This document shows positions 1 to 64,000 of a DNA stretch of 64,000 nucleotides, in pieces. How positions within the stretch are numbered: position 1 is the first letter of the stretch; each line of letters begins with the position of its first letter. The DNA is from an uncultured Roseburia sp. Lineage in GTDB: Bacteria; Bacillota; Clostridia; Lachnospirales; Lachnospiraceae. The notes below the pieces were generated by a model. It was not told the DNA's origin. It did not search any database and saw nothing but the letters and a program-made list of their open reading frames with translations. The stretch lies in assembly GCA_945787015.1 (NCBI GenBank), contig CALZGM010000008.1:40053-104052 (forward strand), written 5' to 3'. Position numbers and translations under genes: made by a program.

Positions 1-580
1 ATTTGTTCATCCGGAAAAGGTAATTGTGCTATTTGATGAAATAGATGCATTGGCACTGGATCGAACCAGTTCAAATGATTTAAGAGAGATGGGGAGAGTT
101 ACTTCAACATTGCTTAAGTGTCTGGATAGAACAAATGAAAATATAGTATTAGTGGCGACAACAAATTTATTCAACATGTTTGATAAGGCATTAAGTAGAA
201 GATTTGATTCTATAATTGACTTTAATCGATATACAGAAGAAGATTTGATGGATATAGCTGAAAAAATGCTAAATTCTTATTTGGATAAAATGAAGCTGGG
301 CAATAGAGATATTAGACTTTTCAGGAAAATAATGAGATTATCAAATCCAATGCCATATCCGGGAGAATTAAAGAATCTCCTAAAAACAGCTATTGCATTT
401 AGCGATGTAAATGATGGGATGGATTATTTTAGAAGAATATATTATTCAGTATGTGGGGAAAAACCAGAGAATTTGTTAAAACTTCAAGAACAAGGATTTA
501 CAGTTAGGGAAATAGAGATTCTAACAAGTAAGTCTAAAAGTAGTGTATCAAGAGAATTGAAGGCGGGTGTTAATAAATGA
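1..580 (+). CDS. AAA+ ATPase, 3' part (IetA-like partner of a subtilase)
   Basis: The reading frame is open from base 2, so the gene starts upstream of the window and only its C-terminal ~190 residues are present. A Walker B segment (VIVLFDEIDAL) is followed by a sensor/arginine-finger region (VATTN and SRRFD), as in classical AAA+ proteins; the Walker A lies outside. The last 30 residues look like a small helix-turn-helix. The stop codon overlaps the ATG of the downstream subtilase (ATGA), showing translational coupling. An AAA ATPase plus S8 protease is the layout of IetAS, known first as a Ti-plasmid stability module and later reported as anti-phage. The ATPase probably senses or licenses the protease. 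Confidence 0.8.
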   Translation, partial: FVHPEKVIVLFDEIDALALDRTSSNDLREMGRVTSTLLKCLDRTNENIVLVATTNLFNMFDKALSRRFDSIIDFNRYTEEDLMDIAEKMLNSYLDKMKLGNRDIRLFRKIMRLSNPMPYPGELKNLLKTAIAFSDVNDGMDYFRRIYYSVCGEKPENLLKLQEQGFTVREIEILTSKSKSSVSRELKAGVNK

Positions 581-2853
581 ATGGATTATTACAGTTAAAA
601 GGAAGATTTGAAAAACGTGGAAATGAAGGTATGGGGCCAATAGGTTTGCCAGCAAATAAAAAAGTGACATCGGAACATATAGAAGAATTGATTAGTCAGC
701 TTTTTAAAGTAAAAGAGTATTGGGCTGATAAGGACGATATAGCGGGACTAATTGTCAGTGTTCATTACATTCGCGTTGTAGCAAAAAGTAATCGATTGAA
801 GACATTACTTGCAGATGTTGGGAAGAAACCTGTAGATTCGATTAGAGGAGCAAAGTTTGTCACAGGAAGAGATAGTCAAGGCAAGACAATTCACAAGCAT
901 GTGTTTACACATTATGTACAGGAATCAGCCATTGATAAAGCAATCAACAATTTGCAGATCGTAAAAGGAATAGTGGATGCGGATTATAATGGTTGTATAA
1001 CTGCTGAAGATGTTGAAAAACTTGGGACAGAGAAAAAGTATTTACATGCTGACAAAATTGCTAAAACAAATTTCATAAATATAATAGTTGATTGCCATTT
1101 TGTTGAAAAGTTTGATGTTGATGAGGCTAAAGAATCTATTACAGAAGAATCTATTATAACTATCTACAAAACGGACATAGAAACTAAAGAGTTATTGTCA
1201 AGGTTTGGAATCGATGTTTCAGAAAACAAGATTATTGGTGGCACAACGGTATTGTTGACACCACCACAGGCAAGACAGTTATATAATAAAGCACCGTATC
1301 TTATTGCAATGAGTATTACAGATTTTTCAAAGATCAGTATAGAGGATGATTTGTTTGAAGATGTTGAGTTTGAAGAAGATGATGGTATTATTCCACTTCC
1401 GGGAAACGAACCAACGGTAGGTGTTATTGATACTCAGTTTAATGAAAAGGTGTATTTTAATAAATGGGTAGAGTACATACCTATGTTGCCGGTTGATATA
1501 TTAGAACCGGAGGATTATAAACATGGAACAGCAGTATCATCAATTATTGTGGATGGTCCGAGAGGAAATAAAGGATTGGATGATGGGTGTGGCCACTTCC
1601 GCGTGAGGCATTTCGGTGTATCAAAACAAAGTGGATTTAGTTCATTTGCTATTCTGCGAGAGATTAAAAATATAGTCGAAAGTAATAGAGATATTAAAGT
1701 ATGGAATCTTTCTTTAGGCTCTAAGACTGAAATTAGAGAGAATTATATATCTCCTGAGGCTGCAGAATTGGACCGGATTCAAAGCGAAAATGATGTTATA
1801 TTTGTAATATCAGGAACCAATACCCCAGATGGGATGAAACATCCAGATATGAAGGTAGGTGCACCAGCGGATTCATTAAATTCATTAGTTGTGAACGCTG
1901 TTGATATGTCTGGAAAATCAGCATCTTATTCTAGACGTGGACCAGTACTCTCTTTTTTTCATAAACCAGATATATGTTATTATGGTGGTGATGGAACAAA
2001 AACTGAAGAAAAAATTGCAGTATGTGCAGATGAGTTGGGTGCTATATACTTATCTGGAACATCGTTTGCTGCTCCGTGGATTACAAGAAAGTTAGCATAT
2101 TTGATTTATGTTATGGGTCTCAGTAAAGAAGTAGCGAAGGCACTTATTATCGATTCAGCTGCAAAATGGGGACCTAGTGGAAATGTTTCAGACACAATGG
2201 GATATGGAGTTGTTCCTAAACGTATAGAAGATATTTTGAACACATCTGACGATGAAATAAAATTTATAATTACCGGTACAACAGAAGATTACGAAACATA
2301 TAACTATACACTACCGGTTCCTGTAGTGAATGGGAAACATCCGTATTATGCTAAAGCTGTATTGTGTTATTTCCCACACTGTGACCGAAATCAGGGAGTA
2401 GATTATACAGGAACCGAGATGGATATACATTTTGGTCGTGTGATTACGGAAAAGAAAGATGGAACCATTAAAACAAAGATAAAGTCTATTGATGATAATA
2501 AGCAGACCGAGGAAGGTCAGGTTATGTATGAGGAAGATGCAAGAAATGTATTCAGAAAATGGGACAATGTTAAGCGTATATGCGAGAAAATAAAAGATAG
2601 AAGAGTTCCCAAAAAGTCCTATGATGCAGGAATGTGGGGAATAGGAGTAATAACTAAAGAACGAGTAACGTCAAAGAATAGAAGACCGTTGCCATTCGGT
2701 CTTGTAATCACACTTAAAGAAATGTATGGAAAAAATCGAATAGATGACTTTGTTAAAATGTGTGAAGCTAAAGGATGGTTGGTTAATCGATTGGATGTGC
2801 AGAATCAGCTTGATATTTATGCAAGAGCAGAGGAAGAGATAAAGTTCGACTAG
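577..2853 (+). CDS. Subtilisin-like serine protease (S8), IetS-like effector
   Basis: This 758-residue protein has a long N-terminal domain (~280 residues) of no recognised family, then an S8 subtilase domain with an intact catalytic triad: D285 in GVIDTQF, H316 in KHGTAV and S496 in SGTSFAAP. A further ~200-residue C-terminal domain follows. There is no signal peptide, so it should act in the cytoplasm, unlike secreted subtilisins. Its ATG overlaps the stop of the upstream AAA ATPase by 4 bases, so both are made together. By analogy with IetAS systems it is the likely toxic effector of an abortive-infection or addiction pair; that role is inferred from the pairing, not from this sequence alone. 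Confidence 0.85.
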   Translation: MNGLLQLKGRFEKRGNEGMGPIGLPANKKVTSEHIEELISQLFKVKEYWADKDDIAGLIVSVHYIRVVAKSNRLKTLLADVGKKPVDSIRGAKFVTGRDSQGKTIHKHVFTHYVQESAIDKAINNLQIVKGIVDADYNGCITAEDVEKLGTEKKYLHADKIAKTNFINIIVDCHFVEKFDVDEAKESITEESIITIYKTDIETKELLSRFGIDVSENKIIGGTTVLLTPPQARQLYNKAPYLIAMSITDFSKISIEDDLFEDVEFEEDDGIIPLPGNEPTVGVIDTQFNEKVYFNKWVEYIPMLPVDILEPEDYKHGTAVSSIIVDGPRGNKGLDDGCGHFRVRHFGVSKQSGFSSFAILREIKNIVESNRDIKVWNLSLGSKTEIRENYISPEAAELDRIQSENDVIFVISGTNTPDGMKHPDMKVGAPADSLNSLVVNAVDMSGKSASYSRRGPVLSFFHKPDICYYGGDGTKTEEKIAVCADELGAIYLSGTSFAAPWITRKLAYLIYVMGLSKEVAKALIIDSAAKWGPSGNVSDTMGYGVVPKRIEDILNTSDDEIKFIITGTTEDYETYNYTLPVPVVNGKHPYYAKAVLCYFPHCDRNQGVDYTGTEMDIHFGRVITEKKDGTIKTKIKSIDDNKQTEEGQVMYEEDARNVFRKWDNVKRICEKIKDRRVPKKSYDAGMWGIGVITKERVTSKNRRPLPFGLVITLKEMYGKNRIDDFVKMCEAKGWLVNRLDVQNQLDIYARAEEEIKFD

Positions 2854-2860
2854 AAAAATT

Positions 2861-2909
2861 GCAGTGTAACAAGAGTGATTGTAAAGCAGGAGTCATAACC
2901 TGCCACTGC
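2861..2909 (+). terminator. Hairpin after the subtilase gene
   Basis: GCAGTG and CACTGC arms enclose an inner GCAGG/CCTGC stem. No strong T-run follows, so termination is uncertain; it could also be a remnant junction structure. Confidence 0.3.
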
Positions 2910-2953
2910 ATTAGTTTCCGAGTTGGAGAGAGAAGCCTTTTAAGAATCTCTTT

Positions 2954-3472
2954 TTGAAATTGTTCGAAACAAGTATAGAAGCATCATTTGAGAAAAGTTT
3001 GGAGAAATATGGAAATCAACTTTCGAGGTCTACAAGGGCGTATGAAATTCTTTTGGAACGTGAAATGCGATTTTATGAGCGGATTGAGCCAATTTTTGCA
3101 GAGCTAGTTCCACTTGTGCACGACTTGCTTTATTATATGACAAGAGATGAGAATGTTGAGAGAGAAATCGAATGCGAAGCATTTCGCACAAATTTTGGAA
3201 GGTATACATGCCTGATAAAAGAGTTAAAAAATGAAACACTTATTCATCAATCATATATTCCGCAGTCTGTATTTAGAACGTCTGTTGCAGTCGTAAAGCA
3301 AATGCAAGATGATTTAAACTACTGGTATGATATGGCAAAATTGTTGTTTGAAGGGGGCTATGAAAACATAGATTACGATAATGGTGAAAAGGCGGTTGAT
3401 AGATTACTTTTACGGCTTTCGGCAGCAGAGATAGACATTAAGAAAAGATTGGAAGAATTGAGTGGAATATAG
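2954..3472 (+). CDS. Hypothetical helical protein, possibly 5'-truncated
   Basis: A 172-residue, highly charged and predominantly helical protein with no recognised domain or membrane segment. The only in-frame start is a TTG with a poorly placed ribosome binding site (GGAGAG about 21 bases upstream). The frame stays open back to base 2915, so the gene may have lost its original 5' end when the region was assembled. It ends four bases before the next frame and an AGGAGG follows directly, so it is probably co-transcribed with the XRE gene. No function can be assigned. Confidence 0.55.
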   Translation: MKLFETSIEASFEKSLEKYGNQLSRSTRAYEILLEREMRFYERIEPIFAELVPLVHDLLYYMTRDENVEREIECEAFRTNFGRYTCLIKELKNETLIHQSYIPQSVFRTSVAVVKQMQDDLNYWYDMAKLLFEGGYENIDYDNGEKAVDRLLLRLSAAEIDIKKRLEELSGI

Positions 3473-3628
3473 GAGGTGGCAAGGATGGAATTTTACAAAT
3501 TACCTGCGAATGCGGAAGCATTACTTCATGAAATTTTACAAGCAGATAAAAGGAACTCATATAGCGTCCGTCTTGGAGGAATAAATCGAATATCAATTAA
3601 AAACTATAATATGAAAGGAAGGTGCCAT

Positions 3629-3949
3629 ATGTTTCCATTAATCAACAAACGAGAAACCGGTGTCAACCTACGCAGAATCATGGACATGCGTGGAATTACA
3701 CCGAAAGACGTACAAGAATATCTTGGACTTGGATGCGTGCAGAGTGTGTACCGTTGGACTGATGGTGTCAATATGCCGACCATTGACAATTTGTATGCAC
3801 TAAGCGAATTACTCCAAGTTCCGATTGATGCAATCGTGCGCGGGAATAGGGCAACCATTGCGCCGGATATTGTTATAAAGCAACTGGATTCTCGAGAAAG
3901 CAGACTGTGTGCATATTATGAGAAATTGAATGAGATGCGTGCAGCGTAA
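3629..3949 (+). CDS. XRE-family HTH regulator, paralogue of the 17.8-kb gene
   Basis: The ATG at 3629 follows AAAGGAAGGTGCC and gives a 106-residue protein that aligns over its full length with the XRE protein at 17,809 (both read ETGxNLRRIM, RGITPKD, VQSVY and MPTIDNLYALS). The helix-turn-helix covers roughly residues 8-65. The frame is open further upstream (ATG at 3485 behind AGGAGG), which would add 48 residues absent from the paralogue; I prefer the internal start, but a longer fusion or translational re-initiation is possible. It probably represses its own module: the downstream leader carries a conserved hairpin. Confidence 0.8.
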   Translation: MFPLINKRETGVNLRRIMDMRGITPKDVQEYLGLGCVQSVYRWTDGVNMPTIDNLYALSELLQVPIDAIVRGNRATIAPDIVIKQLDSRESRLCAYYEKLNEMRAA

Positions 3950-3984
3950 AAATTGAACTACAGCTTCAATGACAAACGGAATAT

Positions 3985-4027
3985 CCTCCTTTAGAATAGT
4001 CGGTAGAGACAATATTCTAAGGGGAGG
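3985..4027 (+). promoter_or_regulatory. Hairpin pairing CCTCC with the GGAGG of the leader
   Basis: CCTCCTTTAGAATA (3985-3998) can pair with the arm at 4013-4027 ending in GGGGAGG. The same arrangement follows the paralogous XRE gene at 18.1 kb, which argues that the structure is selected. It would hide a Shine-Dalgarno-like GGAGG. Confidence 0.5.
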
Positions 4028-4080
4028 CTAAATCCTCTCCTCACCAGAAGGTTCGGATTTTGCTTCGCAAAACAAGGAGG
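4023..4080 (+). repeat. 58-nt leader shared with the chromosomal LysR gene
   Basis: This segment, ending in the AAGGAGG ribosome binding site, is repeated in inverse orientation at 60,176-60,233, directly upstream of the LysR start codon. I count 55 of 58 identical positions; the differences cluster in one 4-base block. It contains a small hairpin with TTTTGC/GCAAAA arms and a CCTCTCC that can pair with GGAGG. Confidence 0.85.
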
Positions 4081-4085
4081 ATAAT

Positions 4086-4748
4086 ATGAGCGAGAAGATG
4101 TTAGTAACGCAGGCTCTGGATGAGAGAGACCTGTTGGTAAAGAAGATAGCAGACAAGATTGCCAAGGCAAGCTTTGTTGATACCATTAAGCCGAATGAGG
4201 ATAAGGTTTTTGCAAAGCGGATTGACAAAGAAGGGTATGCAAAAGAAGCAGAGTCAGCGTATCAGCAGATTGTTGATTTAATTGACCGATTCCAGAAGAT
4301 TGACGCTGCAATTGTAGCATCTAATGCAAGTACAGAAATTACTACTTCCTATGGTACTTTCACGGTTGCTGGTGCGATTGCTCTTAGAAGCAGACTTCGT
4401 GGCGCAGGTGCTTACGGAGGTGATGCTGATTTTGAAGGAAGACTTCAGAAAAAGCTGGCTAATGAGTACAGTGAAAGGGTGCAGTTCTGCGACAGAAAGA
4501 ACAGTCAGTTGCAGTCTACGGCAGAAGAGATGCGTCTTAGTATTCTTGGAAAAGACAGTAAGACCAAGGATGAAAAGCCTTTGGGAGTTGTAGAAGCCTA
4601 TGTTAAGGAAAATACAACAGAACTGGTGGATCCGTTGGATGCTAAGAAAAAGCTGGAGGCCTTGGAAGAAAAGCGTAACACACTTTTGACGGAGTTGGAT
4701 ACACAAATAAAGGTGTCTAACGCAACAACATTTATTGAGGTAGCGTAA
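4086..4748 (+). CDS. DIP1984/DUF6847-like protein next to a tRNA-like RNA
   Basis: A 220-residue soluble protein with an N-terminal helical part, a central segment ending in SYGTFTVAGAIALRSRLRG, and a C-terminal helix pair. The layout (helical start, ALDERDLL, central 'Asn/Thr then A-alternating' block, C-terminal LDTQIKVSNATT) resembles the DIP1984 (DUF6847, septicolysin-like) family, although the match is from memory and the protein is longer than usual. Members of that family turn up in RNA-repair operons together with RtcB, Band-7 proteins and a tRNA-like RNA. Here a tRNA-like structure lies 95 bases downstream. It has a strong AAGGAGG site inside a leader shared with the host LysR gene. 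Confidence 0.6.
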   Translation: MSEKMLVTQALDERDLLVKKIADKIAKASFVDTIKPNEDKVFAKRIDKEGYAKEAESAYQQIVDLIDRFQKIDAAIVASNASTEITTSYGTFTVAGAIALRSRLRGAGAYGGDADFEGRLQKKLANEYSERVQFCDRKNSQLQSTAEEMRLSILGKDSKTKDEKPLGVVEAYVKENTTELVDPLDAKKKLEALEEKRNTLLTELDTQIKVSNATTFIEVA

Positions 4749-4786
4749 GGTATTTGCCTGCATTACGAAAACCTCAAATCCGGCTT

Positions 4787-5177
4787 CCCTGTAACAGGGT
4801 TACGTTACAAGAAAATATTACCAATTCTGATTAAATTGGGTTGCTACTTAAAGAATGGCGTAATGGTAACGCTCATGACTAGTGATCATGTTTTGTAGGT
4901 TCGAATCCTACTTCTGGGAAAAGTGGTTTAATTAAGATGAAAGCAAACATCGCCAATTTAACTGTTTTGCGTTTTATTTGAACCGTTAAAGGTGAATCGT
5001 CAACGATTTTATTCTTGAATGGTTTTAGGTGAAGTGAAAACTTTCGTGTAGACATAGAAATGTGTTGAAATCCACGATAAAGGTTAAAGCGGTAAGCCGG
5101 TTGGCTGGAGGTAAGCCTCGTGGCTGTAATGTGGGCATATGTTTTAGATGATGAAGCCGTGGCGAGAGCTGCGGCTT
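4787..5177 (+). other. Structured intergenic region around the tRNA-like RNA
   Basis: No open frame of note occupies 4749-5262. The stretch holds a CCCTG/CAGGG hairpin (4787-4799), a CCAATT/AATTGG hairpin (4821-4839), the tRNA-like fold (4844-4925), a GAGG/CCTC hairpin (5108-5119) and an AAGCCG/CGGCTT hairpin (5154-5177). The density of helices suggests one longer non-coding RNA or a structured 5' leader of the NYN gene. Confidence 0.5.
4844..4925 (+). ncRNA. tRNA-like non-coding RNA (not a canonical tRNA)
   Basis: All tRNA arms can be drawn. The D arm is GCG/CGC around TAATGGTAA (4858-4872), the anticodon arm CATGA/TCATG has the 7-base loop CTAGTGA, and the T arm is GTAGG/CCTAC around TTCGAAT (4895-4911). 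The acceptor stem is abnormal: only AGAA pairs with TTCT, next to an internal loop, and the helix then continues outside the tRNA limits as CTACTT/AAGTGG (4844-4849 with 4920-4925). The formal anticodon AGT is not used by bacterial tRNAs. A tRNA-like module on an extended stem recalls YrlA-type Y RNAs and the tRNA-like RNA described with Band-7 repair modules. It lies between the DIP1984-like and NYN genes. Confidence 0.65.
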
Positions 5178-5189
5178 TGTTTGTAGGGG

Positions 5190-5239
5190 TGAGGTTACAA
5201 TTTGTGACTTCAAGTTTGATGTTTCAATTTGGAACCTCA
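5190..5239 (+). promoter_or_regulatory. Two tandem TGAGGT-type palindromes before the NYN gene
   Basis: Two 23-bp elements (5190-5212 and 5217-5239), each with 10-bp half-sites of the type TGAGGTTNCA around a 3-bp centre ATT, sit 27 bp apart and end just before the ribosome binding site. Copies of the same element occur at 19,591 and 20,077. They could be operators of a dimeric repressor (XRE candidates are nearby) or RNA hairpins next to the Shine-Dalgarno. Confidence 0.65.
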
Positions 5240-5262
5240 AATTTAAAAGGAGCGTGACCGTC

Positions 5263-5925
5263 ATGGCAGCAATATTAGTAGACTACGAAAATGTATCCAC
5301 GACCGATGGACTAAAAGGTGTGGAATATCTGAACGTAAACGATACCCTCATCATTTTTTACAGTCAGTGCTGTGAAAAAATTCGCGCGGAATACATAGAT
5401 ATGATAGAGAAGAGCCAATGCAAGATTAAGACATATAAGCTAGCGAAAACAGGGAAGAACGCATTAGATTTTTATATCGCAGTGGAGTGTGGGATTTTGG
5501 GTGTACAGGGAGAAAAGCAAATAAGTATTATCAGCAAAGACAAAGGCTTTTGCGCAGTGTCAGATTTCTTTCGTATTCAGGAAAAATTAGATGGCGTGAT
5601 AGTCCGTGTGGCATCCAATGTTGAGAATGCATTAGTCGTATTAAATGCACCAGAGGACGAGGCAAGAAAGCGGCTAATAAAAGAAAAGACAAGAACACTT
5701 AGCATCGATGCAGAGCAGGCGAGAATAACGGAGCATAGAGCTTTTGTGGAGAAAATCACAAAGGCATTTGAAGGAACGGAGTATGAGAAACAGACAGATA
5801 AAATCATACGATTTATAGAAGGAAGAGATGCAAAAACACCGAGACTCTTATATACAGGTTCGATGCATGAATTTGGGAGAGAAGACGGTAGAGCGATTTA
5901 CCAGGTGTTGAAGCAAGTAGTTTAA
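5263..5925 (+). CDS. NYN/PIN-like domain nuclease
   Basis: A 220-residue protein with the hallmarks of NYN (PIN-like, LabA-related) metal-dependent RNases: AILVDYENV at the N-terminus with the first acidic residue and Asn, ALDFYIAVECG with the second Asp, and IISKDKGF with a further Asp, over residues ~1-120. The C-terminal ~90 residues are helical and unassigned. I prefer the ATG at 5263 because AAGGAG lies 10 bases upstream; the GTG at 5254 is too close to it. The gene directly follows a tRNA-like RNA and two palindromic operator-like sites, so a role in cutting or sensing RNA in a regulated module is likely but inferred. Confidence 0.8.
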   Translation: MAAILVDYENVSTTDGLKGVEYLNVNDTLIIFYSQCCEKIRAEYIDMIEKSQCKIKTYKLAKTGKNALDFYIAVECGILGVQGEKQISIISKDKGFCAVSDFFRIQEKLDGVIVRVASNVENALVVLNAPEDEARKRLIKEKTRTLSIDAEQARITEHRAFVEKITKAFEGTEYEKQTDKIIRFIEGRDAKTPRLLYTGSMHEFGREDGRAIYQVLKQVV

Positions 5926-5937
5926 GGAGGAAAGTAT

Positions 5938-5964
5938 ATGTGTAACGAACAGAAAAATGTATGA
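5938..5964 (+). pseudogene. Eight-codon ORF behind a strong RBS, remnant of a lost gene
   Basis: AAGGAGG (5924-5930), overlapping the NYN stop, is followed by ATG and only eight sense codons before TGA. A perfect ribosome binding site without a real gene suggests that the third gene of this operon was cut away. Confidence 0.4.
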
Positions 5965-6047
5965 GAATGGTATTTGTACCCCCATTGTACCTCTATTTTG
6001 ATATTTCACTGATTTATTAACCGGACTGCTCCCGATAAGAAGGAAAT

Positions 6048-6095
6048 AAAGATCCAACTTGTTCCTTTAGATTTTTGGAATATGTGGGATCTTTT
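6048..6095 (+). terminator. Rho-independent terminator after the NYN operon
   Basis: AAAGATCC pairs with GGATCTTT, with an inner TTCC/GGAA stem, and the 3' arm runs into TTTTT. Confidence 0.6.
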
Positions 6096-6152
6096 TCTAT
6101 GGATAAAATTGGAATATTGACAGCCTGCTCCGTAAAAAAAATACGGAATAAG

Positions 6153-6181
6153 TTGAAATTTTCTACAGATAATAATATAAT
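6153..6181 (+). promoter_or_regulatory. Sigma-70-type promoter of the OLD-like ATPase gene
   Basis: TTGAAA and TATAAT are separated by 17 bp, 27 bp upstream of the ATG at 6208. Confidence 0.6.
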
Positions 6182-6207
6182 AAAGAAAAAGGTACGAGGT
6201 GATTGCT

Positions 6208-7317
6208 ATGTTAAAGAAATTCAGTGTAGAAAACTTCAAAGGCTTTCAGGATAAAATCACATTTGATATAGGTTCGCCAAACAATTATAACTTCAATTCA
6301 GAGATTATAGAAAACGGTTGTGTGACGAAGGGAATTATCTATGGAATTAACAGTAGCGGAAAATCCAATCTAGGATTGGCAGTTTTTGATATCATTACCC
6401 ATTTAACCGAAAAACAGAAGCTACTTCCAAGCTATGATTTTTATCTGAATATGAGTGGAAGAAAATCGTTTGCTGAGTTTGAATATACTTTCGTGTTTGA
6501 TGACCATGAAGTGGTTTATCGGTATTGCAAAAACGATGTAAATACATTAAAGAGTGAGAGTTTGTCCATTGATGGAAAAGAGGTTATCTTTTTCGATTTC
6601 TTTACCAGGGATGGTTTTACATTGTTGGAGGGCTCTGATACTTTGAATGCTTCCATCAAGAGTGATAGCCCGATTTCCCGTGTAAAGTATGTGAATAACA
6701 ATTCGATTCTTACGGATAACATACAGAATCAGGTGTTTAAGAAGTTTATTGATTTTGTGGATCGTATGCTTTTGTTCTATTCCCTGGATAGCCGAGGATA
6801 TGAAGGCTTTATGAATGGAAGCGAAGGTGTTGCGGAAGGCATTGTGAATACCGGAAAGGTACAGGATTTTCAGAAGTTTCTGAAAGAGAATGATATTGAC
6901 TACCAACTGTATGGATGCGAGGTTGATGGACGAAAGGCGATTTATTGTCACTTTGATAATAAAGATGCTGATTTCTTTAAGATTGCTTCCGCCGGAACCA
7001 GATCCTTAGCCCTGTTTTATTACTGGTATATCCGTATGGAGAGGGCATCCTTTGTATTCATAGATGAATTTGATGCATTTTATCATTTTGAATTATCGGA
7101 GTCGGTGCAGAGGCACCTGAAACAGATATCCGGTGTTCAGATATTTACAACAACTCATAATACAGATTTGATGAGTAATGATCTTCTCAGACCGGACAGC
7201 TACTTTTTGCTTGAAAATAATAAAATCCAAGCTATTTCCGACTTGACAGAGAAGGAACTGCGACAGGCACACAATCTTCAGAAAATGTATAAGGCAGGTG
7301 CATTTAATGGCAGATAA
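6208..7317 (+). CDS. AAA_15/AAA_21 family ATPase (OLD-like), abortive-infection type
   Basis: A 369-residue ABC-type ATPase with N-terminal strand FSVENFKGF, Walker A GINSSGKSN (residues ~46-54), the signature region SAGTRSLALFYY, Walker B FVFIDEFDAF and a final TTTHNTDL motif; this is the compact architecture of OLD/RloA/AbiL-type ATPases. The ATG at 6208 is 6 bases behind GAGGTGA. Its end overlaps the start of a TOPRIM-type gene, the typical partner, but that partner is broken, so the pair is probably not functional as a system. It has its own promoter, independent of the NYN operon. Confidence 0.85.
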   Translation: MLKKFSVENFKGFQDKITFDIGSPNNYNFNSEIIENGCVTKGIIYGINSSGKSNLGLAVFDIITHLTEKQKLLPSYDFYLNMSGRKSFAEFEYTFVFDDHEVVYRYCKNDVNTLKSESLSIDGKEVIFFDFFTRDGFTLLEGSDTLNASIKSDSPISRVKYVNNNSILTDNIQNQVFKKFIDFVDRMLLFYSLDSRGYEGFMNGSEGVAEGIVNTGKVQDFQKFLKENDIDYQLYGCEVDGRKAIYCHFDNKDADFFKIASAGTRSLALFYYWYIRMERASFVFIDEFDAFYHFELSESVQRHLKQISGVQIFTTTHNTDLMSNDLLRPDSYFLLENNKIQAISDLTEKELRQAHNLQKMYKAGAFNGR

Positions 7318-7947
7318 AGACTATAAGGTGTTTATAGTCGAAGGAGAGACCAGGGAACCACAAATCATTGATAATAATTGAAAGAGGATGATTTTAATAC
7401 CGATGTCATTGAGGTTCTTAGGGAGAGCAATGACGAGATCAAGAAACAACTCACAGGATTATCAAGAGATGACTTTTCAGAGGTGTACCTTTTCTTTGAT
7501 TATGACGCGCATCAAACAAATTTAGGAAAAACAGTCAATGAAGATGTGATTCATCAAATGCTTGAAAGCTTTGACAATGAAACAGAGAATGGAAAATTAT
7601 ACATTAGCTATCCGATGGTTGAGGCACTCAGAGACTATGAACCGGGAAAATGTGGTAATGGAGTGGATTGCTTTGTAGAGATAGAAGACCTTGGCAATTA
7701 TAAGAATGCTTCTGCAGCAAGAGCGCACAATCCCCATTTTAAGGAATATGAGCAGTATTCCAGTAATGTAACGCCGGGAAATATATATGCTGCGGAATTA
7801 AAAGAAGCGGAGAGACATCGAGTATTTGTATTGAGTGCATTCCCGGAGTTTTTACTGGACTACTTTGGATTGAAGCTATGGAAAACAAGCGTGAGGCATA
7901 CGCGAAATCAAAGAAACAAATTAGAATGTAAAAAAGCGTTAAATTAA
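7307..7947 (+). pseudogene. TOPRIM/RloB-like partner nuclease, disrupted
   Basis: The gene opens at ATG 7307 inside the ATPase gene and encodes MADKDYKVFIVEGETREP, the typical TOPRIM start with its conserved Glu. It stops after 24 codons (TGA at 7379). The continuation lies in another frame from about 7378 (KEDDFNTDVIEVLRE, then the acidic YLFFDYDAHQ motif and SYPMVEAL). Compared with the family roughly 30 residues between the two parts are missing, so a deletion with frameshift inactivated it. The extreme C-terminus also looks abnormal. Together with the upstream ATPase it formed an RloAB/AbiL/PARIS-type ATPase-TOPRIM module. Confidence 0.7.
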
Positions 7948-8017
7948 AAACAAAATCGGTGACCTTCGACTGCGAATAGCTTTCGAAAGTTGTTTTGCTT
8001 ATAGGGGAGATGGAGTT

Positions 8018-8791
8018 ATGCGAGTACTTGTGATCCCTGATATTCATCTAAAACCGTGGATATTTGACAGGGCAGAGAAAATCTTAAAAGACGGTAAGGC
8101 GGATCGGGCTATATGTCTGATGGATATTCCGGATGACTGGAATATGGAATTTCAGATAGAACGATATAAAGAAACATTTGACAGGGCAATCGCATTTGCC
8201 ATGGACTATCCGGATACTCTTTGGTGCTATGGCAATCATGATGTCAGTTACCCGTGGGGAAGGCTTGAGACCGGATATTCTCCTTATGCCGAGAGGACAG
8301 TTATGTCAAAGCTTGAAGAACTTGAGAACAACCTTAAGAGTCAGGCACAGATCAACATAATGCATCGGATTGACAATGTGCTTTTCTCCCATGGCGGTCT
8401 TACTACAGATTTTTTGAAATGGTTTAGCGAAGATTTGCTGGATGCAGATATAGATGATGTTGTTGAAGCGGTGAACAATGCTTCCCACGACTATCTCTGG
8501 AATGACGCATCTCCGTTATGGAACAGACCACAGTATGAGACCAAAGAGATATTCAGACCAGATATCTACAAACAGGTGGTAGGGCACACGCCGGTGGAGA
8601 AGATATTTGAAAAAGACAGCATCATATCGACAGATGTGTTCTCTACCTATAGAGACGGAAGGCAGATTGGAGAGTCTGCGATGATTGTTATTGATTCGGA
8701 AACCGGGAAATATAAGAAGGTAGAGGTTATGGGGAAGCTGGGGTGTGATAGCGATGAACGAACCTACACAGCAATATTCAGATTTAATTAA
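8018..8791 (+). CDS. Calcineurin-like metallophosphoesterase
   Basis: A 257-residue protein with all phosphoesterase motifs: DIH (D8, H10), MDIPDDW in place of GDxxD (~36-42), GNHD (72-75), SHGG (124-127) and GHTP (189-192). The Gly of the second motif is Met here. The family covers PPP-type phosphatases and nucleotidases; the substrate is unknown. The ATG follows GGGAGATGGAG. It overlaps the start of the TOTE primase-helicase gene by 38 bases in another frame, so the two are translationally coupled, which makes a role in the same conflict system plausible. Confidence 0.85.
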   Translation: MRVLVIPDIHLKPWIFDRAEKILKDGKADRAICLMDIPDDWNMEFQIERYKETFDRAIAFAMDYPDTLWCYGNHDVSYPWGRLETGYSPYAERTVMSKLEELENNLKSQAQINIMHRIDNVLFSHGGLTTDFLKWFSEDLLDADIDDVVEAVNNASHDYLWNDASPLWNRPQYETKEIFRPDIYKQVVGHTPVEKIFEKDSIISTDVFSTYRDGRQIGESAMIVIDSETGKYKKVEVMGKLGCDSDERTYTAIFRFN

Positions 8792-11756
8792 TTCATTACA
8801 ATCCAGGATACAGGCATTGGAGGATGAAAACCGACTTCTGAAAGAGCGTTTGGAAGAAGCCGGTGTTTCGTATGCGGATATTGTGTCAGGCGACGCTGAA
8901 GGAGTTGTGGAATTGTATGATCCTGATCAGGGTGCTCGTATTAAGAAATTTGATGTTACGGATAAGATTGCAAGTGACTTCTTTATGATGTTCTGCCGCG
9001 GAAGGAAGGATGTGTATGATCTTCGTTATACGAATCCAAAAACGGGGAAGAACGGGTATTATACGCAGTGCTTTAACCGCTGGGATCGTGGCTGCCATAT
9101 ACAGAAAAAGGATGGAGTTCGTTGTAAGGATTGCGAATTAAGGGCATATAAGCCTGTGACCCTGCCTTTGATAAAGGCGCATATGAATGGGACAGATCCA
9201 AATGGCAATGATGTCGTGGCGATATATCCGATGCTTGAAAATAACCTTTGTCAGTTACTTGTATTTGATTTTGATAACCATGCAAAGGGAGCGGAGCAGG
9301 AAGATTATGCGAATATTGATGATGGCTGGAAAGAAGAAATAAATGCTTTGCGGCGCATTTGTAAGAATCTGGATGTGGACGCTGTGGTGGAACGGTCAAG
9401 GTCGGGTCGCGGTGCGCATCTTTGGATATTCTTCAAGGAAATGGTTCCTGCCAGATTGGCGAGAAGATTTGGCTTTGCGTTGCTAGAGAAAGGAGCTGAA
9501 TCCGTCAATCTTAAGTCCTTCAAATACTATGATCGCATGATACCGACGCAGGATGCGCTTCCTGAGGGCGGACTTGGAAATGTTATTGCACTTCCTTTAC
9601 AAGGAATGGCCCTGAAGTCCGGAAACAGTGCTTTTGTTGATGAAAATTGGAATGCATATGAAGATCAGTTAAAAGTTCTTGCCGTAACAAGGCGACTGAC
9701 CAGACAGGAGATAGAGGACGATCTTTCTTTATGGTACAGTACGGGATCCACCAGCGAAGACAACGGTACTGATGCGCCATGGGATAAAAATTCTGAGATT
9801 GAAGCAGGCAGTGTTAAGGGCGTGGTGCGTATCGTGCTGGCTGACCGCATTTACATAGACTCAACAGGAATGTCCAATAAGACAAAAAGACAGCTTCGCC
9901 GTATGGCAACATTTTCAAACAAGCAGTATTTCCAGAATCAGGCTATGGATATGCCAAATTACGACGAATCCAGATTCATTTACCTTGGAAGTGACGAAGG
10001 AAAATATATTGTATTGCCTCGCGGACTTCGGGAAGAAATTCTAAAGAAGTTTGATAATGCGGGAATCAGTTATAGGATTGAAGATAAGAGAACCAAAGGG
10101 CGGGAACTCAATATTTCGTTTAAGGGAGAATTGCGTGAATCACAGATTCCGGCTGTGGAAACTATGCTTGAAAATGAAACCGGGATACTGCACGCCGCAA
10201 CAGCGTTTGGTAAGACTGTAGTCTGCTGTGATATGATCGCAAGAAGAGGCATAAGTACCTTAATACTTGTAGACAGGGCGGATCTGATGAACCAGTGGAT
10301 TAAGCGACTGGACGAGTTTCTGGATATTGATGAAGAACTGCCTGAATATCAGACAAAGTCCGGGCGTACACGAAAAAGAAAATCATTGATTGGAAATCTT
10401 CAAGGAGCGCATGATACACTGACCGGAATAGTGGATGTGGCCATGATACGTTCTCTTAAGAAAAAAGATGGATTTCATCCGATGCTGAAAGAATATGCTC
10501 AAGTATACTTTGACGAATGCCATCACGCAGCGTCTGATAGCGCAATAGAAGTGCTGCAGGAGATTAATGCAAAGTATGTGTATGGCGTGACGGCAACACC
10601 GAAACGTGGTGATGGTAAGGAAAAGATAAACGAATTTCTGCTCGGCCCTATCAGATATAGGTTTACAGCAAAAGACAGAGCCGAGGAGCAGAATATCGAT
10701 CATCTGGTATATCCCCGATTTACCCGGACAGTAAAGCCTCATCATTTGTCAAAAACACCATATGGTAATGATGCCTATGAACTGATAAGGAATAATGATG
10801 TTCGCGACGAACAGATCATCAGGGATGTGGCAGACTGTGTGCAGGCTGGAAGAACTCCGGTAGTGCTGACAAAATATGTTGATCATGCAAAGAAACTGGC
10901 TGAAAGGCTTAAGACATATGCTGACCGATTGATCCTGCTAACGGGGGCAAATGGAACGAAAGCGCGCAGGGCACAGGTGGAAGAACTGAATAAAGTTGAT
11001 GATTCGGACAGTCTTATTCTTGTGGGAACGGGCTCTTTACTTGGAGAGGGCTTCGACTTTCCGAGGCTTGATACCCTGTTCATGGCGACTCCTGTTTCAG
11101 GGGAAAATGTTGTGGAGCAGTATGTCGGACGACTTAACAGGGATTACGATGGTAAAGAAAATGTCATCGTCTATGACTATGTGGACAGTCATATCCCGAA
11201 GTTCGATAAAATGTATGCAGCAAGGCTGAAGGCGTATAAAAAGATCGGATATGAGCTTTGCGTTAATATGGACGGCAAAAAGCAGAAGGCAAATGCAATC
11301 TATGATATTGAAAATTATGCAGAAACTTATTGGAAGGATATTGAGGAGGCTAATTCCGCGGTCGTTGTATCAAGTCCGAGGTTAAATAATCAAAAAGTGG
11401 ATCGCATTATAAAGATGCTTGGAAAGCGGCGGGAGTTGGGAGTTAAGGTAACAATTGTCACATGGCATCCCGATGCCTATAAATATGGCAAAGATGATGT
11501 TCGGATGGTACTTTTGGAGAGACTTCGTAAAGCAGGTTTTGAAATCAGACTTGTTGAAGAGAATTGTGAGCATTATGCCGTAATAGATAATGAGATTGTC
11601 TGGTATGGAAGTGTGAATCTGCTGTCAAAGGAAGATGCCGAGGACAATCTGATGCGGGTATGCAGTAAAGATATCGCCGCAGAACTTCTTGAGATGACAT
11701 TTGGCTCTGAAACAGAACTGGAGGGATGGGGAGTATGGACGCAAAAGAAATCTTAA
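8754..11756 (+). CDS. TOTE-type conflict protein: archaeo-eukaryotic primase, SF2 helicase, PLD-like domain
   Basis: A 1000-residue three-part protein. After a short coiled coil (residues 10-40) comes an archaeo-eukaryotic primase domain with the metal-binding DFD (172-174) and SGRGAH (217-222). An SF2 helicase follows: Walker A AATAFGKTV (~481), DECH (587-590), GVTATPKR (611-618) and VGRLNRD (791-797). The C-terminus has a PLD-type segment ending in IVWYGSVN (948-955) whose usual HxK lysine is absent. Primase plus helicase plus nuclease is the TOTE conflict architecture, predicted to attack invading nucleic acid. The ATG at 8754 lies behind a GGGGAAG site; a GTG three codons upstream is possible. 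A recQ gene often follows such proteins; here only a trace remains. Confidence 0.85.
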   Translation: MNEPTQQYSDLINSLQSRIQALEDENRLLKERLEEAGVSYADIVSGDAEGVVELYDPDQGARIKKFDVTDKIASDFFMMFCRGRKDVYDLRYTNPKTGKNGYYTQCFNRWDRGCHIQKKDGVRCKDCELRAYKPVTLPLIKAHMNGTDPNGNDVVAIYPMLENNLCQLLVFDFDNHAKGAEQEDYANIDDGWKEEINALRRICKNLDVDAVVERSRSGRGAHLWIFFKEMVPARLARRFGFALLEKGAESVNLKSFKYYDRMIPTQDALPEGGLGNVIALPLQGMALKSGNSAFVDENWNAYEDQLKVLAVTRRLTRQEIEDDLSLWYSTGSTSEDNGTDAPWDKNSEIEAGSVKGVVRIVLADRIYIDSTGMSNKTKRQLRRMATFSNKQYFQNQAMDMPNYDESRFIYLGSDEGKYIVLPRGLREEILKKFDNAGISYRIEDKRTKGRELNISFKGELRESQIPAVETMLENETGILHAATAFGKTVVCCDMIARRGISTLILVDRADLMNQWIKRLDEFLDIDEELPEYQTKSGRTRKRKSLIGNLQGAHDTLTGIVDVAMIRSLKKKDGFHPMLKEYAQVYFDECHHAASDSAIEVLQEINAKYVYGVTATPKRGDGKEKINEFLLGPIRYRFTAKDRAEEQNIDHLVYPRFTRTVKPHHLSKTPYGNDAYELIRNNDVRDEQIIRDVADCVQAGRTPVVLTKYVDHAKKLAERLKTYADRLILLTGANGTKARRAQVEELNKVDDSDSLILVGTGSLLGEGFDFPRLDTLFMATPVSGENVVEQYVGRLNRDYDGKENVIVYDYVDSHIPKFDKMYAARLKAYKKIGYELCVNMDGKKQKANAIYDIENYAETYWKDIEEANSAVVVSSPRLNNQKVDRIIKMLGKRRELGVKVTIVTWHPDAYKYGKDDVRMVLLERLRKAGFEIRLVEENCEHYAVIDNEIVWYGSVNLLSKEDAEDNLMRVCSKDIAAELLEMTFGSETELEGWGVWTQKKS

Positions 11757-12496
11757 AATTATACTTTGGATATAACAAGAACGCTATTAGGATTGTAAAG
11801 AAACGCAGTTGGCATTTTATGTATTTGTGTATTTGTTTATTTGTTTCCGGGTGTGGAGTAAATAAGGAAAAAGAGACGGCAAGCCAAGAAGTAGCAATTG
11901 TGCAGGAAACGGAAGAAGTGACAGAGACACAAGAGCAGCAAACAGAAGCTGAGGACGAATTAGCTATACTGAACGGCGATATTGAAACGGAAGTTGCAGC
12001 AAACAAAGTTGAAATAGAAACCGGAGAAACGGGGACTATAACTGAGGAAGAAACAATGGAAACTTCTGAAGCAGATGAAATAGCACCAATATCGTATGAA
12101 GATTACAATGTAAATAGTAACGGATATTCAAACTACATAGAAGAATACGGTTTGGAAGATGATAAAAATTTTCGTATAGTAATATGTGATAGAAATAGCC
12201 CGGACACTTTATGCGATCATGTATATGACCAAACAACATATAGGGGAATAGCATTAGGAGATTCTAGAGAGCAAGTGCTGGAAAAATATGGTGAGCCATA
12301 CAATGAAGTAGTTTACATGAACCACAGTTGGGATCATGATGGACTGGAAGCACAGTACAATATTAACTATGCTTATTTAGATGAAAGATATCCGGAAGTA
12401 TTTTTCTGTTTAAGTTTTAATATGGACCAGAATGACAACGTGTTAAGTGTTTACTACGAAGCAATTTTAATGAAGTGGTATGAACAAAACCAATAA
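11735..12496 (+). CDS. Chimeric lipoprotein: recQ-like N-terminus joined to a lipoprotein
   Basis: The ATG overlaps the end of the primase-helicase gene. The first ~15 residues (MDAKEILKLYFGY) look like the start of RecQ helicases, the gene expected at this place in TOTE loci. After NKNAIRIVKKRS the sequence changes to a lipoprotein signal (hydrophobic MYLCICLF, lipobox VSGC), a Glu/Thr-rich linker and a C-terminal domain with YRGIALGDSREQVLEKYGEP, the SmpA/OmlA-like repeat seen in Lachnospiraceae lipoproteins. A deletion seems to have fused the recQ start to an unrelated secreted protein. Positive charges just before the hydrophobic stretch could still allow export, but a 25-residue cytoplasmic leader is unusual. 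Confidence 0.7.
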   Translation: MDAKEILKLYFGYNKNAIRIVKKRSWHFMYLCICLFVSGCGVNKEKETASQEVAIVQETEEVTETQEQQTEAEDELAILNGDIETEVAANKVEIETGETGTITEEETMETSEADEIAPISYEDYNVNSNGYSNYIEEYGLEDDKNFRIVICDRNSPDTLCDHVYDQTTYRGIALGDSREQVLEKYGEPYNEVVYMNHSWDHDGLEAQYNINYAYLDERYPEVFFCLSFNMDQNDNVLSVYYEAILMKWYEQNQ

Positions 12497-12557
12497 TATA
12501 GACAAGTACTATGTTAATTGACAATACCATAATTCAAGGAAAATCAAGAGCTGTGAC

Positions 12558-12953
12558 ATGGTTGACAAAGAGAATAGCATTTCGGCAGTGGAGAACGTTT
12601 ATTGCCGGAATGCTATTTTTTTTACGAATGGTAAGGTGAGAGGGAGCAATGATGCTGTCTATGACGTGATGATTGATACAGTGCATCCGAAAAAATCTGT
12701 TTATAATTGTCCATTTGCAGAAGGACGAAGCGTTATCTGTAAACACATGGTCGAGCTCAATTTGGGAATATTTTCAGAAAAAGAGCAGCAGATGATGGAT
12801 GATATAGAAGAGCAGAATCAAATGTATGAACAGGAATATGAACAGGAAATGAAGAAACGCGAGGAAGAAATCAGAAAATATGTAATGGGACTGTCAAAAG
12901 CCGAGCTTAGGGAAAAACTTATTCAGCGGATGATAAATGATTTGCATTATTAG
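12558..12953 (+). CDS. Small SWIM-like zinc-finger protein
   Basis: A 131-residue protein with YNCPFAEGRSVICKHMVEL in its middle: a Cys, ten residues, then CxH, as in SWIM zinc fingers (the first of the usual CxC cysteines is absent). A charged coiled coil (residues ~75-115) follows. SWIM domains bind nucleic acid or protein partners, often beside helicases. No good ribosome binding site precedes the ATG, and the start lies inside a short repeated motif (AGCTGTGACATGG), so the 5' end may have been replaced by recombination. Confidence 0.55.
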   Translation: MVDKENSISAVENVYCRNAIFFTNGKVRGSNDAVYDVMIDTVHPKKSVYNCPFAEGRSVICKHMVELNLGIFSEKEQQMMDDIEEQNQMYEQEYEQEMKKREEEIRKYVMGLSKAELREKLIQRMINDLHY

Positions 12954-13001
12954 ACGGATAATCAAATCTCTGACAATTAGATGACAAATGTAGAATTTTT
13001 A

Positions 13002-13030
13002 TTGAAAGTGTTTGCTTTTAGGAATATAAT
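13002..13030 (+). promoter_or_regulatory. Strong sigma-70-type promoter upstream of the CBASS operon
   Basis: TTGAAA, 17 bp, TATAAT. The transcript would start about 280 bases before the first CBASS gene and run through the repeat. Confidence 0.6.
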
Positions 13031-13116
13031 ACTAATGTAGTGTGTTTAATAAAATCATTATTCGAGGAAATTCGAGGGTATGCTAAGATGTGCAAAGAAA
13101 AAGAAAAGTACTTTTC

Positions 13117-13270
13117 AGCTGCCACGGCAGCAAGTTGCTTTTTGAAAGAAAGTTCGCAAAATCAAGGGTTGTGAGAGTTTAGAAGAGGATTTTTATACCA
13201 GATTTATACCAATTTTTAAGGATTTTGGGGCTGTGACGTGGCTGGAATATTTGTAGGTCTGAAGATGGCT
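13117..13270 (+). repeat. Long direct repeat, copy 1 (pair at 24,141-24,290)
   Basis: About 150 bp align with the segment at 24,141-24,290. The central ~45 bp from GAGGATTTTTATACC to AAGGATTTTGGG are identical; flanks match with scattered changes. Each copy lies shortly upstream of a defence cassette (CBASS here, helicase-HEPN there). Confidence 0.8.
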
Positions 13271-13314
13271 GGACAAAGAATGGATGCAAAACTATTTGCG
13301 AGAGGAAAAGAGTG

Positions 13315-14415
13315 ATGGGAGAAATAATAATTTTATTTATATGTATAGTGGTTTTTGATGGGATTGCAACCATATCAAATTTAATAAAAGGAGATAAAGA
13401 TGTATTATATCCGGATTTGATTATAAGTACAGGTTTATCATTGATTACCTCAGTTATTTTGTCGTTGGCAGATAATATTATTATTGCTGTTTTAAGCTTA
13501 GAAGGAATAAGTGTTGCTTCGGACAATCCATATCCAGTTCTCGTATGTGGACTTGCTTTGGTAGTTATTGGATTGCTTTGTAAAAAGAATATGAGAGAAA
13601 AGGTACATGTTTTAAATATGCATGGACTTATATCAAGAGATATTAGTGATAAAAAGGCAATCAAAGAATTGAAGTTGGCGGATTACAAAGTTAAGGAACA
13701 AGTGATAGATTTTATTCCGTTTTTTAATAATGGAAATATTAATGCAGGGATCAATAGGTCCATATGTAATCAGATTCAAACAAATGTGGAGTCTTTTATT
13801 GCGAAAACATCAGACGATATAGGTTGTTTTACAGGGATGGCTCCTATTCCTTATACCATTTATGCAGGTACTTTTATGGAGAAAGGAAATGTGGATAGGT
13901 ATTTTGAGTATGATGGACGAGATAATGAAAAGAAATATTATGAGTTGAAAAAAGCAACTAGAAAGCAAAAAAGGGCGGGATGGAGTCGGCTAATAGAAGA
14001 ATTTCCAATAAATATTAATATTGATTCAGAGGAAGTAGTGTTAGCAATTTCTATATCACATACTATTGCGGATGAACAGTTGGTACAGTTTAACGGAAAG
14101 GATGTTATTAAATTAAAATTAGAGGAGACTGGAGATAATATTATTCAGTCGATAGAACAATTGCAGGAATATTCAAAAGGGATTTATGAATGTATTAATG
14201 TGGACATCGATAAAAAATATCCATCATTAAAAACTATTCATCTTGTAGCATCTGTTCCAAGTTGTGTATCAGTTAACATTGGTAAAAATATTGGGTTGAG
14301 GACTAATAGAAATGTGGACATTATTGCATATCATTTTATTAGGACAGCTAATCCGACCTACAAGTTTGGTGTGTTTGTGAATGGAAGTAATAAGGGACAG
14401 TATATTGAGGGATAG
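13315..14415 (+). CDS. CBASS effector: transmembrane segments fused to a SAVED domain
   Basis: A 366-residue protein. Residues ~3-92 hold two to three hydrophobic segments (IIILFICIVVFDG, then the 35-60 region, and VLVCGLALVVIGLL). The C-terminal half matches the SAVED sensor fold: VLAISISHTIADEQ, YECINVDIDKKYP, IHLVASVPSCVSVNIG and VDIIAYHFIRT. SAVED domains bind cyclic oligonucleotides; with an N-terminal membrane part (the 2TM-SAVED, Cap14-like layout) ligand binding is thought to permeabilise the membrane. The next gene encodes the matching CD-NTase, 11 bases away. The ATG at 13,315 was chosen over the overlapping GTG because of its spacing from AGAGGA. Confidence 0.8.
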   Translation: MGEIIILFICIVVFDGIATISNLIKGDKDVLYPDLIISTGLSLITSVILSLADNIIIAVLSLEGISVASDNPYPVLVCGLALVVIGLLCKKNMREKVHVLNMHGLISRDISDKKAIKELKLADYKVKEQVIDFIPFFNNGNINAGINRSICNQIQTNVESFIAKTSDDIGCFTGMAPIPYTIYAGTFMEKGNVDRYFEYDGRDNEKKYYELKKATRKQKRAGWSRLIEEFPININIDSEEVVLAISISHTIADEQLVQFNGKDVIKLKLEETGDNIIQSIEQLQEYSKGIYECINVDIDKKYPSLKTIHLVASVPSCVSVNIGKNIGLRTNRNVDIIAYHFIRTANPTYKFGVFVNGSNKGQYIEG

Positions 14416-14426
14416 GAGGAAACGTA

Positions 14427-15776
14427 TTGTTTGATTTATCAAAAGAGTTTAAAAAGTTTTATGACGAAGAAGTAGTATTGCCTTTGACCGAGAAAAATAA
14501 ATTGCGCGAAAAGAAAAAATTAAACCTAGAGCGCCTAGAAAGTGGCTTGAAAGAATATAATGAAGAACATAATACTACATACGAGCTCGTAGAAGTAAGA
14601 GAGCAAGGGAGTGTTGCCATGTCAACGGTGACACAAAATGATAGTAATAATTATGATATCGACGTTGCAATTGTTTTTGCGGTAGATAATATCAGTGGAA
14701 TTGGGCATCGCGAGATAAAAAATATTGTTGTCGATGCATTGAAAAGAAAATGCACAAATTTCAAAAAGGAGCCAGAGGCACTAAAGAATTGTGTAAGAAT
14801 AGAATATAACGATGGGTATCATATCGATTTCGCAATCTATCGAAAAAGTACAGATGAAGATGGAAACGAGTTTTATGAGCATGCGGGAAGTACTCAATGG
14901 CAAGAAAGGAATCCTGCTGCAATTAATGATTGGTTTCAACAAGAAATAAACGACAAGGGGAATGGGTTAAGAGAGGTAGTGCGACTATCAAAAATGTTTT
15001 GTAAATCAAGAAGCTCATGGCAAATGCCGGGTGGGCTAATCCAGTCAGTTCTCTGCGATGAAGTTTATGTGCATTATGACAGGATTGATGAACGTTTTTA
15101 TTATACAATGTGCGCAATAAGAGATAGACTTAACTCTTCTATAGAAGTATATAATCCTGCAGATGTCAGTAAATCATTGCTGTTAAAACAAAAAGACAGA
15201 GATGAGATGGTCAATTGGAAAAATCGTTTGTGCGATAAAATTGAAAAATTAGCAATTTTGTTTGATGAAGAGAACTGCTCAAAGAAAAAAGCTAAAGACG
15301 CATGGAATGATTTCTTTCAACATGACTTTTGGAGTACAGTCAATGAATCTGCAAAATGCTATTCTGAAATAGCTAGAGTATACTATTCGAATACAGAAGA
15401 ATTTATTCAAGATATGTTTCCGGTTGACTTGCAGTATAGCTTGGAACTAGATTGTATAATCGAGGCAGATGGATTTAGACCTCAAAGGTTGATTGAATTT
15501 TTACGAACATATAAATGGATTCCGCATAATAAAAAACTATCTTTTTCAATCAGATATACAAATGCACCTATACAATATTGTGATATCTATTGGAAAGTTA
15601 GAAATGTTGGCGCAGAAGCAGAAAGAAGAGACTGTATTAGGGGACAAATTCGAAAAACAAATTTACAACAGAAAAGAGAGAGTGCAGATTTTTTTGGACA
15701 TCATTTTGTAGAATGTTATTTAGTGCGATATGGTGTTGTAATTGCAAAAGGCAAGATAGATGTTCCGATAGAATAA
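14427..15776 (+). CDS. CBASS CD-NTase (SMODS) with C-terminal AGS-C sensor domain
   Basis: A 449-residue nucleotidyltransferase with the catalytic GS (61-62), D77-x-D79 in NNYDIDVAIVF and the third Asp D134 in HIDFAIY: an intact polymerase-beta-like active site that makes a cyclic oligonucleotide. The last ~90 residues, from LSFSIRYTNAPIQYCDIYWK to the end, look like AGS-C, a sensor domain seen fused to SMODS enzymes. The TTG start is 8 bases behind AGGAGG. With the SAVED effector upstream this is a minimal two-gene CBASS without accessory genes (type I). The exact nucleotide product cannot be read from the sequence. Confidence 0.85.
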   Translation: MFDLSKEFKKFYDEEVVLPLTEKNKLREKKKLNLERLESGLKEYNEEHNTTYELVEVREQGSVAMSTVTQNDSNNYDIDVAIVFAVDNISGIGHREIKNIVVDALKRKCTNFKKEPEALKNCVRIEYNDGYHIDFAIYRKSTDEDGNEFYEHAGSTQWQERNPAAINDWFQQEINDKGNGLREVVRLSKMFCKSRSSWQMPGGLIQSVLCDEVYVHYDRIDERFYYTMCAIRDRLNSSIEVYNPADVSKSLLLKQKDRDEMVNWKNRLCDKIEKLAILFDEENCSKKKAKDAWNDFFQHDFWSTVNESAKCYSEIARVYYSNTEEFIQDMFPVDLQYSLELDCIIEADGFRPQRLIEFLRTYKWIPHNKKLSFSIRYTNAPIQYCDIYWKVRNVGAEAERRDCIRGQIRKTNLQQKRESADFFGHHFVECYLVRYGVVIAKGKIDVPIE

Positions 15777-15794
15777 ATATGTTTACTGCAGGAG
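15776..15794 (+). repeat. Cassette-border repeat (pair at 28,931-28,949)
   Basis: A 19-bp segment AATATGTTTACTGCAGGAG directly after the CBASS operon recurs with one change at 28,931, directly after the SieB-nuclease pair; looser similarity continues for about 30 bp. Confidence 0.55.
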
Positions 15795-15833
15795 ACTGTT
15801 GTGTTAGGTTTGGTGACAAACGGAATAATTTCG

Positions 15834-15867
15834 GCTGAAATATCAAATAAATAATTGATATTTCAGC
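15834..15867. repeat. Perfect 13-bp inverted repeat between CBASS and the AAA gene
   Basis: GCTGAAATATCAA and its complement are separated by 8 bp. No T-run follows, so an operator for the next gene is more likely than a terminator. Confidence 0.6.
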
Positions 15868-15928
15868 TGAAATTGCGTATAATCTGTTTAAAGACTTGAA
15901 ATACTAATTTCAAAAGGGAGGATGCCGA

Positions 15929-17788
15929 ATGAAATCAAGTGAGCAAATAGCTGAAGAATGGGGACTCTCAAAGATTACGATAAATGATTTGTGTAACAAA
16001 GGAAAAATTCCGGGTGCTGTTAAGGACGGAAGAAAATGGCTTATTCCAAATGATGCGGTAAGACCTGCTGATGGTCGTGTCTCTTCCGGCAAATATGCAA
16101 AGAAAAAGGATGGCAAAACAAGACCTTTGCCAATTGGAGTTTCAGATTATGTGCGTGCACAGAGCGAATATTATTATGTAGATAAGACCTTGTTGATTAA
16201 GGAATTTCTAGATCAGAAGCCATTAGTTTCTTTGTTTACAAGACCAAGACGTTTTGGAAAGACATTGAATATGGATATGCTCCGTGTATTCTTTGAGATT
16301 TCTGCCGAGGATACGAGCAAATACTTTGTAGACAAAGCAATTTGGAAATGTGGAGAAGAGTATCGTAAGCACCAGGGAAAATATCCGGTTATCTTTTTGA
16401 CTTTTAAGGATGTGAAATATGATTCCTGGGAATCTACGGTGGCTAAGATTCGTGGACTCCTACAGAACGAGTTTGGAAGACATCAGGAGCTGTTAAGCAG
16501 TAGCGAGCTGGCAGAGTATGAGAAGGCATATTTTTCTAAAGTGTTGAATGGAGAAGCGTCTGCGGTAGAAATGTCAGAGGCGCTTGAAAAATTGTCGCAG
16601 ATGCTTGCGGCACATTACGGCAAGGCTCCGATTATTATTATCGATGAATATGATACACCAATACAGGAAGGATACTCAAAGGATTTCTATGATGAAATTA
16701 TTGGCTTTATGAGAAACTTTTTCTCGGGAGCCTTTAAAGATAATAAAAATATAACCTATGGATTTCTTACGGGAATACTTCGCATTGCACAGGAGAGTAT
16801 TTTTAGTGGGTTAAATAATCTGACTGTGAATTCAGTAATGGACGACGAGTATGATGCATTCTTCGGTTTTACTTCTTCGGAAGTAAGAAAGATGCTTGAA
16901 TATTATGGTGTTGCAGATAAAGAGGATGAGCTTAAAGATTGGTACGATGGTTATCTGTTTGGTAGTACAGAGATTTATAATCCATGGTCTGTGATTAATT
17001 ACATTTCAAGAGGCTGTATTCCACAGGCGTACTGGGTTAATACCGGAAAAAATGAAGTGCTGGAGGATGTACTCACCATTGCTACGGACGATATCACAGA
17101 GAGGTTATATGCGTTGCTGCGAGGAGAGAAAGTAGTCGCCAGAATTGATCAGAATGTGGTATACAGATCGCTGGCCGAAGATCCTGCAAATATTTATAGT
17201 CTGTTATTAGTAGCCGGATATCTTAAGACGCCGAAGAAGGAATTGCAGGCGGATGGTGCTTACTTGTGTGAAGTGTCTATTCCAAATAAAGAGATTGCGG
17301 CAGTGTATAAGAGCGAGATACTGTCGCATTTGATGCAAATTGGTGCAATTACAAGAACTACAGCAAATATGATTGCGGAAAGCTTGTACGCAAATGATAT
17401 TCAAAAGCTGCAAAAGGCAATTTCAGAGTATATGGACAAATCCATAAGCTTTTATGACGCAGGAGCAGAGGGTTTTTATCATGGACTTACGCTTGGACTC
17501 ATTGCATTGTTGGATAATCAGTATAGGATTAAATCAAACAGAGAATCTGGTGATGGCAGATATGATATCAGCTTGATTCCGAGAGAAAAGAAATATCCGG
17601 GTATTATCATGGAGTTGAAATGGAAGAGTGGTTTGGAAGAGGCTGAACTTGAAAAACTCTCGATAGATGCACTTGGCCAAATTGATGAAAAGCGATATGA
17701 CCTGGAACTTAAGGAAGAAGGCATTGAAAATGTCATTAAGCTTGGAATTGCATTTTCGGGAAAGAAAGTAGTAATAAAGTCAAAATAG
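15929..17788 (+). CDS. AAA ATPase (PF09820 type) with HTH and PD-(D/E)XK nuclease domain
   Basis: A 619-residue member of a family expanded in gut Clostridia and Bacteroidetes. Residues 1-45 form an excisionase/MerR-like helix-turn-helix (SSEQIAEEWGLSKITINDL). Then follow PIGVSDYVRAQSEYYYVDKT, the unusual P-loop TRPRRFGKT (104-112), Walker B IIIIDEYDTP (235-244) and, near the C-terminus, a PD-(D/E)XK core (GRYDISLIP then GIIMELKWK). The N-terminal HTH is not always present. Its role is not established; mobile-element or conflict function has been suggested. It follows GGGAGG and is followed within 20 bases by the XRE gene. Confidence 0.85.
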   Translation: MKSSEQIAEEWGLSKITINDLCNKGKIPGAVKDGRKWLIPNDAVRPADGRVSSGKYAKKKDGKTRPLPIGVSDYVRAQSEYYYVDKTLLIKEFLDQKPLVSLFTRPRRFGKTLNMDMLRVFFEISAEDTSKYFVDKAIWKCGEEYRKHQGKYPVIFLTFKDVKYDSWESTVAKIRGLLQNEFGRHQELLSSSELAEYEKAYFSKVLNGEASAVEMSEALEKLSQMLAAHYGKAPIIIIDEYDTPIQEGYSKDFYDEIIGFMRNFFSGAFKDNKNITYGFLTGILRIAQESIFSGLNNLTVNSVMDDEYDAFFGFTSSEVRKMLEYYGVADKEDELKDWYDGYLFGSTEIYNPWSVINYISRGCIPQAYWVNTGKNEVLEDVLTIATDDITERLYALLRGEKVVARIDQNVVYRSLAEDPANIYSLLLVAGYLKTPKKELQADGAYLCEVSIPNKEIAAVYKSEILSHLMQIGAITRTTANMIAESLYANDIQKLQKAISEYMDKSISFYDAGAEGFYHGLTLGLIALLDNQYRIKSNRESGDGRYDISLIPREKKYPGIIMELKWKSGLEEAELEKLSIDALGQIDEKRYDLELKEEGIENVIKLGIAFSGKKVVIKSK

Positions 17789-17808
17789 TATGTGAAAGGA
17801 AGGTGTCT

Positions 17809-18129
17809 ATGTTCCCTACAATTAACCTTAAAGAAACCGGTATCAATCTCCGCCGAATCATGGAAAAACGCGGAATTACGCCGAAAGACATAAAAGAATA
17901 TTTAAACCTCACAAGTGTGCAAAGTGTATACAACTGGTGTAGTGGTATCAATATGCCAACGATTGATAATTTGTATGCATTAAGTCAGTGGTTTGGTGTT
18001 CCGATTGATGCAATCGTATGCGGTAACAAAAAAGCGATTCTTCCGAAAACAGTTGTTATATTGGAAGATAGAAGAGATAAAAGATTGTATACTTATTATA
18101 AAAGAATATGTGAGATGGCGGTTGCCTAA
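17809..18129 (+). CDS. XRE-family HTH regulator (paralogue of the 3.6-kb gene)
   Basis: A 106-residue protein; ATG at 17,809 behind AAAGGAAGG. It shares about 60% of residues with the XRE protein at 3,629, including RRIM, RGITPKD, VQSVY and MPTIDNLYALS. The two genes are also followed by related sequence (ACAGCTTNAATGACAAA) and by a related hairpin over the next ribosome binding site, so a whole regulator-plus-leader unit was duplicated and fitted to different genes. It probably controls the gene at 18,211. Confidence 0.85.
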   Translation: MFPTINLKETGINLRRIMEKRGITPKDIKEYLNLTSVQSVYNWCSGINMPTIDNLYALSQWFGVPIDAIVCGNKKAILPKTVVILEDRRDKRLYTYYKRICEMAVA

Positions 18130-18162
18130 AAAATTAAAGCACAGCTTGAATGACAAAACTAC

Positions 18163-18205
18163 AATCCTCTTACAGAATGGAAATATAACATTTTGTAGGA
18201 GGATT
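18163..18205 (+). promoter_or_regulatory. RBS-sequestering hairpin or attenuator before the 18.2-kb gene
   Basis: AATCCTCTTACAGAAT (18,163-18,178) pairs at 14 of 16 positions with the arm at 18,190-18,205 that includes the GGAGG ribosome binding site, and a run of T follows. It could act as a terminator or block translation of the gene at 18,211. A matching hairpin follows the paralogous XRE gene. Confidence 0.6.
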
Positions 18206-18210
18206 TTTTA

Positions 18211-18735
18211 ATGCAAAGAAACGTAAGCGTAGTAGAAGACTTGAATGGAAACAAGATTGTGTTTATCCATGATGTCCGATTTAAGGGAAGACAAGCAATT
18301 GAATGGGAAGATGTTGAGATGTATTTGAAACAGTATGTTGGTGAAGCACATATCATCAAAAGTACAAATGATATGGTGTACATAGGTGCAGATTTACCTG
18401 AGGAGTATGCGCATTCAAATTATACGAATACACTGAAGGGAGCAAATGCTAAAGCAAAAGCCAATGCTGTGCAAGGAATACCGGAAATGATAGAGATTGC
18501 TACGAATAAGACGCATAAGGAAAATTTCAAGGAAAAGCATAAAAGAGATGCAAAATATGGGTGGTACCGATATGATTCCAGATTTGCGTTGCCGGTTTTT
18601 GATGAGGAGGGTGAAATAAAATATTACAACGTTTTTAAAGTAATTATGGTTGTAAGACATGCAGAAGACGGAAAGTTGTACTTATATGACATTATGAACA
18701 TAAAAAAAGAAACGGGTACCCATTTCCAGTCATAA
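18211..18735 (+). CDS. Hypothetical protein resembling PBECR/LPD-type toxin-associated domains
   Basis: A 174-residue protein. Its C-terminal ~70 residues (KYGWYRYDSRFALPV, YYNVFKVIMVVRH, GKLYLYDIMNIKKETGT) match in style the domain found in large polyvalent proteins and MuF-type toxins of Clostridial mobile elements, some of which have the barnase-like BECR RNase fold. That assignment is from memory and uncertain. As a small stand-alone gene directly behind an XRE gene, with its RBS locked in a hairpin, it could be the toxin of a regulated module. Confidence 0.5.
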   Translation: MQRNVSVVEDLNGNKIVFIHDVRFKGRQAIEWEDVEMYLKQYVGEAHIIKSTNDMVYIGADLPEEYAHSNYTNTLKGANAKAKANAVQGIPEMIEIATNKTHKENFKEKHKRDAKYGWYRYDSRFALPVFDEEGEIKYYNVFKVIMVVRHAEDGKLYLYDIMNIKKETGTHFQS

Positions 18736-18868
18736 AGACCTTACTCAGTCAAAAACTCGTTTCTTCTTGAGTTAATAATATGAGATTCAGAAAAAATAGT
18801 CAAGAAGAAAATCGGATAACACCGCATATATCAGGTGTTAAAGAAAAAAGTTTGAAAGGAAGCGGATT

Positions 18869-19213
18869 ATGGCTAGAAAAAAAGTGGTTCTTTTTCCTAG
18901 TGCAGAACAAGCATTGGAGAAAGTGGGGGCAAATATAAAGAGAGCAAGACTACGTAGAAATATACGGGCAGAGCTTTTGGCAGGACGAGCTGGTATTAGT
19001 GTCGATACACTTTCTGCGATAGAAAAAGGTGCATCAACAGTTTCAATTGGCGCATACGCAGCCGTCCTTGCGGTACTAAAACTGGATAATGATTTGGAGA
19101 CGATAGCATTGGATGAGGAAGGTAAACAACGGTTTAAAGAGTATAATCTAAAGAAAAGAGAACGGGCAACAAAGAAAATAGATAACGGAGGCGTTGACGA
19201 TGGAAGAGAATAA
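18869..19213 (+). CDS. XRE/HipB-like HTH protein
   Basis: A 114-residue protein with a classical Cro/C1 HTH (VGANIKRARLRRNIRAELLA, then ISVDTLSAIEKG) at residues ~18-70 and a basic tail. This type usually precedes a HipA kinase; here the next gene overlaps by 14 bases and encodes a Fic-like protein instead. The ATG follows AAAGGAAGCGG. It is likely the DNA-binding antitoxin or repressor of the pair. Confidence 0.75.
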   Translation: MARKKVVLFPSAEQALEKVGANIKRARLRRNIRAELLAGRAGISVDTLSAIEKGASTVSIGAYAAVLAVLKLDNDLETIALDEEGKQRFKEYNLKKRERATKKIDNGGVDDGRE

Positions 19214-19589
19214 AATCCCTGCGATCACCAAAGAGAAGACAGATGTATTGAAGGAAGCATATAAGAATACCTTGGAACTATTAGATGCATACGACCATCA
19301 AACACTGACTCGTCCGGAGGGAACGTATTATGACGGGAATGAAACCATTGAAGAAGTGGCGGTAAATATGTTATATGACATGATAAAGAATCCGGTTTGG
19401 TATGATTGCAATAAGCAAACAGCAGCAATCAAGTTCTTGCTGTTTTTGGAGTGGAACAATGCGCTGTGTGTTGACGGAGAAAAAAGAATCAGTGATACCT
19501 TATTGGTTGCGCTTATCCTTATGATAGAAAAATCCAGGGATGAGGATAAAGAAATGATAATTAGGACAGCGTTAAATTGTATATGTTAA
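19200..19589 (+). CDS. Degenerate Fic/Doc-like protein lacking the catalytic His
   Basis: A 129-residue protein whose centre, NPVWYDCNKQTAAIKFLLFL (residues 64-83), aligns with the Fic motif HPFxDGNKR plus its following helix; the C-terminal ISDTLLVALILMIEKS and the final 'RTALNCI' match the ends of RhuM/Fic-type proteins. The catalytic His is Asn, the first Gly is Cys and the Arg is Gln, so AMP transfer should be impossible. The N-terminal HTH/RhuM part is missing. ATG 19,200 is chosen because CGGAGGCG lies 7-8 bases upstream. It may be an inactive remnant or a Fic fold reused as an antitoxin or scaffold. Confidence 0.6.
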   Translation: MEENKIPAITKEKTDVLKEAYKNTLELLDAYDHQTLTRPEGTYYDGNETIEEVAVNMLYDMIKNPVWYDCNKQTAAIKFLLFLEWNNALCVDGEKRISDTLLVALILMIEKSRDEDKEMIIRTALNCIC

Positions 19590-19590
19590 T

Positions 19591-19613
19591 TGAGGTCACA
19601 GATTGTGACCTCA
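19591..19613. promoter_or_regulatory. Perfect TGAGGT-type palindrome
   Basis: TGAGGTCACA and its exact complement around GAT, two bases after the Fic-like stop codon and upstream of the gene at 19,639. It is the best copy of the element also seen at 5190, 5217 and 20,077. Confidence 0.7.
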
Positions 19614-19638
19614 AAGGATGGAGTGACAGGAGGTGCCA

Positions 19639-20070
19639 ATGAAGAGAAAGAAATTTGAAATGGAATGGTTCGTATATGTATATGGACTTAATTGCAGCGG
19701 ATTTCGGAAAATGAATATTTTTAATCATTTTAGATTTGAGGAATGTACTATAAAACATTTGAAGGAATGTTCGACAAAAGAGGAGTTTGCAGAAAGAATT
19801 TCTCGTGAATTATTCTATTATTTTGGTTCAAAATGCGAGTATGAACTGATAATTACAAGAAAGAATTACAAAATAACGCTATCACCATGGATGGGAAATA
19901 AAGAAGGGATACTAGATGTTACGAATGATTCGAATTTTGACTGGAATGGATTTTATGAGAAAATGGACCAAAGGTATAGAAAGTTTGAGGATTCCATAAA
20001 GTTTGATGTTAATGATCAGGTGAAGTATGGCTTTGAAAATTTTGTGGACTATTGTTGGAATAGTAAATAG
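19639..20070 (+). CDS. Conserved mobile-element protein of unknown function
   Basis: A 143-residue soluble protein starting at the ATG behind AGGAGGTGCC. It contains EMEWFVYVYG near the start, KEEFAERISRELFYYFGSKCEYELIIT in its middle and NFVDYCW at the end. I recall similar proteins from many Firmicute integrative elements, always annotated hypothetical. The gene is preceded by a perfect palindrome and followed by another with the next zinc-finger gene, so the genes seem to share one regulator. Confidence 0.6.
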   Translation: MKRKKFEMEWFVYVYGLNCSGFRKMNIFNHFRFEECTIKHLKECSTKEEFAERISRELFYYFGSKCEYELIITRKNYKITLSPWMGNKEGILDVTNDSNFDWNGFYEKMDQRYRKFEDSIKFDVNDQVKYGFENFVDYCWNSK

Positions 20071-20076
20071 AAAACT

Positions 20077-20099
20077 TGAGGTTCCAATTTGGCATCTCA
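20077..20099. promoter_or_regulatory. TGAGGT-type palindrome, fourth copy
   Basis: TGAGGTTCCA, centre ATT, then TGGCATCTCA: 8 of 10 positions symmetric. It ends five bases before the GGAAGGAGG ribosome binding site of the zinc-finger gene. Confidence 0.65.
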
Positions 20100-20116
20100 A
20101 GTTGGAAGGAGGAAAA

Positions 20117-20392
20117 ATGGCTAAGAAACTAATACATATCTGCGAAGTATGCGGCAAGACAGAAATTCTGACATCGGAGGAAGCGTTTAACGAAGGCTGG
20201 GACTATCCGCCAAGGATGGGAGGTTTTGGGATCGTGGGGCCACGAACATGTGGAGACTGTCCAATAAATCTCACGGTATGGTGGGCATTGGTATCTGAGA
20301 ATAAGTCGATATCAGAGTTGTCCGAAAAGCAACGAGAAACTATAAAGAGGATTCAGGGAGAACCGGAAAGTATTATTCCGGAGGAGGAATAG
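20117..20392 (+). CDS. Small zinc-finger protein
   Basis: A 91-residue protein starting at the ATG behind GGAAGGAGG. CEVCG near the N-terminus and CGDC 35-40 residues later form a four-cysteine zinc site. The sequence between (EAFNEGWDYPPRMGGFGIVGPRT) is typical of a small family on Firmicute mobile elements. The tail is acidic. Function unknown; a regulatory role is likely from its size and the palindrome in front of it. Confidence 0.65.
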   Translation: MAKKLIHICEVCGKTEILTSEEAFNEGWDYPPRMGGFGIVGPRTCGDCPINLTVWWALVSENKSISELSEKQRETIKRIQGEPESIIPEEE

Positions 20393-20395
20393 ACG

Positions 20396-20575
20396 ATGAT
20401 ACCAACACCATGGTGCCTGAACATACATGGTCACGACCATGGAAATGAGGAACCATATAAAGAGGGATGTAAACACATCAATTTGGCAGCAAATGTATGT
20501 GGATATACACCGATAAATCTTGGAAAGATTATCAAGGAAGGTGTGCTTGTCTTTCTTTATGCCTTGGAAGCATAG
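20396..20575 (+). pseudogene. C-terminal fragment of a calcineurin-like phosphoesterase
   Basis: A 59-codon ORF behind GAGGAGG. NIHGHDHGN and HINLAANVCGYTPINLGKII correspond to the final GHxH motif and tail of metallophosphoesterases; the catalytic N-terminal part is missing. The last codons come from a short repeat (20,551-20,573) that recurs at 29,019, so recombination created the present end. Confidence 0.6.
20551..20573 (+). repeat. Cassette-border repeat (pair at 29,019-29,041)
   Basis: 23 bp beginning CTTTCTTTATGCCTTGG match 22 of 23 bases at 29,019-29,041. Both copies lie upstream of the promoter of a large defence cassette. Confidence 0.65.
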
Positions 20576-20607
20576 TCACAGAACTTTGTCGATACCAGAT
20601 TCCTTAA

Positions 20608-20636
20608 TTGTTAATCAATATACAAAGTGTTATAAT
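20608..20636 (+). promoter_or_regulatory. Promoter of the SF1 helicase pseudogene
   Basis: TTGTTA, 17 bp, TATAAT, about 70 bases before the start codon at 20,709. Confidence 0.55.
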
Positions 20637-20708
20637 TATATTCAATAAATGTCGAATGGGTTTAAGTGCTGTTAATATGATGAATACAGGTGAGGACAAG
20701 GGGGAAGC

Positions 20709-23647
20709 ATGAACAAAGTTTGTCATGATATTTTCAGAGCTATTCATGAAGGTAAGTGGCTGCGAATTGAATATGAGAATAAAGCTAATGAAATTACGAA
20801 GTTTTGGATAGGGATATGCCAAATAGATGTCAAAGGAAGACGTTTAGTTGCAGACGCTTTAAATATATCTAATTTCCAATATGGAGAACGTTACTCGCTT
20901 TTTATTGATAAAATTACCGCTTCTGAACTCGTTGATGGTTCTTACTGTCCGGTTAACAAAAGCCTCGTTGATGACATTCTTATGAATCCTCATAAGTACA
21001 AATCTCTTTTTGACAATGTTGCAAACCTAAAAATCTTAAACTATTTGGAGATGTGTAATCGTATGGATACTACGCCATACTACTCTGAGTTTGCGCTTGT
21101 TAAGAAGCTAGATAGAGATAGTTTCACAGGAGAGACATTTCCGCTTACAACGGAACAATTTCAAGAAGTAGTTAAAAACTTTCGGTTCAAAGTGGACGAG
21201 AAGAGGCGGGATGATGGTCGGCTTCGGATTCAGCAGCTTGCAATGAATGTTCTTAGTATTAACACACAAAAAGGTTTGTACGTATTGGCGTATAGAAAAT
21301 TGAATTTGGATATTAAGAATAGAACACTTCGACCGGACAAGGAGATTACGATTTGTACGGAGTATATTTACGGAGAGAACAAAGAAAGCATAAGAAAATA
21401 TATGGATGCTGATGAGTTTGAACTTCTGGAAGATTACGAGAAGAATCAAGAGAAGATAAAAGACTGCATCGCAAAACATACTAAGCTTGTTATGGGCGTG
21501 GATGATATGCCTTATATAATAGGTATTGGCATGGATGTGGTAATAGATTTGCATGGTGAATATCAAGCTATTGTACATATGTACGAAGATGATAATGTTA
21601 CAGTTCCAATCAAAGCATTTTTTGGTGATTTATTGGCCAAACCGGTTAGAAATAAGGTTTATCCCATGGCATTGTTAAATGCCAATGTCAATCTCGATCA
21701 GCTCTTGGCGATTCATAATGGCATGAAATATCCACTTGCGTATATACAAGGACCGCCGGGAACCGGGAAAACAAATACAATTATAAATACAATTGTGACT
21801 GCCTTTTTTAATGATAAGACGGTCTTATTTGCGTCTTATAATAATCATCCTATTAGCGGGGTGTTTGACAAACTTTCCACCATGACATTTAGAGGGAAAA
21901 CGATTCCTTTCCCAGTGTTACGCTTGGGGAACATGGAAAAGGTTGAGGAGGCGCTTTGCTATATAAAGCAGGTATACAAGCAGGCAAAAGGTATTACGGT
22001 ATATGACGGAGCGTTAGATAAGAGAAAAGACGATAGAAAAGAGAGGGCAAAAAAACTCTCAGTTCTATTGGAAGAATATGAAAGAGTGCTCGAACTCAAG
22101 GATAGAAAAGAAGCAATTCAACGAGTAATGGAGCACCAGAAAAAGAATATGTTGGCGGTGCAAATGTTACCGTTTCAAGTGGATTTGCAAGGACGCCAAA
22201 TGAAAATGGTTGATAATGAAATCCAAAAAGCGGGTGAATCTACGGATGAGCAGGCGATGAGACTGATCGATACTGATTTCGACAAACTCAAGGAGTATAT
22301 CTATTACACCTCTGCACGTTATATAAAGAGATTGGGGCAGAATTCGTATAAAGATTTATATGATATTGTTTTCAATATGCAAGAGAAAGAACAAGTAGAA
22401 GCTTTCAATAAGTTTCTTAGTAAAACTGAAAATATAAAACGATTGCAAAGAATTTTTCCAATTATTATCACAACATGTATTTCAGCTCATAAGTTGGGAA
22501 AACCGGAGCCGATGTTTGATATGGTAATTATGGATGAAGCAAGTCAATGCAATACGGCGATATCTTTGGTACCTATTATACGCGGACAGAACCTAATGCT
22601 TGTGGGAGATCCGCAACAGCTTAGCCCCGTAATTCTTTTGGATGAGGCATCAAATAAAAAAATACGGCAAAAATATGGCGTTACGGAAGAGTACGATTAC
22701 CGAAAGAATTCAATATATAAGACATTCTTAGCATGTGATTCTGTCAGTGATGAAGTATTGTTACATTATCACTACCGCTGCCATGAAAAGATTATTGGTT
22801 TTAACAATTGGAAATATTATAATTCAAAATTAAAAGTGTGTTCGCAAAGCACAGAACAGCAACCACTTGTGTTTGTAAATATTAGGAATGGTAAAAATGA
22901 TATGAAAAATACAGCATCGGCAGAGGTTGATGCCATTGTTGAGTATGCAGTTGCGAATGCAGACAAGAGTATTGGAGTAATCACTCCATTTGTGAATCAA
23001 CGAAAACTAATGTTTTAACGGAACAAACGCAGGTTGGGACTTATAATTGGTTGAAGAATAACAAAGAGCTGATAAATGTTGCAACATCTAGAGCTCGTGA
23101 TAAATTGATTGTATTAGCGGATTGGAGGAGCCTGAACAGATTGCATAAGACAGGTGAAGAAGATGATTTATACGAACTGGTGCAGTATGTGAGACAAAAT
23201 GGAGAGTCTGTGGTGACACCAAAGATAGCAAATTCCAGAGCACTTGGTGTGAAACCATTTAGCACAGCGACGGAAGAAGCTTTTCTGGATAACTTAACCC
23301 ATGCACTCGGAAATATATGGTTATCGGATAATCGTTATGTAGTACAAAAGGAAGTTCCGATTGCTTAGGTATTCCAGACTAATGATACGCATAGTGATCT
23401 ATTTTATTCAGGCAGGTTTGATTTTGTGGTGTATGAGTATTTGAATCGGCAACAGATACCGGTACTTGCAATCGAGTTAGATGGCAAGGAACACTATACT
23501 GATGAAGTGGTAAAAGAAAGAGATAGAAAAAAGAATGAGATTTGTAAAGCTCATAACTTACACATTATTCGTGTAGAGAATTCCTACGCAAGACGTTATA
23601 ACCATATTAAAGAGATATTGGTTGGTTACTTTAAAGTAAGGCATTAG
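20709..23647 (+). pseudogene. UPF1-like SF1 helicase with C-terminal nuclease-like domain, broken
   Basis: The first 769 codons encode a WYL-like N-terminal region, Walker A GPPGTGKTNT, DEAS (VIMDEASQCNT), GDPQQLSP and part of the second RecA domain, ending abnormally at ITPFVNQRKLMF. The coding sense continues in another frame from ~23,010 (TYNWLKNNKELINVATSRARDKL, the SF1 motif VI region); about 45 expected residues with motif V are lost. A later in-frame TAG (23,366) splits off the C-terminus, where LAIELDGKEHYTD and VKERDRKKNEIC form a DUF559/DUF2726-like restriction-endonuclease fold. A deletion with frameshift plus a nonsense mutation make the protein non-functional. Confidence 0.8.
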
Positions 23648-23887
23648 TTTTAGAATTACATTTCCATCAGGAAATTGACGAATATAGAGAGAGTTGCCTT
23701 TTGAAAGCATAATTCAAGTATTAACGGAAAATGGCGTTGATAATAGCCTTATAGAGATGATAAGAGAAATTAGACCATAGGGATTTTGGCTTCTTAAGAG
23801 AATACGAAAAAGATGGTGCACGATTTTGTACAACTGTTATTTATCTAAAGATGTTAATTATTTGGGAAAAGCAAAGAATAAGTGTAT

Positions 23888-23934
23888 GAAAACAGGACTA
23901 ATCAGTGAATATGTAACTGAGTAGCCCTGTTTTT
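23888..23934 (+). terminator. Rho-independent terminator
   Basis: GAAAACAGG pairs with CCTGTTTTT, with an inner CTAATCAGT/ACTGAGTAG stem, ending in a T-run. Confidence 0.7.
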
Positions 23935-24140
23935 CCTTATAATGCATAATACCTTACGAAAGTTCCTCAAAATTTTGATTTCGAAAGCTAGAATATGAAG
24001 GTATTTTGATATAAGATGTTTGGATTAAGAAAATGAGTTTGCTGGATGGACTATTGAAAAGGTAATACAAACGTAGTAAAATAATATAAAACGACAATTG
24101 TCTTTTTGGGAAATACTATATGAGTACAGTTACTGATGAA

Positions 24141-24290
24141 TCTTCCACGGCAAGAAGTTGCTTTTCGGGAAGAATGTAGGAAAATCAAGGTTTGTGGGAG
24201 TTTGAGAGAGGATTTTTATACCAGATTTATACCAATTTTTAAGGATTTTGGGCTGTGACATGGTGGAATACTTGGAGGTCTGATAAGGAC
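24141..24290 (+). repeat. Long direct repeat, copy 2 (pair at 13,117-13,270)
   Basis: Same ~150-bp element as at 13.1 kb, with a ~45-bp identical core that includes TATACCAGATTTATACC. It ends about 150 bases before the helicase-HEPN gene. The two copies bracket about 11 kb of cargo (CBASS to helicase pseudogene). Confidence 0.8.
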
Positions 24291-24438
24291 TGAATAATGA
24301 TGAAAGTAAAGTTTGTAAAGTGTGGAAAGGCAATTTCGAGGTGTTGGAGGACGGCTTGGGTTGCCTTTTAACCTTGCTTGAGATGATTTCATGCTCGTGA
24401 TAGAATGAAAATAAGACAAAAGATGGAGGAATTCGCAT

Positions 24439-26004
24439 ATGAAAGATATATATGCGCCAAAACCGTATCAAATTGAGTGTGTAAATAATGTGTTTGATAA
24501 AATTTGTAATGGATATAGAAGAGTATCTGTTTTGATTCCAACAGGAGCTGGGAAAACATATATTGCAACAATGCTTGTAGAAAAAGTTTGTACTACCTAC
24601 CAGAAGGCAGTCTTTGTAGTTGAGTATGAAGCAATAAAACAGCAGTGTAACAATTACATTGACAGTCTAGAAATTAAGAATGCTAGTTGCCAAACAGTAA
24701 AGCATTTCTTAGTTATGAAAGAAAATTATGATATGGTTGTTTTGTTAGATGTTAGACCCGCTTTAAGGGTTCATTTGGAAGATTATTTTAAGGATGATGA
24801 GAGAACGATCATTGTATCACTTGGAGCTCCTAATTTTGCAATAGATGATAAGGGCATTACGATTGATTATTTATCAAATGATTTAATAATAGAGACGACA
24901 AGAAAACAAAATGAGGGACAACAGCTAAATAGATTGCTGGCATATTATACAAGAATGGGCGAATATCATCCATTAGTGTATGCGACAAAAGAGTTGATAG
25001 ATGTAAGGGATGTTTTTTCAGCAACGAAAGATGAAAAGGAGGAATTGACGCAACAGATTTTAGAAGATAAACAAAAATTATCACATGATATTTTTACACT
25101 TACAAAGGGATTACAAGAACTTCCGGATACTGAAAATGTATGCGAGTTGAAAAGTGTTATACAATTACTTCAGCGAAAATTGACTTATCAAACACAATTA
25201 TTAGCTTCGGTGGGAATACCGCAGGAACTGATTGATGAAGAATTTAAGAAAATTGAAGAACTAAGGGAAGAATTATCGGCAAGTTTTTATGATGCTGAAA
25301 ACAATATTGTCGAAGCTACAATGGCTCAATTTGAAACTGCGGTAGCAGAAAGTGTAGCAAAACTTACAAAGAAGATTATTACATTAGAGAATTTTGAAAG
25401 ATATGAAGATATACTAAAATCCTTACTATCGGAAAAAGTATGGAAGATGCTATCTGATAACAGTAGGAATTTTTTGATAACTGCAAAGATGAATTATGAA
25501 GCATTTGCAAGAATGGAAAGTGGAGCAAATTTGGATTATTCGGGAGTCTGTCTTTTAGTCACAAAGGTTTTGGATATTGAAATAACAAAAAGGCTTTATG
25601 AAAAATATGGAGAATATTTGCAAGAGCGCTATGGATTAGAACTGTGGCCTAAGGCAATGCTTAACAAACAACTTACTTCTATGTTGGAAGGAAAAGATTT
25701 TACACTTGGTACAGTAGCGTATGTCATTGGTTGTAATAGAAACGGTGTGATAAAAGACGAAAGTACTTTTGATATGTTTAAAGTTTTTGCAAAAGAAGAG
25801 TTGTATGTTGCAGAGATTTCAAATGAACAATGTGAACAGAAAATCAAGAATATTGTCAAATATGTCGAAAAAGTAAGAGTAGATTATAGAAACCCCGCAG
25901 CACATAGAAATTCGCTAAATGCAATATCTGCGGAAGCTTGTATGGGCTACATGATTGAAACTTATAAGAAGTTAAAAGAAATATTAGAAGATATGAAGTG
26001 TTAG
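24439..26004 (+). CDS. Single-RecA helicase-like protein with C-terminal HEPN RNase motif
   Basis: A 521-residue protein. The N-terminus looks like an SF2 helicase first domain: YQIECVNNVFD and Walker A IPTGAGKTYI (33-42). The DEAD box is degenerate (VVLLDVRP) and no second RecA domain with motif VI follows. Residues ~190-340 are coiled-coil rich. The C-terminal ~170 residues end with R484-N-P-A-A-H489, the RNxxxH signature of HEPN ribonucleases, in a helical context (DYRNPAAHRNSL). This suggests an NTP-gated RNase. The ATG follows GGAGGAATTCGCAT. A zinc-ribbon gene follows 15 bases downstream, forming a likely two-gene system I do not recognise. Confidence 0.65.
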   Translation: MKDIYAPKPYQIECVNNVFDKICNGYRRVSVLIPTGAGKTYIATMLVEKVCTTYQKAVFVVEYEAIKQQCNNYIDSLEIKNASCQTVKHFLVMKENYDMVVLLDVRPALRVHLEDYFKDDERTIIVSLGAPNFAIDDKGITIDYLSNDLIIETTRKQNEGQQLNRLLAYYTRMGEYHPLVYATKELIDVRDVFSATKDEKEELTQQILEDKQKLSHDIFTLTKGLQELPDTENVCELKSVIQLLQRKLTYQTQLLASVGIPQELIDEEFKKIEELREELSASFYDAENNIVEATMAQFETAVAESVAKLTKKIITLENFERYEDILKSLLSEKVWKMLSDNSRNFLITAKMNYEAFARMESGANLDYSGVCLLVTKVLDIEITKRLYEKYGEYLQERYGLELWPKAMLNKQLTSMLEGKDFTLGTVAYVIGCNRNGVIKDESTFDMFKVFAKEELYVAEISNEQCEQKIKNIVKYVEKVRVDYRNPAAHRNSLNAISAEACMGYMIETYKKLKEILEDMKC

Positions 26005-26019
26005 GGTTAGGTAAACTAG

Positions 26020-26730
26020 TTGAAAAAGAAAAATAGATATATTGCGGAAGAAGGAATAAAGTATGATTCAACAGAGAATATCCAAGGGGATATAGTCTGT
26101 TGTTTACAAAAAGAAGATAATATATGGCATTTTATTTTTAAGGGTAAATCAGAGATATTTGACAAGGATGCGATGTGTGCTGAAATAAAGGTAGCATTTA
26201 AATGTATGGGCGTATGGGCAATGTATGGACGGAAAAATAAGTTTGAAAAATGGGAGTGTTTACAAGTTGCTCAAAAGTCAAATAGAAACTTGAGAAGAGA
26301 ATCAATAGGCTGTGAAATCGCCACTAATCTGGACATAATGTTTTTGCCTATACCGGAAGAATGCGATAGGTGTAAAGAAGTACAAAATGAGGACAGAGCT
26401 TTTTATCAGGACGTATATGAAAGATATAAATGCGAGAAATGTAATAAGAAAATTAAAGAGAGAGAAGCGTTTTATGAGAGATTTAAAATAAAACGTTCCT
26501 GTAAGAGAGAAGAACTAATTATTAATATTTCTAGGCGTTTCGATATTTATCATCAAATCGCGAGGCAATATGATGAGTTAATAATACTATGTATTGATAA
26601 GTCGGAGTGGGAGCCTCAAAATAAAAAAGAGGCAAAAAGGATATTAGATGCAAATAAGAAGATTGAATGTGAATATGCTGAAAGGCATCAGGCAATATAC
26701 TTTCATGATATTAAATATGCTTCAAGATAA
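26020..26730 (+). CDS. Unknown protein with four-cysteine zinc ribbon, partner of the helicase-HEPN gene
   Basis: A 236-residue protein with a TTG start, 15 bases after the helicase-HEPN stop. CDRC and, 22 residues later, CEKC form a zinc ribbon near residues 115-145; both halves around it are rich in charged helices. No catalytic motif is recognised. Its tight linkage suggests an activity modulator or target-recognition subunit of the HEPN protein. Confidence 0.55.
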   Translation: MKKKNRYIAEEGIKYDSTENIQGDIVCCLQKEDNIWHFIFKGKSEIFDKDAMCAEIKVAFKCMGVWAMYGRKNKFEKWECLQVAQKSNRNLRRESIGCEIATNLDIMFLPIPEECDRCKEVQNEDRAFYQDVYERYKCEKCNKKIKEREAFYERFKIKRSCKREELIINISRRFDIYHQIARQYDELIILCIDKSEWEPQNKKEAKRILDANKKIECEYAERHQAIYFHDIKYASR

Positions 26731-26916
26731 AGGATGCTTCATGTGCAAGTTAGATATGCAGGATATGTAGGGAATTTTGGAAAATTAGAGATAAAGAACT
26801 CGAATTGAAAACTTGCGTTTTAACAGAAGAGAATGATTGTTACTAGAATAAGTTAGAGGAAAAATGTATGAGTTTTCAAGTGACATTAGGTTGGTAGACA
26901 GAGAGGAGAAAAGAAG

Positions 26917-27462
26917 GTGGATATACTTAAGACAATTGTTGAAAAATTAAAATTGAAAGAATTATGTGCAATTTTGTTCATCGCAACTACGATAATTACT
27001 TTCATGCCAGAGAAATGGGCGCAACTAATAAAAATAGAGACATTTCGTGAGACGTACCAGACGTATATAAGTTTGTGTATGATTGCAATTGGATCATATT
27101 ATTTACTGCAGATTTTTCAGTTTATAGGGCAATGGATTTTAGGACGAATTATTAATCGAAAGAAGATTGCACTTAAATATATGAAAGAAGATATGAGTAC
27201 TGATGAAATGCAATTGTTAATAGAAGTATTCTATGATGAAACAAATAAATGTTTTCATACTACTGGACAGATTGACTTGAATGATGGAAGAAAGGCTGCA
27301 TTAGAAAGTAAGCATATAATATACAGATCTGCACAAGTAAGTAGCTTTTATACTATGTTTGCATATAATTTACAACCGTATGCGTTAGAGTTTCTGAACA
27401 AGAATTTGAAAGAAGGAAATATAGAACTTAGAAAGAATTCCTTTAAGTATGATTTGAAGTAG
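26917..27462 (+). CDS. Superinfection exclusion protein B-like (SieB) membrane protein
   Basis: A 181-residue protein with two N-terminal transmembrane segments (ELCAILFIATTIITFM and ISLCMIAIGSYYLLQIF) separated by a short PEKWAQ loop, then a cytoplasmic ~100-residue domain. This matches the SieB family (PF14163), named after a lambdoid prophage protein that blocks infection by related phages. GTG start behind GAGAGGAG. It is three bases from the next gene, a putative nuclease, so the pair is probably one operon. Confidence 0.7.
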   Translation: MDILKTIVEKLKLKELCAILFIATTIITFMPEKWAQLIKIETFRETYQTYISLCMIAIGSYYLLQIFQFIGQWILGRIINRKKIALKYMKEDMSTDEMQLLIEVFYDETNKCFHTTGQIDLNDGRKAALESKHIIYRSAQVSSFYTMFAYNLQPYALEFLNKNLKEGNIELRKNSFKYDLK

Positions 27463-27465
27463 AGA

Positions 27466-28881
27466 ATGGAGTATGTAAGGATATATGGCATGTACACATT
27501 AATATCTGAGGAAACAGTCAAAAGGAACATTGACACAGCGGAGGAAACGCTAAACAACTGTTTCGACATGCTGATAGATATAAAATACGCAACAGATACT
27601 CTTGGTGAAGCAATAATGAATTTTCAGCCGCTTTTAGCTGATTGTCTGTATGATATGATGGGATTTTATCAAAAGTTGCAGGCTGAAAAAGATTATATTA
27701 TTTCGCAAAAAAGCACATGGGAGCAGACATTATTTAAGAATGCAATAACTAACAATGCAAAATACTTGAAGGTTGTCAAAGAAACTATTACCATAGGAAA
27801 AACATTGGGCGATGCTTTTGCATGGTTCTTTTATTCAAAAAATCGTCAAGAACTCGATATGCATTTTGAGCACCCTTCAACAGGATTGTTTGTTGCAGGC
27901 GTTGGTGGAAAAGGTGAAATAGAGTTTATAAAGAACAATCAAAACCTTGAAGGTTTATTTGTGGTTTATCACGGAATAACGGATATGTTGCGTATTGGAG
28001 ATTTCTCTTTATATGCAAACGGTATAGGAATTGTTGGCGTTGGGGAACTAAAATCTCAACGCGAAGGCGACCGCATTAGCATTACAGCCAATATTACATC
28101 AAAAGTAAATATTAATACACCTGAAGGAGCAGCTAGTTCTGACCTCTCATTTGGTGAAAGAATAAAACTTCTAGAAAAGAGTTTTCCATCTTTATCGAAA
28201 CAAATTGAAGCACAGGATAAATTGATGAAGCTCAAGGAAAGCGAGCACTCATCCAATTTTTACGCGGAATATGAATATGACATAGTAAATAGTCTTTCGC
28301 AAGAATCTCCACTTGCACTAAACACAGATAATTCTTTGTTGTTATGTGCAGCATGGAGTAAACACATTTCATTGTTCGATATATTATTTGATGATGAACA
28401 TGTTGATACGCCGGAAGAGTTATCTAATTATGCAATGGAGCTTATGAAACCGGAATCACCATACAATGAGGCAATTATTAGTGAAATAGATACACGAATG
28501 TTTTTTCAGAGAATGCCCATTTTGTGGTGGAAAATTAATGATAAGTTATGTAGGGATATCTATTTTAAACGAGTTTCAATTTCAACTGTTTTTAATCCGG
28601 CAAAGCTTTTACGATTGTTTACAGATAAGGGTTTTCGAGTTGTTAGTATCGGAAAAACAAAAGATATCAAACTTGAAAAAACGGCGGATGGTAAATGCAT
28701 GGAATTTGGATCTCTGCAAGCGTTCATGGATTTGATTCACCACAGCATGATGCGAACAGATGCAGTGTTCTCAATTGCTGAAAGAGTAATTTATGATTTC
28801 GAATCTGGAAAAATCTCGCCAGGAACAAAAGTAGATATGCACATTCATCTCAATAACTTTGGAGCAATGCCAGAAGAATAA
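27466..28881 (+). CDS. Putative PD-(D/E)XK-like nuclease coupled to SieB
   Basis: A 471-residue soluble protein starting 3 bases after sieB. Residues ~165-200 (LFVVYHGITDMLRIGDFSLY and VGVGELKSQ) give D179, E194 and K196 with the spacing and strands of a PD-(D/E)XK nuclease core. The remaining 270 residues are unassigned. Coupling of a membrane protein to a nuclease-like effector suggests a two-part defence unit (membrane sensor plus effector), but this is inferred from adjacency. Confidence 0.55.
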   Translation: MEYVRIYGMYTLISEETVKRNIDTAEETLNNCFDMLIDIKYATDTLGEAIMNFQPLLADCLYDMMGFYQKLQAEKDYIISQKSTWEQTLFKNAITNNAKYLKVVKETITIGKTLGDAFAWFFYSKNRQELDMHFEHPSTGLFVAGVGGKGEIEFIKNNQNLEGLFVVYHGITDMLRIGDFSLYANGIGIVGVGELKSQREGDRISITANITSKVNINTPEGAASSDLSFGERIKLLEKSFPSLSKQIEAQDKLMKLKESEHSSNFYAEYEYDIVNSLSQESPLALNTDNSLLLCAAWSKHISLFDILFDDEHVDTPEELSNYAMELMKPESPYNEAIISEIDTRMFFQRMPILWWKINDKLCRDIYFKRVSISTVFNPAKLLRLFTDKGFRVVSIGKTKDIKLEKTADGKCMEFGSLQAFMDLIHHSMMRTDAVFSIAERVIYDFESGKISPGTKVDMHIHLNNFGAMPEE

Positions 28882-28930
28882 TTTTAAAATTGCCGGAAGA
28901 AGTCATAAAAATATTTAAAGGAAATGATTG

Positions 28931-28949
28931 AATATGTTTACGGCAGGAG
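28931..28949 (+). repeat. Cassette-border repeat (pair at 15,776-15,794)
   Basis: 18 of 19 bases match the copy that follows the CBASS operon. Confidence 0.55.
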
Positions 28950-29018
28950 GTAGTCATGCTAGGCTATTTTGCTGACAAGGCGCTGATTTGTGGACTGGTG
29001 TGGTCTGTAAGTTAGTGC

Positions 29019-29041
29019 CTTTCTTTATGCCTTGGGAGCAT
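29019..29041 (+). repeat. Cassette-border repeat (pair at 20,551-20,573)
   Basis: 22 of 23 bases match the segment at the end of the phosphoesterase fragment. Confidence 0.65.
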
Positions 29042-29150
29042 GGCTGCGGGTTCCTGCAGTCAACATAAGGGAAGTTTATTGGACAATGAATATGAGAAGA
29101 TTAAAGAGATTGAAATAGAAATATTAATGACAATAATATCAAAAGGAAAA

Positions 29151-29179
29151 TTGACGATATCAACTTTTGGGTTTATAAT
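29151..29179 (+). promoter_or_regulatory. Strong promoter of the MORC-type restriction operon
   Basis: TTGACG, 17 bp, TATAAT, 77 bases before the first ATG. The genes to 40,712 follow with gaps of at most 24 bases or overlaps, so one long transcript is likely. Confidence 0.7.
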
Positions 29180-29255
29180 TGTACTGTAGATTTTTGTCGA
29201 ATAAGCACTAATAGAGGATGCGATTTACATATAACTGATAATGGAGGAATAAAGA

Positions 29256-30455
29256 ATGAGAAGTCCTAATTGGCAACCGGAAGAGTTAAAATTAGCGTTG
29301 GAATTATATTTATCAAAAGATTTAGAGTGGTTGTCACGTATGTCGGATTCGACGGATGAAATAGTGCAGTTAAGTAGACTTTTAAATTGTCTTGACTTTT
29401 ATAAAGAGAATAAACCGGATAATTTTAGAAGTACAGGTTCCATAAGGATGAAATTATCTAATTTTAAAGCATTGGATAGTAGGTATGGAAAGTTGTCACT
29501 ATCAAATGTTGGTGGTTTAGATAAAGATATATTTAAAGAATATAGTCATGAAATAGAAAAATTGCGGGGTGAATGCCAGGCAATTGTTGAGCAGCATGTG
29601 TTAGGCGAATTGCCTAAAGAACTAGAAATGTATGTAAGTAGATATGGAAAAGGATGTAGCATTATAGATGAGTTCGAGGATTTTATTTGTGGCATACAAG
29701 AGAAGGCTCTTTTATTAAGAAAGCGTGCAGTGGATATAAATGACCTTGAATATTCTCAAAAAATACTAAATGTATGTTATGAGCTTATTTCAATAACAGC
29801 AGAATGTGGTACTGCGAAAAAACGAGAAGCGATTTCCGAAAAGAAATATCATGCAGGTATTAATTTGGAACCTGTAAAGTATAGCGGAGAAAAAATAGGA
29901 AAATATGTACAGCGTTCTATGCATCGACTGATAGAGAATAATCTGTTATCTGTGGATATGCTTGAAGATATGCAAGATGAAGCATGGACAAGAAGGGTTT
30001 TGCATTTGGGTCATCCCTTATTAATAAAAATCATATCTGAAGCAGATGTCAAAAAACAGATTACAGACGAAAATGGTTATGTAAGATATTGGACAACACC
30101 GTATATTATTCAAGGGGAAAAATATTGCGTTTGTAAAGAGTGGTACGAAGAAAATAGAAAGTACTTTGATGAAATGTTATCTATGATTGAAACAAGTATA
30201 AAATTTGAGCTGTCTTCTGAAGAATTGTGTTCACTACTAAAATACATTCAGAGAACGGATGAAAGATCTGTTTCAATATTAAGAGACGAACTTAAAAGCC
30301 AAATTGTCGGAGATTATGACAAAGAAGTAATTATTGAGAGGCTAATTAGAATGGGAGTTCTGAGAGAATTTCAAGGAAGCCAAAGAGAATTCGTTGTGGA
30401 AGATTATGAAATGGTTTTCCAAATGCTGAATACACCAGACAAGTTTGTAATGTAA
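29256..30455 (+). CDS. Unknown first protein of the MORC-type system (HNH-enzyme-like N-terminus)
   Basis: A 399-residue protein. The first ~90 residues (NWQPEELKLALELYLS, then the LSRLLNCL and SIRMKLSNFKALD segments) resemble the N-terminal DNA-binding domain of HNH restriction enzymes, but no HNH motif follows. The rest is helical with a C-terminal winged-helix-like part (ERLIRMGVLREF). It follows AATGGAGGAATAAAG and precedes the GHKL ATPase by 12 bases. It may provide specificity for the restriction complex. Confidence 0.6.
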   Translation: MRSPNWQPEELKLALELYLSKDLEWLSRMSDSTDEIVQLSRLLNCLDFYKENKPDNFRSTGSIRMKLSNFKALDSRYGKLSLSNVGGLDKDIFKEYSHEIEKLRGECQAIVEQHVLGELPKELEMYVSRYGKGCSIIDEFEDFICGIQEKALLLRKRAVDINDLEYSQKILNVCYELISITAECGTAKKREAISEKKYHAGINLEPVKYSGEKIGKYVQRSMHRLIENNLLSVDMLEDMQDEAWTRRVLHLGHPLLIKIISEADVKKQITDENGYVRYWTTPYIIQGEKYCVCKEWYEENRKYFDEMLSMIETSIKFELSSEELCSLLKYIQRTDERSVSILRDELKSQIVGDYDKEVIIERLIRMGVLREFQGSQREFVVEDYEMVFQMLNTPDKFVM

Positions 30456-30467
30456 AGGGAGATTGTA

Positions 30468-31946
30468 ATGAAAAAGGAAGATATCAACTGTCCACCTTAT
30501 GCGCCAGTACTTATGGAATCAACACGTGCGATAGGATATTCAATTGAATCTGCAGTAGCAGATATCGTTGATAATAGTATCGCTGCTAAAGCAAAAAATG
30601 TTTCTATTTGGTATAATTTTTTCCCAAAGCCTTATATTGCAATATGTGATGATGGAAAAGGGATGGATGCTCAAAAACTGACGGAATCTATGAGATATGG
30701 GAGTGTTAGCCCCAACGAGGAAAGAACACCTGATGATTTGGGAAGATATGGACTGGGTCTAAAAACAGCTTCATTATCTCAATGTAGAAGTTTGACAGTT
30801 ATATCTAAAGTGAATGGAAATTGTGAAGGCAGAAGATGGGATTTAGACCATATTAAGAGGACAGAGAAATGGAGTCTTGAACAATTGTCGGAAGAAGAGA
30901 TGTCGACTGTTTGTGCGTTTGAAAAATTACGCGATTTGGATAATGGAACACTTGTTATTTGGAATGAATTGGACAAATTAAAGTCGGGAAGTCTCACATT
31001 AGAAAATGCAATGGAAGAGAAAATGCTTAGTGTAAAAAAACACTTGGAATTAGTATTTCATAGGTATCTTTCGGGAGACGGAATTTCTAAAGTAATTATG
31101 TCAATAAATGGAGTACGTTTAGAGCCATTTGATCCATTTTATGTATCAAAAAGTACAGTGGTAATGGATGATGAGAAAATTGAAATACCTGGTAGAGAGG
31201 GGAAAGTTGTTATACGACCATATGTCTTGCCGCATCCGTCTAATTTATCGAAGGATGAATTGGATAAACTTGGCGGTAAAGATGGATTAAGAAATCTGCA
31301 AGGTTTTTATATTTATAGAAACAAAAGACTTTTAACATGGGGAACCTGGTTTAAGTTAATTCGAATGGATGAGTTTTCTAAATTGGCAAGGGTACGAGTA
31401 GATATTCCGAACTCGCTTGACGATTTGTGGACATTAGATGTAAAAAAATCTACGGCGTATCCGCCTGAAATTGTAAAAACCAGATTGAAACAGTTAGTAA
31501 ATACCATGTCAAACGGAAGCAAAAGAACATGGACTTTTAGACAGCGGAAAGAGTTGGCAGATAATGTCGTGCATATTTGGGACAAGGTTGAGACAAGAGA
31601 AGGTGTGAAATATGTGGTAAATATGGATCATCCTGTTTTGGAGACATTAAAAGGTAGATTAGATGAAGACGCACAGAAATTGCTTGTACAGTATTTGCAT
31701 ACAATACAAAACAACTTGCCATTTAATAATTTGCATCATGATATGCATTCGGATGTAAAAATACTTCATGATAAAGAAAATGATGAAAAAGAAAGAACCA
31801 AATTAATGGCAAGGCAGATCATTAGACAGGCGATTAAAGATGATCATGTTGAAATGACATTAGAAGGATTTAAAAGTGTAGAGCCATTTATGTATTACAT
31901 AGATGAAATTATGCAAGTATATGCGGAGGTAAAAATTAATGGCTGA
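30468..31946 (+). CDS. MORC/HSP90-like GHKL ATPase
   Basis: A 492-residue protein with all GHKL ATP-binding boxes: ESAVADIVDNSIAA (N36 for Mg2+), DDGKGM (61-66), and GRYGLGLKT (92-100). The S5-type second domain follows (~residue 200-330). Such MutL/MORC-related ATPases are known as parts of prokaryotic restriction-modification systems with Z1 ATPases, where they probably act as ATP-driven DNA clamps. The gene overlaps the next (Z1) by 8 bases. Confidence 0.85.
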   Translation: MKKEDINCPPYAPVLMESTRAIGYSIESAVADIVDNSIAAKAKNVSIWYNFFPKPYIAICDDGKGMDAQKLTESMRYGSVSPNEERTPDDLGRYGLGLKTASLSQCRSLTVISKVNGNCEGRRWDLDHIKRTEKWSLEQLSEEEMSTVCAFEKLRDLDNGTLVIWNELDKLKSGSLTLENAMEEKMLSVKKHLELVFHRYLSGDGISKVIMSINGVRLEPFDPFYVSKSTVVMDDEKIEIPGREGKVVIRPYVLPHPSNLSKDELDKLGGKDGLRNLQGFYIYRNKRLLTWGTWFKLIRMDEFSKLARVRVDIPNSLDDLWTLDVKKSTAYPPEIVKTRLKQLVNTMSNGSKRTWTFRQRKELADNVVHIWDKVETREGVKYVVNMDHPVLETLKGRLDEDAQKLLVQYLHTIQNNLPFNNLHHDMHSDVKILHDKENDEKERTKLMARQIIRQAIKDDHVEMTLEGFKSVEPFMYYIDEIMQVYAEVKING

Positions 31947-34740
31947 TTTGCAAATTACTGAAAATATGGTGAGAATGAAACTCAGAGCAGATATTGGAGA
32001 TGACAATCCGACTGAAGAAGATATTAAAAAAGCTATAGAAGATATATCATTACTTTTGCCTATGACAGACGCGGAAAAGGAATATATTGAAAAACTTTTA
32101 CAGGCAAGCTATAAAGTGAGGATGGATTTGGGTGATAAGGTTATCAATCCTGCAACATATCATCCATGGTTGGCGAGCAGTAAAGCAAAAATAGACTTTT
32201 ATTATTGGAATAGATATTGTAAGTATCTTGAATTAGACCAGGGATGGACTTCTGAAGTTATAGAAGCATTAGGTGCAGTTAGTGATGATATCCTCGATTT
32301 GTGTGGGAATCCAAATGAGGAGGGAGTCTGGAAAAGAAAAGGTTTAGTACTGGGAGATATTCAATCAGGAAAGACATCCAATTATTTGGCTTTGTGTAAT
32401 AAGGCAGCAGACGCTGGATATAAAATTATTATTTTATTGACAGGCACAATCGAAAGTTTGCGTAAGCAGACACAAGAACGTGTTGATGCAGGCTTTGTAG
32501 GGCTAAATAGTAGAAATGTGTTAAAAAAGAACCCTGAGAAAAAGTTTATAGGGGTTGGTAGTATTGATAGTAATAGGACTGCATTACCATTTACAGATAT
32601 AATTTCTGATTTTAATTCTGCAAAATTGCAGTCTCTTAATTTTACTATTAAAGGTATGCCGGAACCGGTTATTCTTGTCCTTAAGAAGAATAAAAGTGTT
32701 TTGGAGAACTTGGCAACATGGCTAAGCACAAGAAATACTTCAAAAATAGGTGCTAAAATTGATTTGCCACTCTTGCTCATAGATGATGAGGCGGATAATG
32801 CATCTGTAAATACGAATAAACCGGACAAATCACCAACAGCAATAAATAATGCAATTGTAGAAGTATTAAAATTATTTAATCGCTCTTCATACGTGGCTGT
32901 TACGGCAACGCCATTTGCAAATATATTTATAGACCCGGATTTAGATAAAGGAGCCGATGAATTTAACTTATTTCCAAGTGATTTTATTTATGCGTTATCG
33001 GCACCAACAAATTATATAGGTGCAAGTAAAATCTTTCCAGAGGATGGGGAATATGCTGATTCGCTAGAACCAATAGACGATGTAGTAATTGATGTGAATA
33101 ATAGTACATATGTCTTTAGATCAAAAGCAAAATCTAATCACGTTGTCCCATATCTTCCGAATAGCCTAAAAAAAGCAATAAAGTACTTTTTGCTGACGAA
33201 TGCGGTTATGGATTTAAAGGGAAGTACAAACTCCCATCGTTCTATGCTTATTAATGTTAGTCAATTCGTTAATGTGCAAAATCAAGTATATGATTTAGTA
33301 CTTGCTTATTTGAAAAAATTGCAAACTAAGATTCAGTCATACAGTAAATTAGGACTAGAAGATGCACTTAAGTGCCTTGAAATAGAGGAGCTTTTTTCTG
33401 TATGGGATGAATTTGATATGGAAGCCAAAACGGGCTATAAAAAGGAAGTTATATTAGAGGCTTTGTATGAGGCGTCTGCTCCGATTCAAGTTAGACTTGT
33501 GAACCAAAAGTCCAAGGAAAAGGGAGTAGAGAGACTGGATTATGAGCCATATAAAGAGACTGGGTTGCGAGTTATTGCTGTGGGAGGAAATAGCTTATCA
33601 CGAGGATTAACATTGGAGGGGCTGAGTGTTAGTTATTTTGATAGAAATTCTCAGATGTATGATACTTTAATGCAGATGGGACGTTGGTTTGGATACAGAA
33701 AAGGTTATGAGAACTTATTTAAGATATGGATGGAACCAACAGCTATGAGTTGGTATCAATATATATCGGAAGCTACAACTGAATTAAGAAATGAAATAAT
33801 TGAGATGCGCCGTGTTGGCTTAACTCCGAAAGACTTCGGATTAAAGGTTCAACAGAATATGGTAGCCTTATTTGTTACTGCGCGTAGTAAGATGAGAGCA
33901 ACGACTACAGTTGAACAATGGATATCTTTAGCGGCAGAAGTAGTGGAAACACCTAGGCTGATAGCGAATAAGGAAAAATGTTTACAGATTAATTTAAATA
34001 CTACAAATGAACTTCTGGCTCAGATAGAGGCAGAAGGTAGTCATTATCTGCCAGAATACAACTTTACTAATAATAGAGTGGTGTACACAGGCGTTGATAA
34101 GGATTTAATTGCAAAATATATAGGGGCGTTTGTGTCACATCCGCGACATATTCCGTTTAATGCGCGAGATTTATCGGAGCACATACAGAATTCTTTGGAA
34201 TATCCGAAATGGACTGTTGCGGTTATTGGAGGAAGTGGAAACGAATTAGAACAGGAATATTTTGACGGAGAGATATTGAAAAGAGGAATCCATTATTCGA
34301 GTAGAATTATGCAAATGGATGAGAACTGTCTCTTGATTTATGGACAAAGAGCAAGAGTTGGTGTTCCGGGGGCAACAAAGTTTGGATTGACAAAGTCTCA
34401 AATGGAAGATGTCAAAAAGGATTTTGAGAGCAAAGAGGAGAATTCCGGAAAAATGACGATTCCTGATAAACCATATCTCCGCATGAAAAGGGAACCTGTA
34501 CTGCTTATATATCTTATTAAGATAGATAAAGAAGTAAGTAAAGGTAAACGAGTTAATAATTCAGACAAAGAATCAATAGAGCTTGTAGGCGATATGCCAG
34601 TTGTTGGTTTGGGCTTGGGATTCCCTGGTGCTTATGAAGGTGCAGCAAGTGAGAGTACAAAGGTAAAATATGTTCTTAATAGAATAAGCGAAAGAGATAT
34701 GCTCAACTTTGAGGAGGATACAGAGGATGAGGACGAGTGA
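31939..34740 (+). CDS. Z1-domain SF2-like ATPase
   Basis: A 933-residue helicase-fold ATPase with Walker A GDIQSGKTSN (139-148), Walker B LLIDDEADNAS (280-290), TATPFANIF (322-330) and an arginine-finger motif MGRWFGYRKG near residue 575; the Z1 domain occupies the middle, including GGNSLSRGLTLEGL. Z1 proteins are the constant partner of GHKL/MORC ATPases in restriction loci and are thought to translocate on DNA. ATG overlaps the GHKL gene end; the PD-(D/E)XK gene begins inside its last codons. Confidence 0.85.
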   Translation: MADLQITENMVRMKLRADIGDDNPTEEDIKKAIEDISLLLPMTDAEKEYIEKLLQASYKVRMDLGDKVINPATYHPWLASSKAKIDFYYWNRYCKYLELDQGWTSEVIEALGAVSDDILDLCGNPNEEGVWKRKGLVLGDIQSGKTSNYLALCNKAADAGYKIIILLTGTIESLRKQTQERVDAGFVGLNSRNVLKKNPEKKFIGVGSIDSNRTALPFTDIISDFNSAKLQSLNFTIKGMPEPVILVLKKNKSVLENLATWLSTRNTSKIGAKIDLPLLLIDDEADNASVNTNKPDKSPTAINNAIVEVLKLFNRSSYVAVTATPFANIFIDPDLDKGADEFNLFPSDFIYALSAPTNYIGASKIFPEDGEYADSLEPIDDVVIDVNNSTYVFRSKAKSNHVVPYLPNSLKKAIKYFLLTNAVMDLKGSTNSHRSMLINVSQFVNVQNQVYDLVLAYLKKLQTKIQSYSKLGLEDALKCLEIEELFSVWDEFDMEAKTGYKKEVILEALYEASAPIQVRLVNQKSKEKGVERLDYEPYKETGLRVIAVGGNSLSRGLTLEGLSVSYFDRNSQMYDTLMQMGRWFGYRKGYENLFKIWMEPTAMSWYQYISEATTELRNEIIEMRRVGLTPKDFGLKVQQNMVALFVTARSKMRATTTVEQWISLAAEVVETPRLIANKEKCLQINLNTTNELLAQIEAEGSHYLPEYNFTNNRVVYTGVDKDLIAKYIGAFVSHPRHIPFNARDLSEHIQNSLEYPKWTVAVIGGSGNELEQEYFDGEILKRGIHYSSRIMQMDENCLLIYGQRARVGVPGATKFGLTKSQMEDVKKDFESKEENSGKMTIPDKPYLRMKREPVLLIYLIKIDKEVSKGKRVNNSDKESIELVGDMPVVGLGLGFPGAYEGAASESTKVKYVLNRISERDMLNFEEDTEDEDE

Positions 34741-35677
34741 TTTTAAGGATAGGTGGAATGAATTTAGGGGACAGAATGGTTTCCTTCAGAGATTAGACCC
34801 AAATCACCCATTAGACTTTTTTATAGGGATTAGTCATCAGGGGCATGATGAGTTAGTTCTTATGACAACTATAGAACCAGTTCAATTGAAATCGACACGT
34901 TCGTTGGAAGTTGAAAAGAATATTAGAAAAGACGGCAAATGGGCAACGCAAATTTGTTTGTTGGATGACAGGCAACAGGATATATTCGCACGATTCTGTA
35001 TGGATTTAGTTGAGTGTTCACAAACATCTAAGTCTGAAGCAGAAGGATTAAGTAACGTGGCAAAAAGATATTTAACGTGGCAACGTTTGTTCTCGTCCAT
35101 GCATGAAGGGCTGTCTATTAAGGAGTTAAAAGGACTAGTTGGTGAGATTTCATTTGCTAGATATTTAATTGAAAACCAAAAATATAGTAAAGATGATGTG
35201 ATGGAAGCTTGGCGTGGACCGGATTACGGAGACAGAGACTATGTTTTTCAAGATGTTTGGTATGAAGTTAAAGGGATATCTACAGGTAAAGACTATGTAA
35301 CAATTTCTTCTTTAAATCAGTTAGAGACAGAAAAGGGCGGATATCTGGTTGTTATAAGAGTTGACGAAACGTCAGCTACAGATGGAGAGGCTTTTAGTTT
35401 TAGGGCATATATAGAAGCATTTAGAGAATTATTGCAAGATGCTCCAAAAGCTGCCGACATGTTTGAAAAGAAATTACTTTCAGCCAAATATATAGATAAG
35501 AAGCAGTATGAAGAAATTTACTTTAGAATAAATGGAAAGGAATACTTTAGAGTGGATGAGACATTCCCGCGTTTGGTAACAGAGAATGTGTCTTCAGAAA
35601 TTTTAAGGGTTCAATACGATTTATCTATAGCGGGAATTCAACCATGGAAAACAAAAGAGGATGCGTTATGGAATTAA
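34727..35677 (+). CDS. PD-(D/E)XK motif endonuclease (PF14390-type)
   Basis: A 316-residue protein. E140 (GLVGEISFARYL), D171 (GDRDYVF) and E180-x-K182 (YEVKGIS) give a complete PD-(D/E)XK active site in a layout typical of the PF14390 family found beside Z1 ATPases. ATG 34,727 is 9 bases behind GAGGAGG and overlaps the Z1 gene; a TTG upstream would be inside the RBS. It is the likely DNA-cutting subunit of this restriction system. Confidence 0.85.
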   Translation: MRTSDFKDRWNEFRGQNGFLQRLDPNHPLDFFIGISHQGHDELVLMTTIEPVQLKSTRSLEVEKNIRKDGKWATQICLLDDRQQDIFARFCMDLVECSQTSKSEAEGLSNVAKRYLTWQRLFSSMHEGLSIKELKGLVGEISFARYLIENQKYSKDDVMEAWRGPDYGDRDYVFQDVWYEVKGISTGKDYVTISSLNQLETEKGGYLVVIRVDETSATDGEAFSFRAYIEAFRELLQDAPKAADMFEKKLLSAKYIDKKQYEEIYFRINGKEYFRVDETFPRLVTENVSSEILRVQYDLSIAGIQPWKTKEDALWN

Positions 35678-37755
35678 ACGAATATCGTAAGGATTATTTG
35701 GAAAATGTGAAAATGCTTGCTGCTGCAGAAAATGAAGGTACGGTAGCAACGTTTGTAAATACGGTTTTAGCTGATTTACAAGAATTAAATGTTATTACAG
35801 ATTTTGAAAGTTGTTATTCGGTTGGAAAGTATGGTAGAAAAAGTTATCGTGTAGATGCATATTCATTTGACGATTATGATTATTCAATGTCTGTTTTTAT
35901 AGCAGATTATAGCGGGGCGAATGAAGAAGAAACACTTACACGAACGGATGCTATGACACTGTTTGAGAAAGTATATACATTTTTGGACGGTTGCATAAAT
36001 GGAAATTTCCGAAATGAGATAGAGATAAGTACTCCAGTATATGATTTAGTGGAAAGAATTGTACATTTAGAGAAAAGTGTTCGAAAGTATCGTTTCTTTA
36101 TTGTGACAGACAAGGTCATGAGTGGTAAAATTGCGTCTTTTGATTTTGGTAAAATTGGAGACGTTAATATTGAATATAATATATGGGATATGCAACGCCT
36201 TCATAGAGTAATGAGTACTGGAGATGGACATGAACCGGTAGAAATTATGTTTAAGGATTTCAATATAAAGGGGCTACCATGCCTTGAAGCAAGTGATGTT
36301 TCGACTGACGACGTAAAATGTCTATTGTGTGTGATTCCAGGTCAAATACTTGCGGATCTTTATGATACATATGGAAGTACATTGCTTGAAGGAAATGTAC
36401 GCTCATTTTTATCAACAAAAGGTGCAGTAAATAAGAATATTCGAAAAACAATTCTTGAAGCAGATGGCGAAAGCAAGAGAATGTTTTTTGCTTATAATAA
36501 TGGAATCTCTGCAACAGCAACTAGCGTAGAAACCTGTGAGGAGAATGCGGGGACATATATTACATCGATAAATAATTTGCAGATTGTAAATGGTGGGCAA
36601 ACAACAGCATCGTTATCGAATACTAGATTTAAAGACAAGGCTGATTTGTCAGGTATATTTGTACAGATGAAACTTACGGTTATTCCAGACCATGATCAAG
36701 CGCAGTTACTGATTCCTAAGATTTCGAGAGGGTCTAATAGTCAAAATAAGGTATCAGATGCGGATTTCTTTTCAAATCATGAATTTAATGTAAGAATGCA
36801 GCAGATATCGAGAAGAATGTATGCTCCAGCAGTAAATGGCCTTCAGTACGAAACGCATTGGTTTTTTGAGAGATCAAGAGGCCAGTATGATCAAGAGCAA
36901 AGTAAAATGACTCAATCTGAAAAGAAAAAATATCAGATGCAAAATCCTAAAGAACAAAAAATAACAAAAACAGATTTTGCGAAATATCAAAACACTTGGA
37001 GGGAGTATCCATATTTTGTAAGTATGGGAGCGCAGAAAAATTTCACCCGTTTCGCAAACTATATTGTTGATGAGTGGAATAAAGATGATGCTCAATTTAA
37101 TGAACAGTATTTTAGAGATACAGTTGCTATAGCAATTATGTTCAAGTGTATAGATAAGCTTGTGCCACAACAAGATTGGTATGACAAGGGATATAAAGCA
37201 AATATTGTCGTATATTCATTGGCACTATTTAATTACTTAATTAAAAAGCAATATCCAGAATGTTCATTGAATATGAGATATATATGGGATAAGCAAAAAG
37301 TTCCAGAGTGTATGTACAATGAATTTGTGAAGTTATCAAAGTTTGTATTCGATCATATTACGGATGAGAGTAGACCTATTACAAATGTTACAGAGTGGTG
37401 TAAGAAGGAGCAGTGCTGGATTACCCTAAAAGCGAGAGAATATATTTTAGACAGTAAAATTACAGAATTCCTATTGACAAGAGATGAACAAAAAAAGGAA
37501 AGAGCGACAGGAAGACGTGAACATGCAATTGTAAATGGAATTCAAGTGCAAGCAGAAGTAGTTAAAAAGGGTCAAGAATACTGGGAGGCAGCTTTGAGAT
37601 GGGGAAAAGAGAGAAAACTCCTTACAGATATTGATATAAGTTTTTTAACTGCTGCAACAAAAATGAATTTTGGAAGAATTCCATCAGAGAAGCAGTGTCA
37701 AAGAATTGTAAATATAGAAGCGAAGCTGTTAGATGAAGGATTTTCCGGAAAGTAG
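35668..37755 (+). CDS. AIPR-family (abortive infection phage resistance) protein
   Basis: A 695-residue protein with the AIPR signature regions: FAYNNGISATAT, INNLQIVNGGQTTASLSN and the downstream ISRGSNSQNKVSDADFFSNH. AIPR proteins (AbiPi-like) occur in restriction and abortive-infection loci; their biochemistry is poorly known. ATG 35,668 follows AGAGGATGC and lies in the end of the nuclease gene; an ATG at 35,644 would add 8 residues. Position within the operon suggests an accessory or regulatory part of the restriction complex. Confidence 0.8.
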   Translation: MELNEYRKDYLENVKMLAAAENEGTVATFVNTVLADLQELNVITDFESCYSVGKYGRKSYRVDAYSFDDYDYSMSVFIADYSGANEEETLTRTDAMTLFEKVYTFLDGCINGNFRNEIEISTPVYDLVERIVHLEKSVRKYRFFIVTDKVMSGKIASFDFGKIGDVNIEYNIWDMQRLHRVMSTGDGHEPVEIMFKDFNIKGLPCLEASDVSTDDVKCLLCVIPGQILADLYDTYGSTLLEGNVRSFLSTKGAVNKNIRKTILEADGESKRMFFAYNNGISATATSVETCEENAGTYITSINNLQIVNGGQTTASLSNTRFKDKADLSGIFVQMKLTVIPDHDQAQLLIPKISRGSNSQNKVSDADFFSNHEFNVRMQQISRRMYAPAVNGLQYETHWFFERSRGQYDQEQSKMTQSEKKKYQMQNPKEQKITKTDFAKYQNTWREYPYFVSMGAQKNFTRFANYIVDEWNKDDAQFNEQYFRDTVAIAIMFKCIDKLVPQQDWYDKGYKANIVVYSLALFNYLIKKQYPECSLNMRYIWDKQKVPECMYNEFVKLSKFVFDHITDESRPITNVTEWCKKEQCWITLKAREYILDSKITEFLLTRDEQKKERATGRREHAIVNGIQVQAEVVKKGQEYWEAALRWGKERKLLTDIDISFLTAATKMNFGRIPSEKQCQRIVNIEAKLLDEGFSGK

Positions 37756-37761
37756 GTAAAT

Positions 37762-38673
37762 ATGAAAGTGGCATCGTTGTTCTGCGGATGTGGCGGATTA
37801 GACCTTGGTTTTTTACATGCAGGTTATGACATTATATGGTCTAATGATATGGATAAATATGCAGTGCAGACATATAATGCGAATTTTAAACATGAAGCAA
37901 TTTGTGGAGATATAAATAATATTGATATTAATTCGATTCCGGCGCATGATGTATTAATTGGAGGATTTCCGTGCCAACCGTTTAGCAAAATGGGAAAAGA
38001 GAAAGGATTCGATGATGATAGAGGAACCCTGTTTTTTAGGGTGATGGAAATAATACAAAACCAAAAAGAAAGAGGTCATCAACCGAAAATTGTTGTTTTG
38101 GAAAATGTTAGAAATCTCCTACTTCACGACAAAAAAAAGACATTTAAAAGAATGAAAGAGGAATTAGAAGCATTAGGATATAATGTATTTGCTCAGCCGA
38201 TGAATAGTGCAGATTATGGTGTTCCACAGACTCGAAACAGAGTTTTCTTGGTATGTTTTCTGGAACACATTGATTATGTTTTTCCAGTCAAAGAGGAACT
38301 ACAAACAACATTACAAGATCTGCTTGAAGAGAATGTAGATGATAAATATTTTTTGTCTGAACGGATATTAAAAACAATATTATCCAATGGTACAGGTGGC
38401 TATTATTCTAAGTCGGAAATTGATTTGAAAATAGCAAGACCATTAACGGCAACTATGGCAAAAATGCATAGAGCGGGACAGGATAATTATGTGACACAAG
38501 CGAAAGGGATTAGAAGACTTACTCCACGTGAATGCGCAAGATTGCAGGGATTCCCAGATACTTTTACTATCCCAGTTTCTGATGCACAAGCATATAAACA
38601 ATTTGGAAATGCAGTAACAGTTAATGTGTCCTATGCTATAGCAAAAAGTATTTTAGAACAGGTGAAGAGATAG
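37762..38673 (+). CDS. C5-cytosine DNA methyltransferase (first)
   Basis: A 303-residue enzyme with SAM motif SLFCGCGGLDLGF (5-17), the catalytic GGFPCQPFS (C71), ENV (114-116), QTRNRVF (156-162) and GNAV at the end. The variable target-recognition region between motifs VIII and IX is only about 60 residues, so this is a compact enzyme. It modifies a cytosine in the host recognition site to protect it. Its start is 6 bases after the AIPR stop. Confidence 0.9.
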   Translation: MKVASLFCGCGGLDLGFLHAGYDIIWSNDMDKYAVQTYNANFKHEAICGDINNIDINSIPAHDVLIGGFPCQPFSKMGKEKGFDDDRGTLFFRVMEIIQNQKERGHQPKIVVLENVRNLLLHDKKKTFKRMKEELEALGYNVFAQPMNSADYGVPQTRNRVFLVCFLEHIDYVFPVKEELQTTLQDLLEENVDDKYFLSERILKTILSNGTGGYYSKSEIDLKIARPLTATMAKMHRAGQDNYVTQAKGIRRLTPRECARLQGFPDTFTIPVSDAQAYKQFGNAVTVNVSYAIAKSILEQVKR

Positions 38674-38675
38674 AC

Positions 38676-40094
38676 ATGAATATGGAATTTAAGGAAATAA
38701 GACGAATATCTTCATTGATTGGTCATAATGACAAAGCGGAAGATGCTTTTTTTGTGATGTCCAGGGTATGCGAAGCGACGGAAGATTTCTCTAGAAAAGT
38801 AAAAGCAGATATGTGGAATCAAGATTCACAGAAATGTCTTGACTATATGGGGTATGGATTGGGATGTTTGCGAAGTGCTTGCGAGAGAAATGAATGCCAG
38901 ACTTGTGTAGTGAATAAGTGGTGTAATCATTATAGAAATACTGTACAAAGCAAGGAATATGAGAAGGTAGCACTTACATTTGCGGATTTTTTCTGTGGTG
39001 CAGGTGGTTTGTCTTGGGGATTTCACAGAGCTGGCTATAAAATGAGTCTTGCAAATGATATTCAGCAATGCTGCATTGATACTATTTCGCTAAATCATCC
39101 AGAAGTTCCAGAGAAACATATAATTGCTGGTGATATCGAGGAAGTATTGAGTGAAATTGAAAAAGCATCTAGATACAATGTGGTAGATGTTGTTATTGGA
39201 GGACCTCCATGTCAAGGATTTAGTATGGCAAATCGCCAAAGAATTATAGATGATCCAAGAAATCACTTGTACAAAAGCTTTATTAAAGCTATTAAACTTT
39301 TACAGCCTAAATTTTTTGTTATGGAAAATGTTAGGGGAATGCTAAATGTGAAAGAACAGATAGTGCAGAATTTTGAGGAAATTGGGTATAGTGCATCTGC
39401 TCATATACTAAATGCTAAGGATTATGGAGTTCCACAAAATAGAGAGAGAGTTATTTTTATTGGAAATCGAATGGGTATTGACAACGAAATGGTTTTTGAA
39501 CTGATTTTTAGACAAGGAGCTTCTTGCGAAAGAAGTATATTAGCAGACGCGCTTACATTGCCCAAATTACAGGCTAAAAACATTCCCAATAATACAGAAG
39601 TAGAAGATGATTTATCAGGATATTCTATAGCGATAAATAATAGCAACATGGATTCCCATTATTTAAAATTGATTAATGAGCAAAGAAGGATACATTTTTT
39701 GTTTAATCACAAGGCGAGATATAATAATAAAAGAGATATAGAAATATTTTCAAGGCTAATGCCAGGAGATAATTCTGCAGATCCTAAAATTGCTGATATA
39801 ATGCCTTATAAACGAAGAGAGAAGATTTTTAAAGATAAATATTTTAAACTCGAACCAAATAAACCGTGTAAAACAATTACTGCTCACATGAAATATGATT
39901 GTAATATGTATATTCATCCTTTTGAGGCTAGAGGGTTGACGCCTAGAGAAGCAGCTCGTATTCAATCTTTTCCAGATGATTACTATTTTAGAGGGTCATA
40001 TACAAAAACATATATGCAGGTAGGAAATTCAGTTCCTCCGTTGTTAAGTGAGATTATAGCTAAATCAATATATGAAGTATTGTATAGGAGGTAA
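38676..40094 (+). CDS. C5-cytosine DNA methyltransferase (second) with N-terminal cysteine cluster
   Basis: A 472-residue enzyme whose catalytic part starts at residue ~100: ADFFCGAGGLSWGF, GGPPCQGFS (C179), MENV, QNRERVIF and GNSVPP. The ~95-residue N-terminal extension contains C64, C69, C74, C77 and C83; the last three have the C-x2-C-x5-C spacing of the iron-sulfur loop of endonuclease III/MutY, preceded by Cys at x4 instead of x6. It may bind a [4Fe-4S] cluster or zinc. It begins three bases after the first methylase, so the two probably modify the two strands of an asymmetric site or two sites. Confidence 0.85.
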   Translation: MNMEFKEIRRISSLIGHNDKAEDAFFVMSRVCEATEDFSRKVKADMWNQDSQKCLDYMGYGLGCLRSACERNECQTCVVNKWCNHYRNTVQSKEYEKVALTFADFFCGAGGLSWGFHRAGYKMSLANDIQQCCIDTISLNHPEVPEKHIIAGDIEEVLSEIEKASRYNVVDVVIGGPPCQGFSMANRQRIIDDPRNHLYKSFIKAIKLLQPKFFVMENVRGMLNVKEQIVQNFEEIGYSASAHILNAKDYGVPQNRERVIFIGNRMGIDNEMVFELIFRQGASCERSILADALTLPKLQAKNIPNNTEVEDDLSGYSIAINNSNMDSHYLKLINEQRRIHFLFNHKARYNNKRDIEIFSRLMPGDNSADPKIADIMPYKRREKIFKDKYFKLEPNKPCKTITAHMKYDCNMYIHPFEARGLTPREAARIQSFPDDYYFRGSYTKTYMQVGNSVPPLLSEIIAKSIYEVLYRR

Positions 40095-40097
40095 AAT

Positions 40098-40712
40098 ATG
40101 GCGGCGCATGATATGCTATTAGAATTAGTTCGAGACTATTTTATTGATATAGGTTTTTCGGCTCTATTTATTGAAGATTATTTTTCAGAAAAAAACTTTA
40201 AGGAATTGATATCCATTAGATTAGCAAATGCAAATGTAATGATTAGGAATAAGACAGACAGGTCAAGTCATCAGACACACATTGCGATAACGGGAGAAGC
40301 CATAGATTTCTTCTATAATCAAGCAGATTTTATTCAAATGGATAATAAAGTAGTTGAGAAAAGAAAAGTATACGTGACGGAAAGCAATTTGGCTGCATTA
40401 ATGGAGCAAAACATTATGGTTAGCGATGTAGATCGTTTGGATCGTTTGGGCGGATATGTAACACTTGGTAAACGAACACAAAAACAAGTTCAGTTATCAA
40501 AGCGAAATTCTGAGAATTCGGAGTGTTTTAACACATTAAGATTAGGGTTATATGAGAATGATTTGCTTATTATGTTAAAATATCGAAATGAAGAAGGTAT
40601 GCTAGCCATTGGCATTCCACAAACATTTTATTTAGACTATATTCCTAATTATGCAAACAAATATGAAACGAATACATATTTAAGAATTCCGATGCAAAAT
40701 ATTCAGGGTTAA
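40098..40712 (+). CDS. Unknown protein behind the two methylases
   Basis: A 204-residue protein, ATG three bases after the second methylase stop with an AGGAGG overlapping it. It shows a mixed alpha/beta pattern, no recognised motif and no membrane segment. Position suggests a type II-like endonuclease or specificity protein, but no catalytic signature (for example PD-D/E-x-K or HNH) is visible, so I leave it unassigned. Confidence 0.6.
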   Translation: MAAHDMLLELVRDYFIDIGFSALFIEDYFSEKNFKELISIRLANANVMIRNKTDRSSHQTHIAITGEAIDFFYNQADFIQMDNKVVEKRKVYVTESNLAALMEQNIMVSDVDRLDRLGGYVTLGKRTQKQVQLSKRNSENSECFNTLRLGLYENDLLIMLKYRNEEGMLAIGIPQTFYLDYIPNYANKYETNTYLRIPMQNIQG

Positions 40713-40736
40713 TGTTAACCTGGAGGTAAAGAGGTT

Positions 40737-40946
40737 ATGACAATTTCAGAACAAATAAAAGTACTATGTGTACGTCAAAATATTAGTCAAGCAGAATTGG
40801 CCAGACGACTTGGCACAACACCGCAAAATTTCAGTGCGAAGTTAAAGAGAGAGAGTTTTACAGTGGCTGAAATAGAACAAATTGCAAATGTGACGGGAGT
40901 AACATTTGAGAGAACATTTATACTGGAAAACGGTGATGAAATATAG
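40737..40946 (+). CDS. Small Cro/C-protein-like HTH regulator
   Basis: A 69-residue protein that is almost entirely a Cro/C1 HTH (SQAELARRLGTTPQNFSAKL at residues 18-37). Small single-domain HTH proteins beside methylases are typical restriction controllers (C proteins) that delay nuclease expression. ATG behind TGGAGGTAAAGAGG, 24 bases after the previous gene. Confidence 0.75.
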   Translation: MTISEQIKVLCVRQNISQAELARRLGTTPQNFSAKLKRESFTVAEIEQIANVTGVTFERTFILENGDEI

Positions 40947-41034
40947 AGAATACATGCAAGAAAAGTGAATTGAGATTTACTATGCTTTATGCTAAAATAC
41001 AGAAGGCAAGATATGTGTGAAAGGAGGCGCAAGA

Positions 41035-41908
41035 ATGTATTATTCACCACTAAGGTATCCGGGCGGTAAAGGCAAATTGGCTCCGTTTATGGAACTTATG
41101 ATTGATAAAATGGGATTAAGAGGCGGAACGTATATAGAGCCATTTGCAGGTGGGGCAGGTATTGCGCTTGAATTGCTAGATAAAGGAGTAGTTAACGAGA
41201 TCGTTATTAATGATTGGGATAAGGCGATTGCATCTTTCTGGCAAGCCGTTACGAGAGAACCGGATAGATTTATTGAGCAAATAAAGAGGACGCCTATCTC
41301 AGTTGATGAGTGGAAAAGGCAGAAAGAGATATATGAGAATAACAATAGTAAATGCAGTTTTGAATTGGGGTTTGCTGCGTTTTATTTGAATAGAACAAAC
41401 CGGTCTGGAATTATTAAAGGTGGAATAATTGGCGGAATGGAACAATGTGGGGATTGGGGGATTTCTGCTAGGTTTAATAAGGCAAATTTGATAAAAAGAA
41501 TTGAGCTAATAAAAAAACACAGAAAAAATATTCATGTGTACAATAAGGATGTTTTGAGCTTTATTACAAATTATTTACCTAAGTATGAGAGCAATGCTTT
41601 TGTGTATTTTGATCCTCCATATTTTAATAAGGGAAAAGAACTATATAAGAATTTCTTTTGCTATGAAGATCATGAGAATATAGAAAGATATATTTCAGAG
41701 CATGTTAGATGTAAGTGGATGATAACATATGATTATGCCGAAGAAATAACAAAAATATATGATGGATATGTAATGAGACAATTTGATTTGAATTATAGCG
41801 CTGGCACGGTTAGAAAAGCATCTGAATTGATGATATTCTTGGATGAAGATATATGCCCAACAGAGGAAGAGGTTAAAGGCATTAATATTAATTACAGAAA
41901 AATATCAT
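41035..41908 (+). CDS. Dam-type N6-adenine DNA methyltransferase (D12 class)
   Basis: A 291-residue methylase with PLRYPGGKGKL at the start, SAM motif YIEPFAGGAGIAL and catalytic DPPY (VYFDPPYFNKG), in the motif order of the D12/Dam (alpha) class. ATG 41,035 follows AAGGAGG; the upstream GTG-type start lies within the RBS. Placed 88 bases after the HTH gene and 13 bases before an OLD-type ATPase; a strand-specific adenine mark that the ATPase/TOPRIM protein reads would make sense but is inference. Confidence 0.85.
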
Positions 41909-41923
41909 AGAAGGGGTATACAG

Positions 41924-43588
41924 ATGATAAAGCAGTTACATGTGAATAAATACAGAAAATTAGATGGAATCGATTTGGCGTTTGATAAGGATATTAATCT
42001 GCTGTCCGGTACAAATGGAACTTGTAAAACATCAATACTTCATTTGGTGAGTAATTCATTCCAGGCCATAACGAAAAAGGATGCAAGAGTTGTTAATTCT
42101 AAGAGCATCGAAATAATAAAGTCAATAAATGCCTGCATGAATCCTAAATTAGAGACATTAACAAAAGGTGATAAGGCTTACAATGATCCTGCACCGGGAT
42201 GCAAAGGGAGCCTGTATGAGGTTACATACATAGGTGGAAAAAAACTTGAATTCAGAAGACATAATACAAAGACTTTGGCTGGAAATAGATATTCAGTAAA
42301 ACCGAAATATAATGTTGGAAGTGGCGATTCTTTGCCGGTATGTCCAATTATATACTTGAGCTTGATGAGATTAGTGCCATTTGGAGAATATCAAAATGAG
42401 AGTGATATTGTATCTGTTGCCAAGAAATTGCCGAATGAGTATCAACTAAGAATTGCGCAGTACTATAAATTATTTACTGGATTAGATATTACGTATGGGT
42501 CCGCCCAAAAAGTAGGAGATATAAAAACGAGAGCGGATTTTGAAACAAATAAGCAAGGTATTGATTCTAATACAATATCTGCGGGTGAAGATAATCTGTT
42601 TATTATTTTGACTGCGTTAGTATCATTGCAATTTTATTATGAAGCTATCACTTCTACAAATGAGGTTGAGAGCATTTTGTTAGTTGATGAGCTAGATGCG
42701 ACATTACATCCTGCATATCAGATTAAATTACTCAATTTGTTTAAAGAATGTGCTGATAAATATAAAATACAGTTCATTTTCACGTCTCACAGCATGACCT
42801 TGATTGAGAACGCGTTAGAAAATAAGTATAATGTAATGTATTTGAGAGATGAAATAGATAAAGTTTCTCTTATGGAGGAAGTAGATATATATAAGATAAA
42901 GATGAGCTTAAATCAAGTCTTAAAGCGAGATATGTACTTCCAGAAGCAAATACCTGTTTTTACAGAAGATGAAGAGGCGCGCAGCTTTCTCCAATGTTTA
43001 TTTGAATGTTGGAGTGATATGAATCCAACGGATGGATTTGTAAAAGCAAGGAATTTCTTTTACTTAGCAGATATAAAAATCTCTTGTGAGGCGCTTAAAA
43101 ATATATTTAACGATAGTCAGATATTACGAGCGACGATGCGTTCGATTTGTATATTGGACGGAGATCAAGCATCTAATATTTCTCACCATATTATTTCTTT
43201 GCCAGGGGGAAATAACCCTGAAGAAATTGCATTTTCGATTGCAGAGAGTTTATATCATAATAGAACACCAGAATTTTGGAATCATCCAGATATAAAAGAA
43301 TTTGGATATGAGATAACATATTATCGAGATTATATTATGCCTGCAGTAGAAAATATTTATGAAACGCTTGATAAATTGAAGGCTAATAATGAGAGTACTC
43401 ATGGAAAAAAACGAGTGATGATAAAAGAAGTGTTCAATGATTATAAGGAATTTTTTGAGTGTGTCTATAAGTATTGGATTAGACAACCGGAAAATTATGC
43501 CGAAGTTAGTAAGTTTTTTGGACAATTAAAAATAATGTTTAAGAAAGTCGCAGGTTATAACGATATAAATCCAAAGGAATGGAATTAG
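41924..43588 (+). CDS. OLD-family ATPase with TOPRIM-like nuclease part
   Basis: A 554-residue protein. ABC-type ATPase: Walker A SGTNGTCKTSI (28-38), signature SAGEDNLFIIL and Walker B ILLVDELDATLHP. The C-terminal part has TOPRIM-like acidic motifs: E348 in FTEDEEARSF and D412-x-D414 in ILDGDQ. This is OLD architecture (as in Gabija GajA), a nucleotide-regulated DNA-cutting protein, though no GajB-like helicase follows. ATG 41,924 sits behind AAGGGG; it is the last gene before the origin-like region. Confidence 0.8.
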   Translation: MIKQLHVNKYRKLDGIDLAFDKDINLLSGTNGTCKTSILHLVSNSFQAITKKDARVVNSKSIEIIKSINACMNPKLETLTKGDKAYNDPAPGCKGSLYEVTYIGGKKLEFRRHNTKTLAGNRYSVKPKYNVGSGDSLPVCPIIYLSLMRLVPFGEYQNESDIVSVAKKLPNEYQLRIAQYYKLFTGLDITYGSAQKVGDIKTRADFETNKQGIDSNTISAGEDNLFIILTALVSLQFYYEAITSTNEVESILLVDELDATLHPAYQIKLLNLFKECADKYKIQFIFTSHSMTLIENALENKYNVMYLRDEIDKVSLMEEVDIYKIKMSLNQVLKRDMYFQKQIPVFTEDEEARSFLQCLFECWSDMNPTDGFVKARNFFYLADIKISCEALKNIFNDSQILRATMRSICILDGDQASNISHHIISLPGGNNPEEIAFSIAESLYHNRTPEFWNHPDIKEFGYEITYYRDYIMPAVENIYETLDKLKANNESTHGKKRVMIKEVFNDYKEFFECVYKYWIRQPENYAEVSKFFGQLKIMFKKVAGYNDINPKEWN

Positions 43589-43613
43589 GCAGGCGAAAAA
43601 CTTATTAGAAAGA

Positions 43614-43786
43614 ACTTCTGGTCACGATGACCAAAAGTTCCCAACAACAGAATAAGTAAAGATTACACATACCAGTGAGATTACAGTTTTGTAGTTTCGT
43701 TGGTATTTTTTTATGCACTTTTGGTCACGATGACCAAAAGTGGAAGTAGACATTTCAGGACACTTCTGGTCATCGTGACCAGAAGT
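43614..43786. repeat. Three 25-bp palindromes with ACTTYTGGTCA half-sites
   Basis: Copies at 43,614-43,638, 43,717-43,741 and 43,762-43,786. Each has 11-bp arms around a 3-bp centre (CGA or TCG); the second and third are perfect and the first has one mismatch. Centre-to-centre distances are 103 and 45 bp. They are probable binding sites of a dimeric initiator or repressor. Confidence 0.8.
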
Positions 43787-44049
43787 GACTAAGGACCAAG
43801 ATTCGGGTTTTAGGGGATACCCTAAAGTGAACAGCCTGGCTGGTCAGCGGTGTTGTTGCCTAAGATTCGTGCAACCTTAGGCGTATCCTGTTACTTTCGC
43901 CAAATAGTGGCGTTGCCTATTTTGGCGTCCGAAGGCACTGGTTTTCAGATGTAAGTCTGGAGGTTGGTGCCTTTTGTTTTGCCTTCCATGTACGGCTATC
44001 AGTCTTTGCAATCAATTCATGAGAAAAATTTGTTTCTGTTTTTGCCGTC

Positions 44050-44225
44050 AGCAATTTTTGACTCCAAGTATATAGTGAAAAGAAAAATTTTGAAAAAATA
44101 TGCCACATTTTTTGTAATCAGCTTTTTTTGACTCCAAGTACATAGTGAAAACAAAAAGTTTTTGAAAAAGTTTGCCACATTTTTTGCAATCAGCTTTTTC
44201 TGACCCTAAGTACTTAGTGTAAGAA
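44050..44225 (+). repeat. Three iteron-like direct repeats
   Basis: The motif GACTCCAAGTAYATAGTGAAAA occurs at 44,060 and 44,130, with a diverged third copy at 44,202 (GACCCTAAGTACTTAGTG); periods are 70 and 72 bp. Each is preceded by TCAGC and poly-T and the first two are followed by GCCACATTTTTT. They end about 60 bases before the HTH gene. Confidence 0.75.
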
Positions 44226-44281
44226 AAATATTTAGGCTGGTAAAATGTGAGATTTACGAGACGCAGAGAGGAGATAATAGG

Positions 44282-44980
44282 ATGCAGTCAAAGGAAGTAA
44301 TGAAAAAGTTAGCGGATAACTATGAAACACTAATGTTTGTAAGTAAGCGTTATCCAAGTTCGATGTCGCGATTGAAAAATCTGTTAATGTCGGAGGGAGT
44401 ATCAGAAACTTCTGCCCGTAGAAAAATCGCAGATTTGGAGACAGAGGCAGGATGCCTGGTGGTGGAAAGAAGTGGGAGCCTGAAACTGAATCAGGAATTG
44501 ATTTCGCAAATGTTCTTACAAATACAAACGGAGCTCAATCTTCCCAATCGTTTGGCAGAGGAACAAGAGCAGCAGTTAGCTGTATGGAAACGCAAGGTGG
44601 AAGTGCTGGAACGGCAAAAGGCGGATGAGGTCAAGGCGCTAAAATTAGAGATTGAAAGCTACAAGCGTATGGTGGAAAGGCAGAAGAAAGATTTTGAAAA
44701 AGAGAAAGAGAGATATGAATTTATCCGTAGAATAGACAGGGATTTATACTTGGAAGCTTCCGGAAAAATTAAAGCAGCGGAAGAGAAAATTGCTGATATG
44801 AAGAAGGGCGTATGGTCGTATCTCATGGTTTGCAGAAAAGACCGAAGAGATGAACATTTGAAAGAAAAACGTCTTAAGAGAGAAAGAAAAGAGCGTCAGA
44901 AAAGTTATGAGGAAGCCGAGAGAAGGCAAGCAAAAATAATAAAGGAAATGAGAAAATCCGGTTATGGAAGAGGAGTATAA
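44282..44980 (+). CDS. HTH/coiled-coil protein of the replication module
   Basis: A 232-residue protein: a winged-helix-like N-terminus (residues ~1-75, with SETSARRKIADLETEAGCLVV), then a long coiled coil of Lys/Glu heptads (~95-165) and a very basic C-terminus. It follows GAGAGGAGATAATAG and the direct repeats, and its stop is two bases from the RepA_N start. It may bind the repeats and help replication or partition; no family name is recalled. Confidence 0.6.
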   Translation: MQSKEVMKKLADNYETLMFVSKRYPSSMSRLKNLLMSEGVSETSARRKIADLETEAGCLVVERSGSLKLNQELISQMFLQIQTELNLPNRLAEEQEQQLAVWKRKVEVLERQKADEVKALKLEIESYKRMVERQKKDFEKEKERYEFIRRIDRDLYLEASGKIKAAEEKIADMKKGVWSYLMVCRKDRRDEHLKEKRLKRERKERQKSYEEAERRQAKIIKEMRKSGYGRGV

Positions 44981-44982
44981 GA

Positions 44983-45465
44983 ATGAGCAAATACATGTAT
45001 GAACATACGAAGATGCCACCATATTTGCCAATGCCACGATTTCTGCTGAATTGTCTAATCAGTAACACGGCGAAGATGTTGTATATCCGGTTGTTGGGTA
45101 AAGCACAATTATCACAAAAGAACCATTGGCTGGACGGACAGGGAAGAGTGTACTTTATCTATCCCATCTATCAGATGGCTACAGATATGAATAAAAGTGC
45201 GACGACTATTAAGGATGCAATGAAGGAATTGGTGAAAGCGCAGTTGTTAGAGAAGATTCCGGAAGGACGGGGACGACCTAACCGGTTATATATTTTATTT
45301 CCGGATGAGGAGCAGAGGCAGAAATCCGCGGTCGGAAATCCGACTGAAGTAGGGCAGAAATCTGTCGGTAACTATGGCGGAAATCAGTCCCCTAATAAAT
45401 ATACAAGTAACAATAGAAACAGTTATTTAAGAGATTATAACTATGAAGAGGAGGAGAGTTTTTAA
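44983..45465 (+). CDS. RepA_N-type replication initiator (N-terminal domain)
   Basis: A 160-residue protein with the RepA_N signature: MPPYLPMPRFLL at the start, AKMLYIRLLGKAQLSQKN, then VYFIYPIYQMATDMNKSATTIKDAMKEL, a winged HTH. RepA_N initiators drive theta replication of many Firmicute plasmids and conjugative elements. The protein ends soon after the domain with a Gln/Asn-rich tail. It lies between the HTH gene (2 bases) and the DnaC-like gene (2 bases) as in other Clostridial elements. Confidence 0.8.
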   Translation: MSKYMYEHTKMPPYLPMPRFLLNCLISNTAKMLYIRLLGKAQLSQKNHWLDGQGRVYFIYPIYQMATDMNKSATTIKDAMKELVKAQLLEKIPEGRGRPNRLYILFPDEEQRQKSAVGNPTEVGQKSVGNYGGNQSPNKYTSNNRNSYLRDYNYEEEESF

Positions 45466-45467
45466 TT

Positions 45468-46274
45468 ATGGATAAGGATAAATTCTATATTGGAGAAGAT
45501 GGATTGGAATATTGTGCAGTATGTCAGGAACCGGTGGAAAAGTACCTCCCGGAGAATGTGCAGGAGGTGTTTCACATGAAGACGCATCCAAGGCAGTGTG
45601 CTTGTGTGAGGGCGCAGATGGAAAAGGAAAAACAGGAGCGCAAGGAACGGGAGCATCAACAGGAGGTTGAGAAGAATACCAGAATTTGTTTCCCGGAGCG
45701 TGCCATGCGTGGGTGGTATTTTGCTAATGATGACGGTTCCAATCCTCACATGAAATATGCAAAACAATATGTGGAGCATTGGGATGAGGTTAAGAAGAAA
45801 GGCATGGGCATGCTCCTTTGGGGAGATGTCGGAACCGGGAAGAGTTACATGGCAGCTTGCATAGCAAATGCTTTACTGGAACAGGAGAAGCGGGTGTTAA
45901 TGACGAACTTCACTACCATCAGCAATGGTGTGTTTGCTGCTGTAGATAAGAATGATTACATAGAAGCTGTTTGCGGATATGACTTACTTATCTTGGATGA
46001 TTTGGGTTCGGAACGCAATTCCGGTTTTGTGGTTGAGAATGTCTTTTCTGTGCTGGATAGGAGAGTTTGCTTGGGTAAGCCAATGATTATTACGACGAAC
46101 CTAACTGTAAGGGAAATGAGAGAAACACAGAATCTTGATTATAAGAGAATCTACGATCGAGTGCTCGGCAGTTGCCAACCCGTCTGTATCAAGGGCGAGA
46201 GTTATCGTAGAGAGAAAGGAAACCAAAATAAAAGAGTATTTGAACAGATTTTTCGTGAAGAAGGATCGGAATAG
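45468..46274 (+). CDS. DnaC/IstB-like ATPase helicase loader
   Basis: A 268-residue protein. The N-terminus has a small cysteine cluster (YCAVCQEPVEKY and later RQCACVRAQ), followed by the AAA+ domain: Walker A LLWGDVGTGKSYMA, Walker B LLILDDLGSERNS, and sensor TTNLTVREM. This is the DnaC-type loader that delivers the replicative helicase to the RepA-opened origin. Two bases separate it from repA and nine from xis. Confidence 0.85.
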   Translation: MDKDKFYIGEDGLEYCAVCQEPVEKYLPENVQEVFHMKTHPRQCACVRAQMEKEKQERKEREHQQEVEKNTRICFPERAMRGWYFANDDGSNPHMKYAKQYVEHWDEVKKKGMGMLLWGDVGTGKSYMAACIANALLEQEKRVLMTNFTTISNGVFAAVDKNDYIEAVCGYDLLILDDLGSERNSGFVVENVFSVLDRRVCLGKPMIITTNLTVREMRETQNLDYKRIYDRVLGSCQPVCIKGESYRREKGNQNKRVFEQIFREEGSE

Positions 46275-46283
46275 GAGGTGTGG

Positions 46284-46490
46284 ATGAATACTACTTACAA
46301 CATTCCTGTATGGGAAAAATATACTTTGAGCATTGAAGAGGCTGCAGCATATTTCCGCATCGGAGAACATAAGCTGCGTAATCTTATCAATGAGAATAAG
46401 AACGCAGATTACCTTCTTTGGAACGGAAATCGTGTTCAGATTAAAAGAGTGAAATTTGAAAAGTATGTAGATACATTAGAGGCTATCTAA
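46284..46490 (+). CDS. Excisionase (Xis), Tn916 type
   Basis: A 68-residue protein with a winged-HTH of the Tn916 Xis type ([20 protein letters not shown], then [20 protein letters not shown]). It bends DNA at the element ends and steers the integrase to excision. The ATG at 46,284 follows AGGAGGTG; the GTG two codons earlier is part of that site. Confidence 0.85.
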
Positions 46491-46499
46491 TAAATGTTT

Positions 46500-46538
46500 C
46501 TGTCTTAAAAAATAGCAAAATTTACTGTCTTAAATTTT
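46500..46538 (+). promoter_or_regulatory. Integrase arm-type repeats, left of int
   Basis: CTGTCTTAAA-type motifs at 46,500-46,513 and 46,525-46,538; matching motifs lie just behind int. Spacing of 25 bp and position between xis and int suit binding by the integrase N-terminal arm domain. Confidence 0.55.
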
Positions 46539-46572
46539 AGCAGAAGACTGAATTTTGTAGAAAAAACAGGGG

Positions 46573-46608
46573 AGCTGTGATATATTAACACTAAGCCATG
46601 TCACAGCT
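46573..46608. promoter_or_regulatory. Hairpin in front of int
   Basis: GAGCTGTGA and TCACAGCTC arms around ~20 bases, just before the int ribosome binding site. The right half (CCATGTCACAGCT) is the complement of the AGCTGTGACATGG motif also found at 12,549 and 24,251. Confidence 0.5.
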
Positions 46609-46627
46609 CTTTGAAAGGAGAATGATT

Positions 46628-47836
46628 ATGAGTAATACAAAGAGACGTGACAATAAAGGAAGAGTATTGCAAATGGGCGAGTGGCAACAGGATGATGGAC
46701 GTTATGTGTATCGTTATACCACACCCTTTGGACAGAGAAAATCAGTATACAGTTGGCGCTTGACTGCTTCGGACCCAACTCCGGCAGGAAAACGCAAAGA
46801 GAAATCTTTGAGAGAAAAAATCAAAGATGTCGAGAAACAGCTGAGATTGGAACTCTGTTGTGAAGATATTACGGTTTGCGAATTAGTGGAAAAGTATCTG
46901 ATGACCAAGACCGGAGTAAAACACAGTACTCGTACCGGCTACAAATTTGTGCAAAATATCTTGGCAAAGGAACCTTTTGGACAGAGGAAGATTGCGAGTA
47001 TCAAAACATCGGATGCAAAGATTTTTCTGATTAAAATGCAGGAAGATGGCAGAGGCTATAGCACCATTCATACAGTGCGTGGAGTTCTTCGCCCAGCATT
47101 TCAGATGGCGGCGGATGATGATATGATTCTCAAGAATCCATTTCAGTTCGAACTTCACACAGTAGTTGTGAATGATAGTGTCAAAAGGGATGCGCTCACA
47201 AGAGAACAGGAGAGAAAGTTTCTGCAGTTTATTGCAGAGGACGCACATTATAAGAGATATTATGATGCGTTTTATATCTTGTTTAAGACAGGGCTTCGTA
47301 TCAGCGAGTTTTGTGGTTTGACGATTAAAGACATTGATTTTAGAAAGAAAGTCATTAAAGTCAATCATCAACTTCAGCGCACAAGTGAAATGACGTACAT
47401 TTGTGAGACAACCAAGACCGATAATGGAGTTCGTGATGTACCAATGACACTGGATGTGGTGGATGCATTTAAGCGTATTATCAAGAATCGTCCAAAGCCA
47501 AAGATTGAGCCAATTGTAGACGTTTATTCCGGATTTCTCTTCTTGGATAAGAACGGAAAACCAAGGGTGGCGTTACATTGGGAGAAGTATTTCCAACACT
47601 CTGTAGCAAAGTACAATAGCATTTATAAGGTGCAGATGCCGAAGATTACACCTCATGTGTGCAGACATACGTTTTGTACAAATATGGCAAAATCGGGCAT
47701 GAATCCAAAGGTATTGCAGTATATCATGGGGCACGGTGATATCTCCGTAACACTTGATACATATACGCATATCAAGTCAGAGGATGCGATTGCAGAGATG
47801 GAAAGACTCGATTTACTGATGGAAAAGGAGGCTTAA
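46628..47836 (+). CDS. Tyrosine integrase, Tn916 Int family
   Basis: A 402-residue recombinase with the three Tn916 Int parts: N-terminal arm-binding domain (GEWQQDDGRYVYRYTTPFG), SAM-like core-binding domain, and the catalytic domain with R224 (TGLRISEF), the beta-hairpin Lys (KTDNGVRDVP), H343-x-x-R346-H (HVCRHTF), H369 (GHGDISVT) and nucleophile Y379 (LDTYTHI): all intact. Several ATGs are in frame; 46,628 has the best spacing from AAAGGAG. It integrates and, with Xis, excises the element. The attachment site should lie just downstream. Confidence 0.9.
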   Translation: MSNTKRRDNKGRVLQMGEWQQDDGRYVYRYTTPFGQRKSVYSWRLTASDPTPAGKRKEKSLREKIKDVEKQLRLELCCEDITVCELVEKYLMTKTGVKHSTRTGYKFVQNILAKEPFGQRKIASIKTSDAKIFLIKMQEDGRGYSTIHTVRGVLRPAFQMAADDDMILKNPFQFELHTVVVNDSVKRDALTREQERKFLQFIAEDAHYKRYYDAFYILFKTGLRISEFCGLTIKDIDFRKKVIKVNHQLQRTSEMTYICETTKTDNGVRDVPMTLDVVDAFKRIIKNRPKPKIEPIVDVYSGFLFLDKNGKPRVALHWEKYFQHSVAKYNSIYKVQMPKITPHVCRHTFCTNMAKSGMNPKVLQYIMGHGDISVTLDTYTHIKSEDAIAEMERLDLLMEKEA

Positions 47837-47930
47837 AAGAACGAGTGTTTCGCTTTGGCAAAGGACAGTTTTGATGTGTTAGTTTGCCACGGGACGTCCA
47901 ATAAAGCCAGTGTTTATGCGGGTTCGCGAA

Positions 47931-47966
47931 AAATTAAGACAGTCGAAATTGCTGTCTTAAATTTTT
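47931..47966 (+). terminator. Hairpin behind int built from inverted arm-type motifs
   Basis: AAGACAG (47,936-47,942) pairs with CTGTCTT (47,952-47,958), followed by AAATTTTT. The arms are inverted copies of the CTGTCTTAA motif found before int, so the site may serve both termination and integrase binding near the right end. Confidence 0.55.
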
Positions 47967-48098
47967 GAAAATAAGCCAATTTTTATGCCAATCACCCGAG
48001 AAAATATGCCCTATTTTGAGAAAAAATGACAAAACAGCAAAAAAACGAAAAATTCCACAACCCCAGTATTTATGGCTATTGAAAGGATTTAAGAACTT

Positions 48099-48572
48099 AT
48101 GAAAGATAAAATAAAAATCCTCATGGTCTGTCACGGCAACATTTGTCGTAGCACCATGGCGGAGAGCGTCCTAACCCACCTCGTGTCAACCCGAGGCCTT
48201 TCGGACCGCTTCTACATCAATTCCGCGGCGACCAGTCGCGAGGAAATCGGGAACGGACCGCACTATGGAACCGTTCGGAAATTGAATCAGGTGGGAATTC
48301 CGGTGATTCCGCACCGAGCAGTTCAGATGACCAGACAGGATTATTTGGACTATGATTACCTGATTGGCATGGATACGGCGAACATCCGGAACATGAATGC
48401 GATTGCCGGAGGCGATCCGAAGGGAAAAATATACAAATTATTGTCCTTTGCAGGTGAAGGCAGGGATGTGGCGGACCCGTGGTACACCGGTGATTTTGAG
48501 GCGACTTACAGCGATGTCTTAGCCGGCTGTGAGGGCTTTTTAGAGTTTTTGACAGAAAGAGGAGAAATCTAA
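48099..48572 (+). CDS. Low-molecular-weight protein-tyrosine phosphatase
   Basis: First chromosomal gene after the element. A 157-residue enzyme with the P-loop CHGNICRS (C11, R17) and the general acid D126 in DPWY, the full LMW-PTP active site. It removes phosphate from tyrosine (or arginine) residues. The start follows AAAGGA. It lies two bases before a rhodanese lipoprotein gene, perhaps in one operon. Confidence 0.9.
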   Translation: MKDKIKILMVCHGNICRSTMAESVLTHLVSTRGLSDRFYINSAATSREEIGNGPHYGTVRKLNQVGIPVIPHRAVQMTRQDYLDYDYLIGMDTANIRNMNAIAGGDPKGKIYKLLSFAGEGRDVADPWYTGDFEATYSDVLAGCEGFLEFLTERGEI

Positions 48573-48574
48573 AG

Positions 48575-49018
48575 ATGAAAAGAATGATTAGACTGGCAGC
48601 GATTCTGCTTCTTTGCATGATTTTTGCTGCTTGTGGACAAGCTAAGGGTGACAGTCAGACCACAGGTGACAAGAATCAGAGCAAAGCAGAAGGGAGCATG
48701 CAGGAAGTGAGTTACGAACAAATCAGTTTAGAAGAAGCAAAACAGTTGATGAAAGAGGAAGAAGGGTATATCATTTTAGATGTGCGCACGAAAGAAGAGT
48801 TTGCCGAAGGACATATTCCGGGTGCGATTTGTGTGCCAAATGAGACCATTTCCGATGAAATGCCGGGGGAGCTTCCGGAGAAAGACCAGCTGATACTGGT
48901 TTATTGCAGGAGCGGTAACCGCAGCAAGCAGGCTTCTAAGAAACTGGCAGAGCTGGGTTATACCAATATCAAAGAGTTTGGCGGCATCATTGACTGGGAC
49001 GGCGAAATCGAGAAATAG
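48575..49018 (+). CDS. Rhodanese-domain lipoprotein
   Basis: A 147-residue exported protein: signal peptide with lipobox FAAC (C20), a short linker, then one rhodanese domain (ILDVRTKEEFAEGHIPGAI) with active-site loop CRSGNRS (C111). It should carry sulfane sulfur or act as a redox protein at the outer membrane face. Neighbouring genes for cysteine desulfidase and MsrA suggest sulfur metabolism. Confidence 0.88.
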   Translation: MKRMIRLAAILLLCMIFAACGQAKGDSQTTGDKNQSKAEGSMQEVSYEQISLEEAKQLMKEEEGYIILDVRTKEEFAEGHIPGAICVPNETISDEMPGELPEKDQLILVYCRSGNRSKQASKKLAELGYTNIKEFGGIIDWDGEIEK

Positions 49019-49032
49019 ACAGGAGAAAAAGG

Positions 49033-49593
49033 ATGAGTTTACTTAAGCAGCTAAAGGCGTATGCGCCATACAACGAGCAGGAAGCAAACGATAAAGCAGT
49101 TATGATAAAGCTTTTGGAAAAGGAAAGCGATATTTTTACCAGAGAAAATGAGGTGGCACATTTTACGGCTTCCTCATGGCTGGTAAACAAAGAACACACC
49201 AAGGTGCTGATGATTTACCACAATATTTACCATTCCTGGTCATGGACAGGCGGTCATGCCGATGGAGAAACGGATTTGCTTGCGGTGGCGATGAGAGAAG
49301 CCATGGAGGAGACCGGAGTAAAAACGATTACGCCGGTTAGCGAAGACATATTTTCCATTGAGATTCTCACCGTGGACGGACATATCAAGCGGGGGAAATA
49401 TGTGCCATCCCACTTGCATTTGAATGTTACCTACTTACTGGAAGCGGACGAGGCGGAAGTATTACATATTAAGCAGGATGAGAATAGCGGTGTGGCATGG
49501 TTTACCTTGGAAGAAGCATTGGAAAAATGCAGCGAGCCATGGATGATTGAGTGGATTTATAAGAAGCTGAATGAAAAACTTAGAAATGGATAG
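49033..49593 (+). CDS. NUDIX hydrolase
   Basis: A 186-residue NUDIX protein with the box GGHADGETDLLAVAMREAME running to EETG (residues 73-95), one residue longer than the standard pattern, as in a common Firmicute subfamily. The substrate is unknown. It overlaps the next gene by 23 bases. RBS is AGGAGAAAAAGG. Confidence 0.85.
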   Translation: MSLLKQLKAYAPYNEQEANDKAVMIKLLEKESDIFTRENEVAHFTASSWLVNKEHTKVLMIYHNIYHSWSWTGGHADGETDLLAVAMREAMEETGVKTITPVSEDIFSIEILTVDGHIKRGKYVPSHLHLNVTYLLEADEAEVLHIKQDENSGVAWFTLEEALEKCSEPWMIEWIYKKLNEKLRNG

Positions 49594-50872
49594 AGAAAAC
49601 ATGTTAGATCAACAAATAGAAAGCAATTTTTTGGAAATATTAAAAGAGGAACTTGTTCCTGCGATGGGATGCACGGAGCCGATTTCGCTTGCCTACGCAG
49701 CTGCAAAGGGAAGAGAGACACTGGGCATGAATCCGGAAAAAATGACCGCAAGATGTTCCGGAAACATGATAAAAAATGTGAGATGTGTAACGATTCCAAA
49801 TTCGGGTGGATTGACGGGAATTGAAGCAGCCTGCATTTTAGGTGCCATTGCCGGAGATGCGAAAGCGGGAATGGAAGTACTGGAGCATGTTTCTGAGGAA
49901 GAACGGGAAAAAACAAAACGGCTTTTGGAAAAGAAGTGCTGTAATGTTGAGTTTTTAGATTCGGAAATTCCACTTCACTTTGTGATTGTACTTGAGGCGG
50001 ACGGACATCAGGCAGAGGTAGAAGTTCGACATACGCATACGAACATTGTGCAAATCAAAATGGATGGGAAAGTTGTATACGAAAAACCGGAGGAACTGGC
50101 AAAGAAGGGATATACCACAGACCGTTCTCAATTGTCATTAGAAAATATCAAACTTTTTGCAGATGAGGTTTCTATTCATAAAATTCATGATATCTTTGAA
50201 CGCCAGGTTCGGTACAATATGGACATTGCATATGAAGGAATCTCAGGCTCTTACGGGCTTGGAATCGGACGAATTATCCGGGAAGCCTATGCAGATGGCG
50301 TCGTAACGCGTATGAAGGCTTATGCAGCAGCTGCATCCGAGGCAAGAATGGGCGGCTGTGATATGCCGGTTATCATTAATTCGGGAAGTGGGAATCAGGG
50401 AATTGCATCTTCTGTTCCGGTGATTATTTATGCAAGAGAGAAGAACATTCCAACGGAAAAAATGTATCGGGCATTGGTATTTTCCGGCCTGCTTACCATT
50501 TATCAGAAGGAATTTATCGGAAAACTTTCTGCTTTTTGCGGAGCAGTATCGGCTTCCTGTGCCAGTGCAGCTGCGATTACATATTTGGTGGGTGGCACTA
50601 TGAGCCAAATTAAAGCCACCATAGATAATACCCTGGCAAATATTCCGGGCATTATCTGTGATGGCGCTAAAATTTCGTGTGCCGCAAAAATTGCATCAAG
50701 CCTTGATGCGTCGATGATGGCACATTATCTTGCAATGCAGAATCAAGAATATGAAGCCTACACCGGAATTTTAAAAGAGGATGCAGGCGAGACAATTAGC
50801 TGTGTTGGCTATATTGGCAAAGTGGGAATGCACCAAACAGACAAAGAGATTATTAAAATGATGCTAGAATAA
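49571..50872 (+). CDS. L-cysteine desulfidase (UPF0597/CyuA type)
   Basis: A 433-residue protein matching iron-sulfur L-cysteine desulfidases related to the serine dehydratase alpha subunit: the first ligand C34 in MGCTEPISLAY, SGNMIKNV, then SGSGNQGIASSVP and the C-terminal IPGIICDGAKISCAAK with further ligands. It converts cysteine to pyruvate, ammonia and sulfide. Starts at 49,571, 49,586 or 49,601 are possible. Its 3' end converges with the HAD gene on the other strand, overlapping by 20 bases. Confidence 0.85.
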   Translation: MKNLEMDRENMLDQQIESNFLEILKEELVPAMGCTEPISLAYAAAKGRETLGMNPEKMTARCSGNMIKNVRCVTIPNSGGLTGIEAACILGAIAGDAKAGMEVLEHVSEEEREKTKRLLEKKCCNVEFLDSEIPLHFVIVLEADGHQAEVEVRHTHTNIVQIKMDGKVVYEKPEELAKKGYTTDRSQLSLENIKLFADEVSIHKIHDIFERQVRYNMDIAYEGISGSYGLGIGRIIREAYADGVVTRMKAYAAAASEARMGGCDMPVIINSGSGNQGIASSVPVIIYAREKNIPTEKMYRALVFSGLLTIYQKEFIGKLSAFCGAVSASCASAAAITYLVGGTMSQIKATIDNTLANIPGIICDGAKISCAAKIASSLDASMMAHYLAMQNQEYEAYTGILKEDAGETISCVGYIGKVGMHQTDKEIIKMMLE

Positions 50873-51716
50873 ATTTTTCAATCGCATATCCCACACCATC
50901 TTCTAAATTACTCTTGGTTACAAAGTCAGCGATGGCTTTGACCTCGTCAGTGGCATTTTCCATTGCGACACCGATGCCTGCAGCCTGCATGATATCCATG
51001 TCGTTTTGGGAATCGCCCACTGCCATGGTTTCTTCGATTGGAATCTCAAACATCTCAGCAAGGAAGCGCAACCCCATTGCCTTTGTAGTACCTGCTTTTG
51101 TAAATTCCACGTTCTGATAGCCACCGGATAAAACGGTAACCTGTGGATTGGCTTTTAAATAATTCCACACATCTACGCGGTCCATATAGCTTCCATCCGG
51201 TAGCGGATAGAAGTTTAAGGTCATTTTCTGTACCTCTAAATCACGTTCCAAAATAAAATCTGCCAGATTTTCGGTTAAAATGCCGCTTGCCTTGATATAG
51301 GAACGGGTAGCTGCCGGCATCTGTGTTAAGCGCTCAATAACATCTTGTCCATGCTCCTCACTGTAGCGGTTTCCGCCGATAAAGGCATCGTACTGGATGT
51401 CCTTTGTCTGCAGATAGCGGATGATTGGGGCAACGGTTTCCGGACGCATGCAGTTTGAAAAAATACATTCTTTTTCCGGCAAACGATAGATAGCAGAGCC
51501 GTTTGCAGTGATGGCATAACGGATGCCAAGCTCAGTTAGCACATCTACAGGGAGTCCGATATATGGGCGCCCCGTTGAAATGACCACCTGAGCGCCGCCT
51601 GCGATGGCTGCTTTTATGGCTGCCTGTGTCTTTGGCGTGATTTCCAGTTTATTGTTAAAAAGCGTGCCGTCCATGTCGAGGGCGGCCAGTCTGATTTTTC
51701 CCGGTGTATGTTCCAT
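50853..51716 (-). CDS. Cof-type HAD-superfamily phosphatase
   Basis: A 287-residue HAD hydrolase of the Cof/IIB class: nucleophile motif ALDMDGTLF (D14, D16), motif II STGRP, a C2-type cap and motif IV GDSQNDMDIM. Such enzymes dephosphorylate sugar phosphates or FMN-type compounds. It is transcribed against its neighbours, and its first codons lie 180 bases from the metH start. Confidence 0.88.
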   Translation of the reverse strand: MEHTPGKIRLAALDMDGTLFNNKLEITPKTQAAIKAAIAGGAQVVISTGRPYIGLPVDVLTELGIRYAITANGSAIYRLPEKECIFSNCMRPETVAPIIRYLQTKDIQYDAFIGGNRYSEEHGQDVIERLTQMPAATRSYIKASGILTENLADFILERDLEVQKMTLNFYPLPDGSYMDRVDVWNYLKANPQVTVLSGGYQNVEFTKAGTTKAMGLRFLAEMFEIPIEETMAVGDSQNDMDIMQAAGIGVAMENATDEVKAIADFVTKSNLEDGVGYAIEKFILASF

Positions 51717-51796
51717 TTGGTTTCTCCTGCTTTGTAATCATTTTTTTCATATCCTTATCATATACCGACTTTATGAAAAACTCAATTGGAAAAATG

Positions 51797-51830
51797 GTTA
51801 CTGTTTGCTGGCTTGCCGGTGAATAGTAAC
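51797..51830. repeat. 34-bp imperfect palindrome, copy 1 (pair at 62,193-62,226)
   Basis: Arms GTTACTGTTTGCTGGC and GCCGGTGAATAGTAAC around TT. The complement of the copy at 62,193 agrees at 32 of 34 positions. It lies between the divergent HAD and metH genes. Confidence 0.75.
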
Positions 51831-51893
51831 AAAAATGTTGCCACCGTGAACAAAAAATGCAATAATGGTTGCAATAAGATGGGAGAGAGAACG

Positions 51894-54407
51894 ATGACGA
51901 GAGAAGAGTTTCAGAATTTATGGAAAAATGGTCCGGTGATTTTAGATGGCGCGACCGGCACGAATTTACAGGAGGCAGGAATGCCTGTGGGCGTATGCCC
52001 GGAAAGTTGGATTTTGGAAAATCCGAAAACTTTGATTGATTTACAGATGGCATATATAGAGGCAGGAACGACGATTCTTTATGCACCGACGTTTTCTGCG
52101 AATCGCTTGAAATTGCAGGAGTATGGGTTAGAGTCAAAGCTGGAGGATATGAACCGCAGATTGGTTGCTTTATCTATCGAGGCACGTGCAAAGGCATGTG
52201 AAAAAAATGCTGCGGCTGGCAAAGTGCTTGTAGCCGGAGACCTGACCATGACGGGGCAGCAACTTTACCCGATTGGGGACTTGCAGTTTGAAGAACTGGT
52301 TGACATCTATAAGGAACAGGCACGCGTGTTAGAAGAAGCAGGCGTAGATTTATTTGTGGTGGAAACCATGATGAGTCTGCAGGAATGCCGTGCAGCAGTT
52401 CTTGCTATCCGCGAAGTTTCTGAATTGCCGGTTATGGTATCACTGACCTATCAGACAGACGGCAGAACCCTTTACGGAACTTCACCTGAAATTGCGACGG
52501 TTGTCTTGCAGGAGCTGGGCGCAGATGCAATCGGTATCAATTGCTCAACCGGACCGGAAGACATGATTGCACCGGTGAAGGCGATGGCAGCATATGCCAC
52601 AATTCCTGTTTTTGCAAAACCAAATGCCGGCTTGCCGCGCCTTGAAAATGGAAAGACCGTATATGATACGACTCCGGAAGAATTTGCTTCTTATGGAAAA
52701 TTACTGGTCGAGGCAGGCGCAAACTTTGTCGGTGGCTGCTGTGGCACCACACCGGCGCATATAAAAGCGCTTTCCGATGCTGTTTTCGGTATGAAAATAG
52801 CTGCACCGCTTGCCGTAAAACGCCGTGTACTGACTTCAGAGCGTGCGATGGTAGAACTGCAGTTAGATGGTAATTTTATGGTGATTGGCGAGCGTATCAA
52901 TCCGACCGGAAAGAAGAAATTACAAGCCGAACTACGGGAAGGAAGCCTTAACATGGTGCGTGACATGGCCTTGAGCCAGGAGGCAGACGGCGCACAGATT
53001 TTGGATATTAACATGGGAATGAACGGTATCGATGAAAAGCAGATGATGTTAAACTCCGTCTATGAAGTGACTACGACCGTAGACTGCCCGCTTTGCATTG
53101 ATTCCAGCTATGTCGAGATTATTGAGGCAGCGCTCCGTATTTATCCGGGACGAGCCCTGATTAATTCCATTTCGATGGAGACAGAAAAAATGCATAAGTT
53201 GTTGGCTTTGGCAAAAAAATATGGCGCGATGTTTATTTTGCTGCCGCTTTCCGATGCGGGATTACCTGCAAGTATGGAAGAAAAGCACGAAATCATCCGC
53301 AAGGTGATGGCGGAAGCCGAGGCAGTCGGACTGGCAAAGGAAGATATTGTTGTAGATGGTTTAGTGGCAACGGTTGGTGCAAATCCAAGGGCTGCGCTGG
53401 AGTGTTTTGAAACCTTTGCTTATTGTAAGGAAGAATTGGGCTTGCCAACGGTTTGCGGTTTATCCAATGTATCCTTTGGTTTGCCGGAGCGTGCGAATAT
53501 CAATACGGCATTCCTTACTATGGCAATTGAAAAAGGACTTACTATGGCCATTGCCAATCCGTCTCAGGAGCTTTTGATGAATGCGGCATTTGCTTCTGAT
53601 TTGCTTTTGGCAAAGGCAGGAAGTGACCTGCGCTATATTGAGCGCATGAATGTGTTGAAGGATAAATATGAGGGAACGGAACTGGTGCGTGTGCCGGTGG
53701 GAAGCAGTGTAAGTCCGGCAAAGGAAGCCGGTTCCAAGAGCCAAGGTGGTACAGAAGTTGGAAAGCAGGAGCCACAGGGCACAGAAAAAAGCCCGGTATA
53801 TCAGGCTGTCTTAAAGGGCAACAAAGGCACCATCATCGAAGAAACAAAACATCTTTTAGATGCTGGAATCAAACCGAATGAGATTATCAATGATCATTTG
53901 ATTCCGGCGATTAACGAGGTCGGAGAGTTGTTTGACAAGCAGAAATATTTCCTGCCACAGCTCATTTCCAGCGCCAACGCAATGAAGCTTTCGATTGAGT
54001 ATCTGGAACCGATGTTGGAGCGGAACGAAGGAAGCGAAGAGATGGCGACCATAGTTGTGGCGACCGTAGAAGGAGATATTCATGACATTGGTAAAAATCT
54101 GGTGGTTCTGATGCTGAAAAACTACGGCTATCGGGTACTGGATTTAGGAAAGGATGTTCCGGCTGAGGTGATTGTTGAGACGGCAATTCGCGAGAACGCA
54201 GCGGTTATCGGACTTTCCGCACTTATGACCACCACCATGATGCGGATGAAAGAGGTAGTGGAACTAGCCAAGAGTAAGGGCTGCACAGCTAAGATTATCA
54301 TTGGCGGAGCTGCAATTACGGAAAGCTTTGCGGAAGAAATTCATGCGGACGGCTATTCGAAGGATGCGGCAGCAGCAGTGAAGGTTGTGGAGAATTTGTT
54401 AAAATAG
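51894..54407 (+). CDS. metH: Cobalamin-dependent methionine synthase without reactivation domain
   Basis: An 837-residue MetH. The homocysteine-binding domain has zinc ligands C217 (GINCSTG) and C282/C283 (GGCCGTTPAH); a pterin-binding domain (VIGERINPTGKK, ILDINMGMNG) follows, then a low-complexity linker (~residues 605-635), the cap and the B12-binding domain with D728-I-H730-D-x-G733. It ends there: the C-terminal AdoMet reactivation domain is absent, so a separate reactivation protein is needed. The ATG at 51,894 follows GGGAGAGAG; upstream codons are not conserved-looking. It transfers methyl groups from methyl-THF to homocysteine. Confidence 0.92.
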   Translation: MTREEFQNLWKNGPVILDGATGTNLQEAGMPVGVCPESWILENPKTLIDLQMAYIEAGTTILYAPTFSANRLKLQEYGLESKLEDMNRRLVALSIEARAKACEKNAAAGKVLVAGDLTMTGQQLYPIGDLQFEELVDIYKEQARVLEEAGVDLFVVETMMSLQECRAAVLAIREVSELPVMVSLTYQTDGRTLYGTSPEIATVVLQELGADAIGINCSTGPEDMIAPVKAMAAYATIPVFAKPNAGLPRLENGKTVYDTTPEEFASYGKLLVEAGANFVGGCCGTTPAHIKALSDAVFGMKIAAPLAVKRRVLTSERAMVELQLDGNFMVIGERINPTGKKKLQAELREGSLNMVRDMALSQEADGAQILDINMGMNGIDEKQMMLNSVYEVTTTVDCPLCIDSSYVEIIEAALRIYPGRALINSISMETEKMHKLLALAKKYGAMFILLPLSDAGLPASMEEKHEIIRKVMAEAEAVGLAKEDIVVDGLVATVGANPRAALECFETFAYCKEELGLPTVCGLSNVSFGLPERANINTAFLTMAIEKGLTMAIANPSQELLMNAAFASDLLLAKAGSDLRYIERMNVLKDKYEGTELVRVPVGSSVSPAKEAGSKSQGGTEVGKQEPQGTEKSPVYQAVLKGNKGTIIEETKHLLDAGIKPNEIINDHLIPAINEVGELFDKQKYFLPQLISSANAMKLSIEYLEPMLERNEGSEEMATIVVATVEGDIHDIGKNLVVLMLKNYGYRVLDLGKDVPAEVIVETAIRENAAVIGLSALMTTTMMRMKEVVELAKSKGCTAKIIIGGAAITESFAEEIHADGYSKDAAAAVKVVENLLK

Positions 54408-54420
54408 GAGATATTTTGCG

Positions 54421-54939
54421 ATGAAGGAAATTTATTTGGCCGGTGGCTGTTATTGGGGCGTGGAAAAATATGTATCTAATATCAAGGGTGTCATAGAGAC
54501 TACGGTTGGCTTTGCAAATGGAAACACCGAACATCCTACCTATGAGCAGGTGCGATATGAAAATACGGGGCATGCGGAGACGGTAAAGGTTGTCTATGAC
54601 GAAACACAGGTGCCGCTTCCTATTTTACTAAAGCTGTTTTACCGCATCATTGACCCGGTTTCTGTAGACAGGCAGGGCGAAGATGAAGGGCATCAGTATC
54701 GTACCGGTATTTATTTTACAGACCCTGCGGATGAAAAGACTGTTGCAGAGTCTCTAAAAGAACTGGAACAAAAGGTTGGGGAGAAGCTAGCAGTAGAAGC
54801 CTGTCCGCTTCAACACTTTTATGCGGCAGAAGAATATCACCAGAAGTATCTGGATAAGAATCCGAATGGCTACTGTCATGTGCCTCTGGCGGAAATCCTT
54901 TGGGTGAAGGGGATTGAGCCGCTGGAGTATGAGGAGTAG
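54421..54939 (+). CDS. msrA: Peptide methionine sulfoxide reductase MsrA
   Basis: A 172-residue protein with the active site GGCYWGVEKY (C10; Tyr replaces the usual Phe), GFANGNTEHPTYEQV and the EGHQYRTGIYF motif. It reduces methionine-S-sulfoxide in proteins. It follows metH by 13 bases and is probably in the same transcript; a clear terminator follows. Confidence 0.92.
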   Translation: MKEIYLAGGCYWGVEKYVSNIKGVIETTVGFANGNTEHPTYEQVRYENTGHAETVKVVYDETQVPLPILLKLFYRIIDPVSVDRQGEDEGHQYRTGIYFTDPADEKTVAESLKELEQKVGEKLAVEACPLQHFYAAEEYHQKYLDKNPNGYCHVPLAEILWVKGIEPLEYEE

Positions 54940-54980
54940 AGATATATAGTAAACAAGTCTGCAAATAAAAAGATTTCGTG

Positions 54981-55006
54981 CGCCGGTGAAAGCCGGCGTT
55001 TTTTTT
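54981..55006 (+). terminator. Rho-independent terminator after msrA
   Basis: CGCCGG/CCGGCG stem with loop TGAAAG, followed by eight T. Confidence 0.9.
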
Positions 55007-55445
55007 AATTAGTCCGTCTGGCAACTTGATAACATTATGTCAACTAGGTGAATGTGGTTTGGGTATTTAACGCCATTTTTCAGTTATGATACCCGGTTTT
55101 TTTCAAAAAATGGGTATCATCATGCATAAATGCTTGATTCTAGACAATTTTTTTAAAATTGGTTTACATAACTACAAAAAACACCCTTTCGTTGGGTAAA
55201 ATTGATGGAAAACGTGCTCCTATACCCACCGGTCGTTTTCCAAGTTTACATAATGCCAAAAGCGCCGGTCAAATAGTTGAATTTTCAATTACTGCACTAT
55301 CTATATCTACAATAGAAGTCCATAGATGAATAAAATTCATCTTAAAAATGAAAACATCTCACATTTTCACTTTACATTGCTAAATTGTGCGTTATAATAG
55401 AGAAAGTTGAAAAATTCATGAGAAAAGCAATGGAGGAGTAAGAAC
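55007..55445 (+). other. Regulatory region upstream of the por operon
   Basis: No gene. It holds an inverted repeat ATGATACCC/GGGTATCAT (55,086-55,120), a GGAAAACG/CGTTTTCC repeat (55,207-55,241), two GTTTACATAA motifs (55,161 and 55,244) and the por promoter. I see no known riboswitch. Confidence 0.5.
55371..55398 (+). promoter_or_regulatory. Promoter of the por operon
   Basis: TTTACA, 16 bp, TATAAT, about 50 bases before the porC ATG. Confidence 0.65.
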
Positions 55446-56051
55446 ATGAATAACGGGCTTGAAATCAGATGGCATGGAAGAGGCGGACAGGGAGCTAAGA
55501 CAGCGGCGCTTTTGCTGGCTGATGTAGCATTTAAAACAGGACAGTATGTACAGGGATTCCCGGAGTACGGACCGGAGCGCATGGGCGCACCAATTACCGC
55601 ATATAACCGTATCAGCAAAGATGTGATTCGTGTACATTCCAATATATATACACCGGATTTAGTCGTAGTGGTTGATGAGACATTGTTGCATTCTGTTGAT
55701 GTGACAGCAGGCTTAAAGGAAGAGGGAGCAATCATTATTAACACATCGATGTCAAAAGAAGAAGTGCTTCCGCTCTTAAACGGATATCAGGGAAATGTTT
55801 ATACCGTAGATGCAAGAACCATTTCTATGGAGACACTTGGAAAGAATTTTCCAAATTCTCCGATGCTTGCAGCGGCAGTAGCAGTCAGCGGAGTAATGCC
55901 AAGAGAGGCATTTTTCAAGGAAATGCAGGAATCTTACCATCATAAATTTGCGAAAAAGCCGGAAGTCATCGAAGGAAATATGAAGGCTTTAAAGATGGCA
56001 TTTGATGTCATTGAATTGGCGTTACAGGCTGAATTAGAGCAGAGCGCATAA
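55446..56051 (+). CDS. porC: Pyruvate:ferredoxin oxidoreductase, gamma subunit
   Basis: A 201-residue subunit with the typical start EIRWHGRGGQGAKTAALLLA, then FPEYGPERMGAPITAYNRI. It joins the alpha and beta subunits to link pyruvate oxidation to ferredoxin reduction. First gene of four in the order gamma, delta, alpha, beta; RBS GGAGGAG. Confidence 0.88.
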   Translation: MNNGLEIRWHGRGGQGAKTAALLLADVAFKTGQYVQGFPEYGPERMGAPITAYNRISKDVIRVHSNIYTPDLVVVVDETLLHSVDVTAGLKEEGAIIINTSMSKEEVLPLLNGYQGNVYTVDARTISMETLGKNFPNSPMLAAAVAVSGVMPREAFFKEMQESYHHKFAKKPEVIEGNMKALKMAFDVIELALQAELEQSA

Positions 56052-56099
56052 CCGGAAAGAAGAAAGCCAGAAAATAAGAAAAACGGGAAAACAAAAAAC

Positions 56100-56402
56100 A
56101 TGAGAACAGATATTACAAAGATAAATGAACAGACACCGCATCAGGATTTGACCGAAGGTCTGATGGTTTTTGCCGGTGGAACATCAAAGCTTTTCAATAC
56201 CGGTGAATGGAGAACAAATACACCGGTATTTCATGCCAATTTGTGTAAGCAGTGTCTGCTTTGCGCGCCGGTTTGCCCGGATGCCTCCATTCCGGTGAAA
56301 GACAGCAAACGTGGAGAATTTGATTATGACCACTGCAAGGGATGCGGCATTTGTGCCAAGGTATGTCCTTTCGGAGCAATTGAAATGAAGGAGGGCAGAT
56401 AA
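56100..56402 (+). CDS. porD: Pyruvate:ferredoxin oxidoreductase, delta (ferredoxin-like) subunit
   Basis: A 100-residue protein with two 4Fe-4S motifs: CKQCLLCAPVCPD and CKGCGICAKVCPF. It carries electrons from the TPP site to ferredoxin. The stop codon is two bases from the porA ATG. Confidence 0.88.
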   Translation: MRTDITKINEQTPHQDLTEGLMVFAGGTSKLFNTGEWRTNTPVFHANLCKQCLLCAPVCPDASIPVKDSKRGEFDYDHCKGCGICAKVCPFGAIEMKEGR

Positions 56403-56403
56403 A

Positions 56404-57585
56404 ATGGCAAAAAGAGATCGTATGTCAGGAAACGAAGCGGTTGCATACGCAATCCGTCAGATTAATCCGGATGTTATGCCGGCGTTTCCGATTACCCCTT
56501 CTACAGAAATTCCCCAGATGGTTTCTACATATATTGCAAATGGTGAAGTGGATACAGAATTTATTCCGGTGGAAAGCGAGCATTCTGCCATGAGTGCAGC
56601 CATCGGAGCAGAAGCAGCAGGCGCCAGAACCTTAACAGCAACCTCCTCCGCAGGTCTTGCACTGATGTGGGAAGAATTGCTGCTTGCAGCATCGAACCGT
56701 ATGCCGCTTGCTTTGGCACTGGTAAACCGTACTTTGTCCGGTCCAATCAATATCAACTGTGACCACACCGACGGCATGGGTGCCAGAGATACAGGCTGGA
56801 TTCAGATTTATTCCGAAAATAATCAGGAAGCCTATGACAATTTTGTACAGGCATATCCGATTGCAGAAAATAAAAACGTGCACCTTCCAATCATGATTTG
56901 CCAGGATGGTTTTATCACCAGTCACGCAGTGGAAAATATCGAACTTTTAGAGGATGCCGCTGTGAAGGCATTTGTCGGAGAGTATGAGCCGGAAGAATTT
57001 TTACTAAATCCGGGAAAACCAATCGCGGTTGGTCCGTATTCGGTTTCAAATTATGCGATGGAAGCCAGAAAGAATCAGGAACTTGCGTTGGAAAATGCAA
57101 AGGAAGTCATTTTACAGGTGGCAGCAGAATATGAAAAAATTTCCGGCAGAAAATATGGCTTATTTGAAGCATACAAAACCGAAGATGCAGACTACATCAT
57201 GTTAATCATGGGTTCTGCGGCAGGAACGGCAAAACAGGCAGTGGATGATTTGAGAGCACAGGGGAAAAAAGTGGGCGTGTTAAAGCTTCGCGTTTTCCGT
57301 CCTTTCCCGGCAAAAGAAATTGCAGAAGCTCTAAAGAATTGCAAGGCAGTTGCTATCATGGACCGTTGCGAAAGTTACAACGGCAATGGCGCAGCACTTG
57401 GAAGTGAAGTGAGCGCAGCCCTTTTCAGAAATAAAGTCATGATTTCCGCAGTGAACTATATCTATGGTTTAGCGGGAAGAGATTTTACCGTAACAGATGT
57501 GTACCGTATTTTTGACGAGTTAGAACAGGCAGAATTAAATGGTACAGAGGTTGAGCAGTATCAGTATGTGGGATTGCGGAAATAA
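56404..57585 (+). CDS. porA: Pyruvate:ferredoxin oxidoreductase, alpha subunit
   Basis: A 393-residue subunit: FPITPSTEIPQ near the start, ESEHSAMSAAIGA, TSSAGLALMWEEL, and NINCDHTDGMGARDTGWIQ, the region typical of pyruvate rather than branched-chain enzymes. It binds substrate and CoA. Domain II with GSAAGTAKQAV and a C-terminal domain follow. Confidence 0.88.
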   Translation: MAKRDRMSGNEAVAYAIRQINPDVMPAFPITPSTEIPQMVSTYIANGEVDTEFIPVESEHSAMSAAIGAEAAGARTLTATSSAGLALMWEELLLAASNRMPLALALVNRTLSGPININCDHTDGMGARDTGWIQIYSENNQEAYDNFVQAYPIAENKNVHLPIMICQDGFITSHAVENIELLEDAAVKAFVGEYEPEEFLLNPGKPIAVGPYSVSNYAMEARKNQELALENAKEVILQVAAEYEKISGRKYGLFEAYKTEDADYIMLIMGSAAGTAKQAVDDLRAQGKKVGVLKLRVFRPFPAKEIAEALKNCKAVAIMDRCESYNGNGAALGSEVSAALFRNKVMISAVNYIYGLAGRDFTVTDVYRIFDELEQAELNGTEVEQYQYVGLRK

Positions 57586-57600
57586 GAGAGGGCAGGCAAA

Positions 57601-58545
57601 ATGAGTAACTATAATTTAAAAGAAATGATGAATAAACCGGAGCGTCTGGCTCCCGGCCATCGTATGTGTGCGGGCTGTGGTGCGACGATTGGAGTGCGTG
57701 CGGTGCTTCGTGCCCTTCACGAGGGTGACTATGCCGTAATCGGAAATGCCACAGGATGTCTGGAAGTATCTTCTTTCATGTATCCGTACACCGCATGGGA
57801 AGACAGCTATATTCATAATGCATTTGAAAATGCGGGCGCAACCTTAAGCGGTGTGGAAACTGCTTACAGAGCGTTAAAAAAGCGTGGAAAGCTTCCGGAA
57901 GATGTCACCTATAAGTTTATCACATTCGGCGGAGACGGCGGTACTTATGATATCGGCTTCCAGTCTTTATCCGGTGCGATGGAGCGTGGACATGACATGG
58001 TTTACGTGTGCTACGACAATGGTGCCTATATGAACACCGGTATTCAGCGTTCTTCTGCGACACCAATGTACGCGGATACCACAACGACACCGGTTGGGTC
58101 AAAATCCAATGGTAAAATGCAGAACCGAAAAGATTTGGCAAGCATCATTGCGGACCATGATGTACCGTATGTGGCACAGACGACGTTTACAAGTGATTTT
58201 AAGGATTTACATAGAAAAGCAGAAAAGGCCATTTATACAGAGGGAGCATGCTTTTTAAATATTATGACACCGTGTCCGAGAGGCTGGCGTTATGAGACTT
58301 CAGACATTATGAAAATCTGTAAGCTGGCAGTAGACACCTGCTACTGGCCGATGTTTGAGGTGGATCATGGAAAGTGGACACTGACTTATGAGCCAAAGAA
58401 AAAGCTTCCGATTGAGGACTTTTTGCGGGAACAGGGCAGATTCAAACACTTGTTTAAGAAGGGTAATGAGGATTTGCTGGAGCAGTTCCAAAAGGAAGTA
58501 GACAGACGCTGGGAAGACTTGCAGTTTAAGTGTTCTAGGGCATAA
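57601..58545 (+). CDS. porB: Pyruvate:ferredoxin oxidoreductase, beta (TPP-binding) subunit
   Basis: A 314-residue subunit with MCAGCGATIGVRAVL, the TPP/Mg motif GGDGGTYDIGFQSL and the following YDNGAYMNTG, and CPRGW near residue 225. It provides the thiamine diphosphate site and a further iron-sulfur cluster. Last gene of the operon. Confidence 0.9.
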   Translation: MSNYNLKEMMNKPERLAPGHRMCAGCGATIGVRAVLRALHEGDYAVIGNATGCLEVSSFMYPYTAWEDSYIHNAFENAGATLSGVETAYRALKKRGKLPEDVTYKFITFGGDGGTYDIGFQSLSGAMERGHDMVYVCYDNGAYMNTGIQRSSATPMYADTTTTPVGSKSNGKMQNRKDLASIIADHDVPYVAQTTFTSDFKDLHRKAEKAIYTEGACFLNIMTPCPRGWRYETSDIMKICKLAVDTCYWPMFEVDHGKWTLTYEPKKKLPIEDFLREQGRFKHLFKKGNEDLLEQFQKEVDRRWEDLQFKCSRA

Positions 58546-58566
58546 GTATTAGCAAAAATAAAAAAA

Positions 58567-58622
58567 GAGCATATAGATATGATAGAAAGCAACTTTTGAA
58601 AGGTGTGTATATCTATATGCTC
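58567..58622. repeat. Perfect 14-bp inverted repeat over the holin-like start
   Basis: GAGCATATAGATAT (58,567-58,580) and its complement (58,609-58,622) enclose the GAAAGGTG ribosome binding site and cover the ATG at 58,617. Read on the minus strand it is followed by seven T, so it also looks like a terminator for leftward transcription. Confidence 0.75.
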
Positions 58623-58847
58623 AAAAATTGTGTAATAAAACAATCTGTTGATAAGGTAGAATGGGCAAAGGCTGCAGGAATCAGAGCAGTCAAAACCATG
58701 GCGCAGACTGCAATTGCCACTATCGGTTCTGTCGCGGTCATGGGTGCAGTCGACTGGAAGATAGTAGGAAGCGCGTCGGTGCTCGCCGGAATATTGTCGG
58801 TATTGACCTCTGTTGCAGGCATTCCGGAAGTACAGGAAAAATGTTAA
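58617..58847 (+). CDS. r1t-type phage holin-like protein
   Basis: A 76-residue protein with VEWAKAAGIRAVKTMAQTAI, IGSVAVMGAVDWKIVGSASV and AGILSVLTSVAGIPEV: two transmembrane helices in the pattern of r1t holins. No endolysin or other phage gene is near, so it is an orphan, probably reused for protein export or lysis. Its start lies in a long inverted repeat, suggesting controlled translation. Confidence 0.75.
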   Translation: MLKNCVIKQSVDKVEWAKAAGIRAVKTMAQTAIATIGSVAVMGAVDWKIVGSASVLAGILSVLTSVAGIPEVQEKC

Positions 58848-58929
58848 ACAAATTTTGAAAAAAGTTGTTGACATTTATCTTTCTGTAGTGTAATATAAAC
58901 AAGTCGGTTGCGAAAGCAACGAAAGATAT

Positions 58930-59002
58930 GGGATCTTAGCTCAGCTGGGAGAGCATCTGCCTTACAAGCAGAGGGTCATAGGTTCGAGCCCTATAGGTCC
59001 CA
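58930..59002 (+). tRNA. tRNA-Val (anticodon TAC)
   Basis: Seven-pair acceptor stem GGGATCT/AGGTCCC, D arm GCTC/GAGC, anticodon stem TCTGC/GCAGA with loop CTTACAA, T arm ATAGG/CCTAT. CCA is not encoded. Confidence 0.95.
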
Positions 59003-59017
59003 TACTTAACTAAATAT

Positions 59018-59091
59018 GGCGGAATAGCTCAGTTGGCTAGAGCACACGGTTCATACCCGTGGTGTCGAGAGTTCAAATCTCCCTTCCGCTA
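59018..59091 (+). tRNA. tRNA-Met (anticodon CAT)
   Basis: Acceptor GGCGGAA/TTCCGCT, anticodon stem CACGG/CCGTG with loop TTCATAC, T arm GAGAG/CTCCC region. The anticodon stem lacks the GGG/CCC run of initiators, so it is an elongator tRNA or a CAT tRNA modified to Ile; Met is the default. CCA not encoded. Confidence 0.88.
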
Positions 59092-59097
59092 CTTTAG

Positions 59098-59128
59098 AAC
59101 CCTAGTAACTACTAGGGTTTATTTTTTT
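59098..59128 (+). terminator. Terminator of the tRNA operon
   Basis: AACCCTAGT/ACTAGGGTT stem, loop AACT, then a T-rich tail. Confidence 0.85.
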
Positions 59129-59141
59129 GCATCGAAAAGAA

Positions 59142-59167
59142 CTACCCCGGAATTCCTTCCGGGGTAG
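59142..59167 (-). terminator. Strong hairpin, likely terminator of the LysR gene
   Basis: CTACCCCGGAA and TTCCGGGGTAG with a 4-base loop. On the minus strand it is followed by a T-rich stretch and lies 130 bases beyond the LysR stop. Confidence 0.65.
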
Positions 59168-59296
59168 AAAAATATTATTTACATTCAAAGTCTATAGGAC
59201 TGTCAATGAGAGTTGCAGCCTGAAATTCATGTCTGTGATTATCTCCTTTTTCTTTTACAATATGAGAAAGGAAAAGGAAATGTGAATTTTCAGTTA

Positions 59297-60172
59297 TCAG
59301 ATACTCTTATATTTCTCCACAATATGATTGTACATCGTGCGCACCGCAGGAGCCATGAACTCCAGATTCAGCGCAGCAATCCCAATAATACGTGCAGCAT
59401 CCGGTTCAATAGGGTAGCAGTCTACCTCATAAGGAATATCACGCATAACAAGCTCAGGCATCAGGCAAATGCCGAAGCCTTTTTCAACAAGAGCAACGGT
59501 GGATAAGTCGTCCACAACATGGTAATGCGACTGGATATTTAGCGAATTTTCTTTTAAGAAGTTCTGAATGTCAGCGTCGGTACACTCGCGTTGTGTAACA
59601 AACTGGTGGTCTCGCATATCCTCAGTGGTAACGAATTTTTTATCGGCATCTGAAATGGTATCCTTTGGAAGAACACATAAAAGCGGGTCGCGGTAAAGTG
59701 GTTCAATTGGGATGTCTTTTGCGCTGGATACGGACAAAAATCCCAAATCAACCACACCGGTTTTAATCCAATAGGAAACGTCATCATAGGTTCCCTGAAA
59801 AACTTCGATTTCAATTTCCGGATACAGAGCTTGAAAGGAATCCATGATATCAGGTAGCCAGTTGGTACAGACACTGGAAAAAACGCCGATTTTTACTTTG
59901 CCCTGTTTTAAGCCATTGAATTCGGCGATGGCCTGTTGCAAGCTTTCATCACTGTTTAGCACAGCGTTTACATACGGCAGAAGATGCTCGCCGTAATTGG
60001 TTAAGGTAATGCCGGATTTACTTCTGGTCAGCAGAGAAAAGCCCAATTCATTTTCCATGGAAGAAATCGCATGGCTGATTGCGGATGGTGTGAGACCTAA
60101 GATATCCGCAGCCTTGTGAAAGCTTCCGATTTCAGCAACTGTTTTAAAAACCTGATAGGTAAGTAATGTCAT
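59297..60172 (-). CDS. LysR-family transcriptional regulator
   Basis: A 291-residue regulator: N-terminal winged HTH (TYQVFKTVAEIGSFHKAADI, then LTPSAISHAISSMENELG) and a type-2 periplasmic-binding-like sensor domain (VKIGVFSSVCTNWLPDIM). The true ATG is at 60,172, behind AAGGAGG; the frame is open further upstream but through the repeated leader. The target genes are unknown; the divergent ispF gene is one candidate. Its 5' leader is almost identical to that of the DIP1984-like gene in the mobile element. Confidence 0.9.
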   Translation of the reverse strand: MTLLTYQVFKTVAEIGSFHKAADILGLTPSAISHAISSMENELGFSLLTRSKSGITLTNYGEHLLPYVNAVLNSDESLQQAIAEFNGLKQGKVKIGVFSSVCTNWLPDIMDSFQALYPEIEIEVFQGTYDDVSYWIKTGVVDLGFLSVSSAKDIPIEPLYRDPLLCVLPKDTISDADKKFVTTEDMRDHQFVTQRECTDADIQNFLKENSLNIQSHYHVVDDLSTVALVEKGFGICLMPELVMRDIPYEVDCYPIEPDAARIIGIAALNLEFMAPAVRTMYNHIVEKYKSI

Positions 60173-60175
60173 AAT

Positions 60176-60233
60176 CCTCCTTGTTTTGCGAAGCAAAATC
60201 CGAACCCGATGGTGAGGAGAGGATTTAGCCTCC
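60176..60233 (-). repeat. 58-nt leader of the LysR gene (pair at 4,023-4,080)
   Basis: Inverse copy of the element leader, 55 of 58 positions identical, including the hairpin with TTTTGC/GCAAAA arms and the ribosome binding site. Confidence 0.85.
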
Positions 60234-60289
60234 AAATAATAGAAACTGTAATCAGTGTAACATTTTTTTTAATAAGAAAAAAGAGTTTG

Positions 60290-60317
60290 TTGTTTTTACG
60301 GGATAAAAAGGTATAAT
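60290..60317 (+). promoter_or_regulatory. Promoter of ispF
   Basis: TTGTTT, 16 bp, TATAAT, 31 bases before the ATG. Confidence 0.55.
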
Positions 60318-60347
60318 AAAAAGAGATAATGAAAAAGGAGAAATGAT

Positions 60348-60884
60348 ATGAGAGTTGGAATGGGCTATGATGTTCATAAATTGGTAGAAGGCAGAGATTT
60401 GATTATAGGTGGCGTGAAGATTCCGCATACTTTGGGATTGCTGGGGCATTCCGATGCAGATGTGTTGCTACATGCAATTATGGATGCGCTGCTTGGCGCC
60501 GCAGCATTAGGAGATATCGGAAAGCATTTTCCTGACACAGACCCGGCATATAAAGGAATTTCAAGTATCAAGTTATTAGAACATGTACGCACTTTAATTG
60601 AGGAAAAAGGGTTCGTGATTGAGAATATTGATGCAACCATTATTGCACAGAAACCGAAGATGCGTCCACACATTCCCCAGATGGAAGAAAACATTGCAAA
60701 CGCTTTGCACATTGCGGTGGACCAGATTAATGTAAAAGCAACCACGGAAGAAGGACTTGGTTTTACAGGAACGGAAGAAGGTATTTCTTCGCAGGCGATT
60801 TGCTGCCTTAGCACGATTTATGAAAACAGTGTGGCGGTGGCAGACAGTGAAAGCCCTTGTGCCGGATGCAGGGGAAGACAATAA
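60348..60884 (+). CDS. ispF: 2-C-methyl-D-erythritol 2,4-cyclodiphosphate synthase
   Basis: A 178-residue enzyme of the MEP isoprenoid pathway with metal ligands D8, H10 (GYDVHKL) and H42 ([12 protein letters not shown]), plus the signature [15 protein letters not shown]. It has a ~20-residue C-terminal extension with CAGC not found in most homologues. RBS AAAGGAG. Confidence 0.92.
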
Positions 60885-60906
60885 AAAATAGATAGAAACG
60901 ATGAAT

Positions 60907-60934
60907 GGGGGATTTTCATATTAGAAAATCCCCC
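60907..60934. terminator. Bidirectional terminator between ispF and yibE/F
   Basis: GGGGGATTTTC and GAAAATCCCCC with a 6-base loop, between convergent genes. Confidence 0.8.
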
Positions 60935-60945
60935 ATAAATTTTGG

Positions 60946-62088
60946 CTATTTTTTGGCTAATGCGATAGAACTGAAAATCGCAGTTAAAGGGATGGATAAT
61001 ATCACACCAATACTGCTTGAAATACTGCTGATAATTTCGATTGAAAGATAGGCAGAACTTATAAATTGATTGGAAGAAAGTCCCAAACTATACAAGTAAA
61101 TAATTAAAACGAGGTCGCTGCCTAAAAGTGCCAGAATCAAAGTGTTTGTCATAGTACCAACCATGTCTCGGCCAATATTCATACCGGAACGGAATAAGTC
61201 GCGGCGGGTAAGAGCTGGATTTGCCAGACTTACTTCCGATAAAGAGGAGGAAATGCCCATGGTAACATCCATGACAGCACCTAATGTGCTAATCACAACA
61301 CCTCCTACTAAGAGCCCCTTAATTCCAAGCGGTATTCCCATCTGGTTCAACTGTAAAAGTGCTTCTGCGTCATTTACACGCATGCCATTCATACGAAGCA
61401 GGCTTTGGGCAAGAAGCCCAAAGAGCAGAGCGGCTGCAGTTCCGGAAATAGTGCCAAGCATAGCACAAACGGTTTTTTTCTGAAGGCCTCCAAGAATTGC
61501 TAAAGTAACAATTGTAATATAGGCGCATACAAGAAAAATAGTTGTTAGCGTAGGTGCACCTTTCATTAATGCAGGAATGAGGATGCCAAATAAGCAGGCC
61601 AGCGTAATGAATAAACCGAGTAAGGATTTTGCACCGGTTTTTCCACCAATTAATATGGTTGCAAGCATAAATAATCCGATGACGATAAGTAAAGGAAGGG
61701 TGCGATTAAATTCGTACACAGTACCAGTATGGGTACCGTCAGCATATGTGGAAATGATTAAAACAGCTGAATCGCCGGCTTTTAGGGGAACCGAGTACAG
61801 AGGACCAACGTAATTGCTTACCTGCAGGGTCTGACCCTTATATTGCCCGGAGGTTACTTCAGCAAGCAGAAGTTGTTCACCACGCCAGCTGTTATCTGAG
61901 TGGGGATCAAGTTCTGTGCTGTCAGACAAAATCATAGTTACAGTGGCAGTTTCGTATTCGGCATATTCTTCTGCGGCCAGGTTTCCTTCTTCCTTTGGTC
62001 TTACCAAAAAAAATGTGAATATAAATAGGAGCAAGGCCGCCAGATAAAGTATATAAAGAGAAAAATTTTTTCTTGCGTTTTTCTTCAT
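60946..62088 (-). CDS. YibE/F family membrane protein
   Basis: A 380-residue protein with one N-terminal anchor (LYILYLAALLLFIFTFFLV), an extracytoplasmic beta-rich domain (~residues 30-125, with GQTLQVSNYVGPLYSVPLKAGD) and seven predicted membrane helices in the YibE/F domain. The family is conserved in Firmicutes, function unknown. ATG 62,088 is preferred; a TTG six codons upstream is part of the ribosome binding region. Confidence 0.88.
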   Translation of the reverse strand: MKKNARKNFSLYILYLAALLLFIFTFFLVRPKEEGNLAAEEYAEYETATVTMILSDSTELDPHSDNSWRGEQLLLAEVTSGQYKGQTLQVSNYVGPLYSVPLKAGDSAVLIISTYADGTHTGTVYEFNRTLPLLIVIGLFMLATILIGGKTGAKSLLGLFITLACLFGILIPALMKGAPTLTTIFLVCAYITIVTLAILGGLQKKTVCAMLGTISGTAAALLFGLLAQSLLRMNGMRVNDAEALLQLNQMGIPLGIKGLLVGGVVISTLGAVMDVTMGISSSLSEVSLANPALTRRDLFRSGMNIGRDMVGTMTNTLILALLGSDLVLIIYLYSLGLSSNQFISSAYLSIEIISSISSSIGVILSIPLTAIFSSIALAKK

Positions 62089-62192
62089 ATGTAAAAGTCC
62101 TTTCAAAAATAAGTGATGTAAAAAGAATAGTCCATCGTTTGGATGGTGTCAAGTGAGCATAGCAGAGTAGGGGAAAGAAGAAATGGCGTTTG

Positions 62193-62226
62193 TTACTATT
62201 CACTGGCAAGCCAGTAAACAGTAACC
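62193..62226. repeat. 34-bp imperfect palindrome, copy 2
   Basis: Arms GTTACTATTCACTGGC and GCCAGTAAACAGTAAC around AA; inverse copy of the element at 51,797. Confidence 0.75.
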
Positions 62227-62227
62227 T

Positions 62228-62273
62228 TCGCAGGCTTATTTATAGTTTTGCTTCGCAAAAGAAGCCTGCGAAC
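62228..62273. repeat. Nested double hairpin
   Basis: Outer stem TTCGCAGGCTT/AAGCCTGCGAA (11 bp, perfect) encloses TTTTGCTTCGCAAAA, the same small hairpin as in the shared 58-nt leader. Confidence 0.7.
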
Positions 62274-62601
62274 TCCTGAATCATGTTCTTCGGCAGCCAA
62301 TCAGCAAGTGATTGGCTACCGTGTGAAAAGTAACTGAAGTTTTACAAAGTTTTTACAGGAAAAGATATAAAATAGTACAAAGGTTTACTTGTCCGCCGTG
62401 GAAAAACATGGTAAAATGCTAATAGCATGAGAGAGTGTGCGCTTCGTTCATTTTGAAAATGGCATATTCTACAATTGCTTAAAAAAGTATACAAAAAGGC
62501 ACAGGAAAAATTGTTACAAATGACAAAATGTTCGTCTGTGGCAAACAAAAGGACAAATGTCCTACGAGTTTTTGTATCATTTTTTTAATATTAAATTAAA
62601 T

Positions 62602-62676
62602 GTAACTATTCAGAACCACTTAGAATAAGATAAGCAGAATCGTCATGCTTGCATGTAAGAGGGACTGAATAGTTAC
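62602..62676. repeat. 75-bp element bounded by a perfect 12-bp inverted repeat
   Basis: GTAACTATTCAG and its exact complement enclose 51 bases, 38 bases before the start codon of the secreted protein. The ends resemble those of the 34-bp palindrome (GTTACTATTCA). Confidence 0.65.
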
Positions 62677-62713
62677 ACCTAAACGTAAAAAGAAAGAAGG
62701 AGAAAAAGCGTTA

Positions 62714-64000
62714 TGAAAACAGCGAAAAGAAGAGTTTTGTCGTTTGTAATGGCGTTACTTGTGGTCATGACCACCGTGTTTGGACATGTTGACTACAATG
62801 TTAAGGCGGAAACAACGACAGAAAAGACCACTTCTACAATTGCAGCATGGCAATATGCATCTTCAGCGGATGGACCAACTCAATTACCAGCCAATGCTAC
62901 AACTGGTTCAGGGACAATTAAGGTAGAGGGGGCTACTTATGTGGCATATCAGAAGAATGGATTTGCCGCAGATAATTGGAATACTGACTGTAGCGGTAAA
63001 TGGATTGTATCCGTTAATGCAGTAAATTTTTCGGACATTACATTAACGTCTGATTTGCGTACTACTTCTAATGGGCCGGCAAATTGGAAACTAATGTATC
63101 GAATTGCAGGTTCAACGGATTGGTTGACAATAAATGATTCGACCCGTACTCTCACAAGTAAGAATATTGTTGAAGAGGCTTGGAAAGACTTTGCGTTACC
63201 GAGTCTATTGGATGGTAAAGAATTCGACTTGGCTATTGCAGTTGCAGATGAGAAAAATATAAGTGGCGGAACTTTTAGTTGTGCTACAAATGCAAACGCG
63301 AATGTTAGAAACATCATTATAAAGGGCCTTAATAGTGACGTTGGAAATGCCGATGGGGAAAAGAAAACTGTTGCAATTGCTACTGCACTTGCAGCAACAG
63401 AAGGTAAATTCACGGTAAAGGGTGTGGTAACACTTATTGATGGTCAGAACATTTATGTGCAGGATGCAACCGGAGCAATCTGTGTTCGTATGGCATCAAA
63501 ACCTTCTGACATAGCATTAGGTGATACAATTATCGGAACTGGCAGCAAAACAGTATACAATGGTCTGCCACAGCTTGGATCAGGAACTTATGAGAAGTCA
63601 GAAGGACTTACACTTTCTGCAAAAGAGACAACAATCGATGCATTAACCACAGCTGATATTGCGACATATGTACAGCTTAAGAATGTGGAAGTTACAGTAA
63701 TTGATGATAATAATGGTGCTTATACAACTCCGAATATTACAGTAACTGATGGAACAAACAGCATTCAGATTTATAAAGCAGTTGTAGATAAAACGGATGG
63801 AACGAATTGGGATGTTCAGGTTGGCGATAAGATTGATATAAAGGCAGCAGTAGGTATTAATAATACAACATTGCAGCTTCGTAATACATCAGCAAATGAA
63901 ATTACAAAAGTATCATCAACGCCTACCTATAACAAGATTTCTGAAGCACTTGCAGCAACAGAAGGTGAATTCACGGTAAAGGGTGTGGTAACACTTGTAG
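62714..64000 (+). CDS. Secreted protein with tandem OB-fold-like (DUF5689-type) repeats, 3' end outside window
   Basis: The frame opens at ATG behind AGAAGGAG and runs to the window edge without a stop (429 codons seen). A signal peptide (KRRVLSFVMALLVVMTTVFG) is followed by a ~170-residue domain with TLTSDLRTT and LMYRIAGSTDW, then a repeat unit beginning ALAATEGKFTVKGVVTLIDG and QNIYVQDATGAICV, in the style of DUF5689/OB-fold modules of secreted nucleases. The unit starts again at 63,946. It is likely a cell-surface or released nuclease/phosphatase, but no catalytic domain lies in the visible part. Confidence 0.75.
63385..63996 (+). repeat. In-gene tandem repeat, period 561 bp
   Basis: 63,385-63,435 recurs at 63,946-63,996 with one base change (AAATTC versus GAATTC). 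The period is 187 codons, one OB-fold-like unit; such DNA-level identity suggests recent duplication or ongoing recombination. Confidence 0.8.

Follow-up and report, generated by a model that had tools for sequence, protein, structure and literature searches.

The SPFH/Band-7 RNA-repair systems, reportedly described by Burroughs and Aravind in 2016, are said to include a tRNA-like RNA, and comparative genomics is said, according to the first-pass annotation of the present DNA, to place DIP1984 proteins within these systems. Ro60/Rsr proteins, according to PMC7790460, are accompanied by YrlA, a noncoding RNA with a tRNA-like module, and in some bacteria belong to one operon with RtcB. The locus presented here lies in a 64,000-nt stretch of DNA from an uncultured Roseburia sp. 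(hereafter the window) and, like Ro60/Rsr–YrlA, combines a dedicated protein with a noncoding RNA that carries a tRNA-like module. It had first been read as a unit of a DIP1984-like protein, a tRNA-like RNA and an NYN nuclease. On sequence evidence, the conserved unit is instead the protein together with an RNA of about 383 nt.

The gene of the DIP1984-like protein, the core protein of the pair (4086..4748, 220 aa; this and all features below are on the + strand, in window coordinates), is real, as first annotated. Its product matches the PHROG_1491 profile over residues 1-219 (E=2.1e-35), a full-length match to this profile was found in all 14 members of one set of relatives (A3), and one phage copy of the protein matches 694 phage records. 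The database label of PHROG_1491 is tail fiber protein. Searches of Pfam, NCBIfam and PADLOC with the window protein gave nothing at E<0.01, a PDB search gave nothing significant (best E 0.045), and viral scans queried with the window protein and that of phage locus L066 found no relatives. The Pfam model of DUF6847/DIP1984 (PF20935) has no match in the window protein (E<0.01) or in its own genome, and does not figure in the list of the 25 Pfam families most often matched by 45 members of the protein family (E<=1). Comparison of the profile with ten DUF6847 proteins gave a score of 26.2 over 161 collinear columns (hhalign probability 37%). None of 60 column-shuffled decoys exceeded 10.6, and the profile scored 7.6 when reversed, which indicates end-to-end similarity at the superfamily level; when DUF6847 sequences had been compared in trimmed form, on two previous occasions, the probabilities were 17% and 2.4%. 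The PHROG_1491 partner protein therefore appears to be remotely related to DIP1984/DUF6847.

The gap of 505 nt after the protein gene, described as structured in the first-pass annotation, folds better than all of 100 shuffled sequences (z=-4.5). A large RNA of about 383 nt (4755..5137), bounded by the closing helix P1, was delimited with RNAalifold and by counting pairs across 45 distinct bacterial loci, after 7 of 52 downstream stretches had been left out (2 short, 5 duplicates). P1 is followed first by an H-type pseudoknot and the tRNA-like arm, then by 7-base repeats in an array, and last by a 3' hairpin, which is crossed by helices to the 5' end. As counted on the same alignment that yielded the helices, and in bacterial copies that are akin, so that cells are not independent events, P1 (5' strand 4755..4767, 3' strand 5125..5137) is paired in 570 of 585 cells with changes on both sides at 9 of 13 pairs, while such changes affect 5/5 pairs of P2 (4771-4775 with 5108-5112) and 7/7 pairs of P3 (4780-4786 with 5094-5100), so that the compensatory changes proposed earlier as a check are present. 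A P1-like helix exceeds the shuffled 95% level in 31 of 36 distant copies, and a P2-like crossing pairing, weak in single distant copies, does so in 11 of 31. The pseudoknot (4787..4808), placed in the best of eight registers, pairs CCC 4787-4789 with GGG 4797-4799 and GTAAC 4791-4795 with GTTAC 4804-4808; in its second stem, the five-pair core shows compensatory types and is paired in 222 of 225 cells, and no change on both sides was seen in the three pairs of the first stem. The conserved 3' hairpin (AAAUCCNNG ... CNNGGCUG, 5068..5126), which P2 and P3 cross, did not appear in the first RNAalifold pass. The limits first given to the RNA (4780-5180) left out the 5' strand of P1, and the place of the tRNA-like fold, as a single arm within a larger RNA, had been overlooked. 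A skipping-rope RNA (RF02924) at L064 was considered as part of the RNA and rejected, since it ends about where P1 begins and is thus taken as separate.

The tRNA-like arm (4843..4927) stands on a basal helix formed by 4843-4849 and 4921-4927. The fold itself is confirmed by ARAGORN (4847-4919) and by the Rfam tRNA model (50.6 bits over 4852-4915), and the predicted fold of the window agrees with the earlier description of a broken acceptor stem, lengthened by an outer helix. ARAGORN places an arm here in 35 of the 45 distinct bacterial copies and recognises none in the other 10, and of the 36 distant copies scanned only 4 have a tRNA or YrlA match within the RNA; the arm is thus optional, and is a swappable insert within the larger RNA. 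At least one tRNA match was present in each of the 20 viral loci scanned. Downstream of the arm, AA periodicity defines an array of 7-nt repeats of about NU(N)AANN (4958..5042). This periodicity at 7, 14 and 21 nt is marked in 43 bacterial copies (z=16.0, 13.4 and 14.2) as well as in 36 distant copies (z=24.5, 16.2 and 12.1). Computed unpairedness is only slightly higher in the repeats (0.43 vs 0.39; higher in 28/36), and the repeats could have a role in folding instead of protein binding.

Co-occurrence of gene and RNA was studied with a covariance model, R1, whose 35 training copies came from phages, viral contigs and a plasmid. Because these were 35 of the 36 matches of a pairing scan (L104 omitted), chosen by perfect pairing, their covariation arises partly by selection; the independent tests of the RNA are the shuffles of the pairing scan and the R1 matches in bacteria. 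In the window, the sole strong R1 match is the 3' hairpin (5068-5126, 42.2 bits, E=3.5e-13). Among bacterial loci, R1 matches 40 of 42, the two misses lying at contig ends, which agrees with the proposed tie between an RNA with a tRNA-like domain and the DIP1984-like gene; none of 7 loci with only a gene fragment (L009, L010, L055-L059) has a match. In 200 family genomes, a long protein match occurs in 8, full length in 7 and truncated by a contig edge in 1; the RNA was found in all 8, and 1 of the 192 genomes without such a match reaches 28 bits, a cut chosen after the list was seen (Fisher 1.6e-13). At E<=0.001, 13 genomes are listed: these 8, one (G135) with an RNA of 29.6 bits adjoining a 39-residue match to the protein end, and four at 22-23 bits without protein match, which we take as chance. 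Both good RNA matches of the window's own genome adjoin the protein gene. The 62 loci of the distant set come from phage records, viral contigs, two plasmids (L070, L071) and, in the case of L061, another bacterial genome, and include the near-identical pairs L096/L104 and L131/L132. Over the first 250 nt past the gene 41 of these loci are distinct, and all 41 have an RNA match downstream of the gene, 36 by the pairing scan (background 25 of 820 shuffled sequences) and 5 by the model, 2 of these weak. The pairing of the protein with an RNA of about 380 nt across bacteria and phages is, on this comparative evidence, well supported.

We propose, with confidence that is about evenly balanced, that the locus encodes a ribonucleoprotein of a DIP1984-like protein and a dedicated RNA of about 380 nt, whose arm would engage tRNA-processing or repair enzymes and which would guard phage tRNAs. 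The protein and the same-direction downstream RNA would form the particle; protein subunits might bind the evenly spaced 7-nt repeats one after another, and the tRNA-mimic arm might hold or occupy enzymes that process or cleave tRNA or repair RNA; which enzyme is the partner (RNA ligase, RtcB or NYN RNase) may vary per locus. In phages, such a particle may guard or mend tRNAs in infection, and Lachnospiraceae may have retained regulated copies, here amid defence genes. In this Ro/Y-like reading, the function itself is what we infer from sequence. RNA ligase genes lie near L039, L042, L048, L051, L053 and phage locus L066, RtcB genes near L021, L052, L027 (partial) and phage locus L068, and NYN relatives at 5 loci (the window, L044, L047, L031, L033). 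When the window is counted together with the 42 bacterial loci, a relative of one of these enzymes (ligase, RtcB or NYN) is present at 13 in total, and none was found in the examined stretch elsewhere; in the background of family genomes, an Rnl-type ligase, judged by open-frame length, occurs in 5/100 and RtcB in 33/100. The window copy is flanked by IetAS-like and PDC-M12-like defence genes. The first-pass idea of an RNA-based defence or repair unit is consistent with these flanking genes and with the ligase and RtcB genes near some copies; its NYN component is not fixed. More tentatively, and with rather less than even confidence, we suggest a new class of ribonucleoprotein in which subunits, one per 7-nt repeat, would assemble on a pseudoknotted RNA frame as a ring or a filament, an interchangeable tRNA-mimic arm would recruit or block tRNA enzymes, and the whole, ranging from T5-like phages to phage G, would have been adopted into bacterial defence islands.

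The alternative that we weigh most seriously, even if we consider it unlikely, is that the arm is a decoy, baiting anticodon nucleases or enzymes that modify tRNA, with a protein that only stabilises the RNA and without any repair. Indeed, 13 anticodon assignments are found across the 35 copies with an arm, differing among near relatives and including agt, and tRNA genes surround viral copies; moreover, a role as competitive inhibitor has been suggested for the tRNA-like domain of YrlA (PMC7790460). However, the arm is unrecognised in many copies, including that of the T5-like L086, and the conserved core of the RNA lies outside it.

We regard as improbable that the RNA is a cis-acting 3' UTR or leader element controlling the protein gene or the next gene. 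In almost every copy, the RNA does sit past the stop codon, and in the window an intrinsic-terminator-like hairpin with a T run (5153..5184) comes just behind it; a hairpin of this kind follows the RNA in 15 of 44 bacterial copies and in 6 of 35 distant ones (10/440 and 8/350 in shuffled sequences). In 18 of 31 upstream regions, the protein gene has a hairpin over its ribosome site, a sign of tight control. Against such a role, the RNA is large, the downstream genes vary by locus, and the RNA match lies upstream of the protein gene in L036 and about 1.2 kb downstream of it in L116. Upstream of the gene in the window, an operator/promoter-like element was read from the sequence (3956..3997; AACT-ACA-GCTT, then ATGACA, 17 nt and TAGAAT). 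A pattern search found a like element in 21 of 31 upstream regions, the window being scored as a miss because its copy is outside the 110 nt tested. In the window, the element is preceded by an XRE-family regulator gene (3629..3949; HTH_3 match, E=1.4e-6, and homologue alignment), whose likely start is ATG 3629, not 3476, since the alignments with most homologues begin near residue 52. This gene, said earlier to open the module, is real but no fixed opener: an XRE gene lies within 700 nt upstream at 16 and downstream at 7 of the 42 bacterial loci.

It is very unlikely that the locus is a toxin-antitoxin system with the NYN RNase as toxin, the repeat RNA as antitoxin and the protein as chaperone. 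In the window, the PIN7/NYN RNase gene (5263..5925, likely ATG 5263; PIN7, E=2.7e-17) is real, as are the two palindromes reported ahead of it (5191-5211 and 5218-5238; GAGGTNNCAATTTGNNACCTC-like, with 4 window matches at up to 2 mismatches vs 0.04 expected). It is the next gene in the window, L044 and L047, and a BrnT toxin was identified in 2/97 neighbour proteins (97 of 139 listed, from 36 loci, with families drawn from the 25 commonest). On the other hand, most bacterial loci are without a detected NYN relative, and the pair, judged by the protein, occurs in hundreds of phage records. Thus, the proposed co-occurrence with both flanking genes held for the DIP1984-like gene and not for NYN, an accessory rather than a core gene. 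No ToxN-like endoRNase was matched at E<0.01 in the 9 window proteins scanned.

A structural or packaging ribonucleoprotein of phages, which would suit the tail fiber label of PHROG_1491, the many large-phage records and the spanin and tail protein annotated 1-2 kb downstream in Vibrio phage Chester, seems most improbable: no tail or head gene was seen nearby in the other annotated stretches, which for the most part hold hypothetical proteins, tRNAs and a few enzymes, and bacterial copies persist among varied neighbours (25 commonest families). Finally, an ordinary tRNA gene lying by chance in the spacer can practically be dismissed: ARAGORN and Rfam do call a tRNA and CCA stands at or past the arm end in 11 of 35 copies, but the acceptor stem is extended, the fold is set within a larger covarying RNA, no stable anticodon was found among the copies (anticodons shift between close relatives, agt included), and the fold predicted for the window does not leave a seven-pair acceptor stem free.

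Taken as a ribonucleoprotein, the protein–RNA pair, which is found in bacteria of the gut as well as in many phages, relatives of phage T5 included, may be an undescribed RNA–protein machine serving RNA repair. No account of it was found among the literature matches listed, in a search with most subscription papers outside its range, and the accessible parts of PMC7790460, PMC7824862 and PMC7779021 do not describe it. A widespread noncoding RNA and its dedicated protein seem to have been overlooked, the protein being filed as a tail fibre and the RNA only by its 5' end, in some phages, as RAGATH-27. The pair brings tRNA mimicry together with RNA repair and with the conflict between phage and host, and its 7-nt array suggests an unfamiliar arrangement of protein on RNA. 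Since one of its carriers is a T5-like phage infecting E. coli K-12, it is open to direct testing; Tequintavirus IrisVonRoten, a laboratory phage of this type, offers gene bas32_0072 and some 440 nt downstream of it.

Compared with the systems named at the outset, the pair resembles the SPFH/Band-7 repair systems, as these are reported, in joining a tRNA-like RNA to RNA-repair enzymes; unlike them, it has no Band-7 among the 25 commonest families of the 97 neighbours, and neither Band-7/SPFH nor RNA ligase was found in the 9 window proteins scanned. The protein is longer than DUF6847/DIP1984 proteins (PF20935), about 205-220 aa vs about 150-175, and R1 found no such RNA in the 8 DUF6847 loci searched. 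In contrast to Ro60/Rsr, the protein is without a Ro/TROVE match (none by Pfam in the 9 window proteins, the families listed for members or the 25 commonest of the 97 neighbours), and the RNA core is without a Y RNA match. The window RNA does not match the Rfam YrlA model, and the arm is mostly a plain tRNA-like fold, unlike YrlA; one phage copy (L090) does have a YrlA-like arm (44.5 bits, below the gathering score of 69). To our knowledge, pseudoknots and a 7-nt array are not known in Y RNAs. RAGATH-27 (RF03100), which has no match in the window, reaches its gathering score on the 5' part of the RNA (P1 strand and pseudoknot) in 6 phage relatives (by scan, 1/15 sources, 5/20 and 0/6), and spans only 86 nt, so that the arm, repeats, 3' hairpin and protein are outside it. 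GOLLD and ROOL are both in Rfam, and neither is among the Rfam matches of the window or the scanned relatives. Both are ornate RNAs of large size that occur in bacteria as well as in phages (PMC12286853); the RNA described here resembles them in this and, unlike them, comes with a dedicated protein gene attached.

Nearly all complete loci that hold relatives of the DIP1984-like gene (window 4086-4748, + strand) share one layout 3' of the stop codon: a constant 5' block, then an arm that varies and is mostly called as tRNA by ARAGORN, then a constant 3' block. These relatives comprised 47 loci on named genome contigs, with long matches at 42 and fragments at five, and further loci from 10 of 200 family genomes, and those with names were nearly all Lachnospiraceae or Clostridia/Bacillota bins. 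By this comparison, the tRNA-like fold (4847-4919) is an insert within a larger RNA (4755-5137). RNAalifold on 45 distinct loci gave a 13-pair helix, P1, that closes the whole RNA (570/585 cells paired, both-side changes at 9/13 pairs), plus P2 (213/225 cells; 5/5 pairs) and P3 (308/315 cells; 7/7 pairs). A pseudoknot is also supported by covariation: its second stem has a five-pair core that forms in 222/225 cells and occurs as GUAAC/GUUAC, GCAGC/GCUGC, GUGGC/GCCAC and GGAGC/GCUCC; its first stem has no both-side variation.

The protein belongs to PHROG_1491, a profile that is matched by 14/14 members of the protein's family and bears the database label "tail fiber protein". A tblastn search with the copy of a Pseudomonas phage returned 694 phage records, including T5-like, Vibrio, Klebsiella and Erwinia phages and phage G. 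We examined the DNA 3' of the gene at 62 distant loci, 41 of them distinct, and a pairing scan found a hairpin of the AAA-CCNNG ... CNNGG-CUG type with all five pairs in 36/41 copies (25/820 in shuffled sequences), its stems being CCUUG/CAAGG, CCAUG/CAUGG, CCUGG/CCAGG, CCACG/CGUGG, CCCAG/CUGGG, CCAAG/CUUGG, CCUAG/CUAGG and others. Pairing like that of P1, joining the RNA start to the stretch 3' of the hairpin and mostly arranged as P1-CG-AAAAC ... GGC-UG-P1, exceeded the shuffled 95% level in 31/36 copies. P2-like pairing into the hairpin interior exceeds controls in the group as a whole (median 12.0 versus 8.8-9.0; 11/31 single copies above the shuffled 95% level), and the 3' hairpin and the P2/P3 helices therefore cross, forming a second pseudoknot. 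Other RNAs were seen near the pair: a skipping-rope RNA (RF02924, 67.6 bits) between gene and RNA in Brevibacillus phage Jenst (L064, 3625-3702), and, on one viral contig (L100, 951-1360), a match to tmRNA (114.9 bits).

In the 130 nt 5' of the 3' hairpin, AA steps are spaced 7, 14 and 21 nt apart, the z values relative to 100 dinucleotide-preserving shuffled sets being 24.5, 16.2 and 12.1 for the distant copies (36) and 16.0, 13.4 and 14.2 for the bacterial ones (43). Distant copies repeat a unit close to UYAAAGN, and their longest chains count 8 units at the median (range 2-20); in bacterial copies, the unit is close to GUNAANN and the median is 6 units (4-11). A spacing of seven is not that of coding sequence, and a row of equal protein sites would be its simplest cause.

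As an independent test, a covariance model built from 35 of the 36 distant scan hits was run on the window, which it matched at 5068-5126 (42.2 bits, E=3.5e-13), the sole other match there scoring 10.8 bits (E=0.18). It also matched 40/42 bacterial loci at 32-48 bits, the two missed (L019, L049) both stopping no more than 280 nt past the protein gene's end, and recovered five distant copies lost to the scan (L116, about 1.2 kb 3' of the gene; L131; L132; and, weakly at 17-19 bits, L061 and L071). None of eight DUF6847 loci and none of seven loci with a gene fragment alone matched. Among the 200 family genomes, the RNA was present in 8/8 with a long protein match and, at 28 bits or more, in one of the other 192 (G135). 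The window's own genome (3.3 Mb) has two good matches, each adjoining one of two protein-gene copies; a third, at 15.1 bits, was taken as chance. The second copy (G000 C8:22288-22841, to which handles L011, L012 and L139 belong) lies about 21 kb upstream on the window's contig, outside the window, with a frame-broken protein gene and an RNA match of 41.6 bits.

The possibility that the arm is a decoding tRNA has the fold itself in its favor, found by ARAGORN in 35/45 bacterial copies. A decoding role is spoken against by the extended acceptor stem and by the drift of the anticodons (Thr 20, Leu 5, Ile 4, Ser 2, and Tyr, His, Arg and Pro one each). The arm can be something other than a plain tRNA-like fold. 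The insert of Erwinia phage Desertfox gave a match to the tRNA-like Y RNA YrlA at 44.5 bits, below the gathering score. In an Rfam scan of 36 distant loci, matches to YrlA or tRNA fell within the RNA at four (Desertfox, L061, L072, L092), and neither was present in that of a T5-like phage (L086).

All the objects named in the first-pass annotation, namely the XRE gene, the DIP1984-like gene, the tRNA-like fold, two palindromes and the PIN/NYN gene, are present. Its name for the protein (220 aa) is fair at superfamily level, as the profile scored 26.2 over 161 columns in order against ten DUF6847/DIP1984 proteins, some near-identical, far exceeding 60 shuffled decoys (earlier trimmed comparisons scored weaker), but no family model matches, and there were no significant solved relatives. 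The module is flanked by IetA/IetS-like (26-2853) and PDC-M12A/B-like (6199-7947) defense genes, with a metallophosphoesterase gene (8018-8791) nearby and a helicase gene that weakly matches primase-polymerase also around the pair; the gene that separates the IetS-like gene from the XRE gene (2954-3472; 172 aa) had no match above a curated cut-off. A long inverted repeat, TCCTCCTTTAGAAT ... ATTCTAAGGGAGGA, lies at 3984-4027 and upstream of the protein gene in relatives, where its 3' arm overlies the ribosome site (18/31 exceed the shuffled 95% level); in the window, the repeat lies about 60 nt away from the present site. A promoter-like -10 sits within its 5' arm, an arrangement that would silence read-through messages and leave the gene's own transcripts free. 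The recurrent palindrome GAGGTNNCAATTTGNNACCTC (5191-5211, 5218-5238, 19592-19612, 20078-20098), also found 3' of the RNA in three relatives (L014, L015, L025), is likely the operator of some regulator.

The genes adjoining the pair differ between loci, and RNA-end enzymes recur among them: Rnl-type ligases at L039, L042, L048, L051 and L053 and, 34% identical, 3' of the RNA in Pseudomonas phage Boevelstad (L066); RtcB at L021 and L052, in part at L027, and in Dulem virus 39 (L068); NYN in the window and at L044, L047, L031 and L033. At L147, the RNA is directly followed by a metallophosphoesterase that shares 43% identity with that of the window. Set against 100 family genomes, of which five carry a ligase of the same length class and 33 carry RtcB, the bacterial loci (0.45 Mb) hold far more of these enzymes (five ligases, three RtcB) than random sampling would give, with the caveat that mobile-gene islands differ from random DNA and that several of the loci concerned are closely related.

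Both the protein–RNA pairing and the RNA fold are borne out by comparison of loci. The protein would bind the RNA and coat its repeats, and the ribonucleoprotein would be linked to tRNA damage. We found no description of the pair in the literature covered, a partial set with Burroughs and Aravind 2016 outside it, which could narrow the claim of novelty. In Rfam, RAGATH-27 covers the 5' part of the RNA alone and matches six loci. We take the pair to be a ribonucleoprotein that resembles Ro with Y RNA in its manner of working, but is not itself a member of that system.
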